Assembly (NCBI GenBank): GCA_000252485.1
Contig: JH611072.1
Coordinates: forward strand, 1-32,153
Source of the DNA: Prochloron didemni P4-Papua_New_Guinea
Lineage (GTDB): Bacteria > Cyanobacteriota > Cyanobacteriia > Cyanobacteriales > Prochloraceae
Direction of reading: 5' to 3'
DNA: 32,153 nt
Of the stretch, positions 1 through 32,153 are shown one piece after another (the stretch's first letter is position 1; each line of letters opens with the position of its first letter). The position numbers were made by a program, and so were the translations under genes. Below the pieces are notes generated by a model. The model had not been told where the DNA came from. It saw nothing but the letters and a program-made list of their open reading frames with translations, and did no database searches.

Positions 1-59
1 CGCTTCCCGATAACGTAGTTCCCATAAAGAGAACTTAGACTGGTCAGCTAGCCTTAGCT

Positions 60-863
60 TTAGGGCACGAAGCCCCGCTGCTTCAGCGCGGGGTGCTGAC
101 AAAGCGGTCTAATTGTCAAGTCATGATAGAATTCTTCTTGACACAACTCTACCTTAGATTGAGCAGACAGCAGCAATAAACCCCAAAATACTCCTACTCG
201 GTCTGGTTTAGCAAGGTCATTGGTAGAGGGAAATTTAGCTGCGGTCAAATATTGCAAGAGTTGGTCTAACTCAATCCAGGACTGACCCGGTGCCAGGCAA
301 GGGAAATCTAAAGCTAAAAACTTCTCTAATTGGGCCGCAACTTCAGTAAGATTTTCATTGTGAGCTAAGAGGGCGATCGCCCTGGCCGCTTCCCGACGAG
401 AACTGGCAGTTTTGCGAGAACGTTTGCTGCTGGGCTCCGCTTCTAACTCGGCTGCAATTTCTCGGATCTGGCCAATTAACTCCTGGAGGGTTACCCGGCG
501 TTTCTTGGCCGCAGGAGCAGATGCTCGCCTGCGGAGATGGCGTTCCAGAAACTGAGGCAACTTACCCTGACTGTCTCCTTCTGGCAGCAGTTGGGCATCT
601 TCTTCTGGTTCCTCTTCATCATCATCTTCCAGGCGTTTGAGAGTATCGGCTTTGAGCAACACCAACATGGAGGCCCACAAAAAAGCTTGTCCTGACTGGG
701 GTAAGTCTGGCTGACAGGGGGTGTCTCCAGCCTCCGTTAGTCCCAGTTCGCTCAAAAAGCGATCAATCACATCAATAACCTTCACGTCCCAAGGGTCGAT
801 TTCCCCCTGTTGAGCCAAGTCAATCAAAACGGCGATGGCGTTCTTTGCTGAAGTGGTAGTCAT
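60..863 (-). CDS. scpA: Segregation and condensation protein A (kleisin)
   Basis: This 267-residue protein matches ScpA, the kleisin that bridges SMC heads and, with ScpB, forms the bacterial condensin for chromosome segregation in the cytoplasm. The N-terminus (AIAVLIDLAQQGEIDPWDVK, then VIDVIDRFLSEL) is the conserved SMC-neck-binding region. An acidic linker (DDDEEEPEED, about residue 80) and a basic stretch follow. The C-terminal winged-helix part ends in LTIRPL. The length is normal for the family. The last roughly 12 residues (QHPALKQRGFVP) are encoded by a GC-rich palindromic repeat, so the native C-terminus was probably replaced. The gene lies 69 bp downstream of the LapA-like gene on the same strand and may be cotranscribed. 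No scpB is in the window. Confidence 0.9.
   Translation of the reverse strand: MTTTSAKNAIAVLIDLAQQGEIDPWDVKVIDVIDRFLSELGLTEAGDTPCQPDLPQSGQAFLWASMLVLLKADTLKRLEDDDEEEPEEDAQLLPEGDSQGKLPQFLERHLRRRASAPAAKKRRVTLQELIGQIREIAAELEAEPSSKRSRKTASSRREAARAIALLAHNENLTEVAAQLEKFLALDFPCLAPGQSWIELDQLLQYLTAAKFPSTNDLAKPDRVGVFWGLLLLSAQSKVELCQEEFYHDLTIRPLCQHPALKQRGFVP
64..96. repeat. GC-rich palindromic repeat in the scpA 3' end
   Basis: CCCCGC (73-78) pairs with GCGGGG (88-93) around a short loop. It encodes the terminal residues of ScpA. Similar GC-rich hairpins are widespread in cyanobacterial genomes and at ends of IS200/IS605-type elements; that link is from memory. It could also act as a transcript-end hairpin for scpA. 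Confidence 0.6.
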
Positions 864-932
864 TAAACCTCTTGCAAATTTTCCCTAGAGAGACTTTCCT
901 TTCCCCTTTCCCCGTTCCTTGTTCTTTCTTGC

Positions 933-1310
933 CTAACCAATCACTTTTACTTCCGTTGCCGTGGTATCTTGGGTAATTGCCTCAGAAGCAGGAAGCAATT
1001 GTTTCTGCTTTTCTAATTCCGCTTTCCATTGTTCTATTTCCTCTTCCAGAACTTGAATTTTTGTTTCTTGCGCTTGCACTTCCCGTTTGTTCTTGAAAGA
1101 GCTGACGCGAACTTGCAATCCAGTCCAGATACTAAACAGCCATGCCATGATTGCTCCAACACCCATAGACAAAAACAGTTCTATAGACAGGGGAGCTTGG
1201 ATTTCCTTACCAGGAATGATTCTGATGGGAACGGATTGAGTATTTTGGATAGTGAACAAGGCGAAAGCCAAACAAAAAATAAAGATAATCGTGAAGTTAA
1301 CTTGTCGCAT
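933..1310 (-). CDS. LapA-domain (DUF1049) membrane protein
   Basis: This is a 125-residue protein with two hydrophobic segments (about residues 5-25 and 43-63) separated by a short loop with the sequence IQNTQSVPIRI. A charged coiled coil follows (about 75-108, rich in E, K and Q). This is the layout of the lipopolysaccharide-assembly protein A (LapA/DUF1049) family, inner-membrane proteins involved in envelope assembly. The exact role in cyanobacteria is unknown. The start is supported by AGGAG eight bases upstream of the ATG. It precedes scpA on the same strand. The opposite-strand frame over this gene is judged a shadow. Confidence 0.75.
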   Translation of the reverse strand: MRQVNFTIIFIFCLAFALFTIQNTQSVPIRIIPGKEIQAPLSIELFLSMGVGAIMAWLFSIWTGLQVRVSSFKNKREVQAQETKIQVLEEEIEQWKAELEKQKQLLPASEAITQDTTATEVKVIG

Positions 1311-1362
1311 TAGCTCGCTCCTAGATGAAATTGCTCTAGACTAAACCTAGAATAGATATAGC

Positions 1363-1395
1363 AGTTGACAGTTGATAGTGGACAGTTGATAGTTA
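1363..1395. repeat. Short direct repeats of GTTGATAGT/GTTGACAGT type
   Basis: The unit CAGTTGAYAGT(T/G)G occurs three times in tandem. Related copies lie near 21970-21990 and 27110-27124. This is an intergenic low-complexity repeat with no coding potential. Confidence 0.6.
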
Positions 1396-1427
1396 TACAG
1401 CAACCTAGCGGTTGCTCTTACTCAATA

Positions 1428-1490
1428 CTAAACACGTTCATAGGCCGGATACATAGATGTACATATTGACCAAGAAACCCTATAATATAG
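1428..1490 (+). promoter_or_regulatory. Conserved 60-bp leader element, copy 1 (before pdxH)
   Basis: This block ends in a TATAAT box (1481-1486) and lies 22 bp before pdxH. It is closely matched by 21038-21099 in front of dapB. Both share AACAC, TTCATAGG, GATGTA, ATATTGA and CCAAGAAA in the same order, with a few substitutions and small gaps. It probably contains the pdxH promoter plus a shared upstream site or a small mobile element. No known operator was recognised. Confidence 0.55.
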
Positions 1491-1511
1491 CCGGGACGAG
1501 ATTCAGTTGGT

Positions 1512-2156
1512 ATGACACTATATGTTGCCGATTTACGTCAGAATTATACTCGCGCTGGATTGACTGAAGCAAATGCAGAGTCCAATCCTTTAGAACAGTT
1601 TAAGATTTGGTTTGCTGAAGCAGTCGCGGCTGAATTGTTGGAACCCAATGCCATGACCCTAGCCACGGCAGATGCAACTGGCCAGCCTTCCGCTAGAATA
1701 GTGCTGCTGAAAGGTTTTGACCAGAGAGGTCTTTGCTTTTATACCAATTATGAGAGCAGTAAAGGAAAGCAACTGGAAGAGAATCCAAGGGCGGCGATCG
1801 CCTTTTGGTGGGGAGAGTTAGAACGACAAGTGCGGATTGAGGGGCCAATAGAAAAGGTTTCTCGTGAAGAAACGGAAGAATATTTTTACAGTCGTCCCCG
1901 GGACTCTCAGTTGGGTGCTTGGGTATCCAATCAAAGTAGAGTAATTGAAAGTAGAGAAGTGTTGGATCGTAAATTTGAGCAATTAGAACAGGAGTATGAG
2001 GGTAAAATTATACCTTGTCCCCCACATTGGGGAGGGTATCGGCTTATTCCCAACCTCTTTGAATTTTGGCAGGGAAGACCCAGTCGCCTGCATGATCGCC
2101 TTCTCTATAGTTTGTTGGAAGATGGTAGTTGGAAAAGAGAAAGGTTATCCCCTTAG
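1512..2156 (+). CDS. pdxH: Pyridoxamine 5'-phosphate oxidase
   Basis: This 214-residue protein oxidises pyridoxine or pyridoxamine 5'-phosphate to pyridoxal 5'-phosphate using FMN and oxygen, the last step of vitamin B6 salvage in the cytosol. Family hallmarks are [10 protein letters not shown] (FMN-phosphate contacts), [13 protein letters not shown], the substrate-binding WVSNQS region and the C-terminal signature [14 protein letters not shown] followed by W.RERLSP. The length matches the family. It is transcribed towards psbA and ends against a tandem repeat and shared terminator. The upstream leader carries a TATAAT box and an element also found before dapB. Confidence 0.95.
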
Positions 2157-2265
2157 TTATTTTGTTATTTGTTATTGGTTGTTGGTTATTTGTTGTTTGT
2201 TATTTGTTATTGGTTGTTGGTTATTTGTTATTGGTTGTTGGTTGTTTATTGTTTATTGGTTGTTC
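2157..2265. repeat. TTGTTGG-type heptamer tandem repeat tract
   Basis: This is an irregular tract of GGTTGTT, GGTTATT and TGTTATT units straight after the pdxH stop codon. The same family appears on the other strand at 18411-18490 (as CCAACAA) and again at 31861-31930 and 32076-32112. It resembles cyanobacterial short tandemly repeated repetitive sequences. Confidence 0.85.
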
Positions 2266-2273
2266 GGTCACTG

Positions 2274-2293
2274 CCCTTCGACTTCGCTCAGGG
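2274..2293. repeat. CCCTTCGACTTCGCTCAGGG palindromic repeat
   Basis: This imperfect palindrome has a near-identical copy in opposite orientation at 30336-30355. It is a common intergenic repeat in cyanobacteria. Confidence 0.7.
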
Positions 2294-2331
2294 ACCGCGG
2301 CAGTCGAAGTGCAGTGCAGGCAACCAAAAAC

Positions 2332-2362
2332 AAAAAGCGCCCCCTAGAGGACGCTTTTTTTT
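2332..2362. terminator. Bidirectional terminator between pdxH and psbA
   Basis: AAAAAGCG (2332-2339) pairs with CGCTTTTT (2352-2359), with an inner CC/GG extension after one mismatch. It is T-rich on both strands: eight T on the plus side and TTTTTGTTTTT on the minus side. The position 20 bp past the psbA stop and downstream of pdxH fits a shared intrinsic terminator. Confidence 0.85.
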
Positions 2363-2381
2363 CTAATCAAAGATTAGAATC

Positions 2382-3464
2382 TTACCCGTTGATGGAAGGA
2401 GCAGTCAAAGCAACAGGAGCAGCTTCGCCAGCAGCCAAATCTAAGGGGAAGTTGTGAGCGTTACGCTCGTGCATTACTTCAAAGCCCAGGTTAGCGCGGT
2501 TCAATACATCTGCCCAGGTAGCAATTACATGACCTTGAGAGTCTAGAATTGACTGGTTGAAGTTGAAGCCGTTCAGGTTGAACGCCATGGTGCTGATGCC
2601 CATTGCGGTGAACCAGATGCCAATTACTGGCCATGCACCCAAGAAGAAGTGCAGTGCCCGGCTGTTGTTGAAGGATGCATATTGGAAGATGAGACGACCG
2701 AAGTAGCCGTGAGCTGCAACGATGTTGTAGGTCTCTTCTTCTTGACCGAACTTGTAACCGTAGTTTTGAGATTCGGTTTCGGTGGTCTCACGTACTAAGG
2801 AAGAAGTTACCAAAGAACCGTGCATTGCGGAGAATAATGCCCCACCGAATACACCTGCTACTCCCAACATGTGGAAGGGGTGCATCAAGATGTTGTGCTC
2901 TGCTTGGAACACGAACATGAAGTTGAAGGTTCCGCTAATACCCAAAGGCATGCCATCGGAGAAAGAACCTTGGCCTACGGGGTAGATCAAGAATACTGCG
3001 GTTGCTGCAGATACAGGTGCGCTGTAGGCTACGCAGATCCAAGGACGCATTCCTAAGCGGTAGCTGTACTCCCACTGACGACCCATGTAAGAGAAGATTC
3101 CAATCAAGAAGTGGAATACTACTAACTGGTAAGGTCCGCCATTGTAGAGCCATTCATCCAAGGATGCTGCTTCCCACATGGGGTATAAGTGCAGACCGAT
3201 CGCGTTGGAAGAAGGTACAACTGCGCCGGAAATGATGTTGTTTCCGTAGAGCAAGGAACCTGCTACTGGCTCACGGATTCCATCGATGTCTACTGGAGGT
3301 GCAGCGATGAAAGCGATGATGAAGCAGGTAGTTGCGGTGAGCAGGCAGGGAATCATCAGGACACCGAACCAGCCTACATACAGGCGGTTGTCGGTGGAGG
3401 TGATCCAGCTGCAGAACTGCTCCCATGCCGAAGCGTTTTCACGCTGTTGGAGGGTAGTTGTCAT
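2382..3464 (-). CDS. psbA: Photosystem II reaction centre protein D1
   Basis: This is a full 360-residue D1, the thylakoid-membrane subunit that binds P680, pheophytin, QB and most of the Mn4CaO5 cluster. All key residues sit at canonical positions: Y161 (TyrZ), D170, E189, H190, H198 (P680), H215 and H272 (iron), S264 and F255 (QB pocket), H332, E333, H337, D342 and A344. C-terminal processing after A344 would remove a 16-residue tail. Residue 130 is Gln, the form typical of the standard/low-light D1 rather than the high-light Glu130 form. Codon choice looks highly optimised. It has a strong upstream promoter and a downstream terminator. Other psbA copies would be expected elsewhere in the genome. 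Confidence 0.98.
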
Positions 3465-3512
3465 GTGCTTATGATTGCTATTGAATTATCAAGGTACTCA
3501 ACCTATGTTTTT

Positions 3513-3541
3513 AGATTAGAGAGTATTTTTCTTTTTGTCAA
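3513..3541 (-). promoter_or_regulatory. psbA promoter
   Basis: On the minus strand TTGACA (3541-3536) is followed after exactly 17 bp by TAATCT (3518-3513). The start codon lies about 50 bp further down. This matches a sigma-70-type light-driven psbA promoter. The transcription start itself is not shown by sequence. Confidence 0.8.
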
Positions 3542-3635
3542 GGGTTTTAACGAAATATTTCTTAATGTAAAGTATAATTATTGCTTATCATCCAGGAAAA
3601 ACCTCAACAGTCCTACAATAAGCCATCGCACAAGT

Positions 3636-3890
3636 TCAAATTGCCTGGAATTGCTCCCCCATTCCTTTAATAGATTTAGGCTCCACAATAACGGAACTTT
3701 CTGAGTCAGGGATAACAGAGCCAATAGCATAAGCCTTGATTCCCATCTCCTTAATTTTGGCGATCGCCCCATCCACATCATTGGAGCTGCAAAAAATACC
3801 CAGAGAGGGAGCCGAGTTACTAGGACTAAGCATATCCCGAACTTGAGCGATTTCCCCACCAGGTATGGAAATAGTGGGACTTAAAGGAAA
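3636..3890 (-). pseudogene. Fragment resembling a PurM/AIR-synthase-like C-terminal domain
   Basis: The frame reads TISIPGGEIAQVRDMLSP, then APSLGIFCSSNDVDGAIAKI and GIKAYAIGSVIP. The layout (a G-I-F strand, a helix with DVDGAI, then GIKAYAIGSV) resembles the end of PurM-like synthetases, where a helix precedes a G.AYVIG strand. No ATP-binding N-terminal half precedes it; the frame upstream of about 3890 is an unrelated hydrophobic stretch. It is read as a 5'-truncated gene remnant. The family assignment is tentative. Confidence 0.35.
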
Positions 3891-4071
3891 AATAAGAGCA
3901 AAGTAGTGTATAATAGAGAGCAAGTAGATATTCAACGTCAACCAAACCCTCATGAGAGAGACAACCCCCTCAGCCATGCCCCCATGCTTTGAAAATTGGT
4001 GCAAAAAGTTCGATGATTGTTTCAAAACTAAAGCGCAGAAAAGTGGGTTCAGACATTATTTAGGGGGATTG

Positions 4072-4338
4072 TTAGAGCGATGGTTCCACATTTCTATCTT
4101 CCCTAACTCTAATTTCTGCCCTAAGAAAGTAGTGTATTTTCTCCCAAGTCCCATCCGAGTCCCATAAACGAAAATAGTAATAAACAGTTTGCCAAACAGG
4201 AAAGTCATGAGGTAGATATCTCCACGGACAACCAGACCGATCCTGAAGCATTAGAGGCCAGTAGTACAGCCATGTCTTTCCGTTTTTATAATTGGCTGAC
4301 CAACAATACTGACGTTTTTGACGAATTCTAAAGCCAGT
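4072..4338 (-). pseudogene. IS5-family transposase remnant (N-terminal region)
   Basis: A short minus-strand frame (ATG at 4251, stop at 4072; open upstream to 4338) reads [20 protein letters not shown], then [14 protein letters not shown]. This is the well-conserved N-terminal region of IS5-group DDE transposases, normally written as [19 protein letters not shown]...G.WE.IH. The DDE catalytic part is missing and the frame ends after 59 residues, so this is a dead fragment. It is too short to appear in ordinary gene calls. Confidence 0.8.
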
Positions 4339-4351
4339 TTAGGCTTTATTT

Positions 4352-4375
4352 GGGCTTAAATTTTGTTTAAGTCCC
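4352..4375. other. Inverted repeat GGGCTTAAA / TTTAAGTCCC
   Basis: Nine of ten bases pair, with one bulge, around a TTTTG loop. No T-run follows on either strand, so it is not an obvious terminator. It lies between the transposase remnant and the signalling locus and may be an element end or an operator. Confidence 0.4.
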
Positions 4376-4402
4376 GATAGGAAAAAATAATAATTTTTTT
4401 TA

Positions 4403-4430
4403 TTGTTTTGGAGCAATATCTATGTATACT
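4403..4430 (+). promoter_or_regulatory. Possible promoter of the signalling locus
   Basis: TTGTTT (4403-4408) and TATACT (4425-4430) are 16 bp apart, about 115 bp before the lipoprotein start. The -35 match is weak. It is offered only as the best candidate in the region. Confidence 0.3.
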
Positions 4431-4546
4431 AAAGCAAAGAACAGCTAAGTAAAAATACTACCTCTTCCAGAAACTCTTCACTTACTTGCATTTTCTTTGA
4501 AAATATGATAAATACTAACTTGCGATCGAGTAATAGAGAGAAAGTT

Positions 4547-5584
4547 ATGAAAAAGAGAAAAACTAAGTTTAAAGCCATCTTATCTTTCCTCGTGGCACAG
4601 GCATCTTGCCTGTTCGTAGGAACCCTGGCTTTTACCCTAGCCCTGAATGGATGTGTAGGTGGAAGCAACAAACTAACAACCATGAAAGTTGCTATTACTC
4701 ACTGGCCAGGATTTGACATCATTCTCTATGCTCAAGAAGCAGGTTTATTTGCCAAACGGGGACTGAATGTAGATTTAATCCGTTTTGAAAATCAGCTAGA
4801 TTCTTCTCGGGCAGTTCTTCAGGGGTCTTTAGATGCAGCTTTTATTACGATGACAGATGCCATGCAGGTGGATTCAGGTAAAAACAAACCCGCTTTTGTC
4901 TTAGTAACTGACATTTCTGCTGGTTCTGACGGTATTGTTGCACAAAAATCAATTCAGTCAGTAAACGACCTCAGGGGGAAAAAGGTTGGAGCAAAGCTAG
5001 GTACAGTTAATCATCTGATTCTCTTAGAAGCCCTGGCAGCTGCAAAAATACCTCCAAGTGCAATAGAAATTGTAGATGTTTCTAATGAAATTGGCTATTA
5101 TGAAATAAAGAAAGGAAATTTAGATGCGACGGTAATCTGGGAACCTCTATTGAGCGAGACAGCAAAAGCAATAGATGGCAACATTATATTTACAACAAAG
5201 GACTTGGACAGCTTGGTAATTGATGGTGTCTTAACTCGGTCAAGCTTTGTAAAAGAAAATAAAGAAGAATTGACCAAATTTATTTTGGCTTGGTTTGATG
5301 TGATGCATGCGGTAGAAACCAAACCTAATGAAGTATTTACTGTAGTAAGCAAACAACTAGGACAAACTGAGGAATCCTATGCTAGCAACTACGCAGGACT
5401 AAAAAAAGGAGATATTGACTTAAATAGGCGCATGTTTAAACCACAAGGTCGCTTAGAAGAAGCAATGGAAGAAACTGTAGAATTGTTAAGCAAAGACCAG
5501 CGTCATGGTCGGATTCTTAGGAAAGTGGACATCAATGGAGAAGCAGTAACTGCAGCAATGGAGGCATGGAAACCATTAAATTAA
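4547..5584 (+). CDS. NMT1/THI5-like periplasmic substrate-binding lipoprotein
   Basis: This 345-residue protein is of the SsuA/ThiY/NMT1 periplasmic-binding class. KVAITHWPGFDIILYAQEAG and LFAKRGLNVDLIRFEN form the first lobe. QGSLDAAFITMTDAM, NDLRGKKVGAKLGTVNHLIL and GNLDATVIWEPLL are typical of the fold. The start at 4547 is chosen because a lipoprotein signal peptide (KKRKTKFK, hydrophobic core, LALNGC with Cys36) begins there after GAGAGAAAG; the frame is open 14 codons further up. No permease or ATPase gene is adjacent. Instead a sensor kinase follows after 57 bp, which suggests a ligand-sensing role. The ligand is not predictable. The signal-peptide core contains an inserted palindromic repeat. 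Confidence 0.85.
   Translation: MKKRKTKFKAILSFLVAQASCLFVGTLAFTLALNGCVGGSNKLTTMKVAITHWPGFDIILYAQEAGLFAKRGLNVDLIRFENQLDSSRAVLQGSLDAAFITMTDAMQVDSGKNKPAFVLVTDISAGSDGIVAQKSIQSVNDLRGKKVGAKLGTVNHLILLEALAAAKIPPSAIEIVDVSNEIGYYEIKKGNLDATVIWEPLLSETAKAIDGNIIFTTKDLDSLVIDGVLTRSSFVKENKEELTKFILAWFDVMHAVETKPNEVFTVVSKQLGQTEESYASNYAGLKKGDIDLNRRMFKPQGRLEEAMEETVELLSKDQRHGRILRKVDINGEAVTAAMEAWKPLN
4597..4613. repeat. ACAGGCATCTTGCCTGT palindrome inside the signal peptide
   Basis: ACAGGCA/TGCCTGT is a perfect inverted repeat around a 3-bp centre. The flanks (GTGGC on the left) match those of two other copies, at 9185-9201 and 11191-11207, in opposite orientation. Here it encodes part of the hydrophobic core (AQASCLF), so hydrophobicity is preserved. 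Confidence 0.8.
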
Positions 5585-5626
5585 CTTAGGATTAAAGCAT
5601 TAACTGCAGCAATTGAGGTATGGAAA
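5541..5626 (+). repeat. Partial tandem duplication of the lipoprotein gene 3' end
   Basis: Positions 5541-5572 (end of the lipoprotein gene) and 5595-5626 (intergenic) match at 29 of 32 bases. The second copy runs directly into AAAGGAGG, which serves the kinase start. Confidence 0.85.
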
Positions 5627-5641
5627 GGAGGCATGGAAACA

Positions 5642-7303
5642 ATGAAATACTCTGGGCTATTTAAGGGCAGTTTGTCTAGGCAACTTCTAGCTGGCTTCGG
5701 TCTTTCCCTAATCACGGTGGGAGCAGCTACCCTTGGAATTAATTACCTTTTGATCCGTTCTGATTTAGAAGATCAAGTTGAACAAAGAGCGCAATCTATT
5801 ACCCAAGGTTTAGTATTTGCTACAGAAGGGGCAATTGAAGTAGGCTATGATAGCATCTTGCGGCGAGTCGTGCAAAATTATTCGACTTTCCCTGCAGTGG
5901 AAGAAATAGCAGTTGTAAGGCCAAACGGTGAAACATTGGCTAATAGCGAAGAGTTAACACCAACAAGAAACCGTCCCTATAGATTAATTCGTCCGGAACT
6001 GGCAACTGCAATGGATGAAGCTGCTAACAGTAGTGATGAAATTAGCTTACGCAAAACAATCGACAACAAAAAAGTTTTGGTACAAATATTTCCCTTTAGC
6101 AGTGTTTTGTTTGGAACCTCAGAACGTAGGGGTTTAGCGATAGTGATCGTGGATCTCCAGGAGATGGAGGAGGAGATTTGGAAAACTTTCTCCACTTCTA
6201 CGCTCACTCTCTTGAGTGGGATATTGATAATCTTGGTTGTAATGGGAATTTTAATTGAAAAAACTACTCTCGGACCATTGAACAAACTGAACCAAGCAGT
6301 TGAATTAAGTCTTGACTTGGGATTGTTTGAACTTCCCGAACCCATGCCTCAAAATGAGATTGCTTTTTTGACTACTACTTTTGACAAGGTTTTTAAACAA
6401 GCAAAGGAGTCAGAAAAATCTCTACGGCAGTTAAATGTAGAATTGGACCAAAGAGTTCAAGCCCGCACTTCTGAGTTACTGCAAGCTAACAAACAATTAG
6501 GTGATGAGATTGTGGAGCGCAAAAAAGTTGAACAAGATTTGCGCCAATTCACCTCCAAACTAGAACAAAGCAACCGCGAGTTACAAGACTTTGCTTACGT
6601 TGCTTCCCATGACCTACAGGAACCGCTGCGGAAAATTCAAGCATTTGGCGATCGCCTCAAGGCAAAATGCGGCGATGCAATAAGTGATAAAGGAAAGGAT
6701 TACCTAGAAAGAATGCAGAGTGCCGCTAATCGGGCACAAACCTTAATTAATGATCTCCTAGCTTTTTCCAGAGTAACCAGCAAAGCACAACCGTTTGTTG
6801 AGGCAAATCTAAACAAGATAGTGCAAGGGGTTTTATCGGATCTCGAAGTGCGCATTGAAGAAACAAAAGCCAAAATAGATCTTGGAGATTTACCAACTCT
6901 TGAGGCCGATAGACTGCAAATGCGACAATTACTCCAAAACCTCATTGGTAATGCCCTGAAGTATCGTAAAGAAGATGTAAATCCGGAGATTGAGATTAAG
7001 GCAAATTTATATGAAGAGAAGATTGAAGATTCTAATGGAGAAAAGATTCTCAAGGACATGTATCGCATTACTGTTGCCGATAATGGTATTGGTTTTGATG
7101 AAAAATATGTAGATAAGATATTTACTGTGTTTCAACGATTACACGGTCGCAAAACTTATGAAGGCACTGGCGTAGGATTAGCTATTTGCCGTAAAATAGT
7201 CGAACGGCACAACGGCGAGATTACCGCAACAAGTACCCCAGGAAAAGGCTCCACTTTTATTGTGACAATTCCTGCAAAACAAACTACTGATGAGAGTACA
7301 TGA
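5642..7303 (+). CDS. Membrane sensor histidine kinase
   Basis: The first transmembrane helix is at about residues 15-36. A periplasmic sensor of about 145 residues follows, then a second helix (about 185-205), a HAMP-like linker (GPLNKLNQAVE, NEIAFLTTTFDKV) and a coiled coil. A HisKA domain carries the phospho-acceptor in ASHDLQEPL (His323). A HATPase domain has QLLQNLIGNALKYR (N box), DNGIGFD (G1), FTVFQRLHGR (F) and GTGVGLAI (G2). All catalytic motifs look intact. The second ATG (5642) is preferred because GGAGG lies 10 bases before it and only 1 base before the first ATG (5633). The gene overlaps the next by ATGA. Context suggests the upstream lipoprotein presents a ligand to the periplasmic domain. 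Confidence 0.92.
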   Translation: MKYSGLFKGSLSRQLLAGFGLSLITVGAATLGINYLLIRSDLEDQVEQRAQSITQGLVFATEGAIEVGYDSILRRVVQNYSTFPAVEEIAVVRPNGETLANSEELTPTRNRPYRLIRPELATAMDEAANSSDEISLRKTIDNKKVLVQIFPFSSVLFGTSERRGLAIVIVDLQEMEEEIWKTFSTSTLTLLSGILIILVVMGILIEKTTLGPLNKLNQAVELSLDLGLFELPEPMPQNEIAFLTTTFDKVFKQAKESEKSLRQLNVELDQRVQARTSELLQANKQLGDEIVERKKVEQDLRQFTSKLEQSNRELQDFAYVASHDLQEPLRKIQAFGDRLKAKCGDAISDKGKDYLERMQSAANRAQTLINDLLAFSRVTSKAQPFVEANLNKIVQGVLSDLEVRIEETKAKIDLGDLPTLEADRLQMRQLLQNLIGNALKYRKEDVNPEIEIKANLYEEKIEDSNGEKILKDMYRITVADNGIGFDEKYVDKIFTVFQRLHGRKTYEGTGVGLAICRKIVERHNGEITATSTPGKGSTFIVTIPAKQTTDEST

Positions 7304-7761
7304 TGAGAAAAGACGGACAAAGAATTATTATTCTAGTGGCAGACGATGACGAAGATGATCGTTTCTTGATGGAGGAAGCCCTCGAAGAAAACGAATTAGG
7401 AGACGTTTATTTCGTTGAGGATGGAGAGGGGCTGATGGATTATCTTCACCATCGAGGTAAACATAGCGATCCCGATTTTTCCCCTCGTCCCAGTCTGATC
7501 ATCTTGGATCTGAATATGCCCAGAAAAGATGGAAGGGAAGCTCTCAAAGAGATTAAAGAAGACCAAGAACTGAAGAAAATACCAGTGGTAGTTTTGACTA
7601 CCTCTAAAGCAGAAGAAGATATCTTTCGGACTTACGATCTGGGGGTAAATTCTTTCATTGCCAAACCAGTAACATTCGAATCAATGGTAGCAATCATGAA
7701 AACGTTGGGACTCTACTGGTTTGGACTGGTAGAATTACCTACCAAAATTGAAGGGGGTTAA
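7300..7761 (+). CDS. Rcp1-like single-domain response regulator
   Basis: This 153-residue stand-alone receiver has the acidic pair in VADDDEDD, phospho-acceptor Asp70 in LIILDLNMPR, the Thr switch in VVVLTTSKAEED and Lys in FIAKPVTF. The extended beta-alpha loop (DYLHHRGKHSDPDFSPRP) and the C-terminal tail with YWF are typical of Rcp1, the partner of cyanobacterial phytochrome-type kinases. There is no output domain, so it probably shuttles phosphate or binds a partner protein. It overlaps the kinase stop by 4 bp (ATGA), implying translational coupling, and is the likely cognate regulator. Confidence 0.93.
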   Translation: MMRKDGQRIIILVADDDEDDRFLMEEALEENELGDVYFVEDGEGLMDYLHHRGKHSDPDFSPRPSLIILDLNMPRKDGREALKEIKEDQELKKIPVVVLTTSKAEEDIFRTYDLGVNSFIAKPVTFESMVAIMKTLGLYWFGLVELPTKIEGG

Positions 7762-7762
7762 G

Positions 7763-8431
7763 ATGAAAAATGGCTCGGTAAAAGTGTTGCTAGTTGATGA
7801 TGACGAAGATGATTATGTGGTGACTGAAGATTTGCTGGATAGTGCGGAAATAGGTATGTTCGAGCTACAGTGGATAGATAACTACGAGCAAGCTCTAGAA
7901 GCTGTTTCTCAAAAGAATCATGATGTATATCTTTTTGACTACCGCCTCGGTCCACAAACAGGTTTGGATCTTTTAAAGGAAGCTATGGAAAGGGGCGTGA
8001 GATCCCCAATTATTTTGCTTACTGGTTTGGGAGATCATGACATAGATAGTGAAGCGATGAAGATTGGAGCGGCAGATTATTTAATTAAGGGCCAAATGGA
8101 CACTGCCATACTGGAAAGATCTATCCTCCACGCTATTGAACGCAAACAGACAGATGCAAAACAAGACCAACTTGTAGATGAATTAGAAGAGGCAAATCGG
8201 GAATTAAAAAACTTAGCTTATCTTATATCCCAAGATTTACAAGCTCCTATGCGAACAATTAGCTCCTTGGCAGAATTGATTGGCTCTGATTATGGTGATA
8301 AATTTGATGAGAAGGGTAAAGGCATGTTGCAGTTGCTGAAAAATACCATCGGGCGTATGAATAAGCAAATTGATAATTTAATGAATAATTCTAAATTAAG
8401 AGATCAGGTAAAGCAAAAAGCAGAGGAATAA
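7763..8431 (+). CDS. Receiver domain fused to a His-less dimerisation (DHp) domain
   Basis: Residues 1-125 form a receiver: VDDDEDD, Asp59 in YLFDYRLGP, Thr in ILLTGLGD and Lys in YLIKGQ. A coiled linker (ELEEANRELKNL) leads to a HisKA-like helix pair. In LISQDLQAPMRTI the usual phospho-accepting His is Gln157 (codon CAA, 8231-8233). There is no ATPase domain; the protein ends after the second helix. The upstream kinase has SHDLQEPL at the equivalent place, so the domains look paralogous. The ATG at 7763 is chosen over the TTG at 7748 because GGGGG lies five bases before it. It could act as a phosphate sink or bind the kinase through a heterodimeric four-helix bundle; this is inference. Confidence 0.85.
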   Translation: MKNGSVKVLLVDDDEDDYVVTEDLLDSAEIGMFELQWIDNYEQALEAVSQKNHDVYLFDYRLGPQTGLDLLKEAMERGVRSPIILLTGLGDHDIDSEAMKIGAADYLIKGQMDTAILERSILHAIERKQTDAKQDQLVDELEEANRELKNLAYLISQDLQAPMRTISSLAELIGSDYGDKFDEKGKGMLQLLKNTIGRMNKQIDNLMNNSKLRDQVKQKAEE

Positions 8432-8558
8432 CAGCAAAAGTAACAAAAATTGTTAACCATTACCTTGAGGCTTATTAGGATAGCTAAACTACTCAGACAC
8501 AAGTATCAGCATTTGTTTTTACAATTACCATTACACAAGCTGAGGGTAATCATGAATC

Positions 8559-9046
8559 ATGGAGAAATACACAAGCCAAATTATAATTCTAGTTGCAGAT
8601 GATGACGAAGATGATCGCGAAGCGCCGCTCTTAGCGATCGTTTTCTAATGGAGGAAGCGTTAGAAGAAAACAATTTGGGTACAGTATATTTCGTTGAAGA
8701 TGGGGAAGAATTAATGGATTATCTTCACCATCGCGGTCAATATACCAGTGAGGATTCTTCGCCTCGTCCTAACATAATTCTCCTGGATTTGAATATGCCA
8801 AGAAAAGATGGACGGGAAGCTCTCAAGGAAATTAAAAGTAACGAAAAACTGAGGAAAATTCCAGTTGTAGTTCTGACAACTTCCAAAGCAGAAGAGGATG
8901 TTTTGCGTACTTATAACTTAGGGGTGAATTCTTTCATTAGCAAGCCAGCAACATTTGACTCAATGGTGGAAATGATGCAAACTTTGGGTAAGTATTGGTT
9001 TGATGTTGTGCAGCTACCTGATCGGATTAGCGAAGATTTTAGTTAA
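8559..9046 (+). pseudogene. Second Rcp1-like response regulator, split by a repeat insertion
   Basis: From the ATG at 8559 the frame reads MEKYTSQIIILVADDDEDDR. It then enters a 23-bp insert and stops at TAA 8646-8648. Removing the 23 bp restores DDRFLMEEALEENNLG and a complete regulator very similar to the one at 7300. The 3' part (ATG 8648 to 9046, 132 residues) keeps the phospho-acceptor in IILLDLNMPR, LTTSKAEED and the Lys, but lacks strand beta-1 and the acidic pocket. Stop and restart overlap as TAATG, so both pieces could still be translated. A complete fold from two chains is possible but unlikely. Confidence 0.9.
8613..8640. repeat. 28-bp HIP1-associated repeat inserted in the regulator gene
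   Basis: An 18-bp imperfect palindromic core (8618-8635) is flanked by GATCG on both sides, like a 5-bp target duplication. The complete 28 bp recurs identically at 25697-25724, and 20 bp recur inverted at 30119-30138. Confidence 0.9.
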
Positions 9047-9184
9047 TCAAAATATTGATTTTTAAGTAGATTAGAAATTGTCGCAGTATGCGATGTATAA
9101 GAATTGTATTTTCCTGTGGTTTTCTCTTGTGGTGATCGCCCTCTAAAAAACAACAGTATTTGTCTCTCAAGACGATCACGTATC

Positions 9185-9201
9185 ACAGGCAAGATGCCTG
9201 T
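9185..9201. repeat. ACAGGCAAGATGCCTGT palindrome, intergenic copy
   Basis: This is the same palindrome as at 4597-4613 and 11191-11207, followed by GCCACGA as at the third copy. It lies between the convergent regulator and FHA genes and may act as a transcript-end hairpin. Confidence 0.75.
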
Positions 9202-9224
9202 GCCACGATAATATAAACCAAATT

Positions 9225-10010
9225 TCAAGATAACTCGAAGATAAAAGTAACCTTGTCCTCTTTCCCCAGGGCTATGCGATCGCCAGCCCGCAGTCGATGG
9301 CGATTACCTGGTAGTAAGGGGGTGTGGTTAATATAAGTTCCATTGGAACTACCTAAATCTTCGATAAAGAAAGCATCTCCTTCCAAGCGAATCTCAGCAT
9401 GAACTCGAGACACAATCTCTGAATCGGAAAAACCAGCTACATCAATATCGGGAGGAATCTGTTCATTGGGCTTACCGATATGAACAACCGGCAGATTCTG
9501 CGGTATTTCAATAGTGGTATTGCTTTGTAGATGTAATAATCTCGCTTGATAGGTTTGAAGTTTAGTGGGAGAGCTTATGGGTGGTGCTATAGATGGTGTT
9601 GTGGATTTCTCTGTTTTTTCTTCGGAAGGGTTGCCAGTTTCTTCTGTTTCGATGTTGACAGACATTGTTGGATCGGGGCCAATTGTTTTTTCTAGTTCCA
9701 TTGTGACAGACTTAGCCGAGCTAGAAGTCTCAATTGATGGAATGGTAGGCAAAACGACAGGGTCTGGTTTTTGGCTTTCTTCTGCCTCAGGAATTTCCGA
9801 TGTGTTCACAATTGTTTCTGTGGATTTTGCAGTGTTTTCGGTCATCTCTGGTAGTAAATTAAAACCACACTGACCGCAGAACGTTGCGTCTGGTTCTACG
9901 GGAGCGCCGCAATTGGGGCAGCCACTAGTAGTGGATAAAGGAGTATAGCAAGCTTCGCATTGGTTAGCTCCTTCTGGATTTTGGTGATTGCAGTTAGGAC
10001 AGACAATCAT
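9225..10010 (-). CDS. Zinc-ribbon and FHA-domain protein
   Basis: This is a 261-residue protein. Two zinc ribbons open it: CPNCNHQNPEGANQCEAC and CPNCGAPVEPDATFCGQC. A long Ser/Thr/Glu/Pro-rich linker (about 55-150) is probably disordered. A C-terminal FHA domain reads VVHIGKP, SEIVSRVHAEIRL, FFIEDLGSSNGTYIN and LRAGDRIALG. FHA domains bind phosphothreonine peptides, so it is likely a cytoplasmic reader of Ser/Thr-kinase signalling. A Ser/Thr kinase lies at 19503, but adjacency is not close enough to argue a pair. The gene is convergent with the split response regulator. Confidence 0.9.
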   Translation of the reverse strand: MIVCPNCNHQNPEGANQCEACYTPLSTTSGCPNCGAPVEPDATFCGQCGFNLLPEMTENTAKSTETIVNTSEIPEAEESQKPDPVVLPTIPSIETSSSAKSVTMELEKTIGPDPTMSVNIETEETGNPSEEKTEKSTTPSIAPPISSPTKLQTYQARLLHLQSNTTIEIPQNLPVVHIGKPNEQIPPDIDVAGFSDSEIVSRVHAEIRLEGDAFFIEDLGSSNGTYINHTPLLPGNRHRLRAGDRIALGKEDKVTFIFELS

Positions 10011-10086
10011 ATTCGATTATATTTTGCTATTTGTTTGTAAGTTCTTGTTATTTGAGATAAGCTCATTGTTGGACTAGGTTGAAATT

Positions 10087-10797
10087 TCAGCTCCAAGCTG
10101 CTCGATCTAATAACCAGCAAAGTTCCCCTTTCGGCTGAATTAATCTGGCGGGGTAAGTCATGGGATCTGCTCGCTCTGCAAAAACTTGCTTTAAAGCAGG
10201 ACGCTTGTTAGCACCAGCAACGAGAAAGACGACACAGCGGGCGTTGTTAATTAGGGGGGCCGTTAAAGTGAGGCGGGGTTGACCGTCTTTATTACCCACC
10301 GTCACCAGACGATCTTCCACTAAAATTGCTTCAGTATGAGGAAAGAGGGAAGCGGTGTGTCCATCATCTCCCATTCCCAATAACACAATATCGAAAACAG
10401 GAAATTTTTCGGCGGTAACTTGAAAAAATTTAACGAGTTCGTTTTCGTAAATTTGAGCATCTACCTTGGGGTTCGCTGCCCCTGTGGGCATAGGATGGAT
10501 ATTCTCAGAGGGAAAATTTACAAGGGATAGCCAAGAACGGCGAACCATACCTTGATTGCTGTCGGGATGTTCTGCAGCAACGTAACGCTCGTCACCCCAA
10601 AATAGATGTATTTTATTCCAGGGTAAATTATGAGTGGCGATGGCTTCGTAGAGGGGCTTAGGAGTACTGCCACCGGCTAGAGCTATAGTACACAAACCTC
10701 GCTCTTGGATTGCTAGTTGTATTTTTTCCAAAACCATAACAAGGGCGCTTTCCACGAGAGCTTTTTTATCTGGTAATATTTCTACAAATTTTTTCAT
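10087..10797 (-). CDS. pgl: 6-phosphogluconolactonase
   Basis: This 236-residue enzyme hydrolyses 6-phosphogluconolactone in the oxidative pentose phosphate pathway, which supplies NADPH in the dark. It has the DevB/SOL family motifs ALAGGSTPKPLYEAI, IHLFWGDERYV (substrate phosphate) and VLLGMGDDGHTASLFP (catalytic region). The length is normal. It lies upstream of the FHA gene on the same strand with a gap of 76 bp. It diverges from the HpsJ-like gene across a 146-bp region that presumably holds both promoters. Confidence 0.95.
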   Translation of the reverse strand: MKKFVEILPDKKALVESALVMVLEKIQLAIQERGLCTIALAGGSTPKPLYEAIATHNLPWNKIHLFWGDERYVAAEHPDSNQGMVRRSWLSLVNFPSENIHPMPTGAANPKVDAQIYENELVKFFQVTAEKFPVFDIVLLGMGDDGHTASLFPHTEAILVEDRLVTVGNKDGQPRLTLTAPLINNARCVVFLVAGANKRPALKQVFAERADPMTYPARLIQPKGELCWLLDRAAWS

Positions 10798-10943
10798 CTT
10801 GGAGAATTATCTTCAAAGCTATAAATTTCCGATTTACCAATTAGCTAGGGAGCGATCGGGTTAAAATAGGCAACAACTGATGACGAGGTTTAGGTTAGCA
10901 GTTACAGACAAGTAATTTATTCAATCATTAACCTAGGATAACG

Positions 10944-11762
10944 ATGAATAGCGCGAAAATGTCTCTATTTACCTCTTTTTCTCTCAAGTTAGTGGGTACA
11001 ATTTTAATATTGGCTTCTCTGCTTGACTATATCATTCTGGCAATTCCCTTCAGATACCAGCAAGAGCAATGGCTGGTTGGCTTCATAACTCAAGTTGTGG
11101 ACAGAGGGATAATTCCCATGATTGGCATTGTCTTTGTCATAATAGCATATTGGATCGACAGCAATATTGGTAGCCGAAACACTACGAATCACAGGCAAGA
11201 TGCCTGTGCCACGAAATCTTTTCGGACGGATTTAAGGTTGCCGATGTTTGTGCTTGCCAGTGTTTTAGGACTTGTATTTTTCGGTTTGGTTGCGATCTAC
11301 CTGAACAGTCTACGCATAGTTAGCTCTGAGACGATTGCTACCATCGAAGAACAAGTTCAACAAGCTAACGAGGAATTGGATCAGTTCGATACCTTGCTCG
11401 AAGATCCACAGTCCGTAGATCGGCAAGTTAAAGAACTGGATCTAATCCTCGAAACTGGTCAATTGCAAGGACAACAGCTCAGTCAGCAGCAGCTAATTCG
11501 TGTGGAAAGGGGAAAACAATTTTTTGAATCTTTACAAGCAAATCCTGAGGATGCGGAGAAAAGAATCAAAGAACGTCGAACTCAATTACTGAATACGCAA
11601 AAAGAAGGAGAAAAGCGAACCAAAACTGAGACTCTCAAGCGAGGTTTGCGCATTGGTTTGAGTAGTTTGATGTTGGGGGGAGTTTACTCAGCCATCGGTT
11701 GGTTAGGCTTAAAAGGGCTAGGTTCTTCCACATCTCCAGGTCGCAAAGTACCCAAGCGCTGA
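10944..11762 (+). CDS. HpsJ-like membrane protein
   Basis: This is a 272-residue protein with hydrophobic segments at about 8-32, 48-66, 100-120 and 238-258, and a long charged coiled coil (about 130-230). The N-terminus (SLKLVGTILILASLLDYI, then PMIGIVFVIIAYWI) recalls the HpsJ family of filamentous cyanobacteria, linked to hormogonium polysaccharide export. That match is from memory of the family and function here is not proven. Residues TNHRQDACATKSF, between the second and third hydrophobic segments, come from an inserted palindromic repeat. The frame stays open through it, so the protein is probably still made. Confidence 0.6.
   Translation: MNSAKMSLFTSFSLKLVGTILILASLLDYIILAIPFRYQQEQWLVGFITQVVDRGIIPMIGIVFVIIAYWIDSNIGSRNTTNHRQDACATKSFRTDLRLPMFVLASVLGLVFFGLVAIYLNSLRIVSSETIATIEEQVQQANEELDQFDTLLEDPQSVDRQVKELDLILETGQLQGQQLSQQQLIRVERGKQFFESLQANPEDAEKRIKERRTQLLNTQKEGEKRTKTETLKRGLRIGLSSLMLGGVYSAIGWLGLKGLGSSTSPGRKVPKR
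11191..11207. repeat. ACAGGCAAGATGCCTGT palindrome inside a coding region
   Basis: This in-frame copy encodes HRQDACAT in the HpsJ-like protein, in a polar loop. Its 17 bp are identical to the intergenic copy at 9185-9201, and the flanking bases ATC on the left and GCCACGA on the right also match. Confidence 0.85.
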
Positions 11763-12060
11763 TCCCCATCTACTTCTTAAGATATTAGGGAATAGGTGTT
11801 ATCTAATGGTAAAATATGATACATCCATCAAACCTCAAGCTTAATGTGGGGGTTTGTTTGCTGATGACCTTTATCATAGTTCAAGCAAAATGTCAAGACT
11901 TGCAACAATTCTTCGTAAGTCTTAAAAAGGAGAAAAGGAAAATTCACGATCTAAAACTGTTTGATTCAAACAGCAATTTGGTGAATCAAGTCAAGATTAA
12001 TAGTTTATGGCTAGTTAAAAATTATAAAATTTTCATAATCATTAGTGATTTTAGCATAAT

Positions 12061-12091
12061 TTTTGCTGTTGTATTTTGTGCAACAGCAAAA
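12061..12091. promoter_or_regulatory. Perfect 11-bp hairpin in the DUF502 leader
   Basis: TTTTGCTGTTG (12061-12071) is the exact reverse complement of CAACAGCAAAA (12081-12091), with a 9-nt loop. It sits about 20 nt before the Shine-Dalgarno AGGAG. No U-run follows, so it may be an mRNA stability or attenuation structure or a protein-binding site. Confidence 0.55.
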
Positions 12092-12127
12092 TCGATTTCT
12101 CGTTCATTCGTAAGGAGAGTCCCATTG

Positions 12128-12880
12128 GTGCTCCAAGGTTTAAAACAAGATTTCAAGAATGACTTGATTGCTGGTCTTCTGGTCGTAATACCCCTAGCTA
12201 CTACCATTTGGTTAACAATTACTATTGCAAACTGGGTAATCGAGTTTCTCACTCGCATACCCAAACAGCTTAACCCATTTGATGGTTTTAACCCGTTTCT
12301 GACCAATATTCTCAATTTTTTAGTAGGGCTAGCTGTGCCTTTGATGTTCATTTTGCTGATTGGCTTAATGGCACGTAATATAGTCGGACGATGGCTATTG
12401 GATTTTGGTGAGAAATTTTTGCAGGCAATTCCTTTGGCTGGTTCTGTCTATAAAACTCTCAAACAGATATTAGAAACTCTCTTAAAAGATTCTAATAGCA
12501 AGTTTAGGAAAGTTGTAATGGTAGAATATCCCCGGCATGGTATTTGGACTATTGGGTTTGTCACAGGAACCCTAAGTAATAACCTCCAGTCCCATTTATC
12601 TAAACCAATGCTCAGTATTTTTATTCCCACAACTCCTAATCCTACTTCAGGCTGGTATGCTATGGTTCCCCAGGATGAAGTGATCAATCTGTCTATCTCC
12701 ATTGAGGACGCATTCAAAATTTTGATTTCAGGTGGAATAGTGAGTCCTGATCGGCAGTCATCTGTACCGATTTCCCTTGATTTACCTTATCAAAAAGTCC
12801 GTTTGAAAGAACCGTTGTCAAGTTTATCGGAAGAGCAACCACAAGTATTGCCTTTAGAACAAGAAGGTCACTGGCACTAA
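12128..12880 (+). CDS. DUF502 family membrane protein
   Basis: This is a protein of about 250 residues. LKQDFKNDLIAGLLVVIPLA begins the domain, followed by a first transmembrane segment (TTIWLTITIANWVI), a second (LTNILNFLVGLAVPLMFILL) and the conserved AIPLAGSVYKTLKQ. The soluble part contains VMVEYPRHGIWTIGFVTG and the family signature PTTPNPTSGWYAMVP. The function of DUF502 is not established. The frame is open from 11816, but those roughly 100 codons are AT-rich and show no family similarity. GTG 12128 (or TTG 12125) after AGGAG at 12113-12117 gives the usual family N-terminus. NusB follows 72 bp later on the same strand. Confidence 0.85.
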   Translation: MLQGLKQDFKNDLIAGLLVVIPLATTIWLTITIANWVIEFLTRIPKQLNPFDGFNPFLTNILNFLVGLAVPLMFILLIGLMARNIVGRWLLDFGEKFLQAIPLAGSVYKTLKQILETLLKDSNSKFRKVVMVEYPRHGIWTIGFVTGTLSNNLQSHLSKPMLSIFIPTTPNPTSGWYAMVPQDEVINLSISIEDAFKILISGGIVSPDRQSSVPISLDLPYQKVRLKEPLSSLSEEQPQVLPLEQEGHWH

Positions 12881-12952
12881 CCTGGTATTTTCAGGATATG
12901 GAAACTTTGACGAGACAAATAGACCTACAAGAATTGTCAACTTCATACTTTT

Positions 12953-13579
12953 ATGCAACGTCAAACACCCCGTCGCATTGCTCGAGAATTAGCTCTTTTA
13001 AGCTTTCCTCAAGTCAAGGGAAAACCCAAATCCCTTGCACGAAATGATTTACAAGATTTAGTCTTAGCATCAATTCGTACTCTCAGTAATGAAATCCAAG
13101 ATACCCTAGAAACTGCTGGGGCCGAAGTTCAAAGAGGTAGCGATCGCCTTGTCTTAAGTTCTCATGGCTCTGCTACTGTCCAGAGCGCTAAAGCCATGGT
13201 AGCAGATGCTCTAGAATTAACAAGAGAGGCAATCGAACGTCTAGGTACTGTGGTAGAATTACCAGAATTTATTCATCTGTCTAATCATTACGAAGTGCGG
13301 GAATATGCTCTGGATTTAATTGAAACTGTCTCCAGCAAAAACGAAGAGATTGAGGCTAATTTAGAAGGCGCTCTTGTGGATTGGCAATTGGAACGTCTAC
13401 CTCGTATTGATAGGGATATTCTCCGCATCGCTGTTGCAGAAATTTTGTTTTTAGATCTGGAAGAACAAATAGCAATTAACGAAGCAGTGGAGTTGGCAAA
13501 ACGCTACTCAGACGAAGATGGATATAGATTTATTAATGGAGTTCTGCGAAGAGTTACTGACAAAATCAATACACAATAA
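12953..13579 (+). CDS. nusB: Transcription antitermination factor NusB
   Basis: This 208-residue protein carries the NusB fold. The N-terminal helix is [16 protein letters not shown]. The C-terminal half holds the signature [18 protein letters not shown] and then [20 protein letters not shown], followed by NGVL. NusB with NusE (S10) binds boxA RNA to promote rRNA antitermination. It is longer than the roughly 140-residue E. coli protein because of an insert after the first helix (about 25-95), as is usual in cyanobacteria. FtsY starts 95 bp downstream on the same strand. Confidence 0.93.
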
Positions 13580-13674
13580 ACAATTAGCAATGAACAAGAA
13601 AAAATAAGGAATTTCCAAAAATCATCTAAGTTTGAAATAGGATTATAAATATCAACTTATTAATTGCAGCGCTT

Positions 13675-15066
13675 ATGTTTAATTGGTTCAGCCGCAAGAC
13701 TAGCTATAGCTCAAAAAAAGAGCCACAAGAGTCGCAATCAACTTCAGTTGATCGGGAGAGTAAAAAGAAAGAATCGGAAATAGCTTCAGAACAAGATATT
13801 TCTACTAATGAAGATTATCTGAACTGGGCTAAAACAGCTTATCAAAATATTCAAAAGCAAAAAACACTAGAGAAAACGGCAACAGAAACGGAAACACAAA
13901 TTGAACCAACTGACGAACAGCTAGTTGATGAAGAAAAAGAAATAGACTCGCCAACTGCTGGAACTGTACCTGCTTGGATGAATAAGTCAGACGGTTTGGA
14001 ACGTCTGAAAGAAACTGCTCTAGAAACCTCTCCATCAGAAGAGAAAGAGGTAGGTATTGCTTTTGATGAGGATTTTGTTTGGTCTGCTCAAGTTTTGGCG
14101 GAAGAAGGGCGATCTCCTGAAGAAGTTTCCGTTGAAGAAATTAAATGGCTGAAACGATTGCGAGAAGGACTGGGAAAAACTCGTCGTTCTTTAATCAATA
14201 ATCTGAAAGCGGTTGTGGGTCAAGGACCTCTCAATGAAGATGCCGTGATGGAAATCGAAGCGCTGCTTTTGCAGGCGGATGTAGGCATTGAGGCAACAGA
14301 TTATATTATTAATGCTTTAGAAAATAAGTTGCTCGAAGAAGCTTTACCGCCAGATCGGGCGATCGCTTATCTAAAAACTATTCTCCAAGATTTACTAGAT
14401 AAACCTCTGGCCAATAAAGAAAACTCAGAATTTTTACCTGTCAAAGATAGTCTCAATATTTGGTTGATGACAGGAGTAAATGGGGCAGGCAAAACGACTA
14501 CTATTGGTAAACTTTCTCACCTAGCGAAAGAATCGGGTTATAGCTGTCTGATTGCTGCTGCTGATACTTTCCGGGCTGCAGCAGTAGAACAGGTGAAAAT
14601 TTGGGGCGATCGCAGCGGAGTTGAGGTGATTGCTAATCAAGGGCAAAATACTGACCCAGCGGCAGTTGTTTTTGATGGTATTACGGCAGCAATGGCTAGA
14701 AATGTGGAATTACTACTTGTAGATACAGCAGGACGTTTGCAAAACAAAAAAAACTTGATGGAGGAACTGGCCAAGATTCGGCGGATAGTGGATAAAAAAG
14801 CTCCCTCAGCTAAAGTAGAATCTCTATTAGTATTGGATGCTACTCTGGGTCAAAATGGTTTGCGTCAAGCACAAGTATTCTCAGAAGCCGCAGGGTTGAG
14901 CGGTGTAGTTTTGACCAAGCTAGATGGTACGGCTAAAGGTGGAGTAGCTCTTGCGGTTGCTCAACAGCTCGGTTTACCGATTCGCTTTGTCGGTGCTGGG
15001 GAAGGAATAGAAGATTTGCGTCCTTTTTCTAGTTACGAGTTTGTAGAAGCTTTGTTAAATGGTTAG
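13675..15066 (+). CDS. ftsY: Signal recognition particle receptor FtsY
   Basis: This 463-residue GTPase docks SRP-ribosome complexes at the membrane. An acidic, low-complexity A domain (1 to about 155) is followed by the N domain (LREGLGKTRRSLINNLKAVV) and the G domain. The G domain has GVNGAGKTTT (267-276), ADTFRAAAVEQ, the DTAGR switch (LLLVDTAGRLQNKKNLMEEL), VLDATLGQNG and TKLDGTAKGG. The C-terminal IRFVGAGEGIEDLRPF is canonical. The A domain is long, as usual for the family. It follows nusB and precedes a phosphatase gene on the same strand. Confidence 0.97.
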   Translation: MFNWFSRKTSYSSKKEPQESQSTSVDRESKKKESEIASEQDISTNEDYLNWAKTAYQNIQKQKTLEKTATETETQIEPTDEQLVDEEKEIDSPTAGTVPAWMNKSDGLERLKETALETSPSEEKEVGIAFDEDFVWSAQVLAEEGRSPEEVSVEEIKWLKRLREGLGKTRRSLINNLKAVVGQGPLNEDAVMEIEALLLQADVGIEATDYIINALENKLLEEALPPDRAIAYLKTILQDLLDKPLANKENSEFLPVKDSLNIWLMTGVNGAGKTTTIGKLSHLAKESGYSCLIAAADTFRAAAVEQVKIWGDRSGVEVIANQGQNTDPAAVVFDGITAAMARNVELLLVDTAGRLQNKKNLMEELAKIRRIVDKKAPSAKVESLLVLDATLGQNGLRQAQVFSEAAGLSGVVLTKLDGTAKGGVALAVAQQLGLPIRFVGAGEGIEDLRPFSSYEFVEALLNG

Positions 15067-15171
15067 TCCAATTGGTTGATAGTTCTCGATCGCTTTGGAG
15101 CAGCGTAAGCTATTTTAGTCTAAAAACCGATACAATACATTGCTCAATAGATCCTTCCCACCTCTGAAATC

Positions 15172-16626
15172 ATGACTGCTGTGCCAATTCCTCGCCAGCC
15201 ATCAACCAATGGAAATCCTGATTTACACGATCTACCTGCTGAATCAAATTACTGTGAGGGTCGCCGAAGCTCACCAGTTTTGGCATTGAAAGAATTAGTG
15301 GCACGTTTGCATCGAGAACAGTATAAAATCCAAGATTTACTTAGTTCTCTAGGCTTTGCTCTTCGTAGCTTTAATAACTTGAATCAGTTTTTAGAGCTAA
15401 CTCCTTTGATGGCAGCCAGGGTAGCCGATGCTGACGGCGGAGCCCTAATTCTTTTTAAGCAAGGTAAAGTACGACTAGAACAACTTCATTGTCAGGATAA
15501 TGTTGCTTGTCAGGATATTCGACGGGCGCTGGAGCAAGTAACTCGTAACATGACGACGAACCACAGCCAAGAGAGTAAAGGAACATCACTTGTATTTCCC
15601 GGTTCTATGGACGAACAAGTGAGACAATATCTCGGCAAAGAGGTACGTTTGTTTAGTACTCCTGTTTTGGTTAAAAATACTGAAAGAGGTAGATTGTATG
15701 TCTTTATCAATTCGCCAGAATATGATTGGACCTCAACACGTCGTAAGTTAGTTCAGTTAGTAGCAGACCAAACTGCAGTAGCTATTGCTAATCACGAGTT
15801 GACGGTAGAATTGCGCCAGAAAGAAAGGCAGGATCGGGAGTTAGAAATTGCGGCGGAAATTCAGCTCCACTTGTTACCTCGGGAATGCCCTCAAATTAAA
15901 GGTGTGGCATTAGCTGCACAATGCCGAACTGCTAACCGCATTGGTGGGGATTACTACGATTTTATTCCTACTAACTATGATCGACTGCGACAGAAAGAGG
16001 AAGCTCGCACCGATCTTGAATCAATTTCTGTTCCTTGGAGTATAGTAATTGGAGATGTGATGGGGAAAGGGGTTCCTGCTGGCTTAATCATGACTATGAC
16101 TAGGGGCATGCTGCGAGCGGAAATTCTGAACCGGAATTCTCCAGCTAAAATTTTAGAGCATTTAAATCGAGTAATGTATGCGGATTTAGAAAATTCCCAT
16201 CGCTTTGTTACTCTTTTCTATTCAGAATATGACCCAGAAACCGGATTTCTTTCTTATAGTAATGCGGCTCACAATCCTCCCTTATGGTGGCAAGCTGCTA
16301 CTGGGGAGATCCAAAAATTAGATACCTGGGGTATGTTGGTGGGATTGGATCAGGATTCCAGCTATGAAGATGCTAGAGTAAAACTATCTCCTGGAGATAT
16401 AATTATATATTATACTGATGGCTTTACCGATGCGGTTAATCAATATGGGGAGCGCTTTGATGAAGAGAACCTCTATCGTGCCTTTGAGTGGGCTTGCGAA
16501 CACTGCGATGCTCCCCAGTCCATTCTGGATTACCTCTTTGAGAGAGTTCAGCAATTTATCGGTTCTCACAACAGCAATGGAGATGATATGACTTTAGTTG
16601 TTATGCAAGTGAAATCTTCGGATTAA
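15172..16626 (+). CDS. GAF-PP2C (RsbU/SpoIIE-type) phosphatase
   Basis: This is a 484-residue protein. A GAF-like sensor spans about 55-215 (NNLNQFLELTPLMAARVADA, DQTAVAIANHEL). A short coiled linker follows (LRQKERQDRELEIAAEIQ). The PP2C domain (about 240-482) has the metal-binding motifs RIGGDYYDF, VIGDVMGKGVPAGLIM, YYTDGFTDAVN and NGDDMTLVVM. Such phosphatases dephosphorylate anti-sigma-factor antagonists or similar STAS-domain proteins, often in stress responses. No anti-sigma or STAS gene is adjacent, so the substrate is unknown. It is probably soluble. Confidence 0.9.
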   Translation: MTAVPIPRQPSTNGNPDLHDLPAESNYCEGRRSSPVLALKELVARLHREQYKIQDLLSSLGFALRSFNNLNQFLELTPLMAARVADADGGALILFKQGKVRLEQLHCQDNVACQDIRRALEQVTRNMTTNHSQESKGTSLVFPGSMDEQVRQYLGKEVRLFSTPVLVKNTERGRLYVFINSPEYDWTSTRRKLVQLVADQTAVAIANHELTVELRQKERQDRELEIAAEIQLHLLPRECPQIKGVALAAQCRTANRIGGDYYDFIPTNYDRLRQKEEARTDLESISVPWSIVIGDVMGKGVPAGLIMTMTRGMLRAEILNRNSPAKILEHLNRVMYADLENSHRFVTLFYSEYDPETGFLSYSNAAHNPPLWWQAATGEIQKLDTWGMLVGLDQDSSYEDARVKLSPGDIIIYYTDGFTDAVNQYGERFDEENLYRAFEWACEHCDAPQSILDYLFERVQQFIGSHNSNGDDMTLVVMQVKSSD

Positions 16627-16663
16627 AATTGACTTGGCTATTTTATTACAGGAGATTATTGGG

Positions 16664-16912
16664 ATGGCTATCTTGGAAATCAACAGTCTTGATGCTCAAT
16701 TAACTGATACTTTCTATTTTCATCGCAATTTGGAAATGACAAGTATTGAATTACCCCGCTATGGTACTTTGTTGGCTCAAAACATAGAAGATCCAGATGT
16801 TATCGGTCAGATGCAAATGGCATGGAATAATTTTATTGAGTCCGGTCAAGTCTGGGCGCTGTTGATTGGGTTAGTTGTTGGTTATATGTTTCGTTCTTTT
16901 ACTTCTTATTGA
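16664..16912 (+). CDS. Small conserved membrane protein (hypothetical)
   Basis: This is an 82-residue protein with a polar N-terminal part and one C-terminal membrane helix (VWALLIGLVVGYMFRSF). The ATG at 16664 is chosen because GGAG lies 9 bases before it; a TTG at 16634 has no such site. It follows the phosphatase by 37 bp and precedes argH by 51 bp on the same strand, so it may be cotranscribed. I do not recognise a characterised family. Confidence 0.6.
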   Translation: MAILEINSLDAQLTDTFYFHRNLEMTSIELPRYGTLLAQNIEDPDVIGQMQMAWNNFIESGQVWALLIGLVVGYMFRSFTSY

Positions 16913-16963
16913 AGTTAGTTTGATGGGATTGGAGCAGTTGAGAACTGAGAAATTATTATTCAG

Positions 16964-18367
16964 ATGACTGAAAAAAAAACTTGGAGCGATCGCTTTTCCT
17001 CGGCACTAATACCGGCGATCGCTCTCTTTAATGCCAGTATTGGTTTCGATATCCAATTGCTGGAGTTTGACTTGACTGGTTCCGTGGCTCATGCTAAAAT
17101 GCTGGGCAAAACGGGGATTATCTCGGAGGCGGAAGCTGATAAGTTGGTGGCTGGTTTGGAACAAATTCGGCAGGAATATAGAGAGGGGAAATTTAATCCC
17201 GGTGTTGAGGATGAGGACGTTCATTTTGCGGTGGAACGCCGTCTGATACAAATAGTGGGGGATGGGGGGAAGAAATTACATACGGCGCGATCGCGTAACG
17301 ACCAGGTTGCAACCGACCTGCGTCTTTATCTGCGAGAGCAAATTACGGCCATTCGCTCTCAACTGCGAGAATATCAGGAGGTTTTACTGGATCTGGCAGA
17401 AAATAATGTGGAAACCCTGATTCCGGGCTATACTCACCTGCAAAGGGCGCAGCCTTTGAGTTTGGCTCATCACCTGTTGGCTTATTTTCAGATGGCACAG
17501 CGGGACTGGGAAAGATTAGGGGAAATATATAAACGAACTAATATTTGTCCTTTAGGTAGTGGAGCTTTGGCAGGGACAACATTTCCTATTGACCGGGATT
17601 ATAGCGCTGCTCTGTTGGATTTTGATGGGGTTTGTGCTAACAGTCTGGATGGGGTGAGCGATCGCGATTTTGTCATTGAGTTTCTCTGCGCCGCCAGTCT
17701 GATAATGGTTCATCTCAGCCGTTTGAGTGAGGAGATTATTATTTGGGCATCGGCAGAATTTAATTTTATCACTCTGAAAGATAGCTGTGCTACTGGTTCC
17801 AGTATTATGCCTCAGAAAAAAAACCCGGACGTTCCGGAACTGGTAAGGGGTAAGAGTGGAAGGGTTTTCGGCCATTTGCAAGCCATGTTAGTTTTAATGA
17901 AGGGTTTGCCTTTGGCTTACAACAAAGACTTGCAAGAAGATAAGGAAGCTATTTTTGATGGGGTGAAGACGGTCAGGGCTTGCTTAGAAGCCATGACTAT
18001 TCTTTTAAAAGAAGGGTTAGAATTTAATCAGGAGCGTCTGGAAAAGACTGTTGGGGAAGATTTTTCTAATGCTACCGATGTGGCTGATTATCTTGCTAGT
18101 AAAGGGGTTCCTTTTCGGGAAGCTTATAATTTGGTGGGGAAAGCAGTTAAAACTAGTATTGCCTCCGGGAAATTATTGCGAGATTTGAGTTTAGCAGAAT
18201 GGCAGCAACTGCATCCAGCTTTTGAAGGGGATATTTACCAGGCGATCGCTCCTTTACAAGTAGTAGCTGCTCGTAATAGTTACGGCGGTACTGGTTTTGA
18301 GCAGGTGAGAGTGGCTATTGCTCAAGCAAAATTATTATTACAACAAACAACAAACAACAAAGCCTAG
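16964..18367 (+). CDS. argH: Argininosuccinate lyase
   Basis: This 467-residue enzyme splits argininosuccinate into arginine and fumarate, the last step of arginine synthesis. Motifs are [41 protein letters not shown] and the fumarase/ASL signature [20 protein letters not shown], which contains the catalytic Ser loop. Several HIP1 octamers fall inside the coding region (for example 16986 and 17016). The final residues [11 protein letters not shown] run into an AACAACAA tract, so the extreme C-terminus may have been altered by the adjacent repeat. Confidence 0.96.
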
Positions 18368-18410
18368 ATATCATGAATACTATGATGGAAAACAGCAGCA
18401 AAAATTAATA

Positions 18411-18490
18411 AACAACCAACAAACAACCAACAACCAACAACCAACAACCAACAACCAACAACCAACAACCAACAACCAACAACCAACAAC
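18411..18490. repeat. AACAACC heptamer tandem array
   Basis: About ten near-perfect copies of a 7-bp unit lie between argH and the Nudix gene, ending four bases before the proposed ATG. It is the reverse complement of the TTGTTGG tracts at 2157-2265, 31861-31930 and 32076-32112. Because 7 is not a multiple of 3, every plus-strand frame reads the same stop-free heptapeptide. Confidence 0.92.
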
Positions 18491-18494
18491 ATTT

Positions 18495-19481
18495 ATGTTA
18501 GCTGTCCCATTTCGCCGAGCTTGGCAATTTACTTCTACTGTGTTAGGAATCATATTGCGTCATCCCATGACCATGACCAGTATTATTCCAGTTTTAGCAG
18601 ATGGTACTATTGTCTTAGTTCGGCGGCAAGATACAGGTCTGTGGACTTTACCTGGTGGTTTGATACAATGGGCCGAAAGTGTTCCCAGTGCAGCTAAAAG
18701 AGTATTAGTAAATACTATTGGCTTGGAATTAGTTAGTATTCGCAATTTGGTGGGAATTTATTCATTAAGAGGAAAATTAAAAGGTCATTGTATTTGTTTT
18801 ACATTGGAGGTAGAAGCAAAAGGCAATATTAAACTTAATGATCTAGTAGAATTTTCTGAAAGGAAAGCATTTAAACCAGAAGATTTACCTTCTCTTGAGG
18901 AAGTAACTGAAAATTGTCGTCCACAGTTAGAAGATTATCTTAAATATTCCGAGCAAACCAAAGAAAATACTGTTTACCGATTTGGTAATTCCTCTATTCG
19001 TCGCAAGCGACATTTATTAATAACTTGGCTGGGAATTATCTTTCGCTATCCCATTGCAGGAACCACCATTATTCCCGTACTTCCCGATGGGAAAATTGTC
19101 TTAGTTAAAAGACCGACCAAAAAAGACCAAGAAGAGGAATGGGGTTTCCCTGGAGGAATGGTAGATTGGGGAGAAGACCTTGGGGCGACAGTAAGTCGGG
19201 AATTGAAAGAAGAAACTGGGTTGGATCTAGTTAAAATTAATAGGATATTAGGGGTTTATTCAGAAGCTTTTCGAGACCCGAGAATTCATTCTATTGCTGT
19301 CTCTGTAGAGGTAAAAGCAGAGGGAAAACTAGATGTTTTTGATACTTTGGAGATAGAAGAAGCTCGAGCATTGACAGTTGAGGAGTTGCGGTGTAAACTG
19401 AAAGATAAAGATTTCAAGCTGATTCACGACCACGCCAGACAATTACAAGACTATTTCCAAGGCTTGACAACTATTGCTTAA
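18495..19481 (+). CDS. Tandem Nudix-domain protein, first domain degenerate
   Basis: This 328-residue protein has two homologous halves. Each has LGII.R.P, then IIPVL.DG.IVLV.R and a Nudix region. The second Nudix box (from residue 220, GGMVDWGEDLGATV then SRELKEETGL) fits GX5EX7REXXEEXG fully. The first (GGLIQWAESVPSAAKRVLVN, then TIGLEL) keeps the GX5E part but has lost REXXEE, so it should not bind metal or catalyse. Substrates are probably nucleoside diphosphate derivatives. The start is uncertain: the open frame extends to 18318 through the heptamer array, but M at 18495 gives a family-like N-terminus. No Shine-Dalgarno is visible because the array occupies that space. Confidence 0.85.
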   Translation: MLAVPFRRAWQFTSTVLGIILRHPMTMTSIIPVLADGTIVLVRRQDTGLWTLPGGLIQWAESVPSAAKRVLVNTIGLELVSIRNLVGIYSLRGKLKGHCICFTLEVEAKGNIKLNDLVEFSERKAFKPEDLPSLEEVTENCRPQLEDYLKYSEQTKENTVYRFGNSSIRRKRHLLITWLGIIFRYPIAGTTIIPVLPDGKIVLVKRPTKKDQEEEWGFPGGMVDWGEDLGATVSRELKEETGLDLVKINRILGVYSEAFRDPRIHSIAVSVEVKAEGKLDVFDTLEIEEARALTVEELRCKLKDKDFKLIHDHARQLQDYFQGLTTIA

Positions 19482-19502
19482 ATGCTATTTGAGTGAGTCG
19501 CT

Positions 19503-20984
19503 ATGCTAGCATCAGGAACCGTTCTAAATCACCGTTACAGTCTCGTTACGCAGCTAAACGATAATACTGCTCGTTTGACTTGGTTGGCGGAGGATTTGTC
19601 ATCTGGGGAGCTAGTAGTGGTGAAGCTTTTAGCTTTGGGTGGTGCGGTGCAGTGGGACGATCTCAAGTTATTCGAGCGGGAAGCAGAGGTACTGAAACGG
19701 CTGGAACATCCTCGTATTCCTAAATATCGAGATTATTTTTCTATTGACGATCGCACTCTTTGGTTCGGATTGGTTCAAGAATATATTCCGGGAGAGACTC
19801 TCAAAGAAAAACTAAATAGTAATCAAAGGTTTAGTCAGCAGGAAGTAGAGAAAGTAGCTAAAGATGTTTTATATATTTTAGCTTTCTTGCATCAATTCAA
19901 TCCTCCTATCTTGCATCGAGATATTAAACCGAGTAATTTGATTTGGGGTGAAGATGACCACATTTATTTAATTGATTTTGGCGCAGTACAAGCTAGACCC
20001 AACAGTGCGGGGAAGACTTTTACGGTGGTGGGAACTAACGGATATACTCCTATGGAGCAGTTTGGTGGTCAAGCAGTACCAGCATCGGATCTATATGCAC
20101 TGGGAGCAACTTTGATTTATTTGTTTACTGGTATATCTCCTAGTGAATTACAGCAAGAAGATTTGCAGCTACAATATAAGGATAAGCTGAGTAAAGATAT
20201 TCAACCAAGGTTAGTGAGTTGGATTGAGAAACTGACAGAACCTTCTTTAAAAAAACGTTTTTCTACTGCTGAGGAAGCTTTGGAAGCAATCCAGGATACG
20301 GGCATTGTTCCTGTACAGGAAAAACAGGCCCAATCAATGTTTCAGTCTTTACTGTTAGAGAAGTCATCCCAACGATTGATTCTTGTAATTCCTTCTCTGT
20401 TTGAAATTCAAGTTATTAAACCTCTTCAGAAGCTCTTAAAACAGGGAATGGGAAAATTAGAGGAAAAGTTTGGCAGATTTATTAAACAATTTCGGAATTT
20501 GGAAAAGACTAAGCAGAAAAATATATTGATAGGAGGAGGGGTCGCCATAATACTTGCCTTGATGTCAGTTGGGCCAATATTATCTATTCTTATCTTACTT
20601 CCTTTGGCACTTTTAACTAAATACTGGATCTTATTGATATTCCTCTGGATTTTCTTTGGTGAAAGTACGATGAATTATTTAGGTAGAACTAAAATTATCT
20701 GGGAAAATGGGTATTTAAAAATTTTTAGACAATTCAGAAAGAATATTCAATGGCAGGCAGAAATTCATCATATTGACAAGATTGATTTAACTTTTGCTAA
20801 GGATGCATTTTCTCAAAATCGTCAGGAAATTGTTATTTCTCTTGATGAAAGTAAAATAAATTGGACTAGCCGTTTTAAAGATAAACAAAAACAATATACC
20901 TTGGGTTCTAAATTAAATGAGTCAGAATTGCGTTGGTTGATTAGGGAGATGGAAGATTGGTTGTATCAAGCCAGGAATAGATAG
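19503..20984 (+). CDS. Membrane Ser/Thr protein kinase
   Basis: This is a 493-residue protein. The Hanks-type kinase domain (about 10-270) has Lys41 in VVVKLL, HRDIKPSNLIW (catalytic Asp140), LIDFGAVQ (Asp158) and the cyanobacterial-type activation segment VVGTNGYTPMEQFGG. The Gly-rich loop is degenerate: LNDNTARLTWLAED instead of a G.GGFG pattern. Three closely spaced membrane helices follow (about 340-395). The C-terminal cytoplasmic part of about 95 residues is unassigned. The gene starts 21 bp after the Nudix gene and is probably cotranscribed. Targets are unknown. Confidence 0.88.
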   Translation: MLASGTVLNHRYSLVTQLNDNTARLTWLAEDLSSGELVVVKLLALGGAVQWDDLKLFEREAEVLKRLEHPRIPKYRDYFSIDDRTLWFGLVQEYIPGETLKEKLNSNQRFSQQEVEKVAKDVLYILAFLHQFNPPILHRDIKPSNLIWGEDDHIYLIDFGAVQARPNSAGKTFTVVGTNGYTPMEQFGGQAVPASDLYALGATLIYLFTGISPSELQQEDLQLQYKDKLSKDIQPRLVSWIEKLTEPSLKKRFSTAEEALEAIQDTGIVPVQEKQAQSMFQSLLLEKSSQRLILVIPSLFEIQVIKPLQKLLKQGMGKLEEKFGRFIKQFRNLEKTKQKNILIGGGVAIILALMSVGPILSILILLPLALLTKYWILLIFLWIFFGESTMNYLGRTKIIWENGYLKIFRQFRKNIQWQAEIHHIDKIDLTFAKDAFSQNRQEIVISLDESKINWTSRFKDKQKQYTLGSKLNESELRWLIREMEDWLYQARNR

Positions 20985-21037
20985 ATAGCAGTTTTGATAT
21001 ACAAGGGTTTCAGAACCAATTCTTACGATGTCTAATA

Positions 21038-21099
21038 GTAAACACTTTCATAGGTCGATATCATGATGTAGATATTGAGTCCAAGAAATGCTATATATT
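21038..21099 (+). promoter_or_regulatory. Conserved 60-bp leader element, copy 2 (before dapB)
   Basis: This is the counterpart of 1428-1490. AACAC, TTCATAGG, GATGTA, ATATTGA and CCAAGAAA occur in the same order, and it also ends in an AT-rich -10-like box (TATATA 21092-21097). It lies 33 bp before dapB. Confidence 0.55.
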
Positions 21100-21131
21100 T
21101 ATTTACCATATTTAAGCAAGGAGCTAATAAC

Positions 21132-21959
21132 ATGGCCAATGAATCTCCCATTCCAGTAGTAGTAAATGGTGCTGTTGGTAAAATGGGTCGAGAGGTAATT
21201 AAAGCAGTTTCCCAAGCAGAAGATATGATGCTAGTGGGTGCGGTGGACAACAACCCCCACTACTTAGGTCAAGATATTGGTGAAGTAGCGGGGTGCGGCC
21301 CGTTGGAAGTACCGGTACTGAATGATTTGCAAAGTGTATTGGTGCTGGCGACTCAGGAGAAAGTGCAAGGGGTGATGGTGGATTTTACTCACCCTGATAC
21401 GGTTTACGAGAATGTGAGGAGCGCGATCGCCTATGGGGTGCGTCCGGTAGTGGGGACCACGGGACTTTCTGAAGAGCAAATTAAAGATTTGGGAGAGTTT
21501 GCGGCTAAAGCTAGCACGGGAGTGTTGATTATTCCCAATTTTTCCATTGGTGTAGTGTTGTTGCAACAAGCAGCAATTTCTGCTTCTAAATACTTCGACC
21601 ACGTGGAAATTATTGAATTGCATCACAACCAAAAAGCAGATGCTCCTTCTGGGACCGCAATTAAAACAGCTCAAATGTTAGCTGGTTTGGGGAAAACTTA
21701 TAATCAAGCAGTGGTGAAGGAAACGGAGAAACTGGCCGGTGCCAGAGGTAGTATGGGAGATGAGAATATTCGTATTCACAGCGTTCGTTTGCCGGGATTA
21801 ATTGCTCATCAAGAAGTTATTTTTGGGGCTCAAGGACAAATTTATACTTTGCGACACGATACCAGCGATCGCTCTTGTTACATGCCTGGTGTTTTGTTAG
21901 CTATTCGGAAGATTACGGAATTGCAATCTCTTGTTTATGGGTTAGAGAAAATTCTCTAA
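21132..21959 (+). CDS. dapB: 4-hydroxy-tetrahydrodipicolinate reductase
   Basis: This 275-residue enzyme reduces 4-hydroxy-tetrahydrodipicolinate with NAD(P)H in the lysine and meso-diaminopimelate pathway. The nucleotide-binding loop is [26 protein letters not shown] and the catalytic signature [15 protein letters not shown] are present, as is the C-terminal [20 protein letters not shown]. The ATG at 21132 is chosen: AAGGAG lies eight bases upstream and the family N-terminus begins here, whereas the TTG at 21075 falls inside the upstream leader element. Confidence 0.96.
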
Positions 21960-22033
21960 TATCTCCCCATAGTTGATAGTTGATAGTGGATATAGAGCTT
22001 TTTTTTAAAGCGAATTCTGGAAAGAAAAATCCA

Positions 22034-22549
22034 TTATCCTTTAAAAATAGGGGGTAGAGATTCTGACTGTGGCGCTGTTGCAATAGTTTTTTCTGCCTCG
22101 GCCATTGCCTTCATATTCAACTCTTCAGAATCTAAACAAATTACCTTGACATCATAGAGACTTTCAATCCAAACCCTGGCACCACATTTTGGATTGTGGG
22201 GTCGATAAACAACCCGACATCCTCCCGGGACTTCTACTTCATGGCCATAGATATTACTATTGCCTTTTTTTACTGTAATTACTGGTTGCTGCTCGTTCTG
22301 TTTCAGATTCTGTCTGATGCGCTGTCCGTTGACATGAATAATGGTTTTGGCTGGCTTGCGGGGATTGCTCCACTTGGGAGCTGGACCTCTCTTGCCTTTG
22401 CTAATGAAGGGACGACCATCGAATAAAGGAATTAGCCACATTCTACCACATTTATAAGCTCCTTCTACTCGACCCTGGGCCAGAAGCACCCGCAATCTGG
22501 CCCCGGAAATACCTAAAATTCCTGCTGCTTTTTTGGTAGTGACAATCAT
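22034..22549 (-). CDS. Excisionase/MerR-like helix-turn-helix protein
   Basis: This is a 171-residue protein. Residues 1-50 (TTKKAAGILGISGARLRVLL, then GRVEGAYKCGRMWLIP) form an excisionase-type winged helix-turn-helix. A basic linker (KGKRGPAPKWSNPRKPAK) follows. An unassigned C-terminal region has VPGGCRVVYRPHNPKCGARV. It is probably a sequence-specific DNA-binding protein. It marks the left edge of the accessory island and faces dapB. A consensus promoter lies upstream. A phage or element excisionase is possible, but no integrase is in the window. Confidence 0.7.
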   Translation of the reverse strand: MIVTTKKAAGILGISGARLRVLLAQGRVEGAYKCGRMWLIPLFDGRPFISKGKRGPAPKWSNPRKPAKTIIHVNGQRIRQNLKQNEQQPVITVKKGNSNIYGHEVEVPGGCRVVYRPHNPKCGARVWIESLYDVKVICLDSEELNMKAMAEAEKTIATAPQSESLPPIFKG

Positions 22550-22589
22550 AGTGCTTTGTGAGTTAGTAATTTAGTGTTGTAATAGTTTG

Positions 22590-22618
22590 ATTATAGACAA
22601 GCAAATAGCTCATGTCAA
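22590..22618 (-). promoter_or_regulatory. Consensus promoter of the helix-turn-helix gene
   Basis: On the minus strand TTGACA (22618-22613) and TATAAT (22595-22590) are separated by exactly 17 bp, a perfect sigma-70 consensus. The start codon is about 41 bp downstream. Confidence 0.8.
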
Positions 22619-22719
22619 GGGGTAGGGAAAAAAATTTTTACAATACAAAAATGGTTGCTATCCCTTAGCCAGTAATAGTTTGAGCATATTTGGGGTGATT
22701 TAAGATGATTGTCGAGTTG

Positions 22720-22815
22720 ATATTAGTTTGCTATTCTTAAACTGCGGGAAAGTGGCGGCCTAAAAAAAAGCTTGTTGAAGCGGCAAGAAGAATCTCTTGA
22801 GAGAATTAGGATTTG
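22720..22815. repeat. Repeat C, copy 1
   Basis: About 95 bp are shared with 27121-27204 and 27920-28020. The shared blocks are TTAGTTTGCTATTCTTAAAC, GGGAAAGTGGCGGCCT, an A8 run, GCTTGTTGAAGC (a small hairpin), GGCAAGAA and a TCTCTTGAGAGA palindrome. No open frame is shared by all copies. The layout recalls the right ends of IS200/IS605 elements, which is inference. Confidence 0.8.
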
Positions 22816-22860
22816 GATGGTTTTGCGCTCGCGAAGCATCTGCGAAGAGCGATCGCTTTT

Positions 22861-23260
22861 AGATTAAATTGTAGGTTGGGTTGAGGCCCTTTACCCAACA
22901 GCCCAGGAGATTTGTGTTGAGTTTCTCTATCGGGAGAGCCAACCTACTGTTGTTCTACTATATATTTTATTAATCTAGGGGTTGACAGCAAGAGATTTAG
23001 TTTGCTATTACTAAAGTGTGTGTCACACCCAGTGGCAGGAGCCGGAGACTGATCACCTTCTCGCTCCCTGTCGCTGCGCGATCGCCTTTAGTCCAATTAA
23101 GACAACAAACAGAAAAATTGGCAAATTCCTCTAGCTAGTAATAGGCAAAAGATTTTGAGTTGATGCTATAAAAATAAAATCAGCAAAGAAACCGGGTTTC
23201 TGCTATTACTTTGGTAACAATACCGAGATTTTGCTAAGAAACCCGGTTTCTAACTCCAGA
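22861..23260. repeat. Long repeat, copy A
   Basis: It starts TAGATTAAATTGTAGGTTGG. It shares with 25381-25895 the blocks AGCCCAGGAGATTTGTGT, CTCTATCGGGAGAGCCAACC, TTGACAGCAAGAGATTTAG, CTTTAGTCCAATTAAGAC and the terminal ACCGGGTTTCT palindromes. Copy A is shorter in the middle. The interval around it (22550-23314, about 760 bp) has no supportable gene; it is entirely repeat sequence apart from the helix-turn-helix promoter. Confidence 0.9.
23185..23251. repeat. AGAAACCGGGTTTCT palindromic element, copy 1
   Basis: This is an element of about 67 bp with AGAAACCGGGTTTCT at the left and AGAAACCCGGTTTCT at the right. Each end is itself palindromic, so it looks like a miniature inverted-repeat element. 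Other copies are at 25825-25889 and 30215-30282. Confidence 0.8.
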
Positions 23261-23314
23261 CTATCGCCTAAATAGGTGGATCGCGCTACTAAGGAGAAAT
23301 TTACTGTAGATTAA

Positions 23315-23617
23315 ATTGTAGGTTGGGTTATCTTTGTCGTCCTCACCTATCGCGGATATAAACTGCTGGAGGATTGGCGGATTGTCTTCTTCCCCATTTT
23401 CTCAGTTGGGGTGAATTTATTGTTCGTTTTTTTGCTACAACACTATGCTAGCGATCCTCACGACACGCACATCACTGCCAACGCCCTATTTCATATATTG
23501 CATGACGTGGCAGGAACGGAAACGGAAGTGGGAATCTTTACCTTGCTCGTGTATCTGAAGGGACGCAAAGCGCGATCGCTTGCAGAAATCAATCGATCAG
23601 CCATTTCAACCAACTAA
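23315..23617 (+). pseudogene. 5'-truncated membrane-protein gene fragment
   Basis: The open frame begins at the edge of a TAGATTAAATTGTAGGTTGG repeat end and runs about 100 codons. It contains VIFVVLTYRGYKLLEDWRIV, one hydrophobic segment (VFFPIFSVGVNLLFVFLLQ) and a His-rich stretch (DPHDTHITANALFHILHDV). A GTG at 23411 could start a 68-residue product, but there is no clear Shine-Dalgarno. The in-frame stop at 23312 lies within the repeat, so the 5' part of the gene was probably lost. The family is unknown. It ends 13 bp before the hydrolase. Confidence 0.5.
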
Positions 23618-23630
23618 GGAAGCTACCATT

Positions 23631-25016
23631 ATGTCATCATCTTCAGATTGGAAATGCACCAAAGTAGCAACTGAGCCTGGCTATTCTATTTGTCAACGCG
23701 GCAGCCATTGCAATGGGACGTTTATCCGAGTCTACATCCCAGATGCTGCTGCCCAGCCCGGACACCCTCTCAAAGCAATCCTCTATTTACATGGATTTGC
23801 CCTCTGTATGCCCTCCTTTTATGAGGCACATCTCATTGATTTGGTGAAAAAGGGATATATCGTCTTTTTTCCAGATTTTCAACGCAGTTGCTATCCCAAT
23901 ACCCTACCCCAAGACCCGACACCCCAACGAATCTCTAAGGCTCGTTTCAAGACCTGGTGGTCCATTGCCAGGCCGCCGGCTTCCGAATCGCACAAATTGA
24001 TGGATGACATCTGTTCAAAAGTGTGCGAAGAGCACCATGTAGATGGGGTAGATAAGGCTTTAGGTCCTGGATTACAGGAGTCCACCGCTGAGGAATTACG
24101 GGGAGTGGCTCAATCTTTGTTATTAATTATTGTGCTGCTCAATATTATCAGTTTGTTTCGGCGGGAGTATGGAAAGAACTTAATCCATCTGTTATCTACA
24201 GTCGGACTCAGTTTGCTTCATTCTCCGGCGCAATGGCTCGAGGATGCGATCGCCCTCACCGAAGAGGCCTGGGAGTCTCTGTCCGATCGGGAGCAATATT
24301 CCCATTGGGATCGCAAAACCTTGGAGAAGTTTGCCTTTGGTCATTCCTTGGGCGGTTTATTGGCTTTGAGCGTGCCTTTTGAGCTGAAACACAAACCAAA
24401 CCATTGGTTTGTCCCCAAGCGAATTGTCGTGGCAGATCCTGCGGCGAGTACGGATATGGGGATTCCCCATTTTGTGATTTGCATCTTGAGGTTATTTAAC
24501 GTTCCATTTACGAAAGATCCGATTCGGATTCAAGACACCGGCAAGGATCTCGTGGAACCCGTGGCAATTTTGCATGGCGGAGCCGATAAGTTAGTTCCAC
24601 CGCGCCAATGGATGAGTGCTTCTGGCCGCGAGTCTGACAATTATAAAGCGATCGCGAGTAAGGAAAAGGAGATTTATTTTTCCTATTCCAACCCGACAAA
24701 GGAGCCCCCACTGGTCGCATTTCACAATCAGGCGGTGACCTCTACCCAATACTATGGTGATGGGCTGTTCCGACATTTTGGTGGGGTAAAACACGGCCCC
24801 AATGCCTATAACAGCGAATATGTTTGGCCTGGTGTTGAGAAAATATTCGATGGAACCGCCAGCCCAGAAAATCTGCTCTCCCATCTCGAGACTCCGGATT
24901 TTCAGGTGAAGACTACTCCTCCCTCTCGTTGCTTGAAATTGCTCGCCAAGATTGTGGGGATTGGCCTGTTGCTGGGAGTGGGGTATTATCTCTGGACAGT
25001 TATCGCGATCGCATAA
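23631..25016 (+). CDS. Alpha/beta hydrolase with C-terminal membrane anchor
   Basis: This is a 461-residue protein. ILYLHGF provides the oxyanion-hole region. GHSLGG holds the nucleophile (Ser239). LHGGADKLVPP carries the likely acid and FGGVKHGPNAYN the likely His. A long insert (about 90-215) contains a hydrophobic segment (SLLLIIVLLNIISLF), and the C-terminus is a single membrane helix (AKIVGIGLLLGVGYYLWTVI). The overall fold recalls chlorophyllase or dienelactone-hydrolase-type esterases; the substrate is unknown. Start: ATG 23631 after AAGGAAG rather than an upstream TTG. It appears more GC-rich than its neighbours and lies between two long direct repeats. Confidence 0.8.
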   Translation: MSSSSDWKCTKVATEPGYSICQRGSHCNGTFIRVYIPDAAAQPGHPLKAILYLHGFALCMPSFYEAHLIDLVKKGYIVFFPDFQRSCYPNTLPQDPTPQRISKARFKTWWSIARPPASESHKLMDDICSKVCEEHHVDGVDKALGPGLQESTAEELRGVAQSLLLIIVLLNIISLFRREYGKNLIHLLSTVGLSLLHSPAQWLEDAIALTEEAWESLSDREQYSHWDRKTLEKFAFGHSLGGLLALSVPFELKHKPNHWFVPKRIVVADPAASTDMGIPHFVICILRLFNVPFTKDPIRIQDTGKDLVEPVAILHGGADKLVPPRQWMSASGRESDNYKAIASKEKEIYFSYSNPTKEPPLVAFHNQAVTSTQYYGDGLFRHFGGVKHGPNAYNSEYVWPGVEKIFDGTASPENLLSHLETPDFQVKTTPPSRCLKLLAKIVGIGLLLGVGYYLWTVIAIA

Positions 25017-25159
25017 TTATCTATCTGGTTGTCGGGCGTTCTTTGCGTGATCGCAATCGATCTCTTTGGCCAGCCTAATATCCCACTGATTTATCGGCGT
25101 TGTAAAATTGTAGGGTGACGTGGTACGATCCAGGTGACTAAATCTTTTGATATACTCCT

Positions 25160-25384
25160 ATGATTTGTCCCGAATGCCAATCAACACATATTAATAAAAA
25201 TGGTCATAAAAGAGGAAAACAAAACTATCAATTGCTTTGATTGTCAGACTCAGTTTCTAGAAGATTACTCCCACAGAGGTTATCTAGAAAGCGTTAAAAG
25301 ACACTGTCTACATTTGTATGTAGAAGGAAACGGCTTGCGTCGTATATCGAGATTAACTGGTGTTTCTCATACCACAGTAGATTA
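25160..25384 (+). pseudogene. IS1-like transposase, frameshifted and truncated
   Basis: The frame starts MICPECQSTHINKNGHKRGK, a Cys2-type zinc finger seen in IS1-family InsA-like proteins. It continues after an extra T at 25232-25233 as CFDCQTQFLEDYSHRGY and then LRRISRLTGVSHTTV (helix-turn-helix). It is cut off exactly where the long repeat copy B begins, losing the catalytic region. A possible left element end, GGGTGACGTGGTACG, lies about 50 bp upstream. It is non-functional. Confidence 0.8.
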
Positions 25385-25696
25385 AATTGTAGGTTGGGTT
25401 GAGGTAACGAAACCCAACAGCCCAGGAGATTTGTGTCGAGTTTCTCTATCGGGAGAGCCAACCTACTGTTGTTCTACTATATATTTTATTAACCTAGGGG
25501 TTGACAGCAAGAGATTTAGTTTGCTATTATTAAAGTGTGTCTCAAGGGGGAACGAGCCGGAGACTGATCGGCTTCGCTCCTTCCCTGTGGGACTCCCAGT
25601 GTCAGGAGCCAGGAGACCGATCAGCTTCTCGCTCCCTGTCGCTGCGCGGTCCCGCAGGGATCTGCTCCGCAGCACACGCAGTGGCAGGCTTCGCCT

Positions 25697-25724
25697 GATC
25701 GCGAAGCGCCGCTCTTAGCGATCG
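25697..25724. repeat. 28-bp HIP1-associated repeat, second copy
   Basis: These 28 bp are identical to the copy inserted in the response regulator at 8613-8640. Confidence 0.9.
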
Positions 25725-25824
25725 CCTTTAGTCCAATTAAGACAACAAACAGAAAAATTGGCAAATTCCTCTAGCTAGTAATAGGCAAAAGATTTTGAAT
25801 TGATAATAGAAAAATCAAATCAGC

Positions 25825-25889
25825 AAAGAAACCGGGTTTCTGCTATTACTTTGGTAACAATACCGAGATTTTGGTAAGAAACCCGGTTA
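25825..25889. repeat. AGAAACCGGGTTTCT palindromic element, copy 2
   Basis: Its internal bases are nearly identical to copy 1 (CTATTACTTTGGTAACAATA, then CCGAGATTTTG). The right end has diverged to AGAAACCCGGTTAT. Confidence 0.8.
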
Positions 25890-25917
25890 TCTTATCCAGA
25901 CTATTGCGATTTGATTA

Positions 25918-26958
25918 ATGATGGAAAATCCTTTGATAAGAGGGGAGTTAGATCCCCCCCAGCCCCCCTTAATAAGGGGGGAGTTAGAGAATACAGCATT
26001 AGGTTGCTTGTTAGGAGCTTTAATCGGAGATGCAGCGGGAGCAACCTTAGAATTTCTAGGACGGAAACCCACTGCTGCCGATGTAGATTTTGCTTTAACT
26101 CTACCAGGAGGAGGTTGCTGGGAACTTGCTCCCGGTCAAGTTACCGACGACGGGGAATTAACTCTTTGTTTAGCTGCTGCTTTAGCTGATAATTCTAGTT
26201 TTTCTCTGGAAGCCATTGCTCGTAATTATGCCAGATGGGTGGATTCGGAACCTTTCGATATAGGCATGACCACTGCTAGAACTTTAGGTTCTTATGCCGA
26301 ATCTAAATGGCAAGAACTAAGGAAAAAAGAAGGCTATGCTGGGGTCATGACTGCGGCAGCTAAATCTCGCTCCATGGATTCTAAAGCTAACGGTAGTTTG
26401 ATGCGAATTTCTCCTTTGGGAGTTTGGGGCTATAAGTATAAAGATGAAGAATTAGCTAATTTTGCACGGCTTGATTCTGGTTTATCTCATCCCAATCCGA
26501 GTTGCGGCGATGCCGTTGCTTGTTATACTATTGCGATTGCTAGTTTAATGAGGGAAAAGGGGGATAGGGAAACTGCTTTTACTAGAGCAAAAAACTGGGC
26601 AGTAGCTAATGCTAATGGAGAGGTTGGCAGTTGGTTGGAAGATGGGGAAAATAATCTGGATATTCCTTATTCTCCTCACATTGGTTTTGTGAAAATTGCT
26701 TTTACTCATGCTTTCAGACATTTATTGCTGGGTTCTGATTGGGTTACGGCTATTCGGGAAACTCTTTTAGGAGGTGGAGATACGGATACTAATGCCTGTA
26801 TTGTAGGTGGTTTGGTAGGGGCTGCAGTTGGTGCTGAGGGTATTCCCAAGGAGATGAAAAATAAGGTTCTTAATTGTAATTTGGGATTGGGGAAGAATCC
26901 TCGACCTGGTTTTTTACATCCTTCTCAAATAGTGGGATTTGTTGAAAAGCTTGTTTAA
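25918..26958 (+). CDS. ADP-ribosylglycohydrolase (DraG-like)
   Basis: This is a 346-residue protein. LGALIGDAAGATLEF opens the fold. TDDGELTLCLAAAL supplies the first metal-binding acidic cluster. NGSLMRISPLG, LSHPNPSCGDAV and LLGGGDTDTNACIVGG complete the binuclear Mg/Mn site of the family, which removes ADP-ribose from modified proteins or nucleic acids. No nitrogenase genes are near, so it need not be the nitrogenase-reductase activator. Its first roughly 20 residues (NPLIRGELDPPQPPLIRGE) are encoded by a C/G-tract repeat. No strong Shine-Dalgarno is seen before the double ATG. Confidence 0.9.
   Translation: MMENPLIRGELDPPQPPLIRGELENTALGCLLGALIGDAAGATLEFLGRKPTAADVDFALTLPGGGCWELAPGQVTDDGELTLCLAAALADNSSFSLEAIARNYARWVDSEPFDIGMTTARTLGSYAESKWQELRKKEGYAGVMTAAAKSRSMDSKANGSLMRISPLGVWGYKYKDEELANFARLDSGLSHPNPSCGDAVACYTIAIASLMREKGDRETAFTRAKNWAVANANGEVGSWLEDGENNLDIPYSPHIGFVKIAFTHAFRHLLLGSDWVTAIRETLLGGGDTDTNACIVGGLVGAAVGAEGIPKEMKNKVLNCNLGLGKNPRPGFLHPSQIVGFVEKLV
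25935..25990. repeat. C/G-tract palindromic repeat in the gene start
   Basis: Two GGGGAGTTAGA direct repeats flank CCCCCCC, AGCCCCCC and TTAATAAGGGGGG, the last forming a hairpin. GATCCCCCCCAGCCCCC also ends the window (32137-32153). It encodes the proline-rich N-terminal extension of the ADP-ribosylglycohydrolase. Confidence 0.8.
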
Positions 26959-26981
26959 GCAGTTGATAACTCCTGAGGTCG

Positions 26982-27014
26982 AATTCAAAATTCAAAATTC
27001 AAAATTCAAAATTT
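26982..27014. repeat. AATTCAAA tandem repeat
   Basis: Four to five AATTCAAA units stand 24 bp after the ADP-ribosylglycohydrolase stop. The inverse orientation is at 30456-30488. The interval 26959-27235 otherwise holds only GTTGACAGTT repeats and repeat C; no gene is seen. Confidence 0.85.
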
Positions 27015-27112
27015 AATTCGTGGCGAATGTCTCCGCAAAAAATGGCAGAAACTATACTCGCCTTATCCCTCTTGCTTTTTAGCTTGTTGTCAATTTTCAG
27101 ATTCGGTCGAGT

Positions 27113-27204
27113 TGACAGTTGACAGCAAGAGATTTAGTTTGCTATTCTTAAACTGGGGGAAAGTGGCGGCCTTAAAAAAAAGCTTGTTGAAGCGGCAAGA
27201 ATAA
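27113..27204 (+). repeat. Repeat C, copy 2, upstream of the toxin-antitoxin pair
   Basis: TTGACAGCAAGAGATTTAG is followed by TTTGCTATTCTT, a promoter-like pair (TTGACA, 18 bp, TATTCT). The conserved block follows up to GGCAAGAATAATG. It ends about 30 bp before the antitoxin start, with AAGGAG in between, so it may supply the promoter. Confidence 0.7.
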
Positions 27205-27235
27205 TGTCTTTATAACAAAAGGAGATTAAACCATT

Positions 27236-27502
27236 ATGACTCATGCTGAAATAAAACAAAGAATAAGCAATAAACTTGAAGCTCTAACCAAAGAACAATT
27301 AACTTTAATAGATAATTTCTTGACCAATCTAAGTTCTTGCGTTCAAAACCAGACAGCCTCAAATCTAAGCTCAAAATCAGAACAAGAAAGGAAAGAGTTG
27401 ATTCGCTCGTTTAGGGGGAAATATGCTCATATTCCTACCAGTAGTGAAAATTTTGCTGGTCGGAAACAAGAAGAAATTGATTGGGAAAATAGGAATAGAT
27501 GA
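27236..27502 (+). CDS. Putative antitoxin of a VapBC-like pair
   Basis: This is an 88-residue hydrophilic protein. An N-terminal helical part (EIKQRISNKLEALTKEQLTL, IDNFLTNLSS) is followed by a low-complexity Ser/Asn linker. The C-terminal tail (RSFRGKYAHIP, then EEIDWENRNR) is typical of antitoxins that wrap a PIN toxin. There is no clear AbrB or ribbon-helix-helix signature. The assignment rests on size and on the 4-bp overlap (ATGA) with the PIN gene. GGAG lies 11 bp before the start. Confidence 0.7.
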   Translation: MTHAEIKQRISNKLEALTKEQLTLIDNFLTNLSSCVQNQTASNLSSKSEQERKELIRSFRGKYAHIPTSSENFAGRKQEEIDWENRNR

Positions 27503-27903
27503 ATATTATTTTAGACGCTTGTGCTGTTATTGCTTTTTTCCAGAATGAAACCGGAGCAGAAAATGTTGAAAATATTATCTTGGATTCTAACAACTACTGT
27601 ATGATTCATGCTATCAATTCCTGCGAGGTATATTATGATTTTTATCGCAGTGCAGGTGAAACGGAAGCTAATAAGGTTATTGAAGATTTAGAAAATCTTA
27701 ATATCACAATTAGGTACGATCTGACAGCTCATTTTTGCCAACAAGTAGGAAAGTATAAAGCAATAATTAAACGAATTTCTTTAGCTGATTGTTTTGCGTT
27801 GGCTTTAGCTAACCAAGAAAAGGGAATCTTAGTTACTTCTGACAGAAAAGAATTTGAACCGGTGATTTCTCTTAATATTTGTCAAATTAATTTCATTCGT
27901 TAA
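27499..27903 (+). CDS. PIN-domain toxin (VapC-like)
   Basis: This 134-residue PIN-domain ribonuclease has the acidic residues expected for the metal site: Asp in IILDACAVIAFF, Glu in INSCEVYYDFYR, Asp in ISLADCFALALA and Asp in LVTSDRKEF. Such toxins cleave specific RNAs to arrest growth until bound by the cognate antitoxin. It overlaps the upstream gene by 4 bp. Both genes lie between two copies of repeat C, suggesting acquisition as a cassette. Confidence 0.88.
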   Translation: MNIILDACAVIAFFQNETGAENVENIILDSNNYCMIHAINSCEVYYDFYRSAGETEANKVIEDLENLNITIRYDLTAHFCQQVGKYKAIIKRISLADCFALALANQEKGILVTSDRKEFEPVISLNICQINFIR

Positions 27904-27912
27904 TTTAGAGGT

Positions 27913-28025
27913 GGACAAATAGAGATTTAGTTTGCTATTCTTAAACTGGGGGAAAGTGGCGGCCTAAAAAAAAGCTTGTTGAAGCGGCAAGAATAATCTC
28001 TTGAGAGAATTAGGATTTTGATGGT
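27913..28025 (+). repeat. Repeat C, copy 3, upstream of the ATPase pair
   Basis: This copy has AGAGATTTAGTTTGCTATTC, the GGGAAAGTGGCGGCCT block, the A8 run, GCTTGTTGAAGC and the TCTCTTGAGAGA palindrome. It lies about 125 bp before the AAA ATPase start. The -35-like hexamer here is TGGACA rather than TTGACA. Confidence 0.75.
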
Positions 28026-28148
28026 TTGGCGATCCCTGCGCGATCGCCCTTTATGATGGTTTCGCGGCTGCAACCTTTCCGGCAAAAGACGGTCAGAGTT
28101 TTGAACCCCCAAACTGGTATTGTCTTAGAATAAGCCAAAGCTAGCACC

Positions 28149-29261
28149 ATGCAAAATTACCTAGATTATATTTCTATTAAGGGCTTTCGCAGTATCCGGG
28201 CGATCGAAAAGCTAAAACTACGCCCCATCAATATTTTGATAGGGGCTAACGGTTCTGGAAAATCTAACTTTGTGGAAATATTTTCTTTTTTAAATGCTAT
28301 TCGTCGCGGTAGATTGCGAAATTATACAGCAGAACGAGGTGGCGCAGATACAATTTTGCATTTTGGCTCAAAAATAACGCCATTTATATATTTTAAAATC
28401 TCCTTTAACGATGAAATTAATGGATATGAAATATTATTAAGAACCACAGATAAAGACGAATTTTATCTTGACGATGATGAATTGTGTTGGTTTTGGAATA
28501 AGAAACACCCAAAACCGTTAACATATCTCTTACAATCAGAAGGTGGTGAAGCTGGTATTAGTCAACCTCAACCTGCTCAAGAGGTTCCTCATTGGGTGCA
28601 GAGGCGTCTTGATAGTTGGCGAGTTTATCACTTTCACGATACGAGCCAACAGTCACCAATCAAACGAACCTCAGATATTAATGATAATCAGTTTTTGCGA
28701 CCTGATGGCTCGAATCTTCCTGCCTATCTACTTTTATTAAAAGAAAAACAACCATCTGAGTATGGTTTGATACGGGATATAACCCGCAGAGTCACACCTT
28801 TTTTCGATGACTTTCAATTAGCTCCGTTGCTTCTCAATCAAAATAAGATTCGCCTGGAATGGACTCACAAGTTCTCAGACCAATATTTTGATGTTTCGTC
28901 TCTATCCGATGGGACAATACGCTTCATTTGTCTGGCGACATTATTGCTTCAACCCGTCCCAGAACGCCCTTCTATTATTCTTTTAGATGAGCCAGAGCTT
29001 GGTTTGCATCCTTATGCCATTTCGATGTTGGCAAATATGGTCAAATCTGCTGCTACGGAAACTCAGGTTATTATTTCTACACAATCGCCCTTGCTTCTCG
29101 ATTATTTTGAACCAGAAGATATTTTGGTGACCGAGTTAGAAGATGGAGCCACAACTCTAACTCGCTTGCAATCTAGCGAATTGGAGGAATGGCTGGAAGA
29201 GTATAGTTTGGGACAGCTTTGGGAAAAAAATCAATTTGGGGGCAGACCTAAACATGGTTAG
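28149..29261 (+). CDS. AAA family ATPase (RecF/OLD-like)
   Basis: This is a 370-residue ABC-type ATPase. ISIKGFRSI leads to Walker A GANGSGKSN (32-40). A middle lid of about 200 residues follows. The signature is SLSDGTIRF (251-259), Walker B is IILLDEPELGLHP (Asp280, Glu281) and the switch region is VIISTQSPLLLDYFEPEDI. This places it with the AAA_21/AAA_15 group found in OLD, PARIS AriA and other defence ATPases. The downstream TOPRIM-like gene overlaps its end by 8 bp, implying a coupled two-subunit system. A role in phage or plasmid exclusion is inferred. Confidence 0.9.
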   Translation: MQNYLDYISIKGFRSIRAIEKLKLRPINILIGANGSGKSNFVEIFSFLNAIRRGRLRNYTAERGGADTILHFGSKITPFIYFKISFNDEINGYEILLRTTDKDEFYLDDDELCWFWNKKHPKPLTYLLQSEGGEAGISQPQPAQEVPHWVQRRLDSWRVYHFHDTSQQSPIKRTSDINDNQFLRPDGSNLPAYLLLLKEKQPSEYGLIRDITRRVTPFFDDFQLAPLLLNQNKIRLEWTHKFSDQYFDVSSLSDGTIRFICLATLLLQPVPERPSIILLDEPELGLHPYAISMLANMVKSAATETQVIISTQSPLLLDYFEPEDILVTELEDGATTLTRLQSSELEEWLEEYSLGQLWEKNQFGGRPKHG

Positions 29262-29952
29262 ATTGTTGGTAATTGTAGAAGGAGAAACAGAAGAGACTTT
29301 TGTCAATGAGCTTTTGGCACCGCATCTTTATAAGAAAGGATTTCTTGCAGTTAGCGCTAAGTTGATGGGTAATGCTCGCAAACGAGATCGACGGGGTGGA
29401 ATTAGACCGTGGCCGGGAGTACGAGAAGAAATTATACGACATCTCAATACGGATAAAAATATATATGTTTCAACAATGGTAGATTATTATGCTTTGCCAG
29501 GAGGAGAAGACAATCCCAATGCATGGCCAGGGCGATTCCAAGCGGTATCGTTAAATTTTGACGATAAGGCTCAACATGTTGAAGCAAAACTTCAGCAAGA
29601 TCTTGCTACTTACAGTCCACAATCATTCAAGACAGAAAGATTTATTCCCTATATTATGATGCATGAGTTTGAAGGATTGCTATTTAGCGACTGCAAGGAA
29701 CTTGCTAGCAGTATCGCTAGGGAGGACTTAGCCACTCGGTTTCAAAACATTCGTGATCGCTACCCTTCTCCAGAAGAAATTAATGATTCTCCCCAAACTC
29801 ATCCATCTCAAAGAATCAAAGATTTGATGCCCGAGTACCAAAAGCCCCTACACGGTAATTTGGCAGCAATTGCTATTGGGCTTGAGACTTTTCGCCAGGA
29901 ATGTCCCGGATTTCGGCGCTGGTTAGAGAGAATCGAAGGGATAAAGCTTTGA
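29254..29952 (+). CDS. DUF4276 (TOPRIM-like) protein, partner of the ATPase
   Basis: This is a 232-residue protein from the ATG at 29254 (GGGGG 11 bases upstream; a TTG at 29236 is the alternative). RLLVIVEGETEETFV has the conserved Glu9 of TOPRIM-type active sites. TMVDYYALPG (Asp77) and MHEFEGLLFSD supply further acidic residues typical of DUF4276. TOPRIM partners of AAA ATPases in OLD and PARIS are nucleases, so this is likely the effector nuclease. Activity is inferred. It is followed only by repeats. Confidence 0.85.
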   Translation: MVRLLVIVEGETEETFVNELLAPHLYKKGFLAVSAKLMGNARKRDRRGGIRPWPGVREEIIRHLNTDKNIYVSTMVDYYALPGGEDNPNAWPGRFQAVSLNFDDKAQHVEAKLQQDLATYSPQSFKTERFIPYIMMHEFEGLLFSDCKELASSIAREDLATRFQNIRDRYPSPEEINDSPQTHPSQRIKDLMPEYQKPLHGNLAAIAIGLETFRQECPGFRRWLERIEGIKL

Positions 29953-30214
29953 GGGCGATCCACCTATTTAGGTGATCGCGCTACTACGGAGAAATTTACT
30001 CTATTTACGAAGGAATGGGGGTTGACAAAGACGAATTTTCGGTTAATATTTAAATAGAGCATGAAATTGTAATTTGGGAAGAGTGTAGCAAAAAAAAGTT
30101 AATTTGTAGGGTGCGGGCGCTAAGAGCGGCGCTTCGCGAGCGCAACGCACCACCAGGGTTACGCTGTTGGGTTTCGTGCCTCAACTTTTTTTATTTTGTG
30201 GAATAGATTTCTGC
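29953..30214. other. Repeat-rich intergenic region
   Basis: This region contains ATCGCGCTACTACGGAGAAA (near-copy of 23279-23306) and a TTGACA (30022-30027) with AATATT 17 bp on. The 28-bp family repeat is inverted at 30119-30138. I find no gene on either strand. Confidence 0.6.
30119..30138. repeat. HIP1-associated repeat, inverted third copy
   Basis: GCTAAGAGCGGCGCTTCGCG is the exact reverse complement of the core inserted in the response regulator gene. Confidence 0.85.
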
Positions 30215-30282
30215 CAAGAAACCGGGTTTCTACCATGATTTTGGTAGCTATACCTAAGATTGGCAAAAGAAACCCGGTTTCT
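30215..30282. repeat. AGAAACCGGGTTTCT palindromic element, copy 3
   Basis: Ends are identical to copies 1 and 2 but the interior differs (CCATGATTTTGGTAGC), as expected when only the inverted ends are conserved. Confidence 0.8.
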
Positions 30283-30335
30283 AACCTCGGCCTTTCGCCT
30301 AACTACAACACCAATTTTGTGGTTTGTTGGGCCTG

Positions 30336-30355
30336 CCCTGAGCGTAGTCGAAGGG
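30336..30355. repeat. CCCTGAGCGTAGTCGAAGGG palindromic repeat
   Basis: This is the inverted near-copy of 2274-2293. Confidence 0.7.
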
Positions 30356-30455
30356 TTTCGTGGGTCACCCAACCTACAGTTGCTACCTATTATAGCACTA
30401 CTCATTTAGGTTAGGACATTAATAAAGCCTGAAACCTAGTCATAGCCGTCTTTAT

Positions 30456-30488
30456 GAATTTTGAATTTTGAATTTTGAATTTTGAATT
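30456..30488. repeat. GAATTTT tandem repeat
   Basis: About four GAATTTT(T) units are the inverse of the array at 26982-27014. The two arrays bracket the toxin-antitoxin and ATPase genes. Confidence 0.85.
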
Positions 30489-30552
30489 GCGCGTAGCGCT
30501 ATACCCTGTTGGACGGTTTACAATTCTCAATAGAAAAACAAATAGGGAAAAA

Positions 30553-31857
30553 ATGGGTATAGAGAGGACAGAGTACAGCCAGCGCCGGGAAAGATTGATG
30601 GCTAAAATTAGCACGGGTACGGCCATCTTCCGCAGCGCACCAACAGCAATCATGCACCACGATGTGGAACATGTCTATCGTCAGGACAGCGATTTTTTCT
30701 ATCTCACCGGTTTCGAGGAACCGGAAGCGGTGGCAGTACTGGCTCCCCATCATGAAGAACACCGCTTTGTCCTCTTCGTGCGACCGAAAGACCCAGAAAA
30801 GGAGACTTGGACCGGTTATCGCGCGGGAGTAGAGACAGCAAAAAAGCTGTATGGGGCTGATGAAGCTTATTCAATTAATGAACTGGATGAAAAGCTGCCT
30901 CAATATTTGATTAAAGCTGATCGCATTTACTATCACTTGGGCAGTGATCGCCCTTTCAACCAACGAATCATTACCCACTGGCAGCGACTGATGGCGGGAT
31001 ATGCCAAACGGGGTACTGGACCCATTGCCATCGAAGACCCAGGACCCACTCTCCACCCCATGCGTCAAGTGAAAAGTGCTGCGGAACTGGAAATGATTCG
31101 TAAAGCTACGGCTATTTCTGCGACAGCCCACAACTACGCGAGAGAGTTAGCTAAACCGGGAGTTTATGAATACGAACTGCAAGCAGAAATAGAACGAATC
31201 TTTCGCAGTCAAGGGGGGACGGGTCCCGCTTATCCTTCCATTGTAGCTTCTGGGGAAAATGCTTGCATCCTGCACTACATTGAGAACAATCGCCAAATCC
31301 AGGACGGAGATTTAGTTCTCATTGATGCTGGTTGTTGCTACGGTAATTACAATGGAGATATTACTCGTACTTTCCCTGTGAGTGGGGAGTTTACTAAGGA
31401 ACAAAAAATAATTTACGACTTAGTTTTAAGCGCTCAATTAAAAGCCATAGAACAAGTAAAACCTGGCAATACTTATAATCAAGTTCACGATGCGGCAGTG
31501 GAAGTATTGGTGGAAGGATTAAAGAGCTTAGGTCTTTTGAGAGGGAATGTAGAAAAAATCATCCAAGAAAAGAAATACCAACCTTTTTATATGCATGGTA
31601 CTGGACATTGGTTGGGTTTGGACGTTCACGATGCGGGAGTTTATCGATATGGAGAAGAAAAAGAAAATCAGCTACCTTTACAACCAGGTCACGTGTTGAC
31701 AGTAGAACCAGGGATTTATATTGGACCCAATATTCAACCGGTGAAAGGACAGCCAAGAGTTCCCAAGCGTTGGCGAGGCATTGGCGTTCGCATCGAAGAC
31801 GATGTTTTGGTCACTGAAGAAGGTTGTGAAATATTAACTGCTGCCGTTCCCAAGTAG
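30553..31857 (+). CDS. pepP: Xaa-Pro aminopeptidase (aminopeptidase P)
   Basis: This 434-residue metallopeptidase removes N-terminal residues before proline. The N-terminal domain has YRQDSDFFYLTGFEEPEAVA. The pita-bread domain has the dinuclear metal ligands: Asp in LIDAGCCYGNY and in NGDITRTFP, His in HGTGHWLGLDVHD, Glu in VEPGIYIG and Glu in GVRIEDDVLV. The ATG at 30553 gives the family N-terminus (GIERTEYSQRRERLMAKIS). The 26 upstream codons in frame derive from the GAATTTT repeat and are judged untranslated. Probably cytosolic. Confidence 0.95.
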   Translation: MGIERTEYSQRRERLMAKISTGTAIFRSAPTAIMHHDVEHVYRQDSDFFYLTGFEEPEAVAVLAPHHEEHRFVLFVRPKDPEKETWTGYRAGVETAKKLYGADEAYSINELDEKLPQYLIKADRIYYHLGSDRPFNQRIITHWQRLMAGYAKRGTGPIAIEDPGPTLHPMRQVKSAAELEMIRKATAISATAHNYARELAKPGVYEYELQAEIERIFRSQGGTGPAYPSIVASGENACILHYIENNRQIQDGDLVLIDAGCCYGNYNGDITRTFPVSGEFTKEQKIIYDLVLSAQLKAIEQVKPGNTYNQVHDAAVEVLVEGLKSLGLLRGNVEKIIQEKKYQPFYMHGTGHWLGLDVHDAGVYRYGEEKENQLPLQPGHVLTVEPGIYIGPNIQPVKGQPRVPKRWRGIGVRIEDDVLVTEEGCEILTAAVPK

Positions 31858-31860
31858 AAA

Positions 31861-31930
31861 AGTTGTTGGTTGTTTGTTGTTGGTTGTTGGTTGTTGGTTG
31901 TTGGTTGTTTGTTATTGGTTGTTTGTTATT
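31861..31930. repeat. TTGTTGG heptamer tandem array
   Basis: GGTTGTT units start four bases after the pepP stop; the same family occurs at 2157-2265 and (inverted) 18411-18490. The rest of 31858-32153 carries no gene. Confidence 0.9.
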
Positions 31931-31993
31931 GGACTTTGACTATCCTTCATACACCTGGTAACTGATAACTGGTCACTTATTTGCTAATGGGTC

Positions 31994-32008
31994 GTGGGCG
32001 ATGCCCAC
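31994..32008. repeat. GTGGGCGATGCCCAC palindrome
   Basis: A 6-bp perfect inverted repeat around GAT, followed by CCTACAAT; a common cyanobacterial intergenic palindrome. Confidence 0.6.
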
Positions 32009-32075
32009 CCTACAATATACAGGGACGGGGCAATTAGACTTTTATCACAATTATAATAGCTTCCTGGGTTTGAAT

Positions 32076-32112
32076 TAGTTGTTGGTTGTTTGTTGTTGGT
32101 TATTTGTTGTTT
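32076..32112. repeat. TTGTTGG-type repeat, short tract
   Basis: This is a further short run of GTTGTTGGTTGTTTG units near the window end. It is followed at 32137-32153 by the C-tract repeat also found at 25952. Confidence 0.8.
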
Positions 32113-32153
32113 GATTTCTACTACCTTTAGGCTGGAGATCCCCCCCAGCCCCC

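Follow-up and report, generated by a model that had tools for sequence, protein, structure and literature searches.

A substrate-binding lipoprotein and a Cache-domain sensor as a probable signalling module without transport function in cyanobacteria

The 32,153-nt stretch of Prochloron didemni DNA that was analysed here (referred to as the window) encodes an NMT1/SsuA-like substrate-binding lipoprotein (SBP) followed by a membrane sensor histidine kinase with a Cache domain, and the two probably form a single non-transporting signalling module in which the SBP acts as co-sensor. Such a ligand-sensing module, of which the open papers searched gave no description, would be widespread among cyanobacteria and would devote to signalling a binding protein whose family otherwise serves importers. 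Within one clade there are dozens of naturally occurring pairs that differ in output, so that the ligand and the docking surface are directly testable, and the default annotation of NMT1-type SBPs in cyanobacteria as transporter subunits is unwarranted.

In the mechanism that we infer, which covers physical docking, ligand class, signal direction and phosphotransfer, the lipid-anchored SBP would face the periplasm and bind a solute that is small and probably anionic, and one of the SBP states would dock on the kinase's Cache domain, thereby altering the kinase/phosphatase balance. In this genus, the histidine kinase would most likely pass phosphate to the response regulator encoded by the overlapping gene (RR1), and possibly also to a receiver/pseudo-DHp protein acting as modulator or dimerisation partner, with the second Rcp1-like gene being a broken paralogue in this strain. 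A preliminary description of the locus had listed five genes, namely a binding protein, a two-helix kinase, an Rcp1-like regulator overlapping it by ATGA, a receiver/pseudo-DHp protein and a second Rcp1-like regulator, and had proposed a lipoprotein co-sensor with phosphate split between three receivers. The layout proved correct for four of the five genes (Table 1), and the interpretation as a whole is partly supported.

Table 1. Features of the SBP-kinase locus in the window
Feature	Position	Strand	Basis
NMT1/SsuA-like substrate-binding lipoprotein (SBP)	4547..5584	+	Pfam, TIGRFAM, AF2 model, lipobox
22-nt dispersed repeat (GTGGCACAGGCATCTTGCCTGT) inside SBP signal peptide, in frame	4593..4614	+	genome count, alignment
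SBP-kinase gap, 48 nt	5585..5632	+	sequence; in frame with both genes
Membrane sensor histidine kinase	5633..7303	+	Pfam HisKA and HATPase_c; AF2 model of residues 1-250
RR1, Rcp1-like single-domain response regulator	7300..7761	+	Pfam; PDB relatives; dN/dS
Receiver and pseudo-DHp protein, no ATPase domain	7763 (ATG)..8431	+	Pfam; H-box comparison
Second Rcp1-like gene, broken	8561..9046	+	comparison of 7300-7380 with 8561-8660
23-nt repeat insertion (cgaagcgccgctcttagcgatcg) breaking the second Rcp1-like gene	~8618..8640	+	genome repeat count

The binding protein and the sensor domain

The best start of the SBP gene is the ATG at 4547 (MKKRKTKFKAILSFLVAQASCLFVGTLAFTLALNGC, lipobox LNGC), the longest open reading frame running from 4505. 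The protein matched the Pfam models NMT1 (75.8 bits, 6e-21) and NMT1_2 (66.6 bits) above the gathering score, and its 108.1 bits against the SsuA family TIGR01728 lie below the curated cut-off of 163.5 bits, so that it was not assigned to SsuA. Its AF2 model (pLDDT 92.7) has the periplasmic-binding-protein type II fold, with TauA (6ssy) and SsuA (2x26) as the best Foldseek matches and nearest solved SBP folds. These two are ABC importer subunits, and identity to them is 17–19%, but the motifs G-T/S-x-x-H-x-x-LL and W-x-P are shared in the aligned regions. Since both motifs (166–174 and W212-x-P214 in the numbering of the long reading frame) are also conserved in the alignment of the SBP clade described below, they suggest a small, anionic ligand. 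When read in frame, the gap that separates the SBP gene from the kinase gives ALTAAIEVWK, which resembles the SBP C-terminus AVTAAMEAWK as a partial duplication, and a single TAA is the sole separator of the two frames.

The kinase is ordered as TM1, Cache domain (approximately residues 39–187), TM2, coiled coil, HisKA and HATPase_c, and in the model two long transmembrane helices enclose an extracytoplasmic domain of about 150 residues, in agreement with the two-helix architecture described earlier. The sensor domain (pLDDT 77) is predicted to adopt a Cache fold between the two helices, which would place the kinase among the Cache receptors; Pfam Cache models gave only matches below the cut-off for the window kinase. 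According to Foldseek and VIA-align, its best solved matches include the extracellular domain of WalK/YycG (Z 15.6–15.9, rmsd 2.1–2.3 over 134–138 residues), followed by CitA (Z 13.5–14.3), DctB and DcuS (Z 12.7). The WalK/YycG domain is alike in fold and unlike in sequence (11% identity); we know of no SBP partner of WalK/YycG, and the fold match implies no solved SBP-WalK complex. A domain of this fold could bind a ligand of its own, which speaks against the SBP as the only input. The sensor also has a conserved motif, R78-Q81-N82-Y83-x-x-L86-P87.

Pairing across cyanobacteria and the question of transport

Homologue searches placed the SBP in a distinct cyanobacterial clade, at the edge of which identities drop from 45–66% to around 31% or less, disregarding one short decayed fragment in the same-genus relative G001. 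Clade SBPs were present in 39 of 390 cyanobacterial genomes, counting one outlier (G072/L108, E 2e-51, no sensor) that was placed outside the clade, and the reverse search retrieved the sensor in 45 of the 390; 38 genomes have both, compared to approximately 4.5 expected. A contig scan gave no match with a single-protein query and 50 loci with an alignment query, these being named contigs with a clade SBP from Pseudanabaena, Phormidium, Leptolyngbya, Microcoleus, Nostoc, Calothrix, Xenococcus and Synechocystis salina.

Pairing was counted by applying profiles of the SBP and of the N-terminal 250 residues of the kinase to the fetched loci. A protein with the sensor domain is encoded directly 3' and on the same strand for 71 of the 75 non-redundant clade SBPs, with an identical 13-nt overlap of the two genes in 46 of the 71 pairs, and the named set, from Pseudanabaena to Nostoc to Xenococcus, has 48 of its 50 SBPs paired. 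The SBP is linked across lineages to a receptor with an extracytoplasmic domain, as is characteristic of SBP-dependent three-component sensors, and the link between SBP and kinase is strongly supported. In a clustering of the neighbours at 74 loci, the sensor protein was the only family common to more than six loci, and conserved neighbours at these loci offered no functional clue apart from it. One such pair, whose SBP carries the annotation of a hypothetical protein, lies beside an IS605-type gene on the Nostoc sp. HK-01 plasmid AP018319.1 (L225).

Four SBPs are unpaired: two are paralogues from the same genome as the window (contig C371), one comes from Xenococcus PCC 7305 and is followed by a Ser/Thr kinase gene, and one is a Leptolyngbya copy. 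On C371 (L031 5281-11799) the two SBP genes flank carbamoyltransferase, cupin-like and SIS-domain genes with no kinase among them, and no sensor start could be read in the 245 nt between the second SBP and the contig end. In the alignment, the conserved pocket His 170 is replaced by Glu in both paralogues, so they may bind something else. Conversely, about ten sensor loci lack an intact neighbouring SBP, although a fragment of one remains at L156, and some of the other sensor genes are incomplete or situated at the end of a contig. Like the two C371 paralogues, which have neither kinase nor permease beside them, these loci speak against the co-sensor reading. Three of the sensor kinase cassettes without an SBP (L161, L162 and L163), which include receiver and receiver-kinase genes, adjoin an inward-rectifier-type potassium channel gene (Pfam match in L161, the others alike by sequence).

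Within 1.5 kb, all 33 clade SBPs tested had the sensor and none of the 33 had ABC genes, compared to 0 of 22 and 15 of 22, respectively, for NMT1-type SBPs outside the clade in related genomes; the loci were the best matches of homologue searches rather than a random sample, and a gene was counted as ABC if related to the SsuBC-like permease or ATPase encoded in the genome of the window. The preliminary description had expected homologous lipoproteins to sit with the sensor and not with ABC genes, and the gene order bears this out. Its statement that no transporter is adjacent also holds in a search for permeases, which found no PF00528 member on either the window contig or C371. G008 has one such permease at a distance of 3.2 kb, encoded on the other strand. 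Within 1.5 kb, the clade loci tested lack the permease and ATPase genes that mark an ABC importer subunit, and the likely role of the SBP is to detect a small molecule, not to take it up.

As a general matter, SBPs that work with permeases encoded at a distance are known, and the SBP might be a transport subunit for a permease encoded elsewhere, with the kinase as a co-transcribed regulator that senses a related cue by itself. We regard this as unlikely: it would be in keeping with the SsuBC-like ABC system on contig C353, but that contig has an SBP of its own with no more than 30% identity to that of the window, the clade SBPs accompany the sensor and not ABC genes, and the sensor domain tracks the divergence of the SBP instead of that of its own kinase core.

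The latter was seen in correlations of pairwise distances, which reached r = 0.89 for SBP and sensor, 0.51 for SBP and kinase core, and 0.40 for sensor and kinase core. All three values would be raised by common ancestry alone, and the correlation of the kinase core is lowered by its greater divergence and by its being drawn from different kinase types; the difference between the first two values is what one would expect if SBP and Cache domain stay linked while domains are shuffled. Behind the same Cache domain, the 71 pairs have a kinase (40), a hybrid kinase with a C-terminal receiver (29), a PAS-GGDEF-EAL output (1) or the sensor only (1). As judged from the sequences, SBP and sensor domain evolve jointly and the outputs are modular. 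The PAS-GGDEF-EAL output replaces the kinase at L038 8081-11672. A broader conjecture, rather doubtful in its entirety, is that the whole NMT1-type clade gave up transport to become an exchangeable ligand-reading head, that the SBP and Cache cassette moves between kinases, hybrid kinases and c-di-GMP enzymes, sometimes on plasmids, and that in this genus the catalytically dead receiver/pseudo-DHp protein is a phosphorylation-switched partner tuning the kinase dimer.

Known SBP-activated receptors and same-genus relatives

In HptA-HptS, XylFII-LytS, AioX-AioS, TorT-TorS and LuxP-LuxQ, a periplasmic or lipid-anchored SBP is the extracellular co-sensor of a histidine kinase; their SBP families and sensor domains differ from those of the window pair, and we know of no relation between these systems and the pair. 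Receptors activated by SBPs are known and widespread and comprise kinases, c-di-GMP enzymes and Ser/Thr kinases, with only around 10 characterised cases of SBPs activating sensor kinases; the same source also cites both XylFII-LytS and the TMAO receptor (PMC9602780). By analogy, the best reading of the pair is that of an SBP-activated receptor in function, of the kind of HptA, CuaD, XylFII and AioX, for which the SBP family and the Cache fold were tested. No description of this cyanobacterial pair was found in the open-licence papers searched.

The CuaD-CuaS-CuaR system of Ruminiclostridium cellulolyticum likewise has an SBP gene beside a two-component system, together forming a three-component system (PMC10384115). 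CuaD is specific for cellobiose and its system controls the CuaABC importer, whereas the window pair is cyanobacterial, has an SBP of the NMT1/SsuA family and no importer nearby. PA0602 and PA4985 of Pseudomonas aeruginosa, encoded near AgtS and AruS, are also SBPs outside transporter operons and close to sensor kinases, but differ from the window SBP in family (SBP_bac_8 for PA0602) and in having GABA ligands, and the AgtS system lies beside an ABC importer (PMC11113362).

In the two same-genus relatives, G001 and G002, the SBP is a pseudogene: in G002 it is interrupted by stops and by changes of frame close to the C-terminus, and in G001 only C-terminal fragments are left. Both have a stop at the same site, which suggests that the SBP was lost in one ancestral event. 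The frames of the kinase, RR1 and the pseudo-DHp protein are open in both genomes, so the kinase can be kept without the SBP, and this counts against a simple co-sensor model. It favours an SBP that modulates a kinase having another input or a default state, comparable to CuaSR, which still perceives its signal without CuaD, the latter binding the kinase and lowering the detection threshold (PMC10384115).

The Cache domain might even sense the ligand directly, with the SBP as an optional enhancer that collects ligand at high affinity, as reported for CuaD (PMC10384115). Besides this precedent, the cassettes retained next to decayed SBPs in the two relatives and the several sensor loci without an SBP agree with such a role; at the large majority of loci the SBP nevertheless remains beside the sensor, and WalK as nearest fold match is no proof that the Cache pocket binds a ligand. 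We rate direct sensing as possible yet somewhat unlikely.

Downstream receivers and dispersed repeats

The Rcp1-like regulator of the preliminary description was recovered as RR1, which overlaps the kinase stop by ATGA and provides a response regulator downstream of the SBP/sensor pair. Its nearest solved relatives in the PDB include RcpB, RcpA and Rcp1, phytochrome response regulators of the same sequence family; unlike these, RR1 has a Cache-domain kinase as its partner and not a phytochrome. The next protein indeed combines a receiver with a pseudo-DHp domain, in which the phospho-accepting histidine is replaced by Gln (H-box LISQDLQ vs. VASHDLQ in the kinase), as is also the case in G001 and G002. 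No recognisable trace of a leftover ATPase domain was found 3' of it when the three frames were read. Near full-length matches (68–69% identity) are confined to the genus, outside of which the best matches are receivers inside longer open frames and the other long alignments are weak (28–34%). RR1 and the pseudo-DHp protein are genus-specific companions of the kinase.

The reading frame 8648–9046, previously taken for the second Rcp1-like gene, was rejected as a complete receiver, being only the 3' part of a gene that begins at 8561 (MEKYTSQIIILVADDDEDDR...) and is frameshifted past residue 20 by the 23-nt repeat. The insert shifts the frame and the resulting TAA overlaps the ATG at 8648 (TAATG, 8646–8650), so that the acidic residues DDDEDD are cut off; by re-initiation, the product could at best be a receiver without them. 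In G002 the orthologous gene is intact, whereas that of G001 has a frameshift close to the C-terminus. With this gene broken, the three receivers proposed earlier are reduced to at most two plausible ones in this strain. The proposed phosphate split is therefore weaker than the co-sensor idea, the more so as the other two receivers are confined to the genus.

It is quite improbable that the operon is decaying in the genus and that the window pair is a relic. Such decay could explain the SBP pseudogenes of G001 and G002, the second Rcp1-like gene broken in both the window and G001, and the repeat insertion in the SBP signal peptide, which adds a few residues (AQASC) absent from the homologues in the alignment. 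The frames of SBP, kinase, RR1 and pseudo-DHp protein are, however, all open in the window, the strongly conserved clade positions are retained in its SBP, as far as they were compared by eye, and dN/dS is 0.08–0.16 across kinase, RR1 and pseudo-DHp protein, with about 0.08 for RR1 (vs. G002) and about 0.13–0.16 for the pseudo-DHp protein across the genus (rough values, as dS is near 1.2).

Both inserted sequences are dispersed in the genome. The 22-nt repeat has 164 genome copies at ≤ 2 mismatches, and the 30-mer enclosing the 23-nt repeat has 31 copies at ≤ 3 mismatches, compared to 0 for a reversed control pattern. Three of the 31 form a tandem array on contig C85, spaced 23 nt apart. The 23-nt unit is related to the HIP1 palindrome, and more copies lie in the window at 25695–25724 (+) and 30114–30143 (−). 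The 22-nt repeat also occurs at 9186–9200 (−) and 11192–11206 (−), one copy being located within the open reading frame 10944–11762, where it reads HRQDACAT. A zinc-ribbon and FHA-domain protein is encoded at 9225–10010 (−), convergent with the operon.
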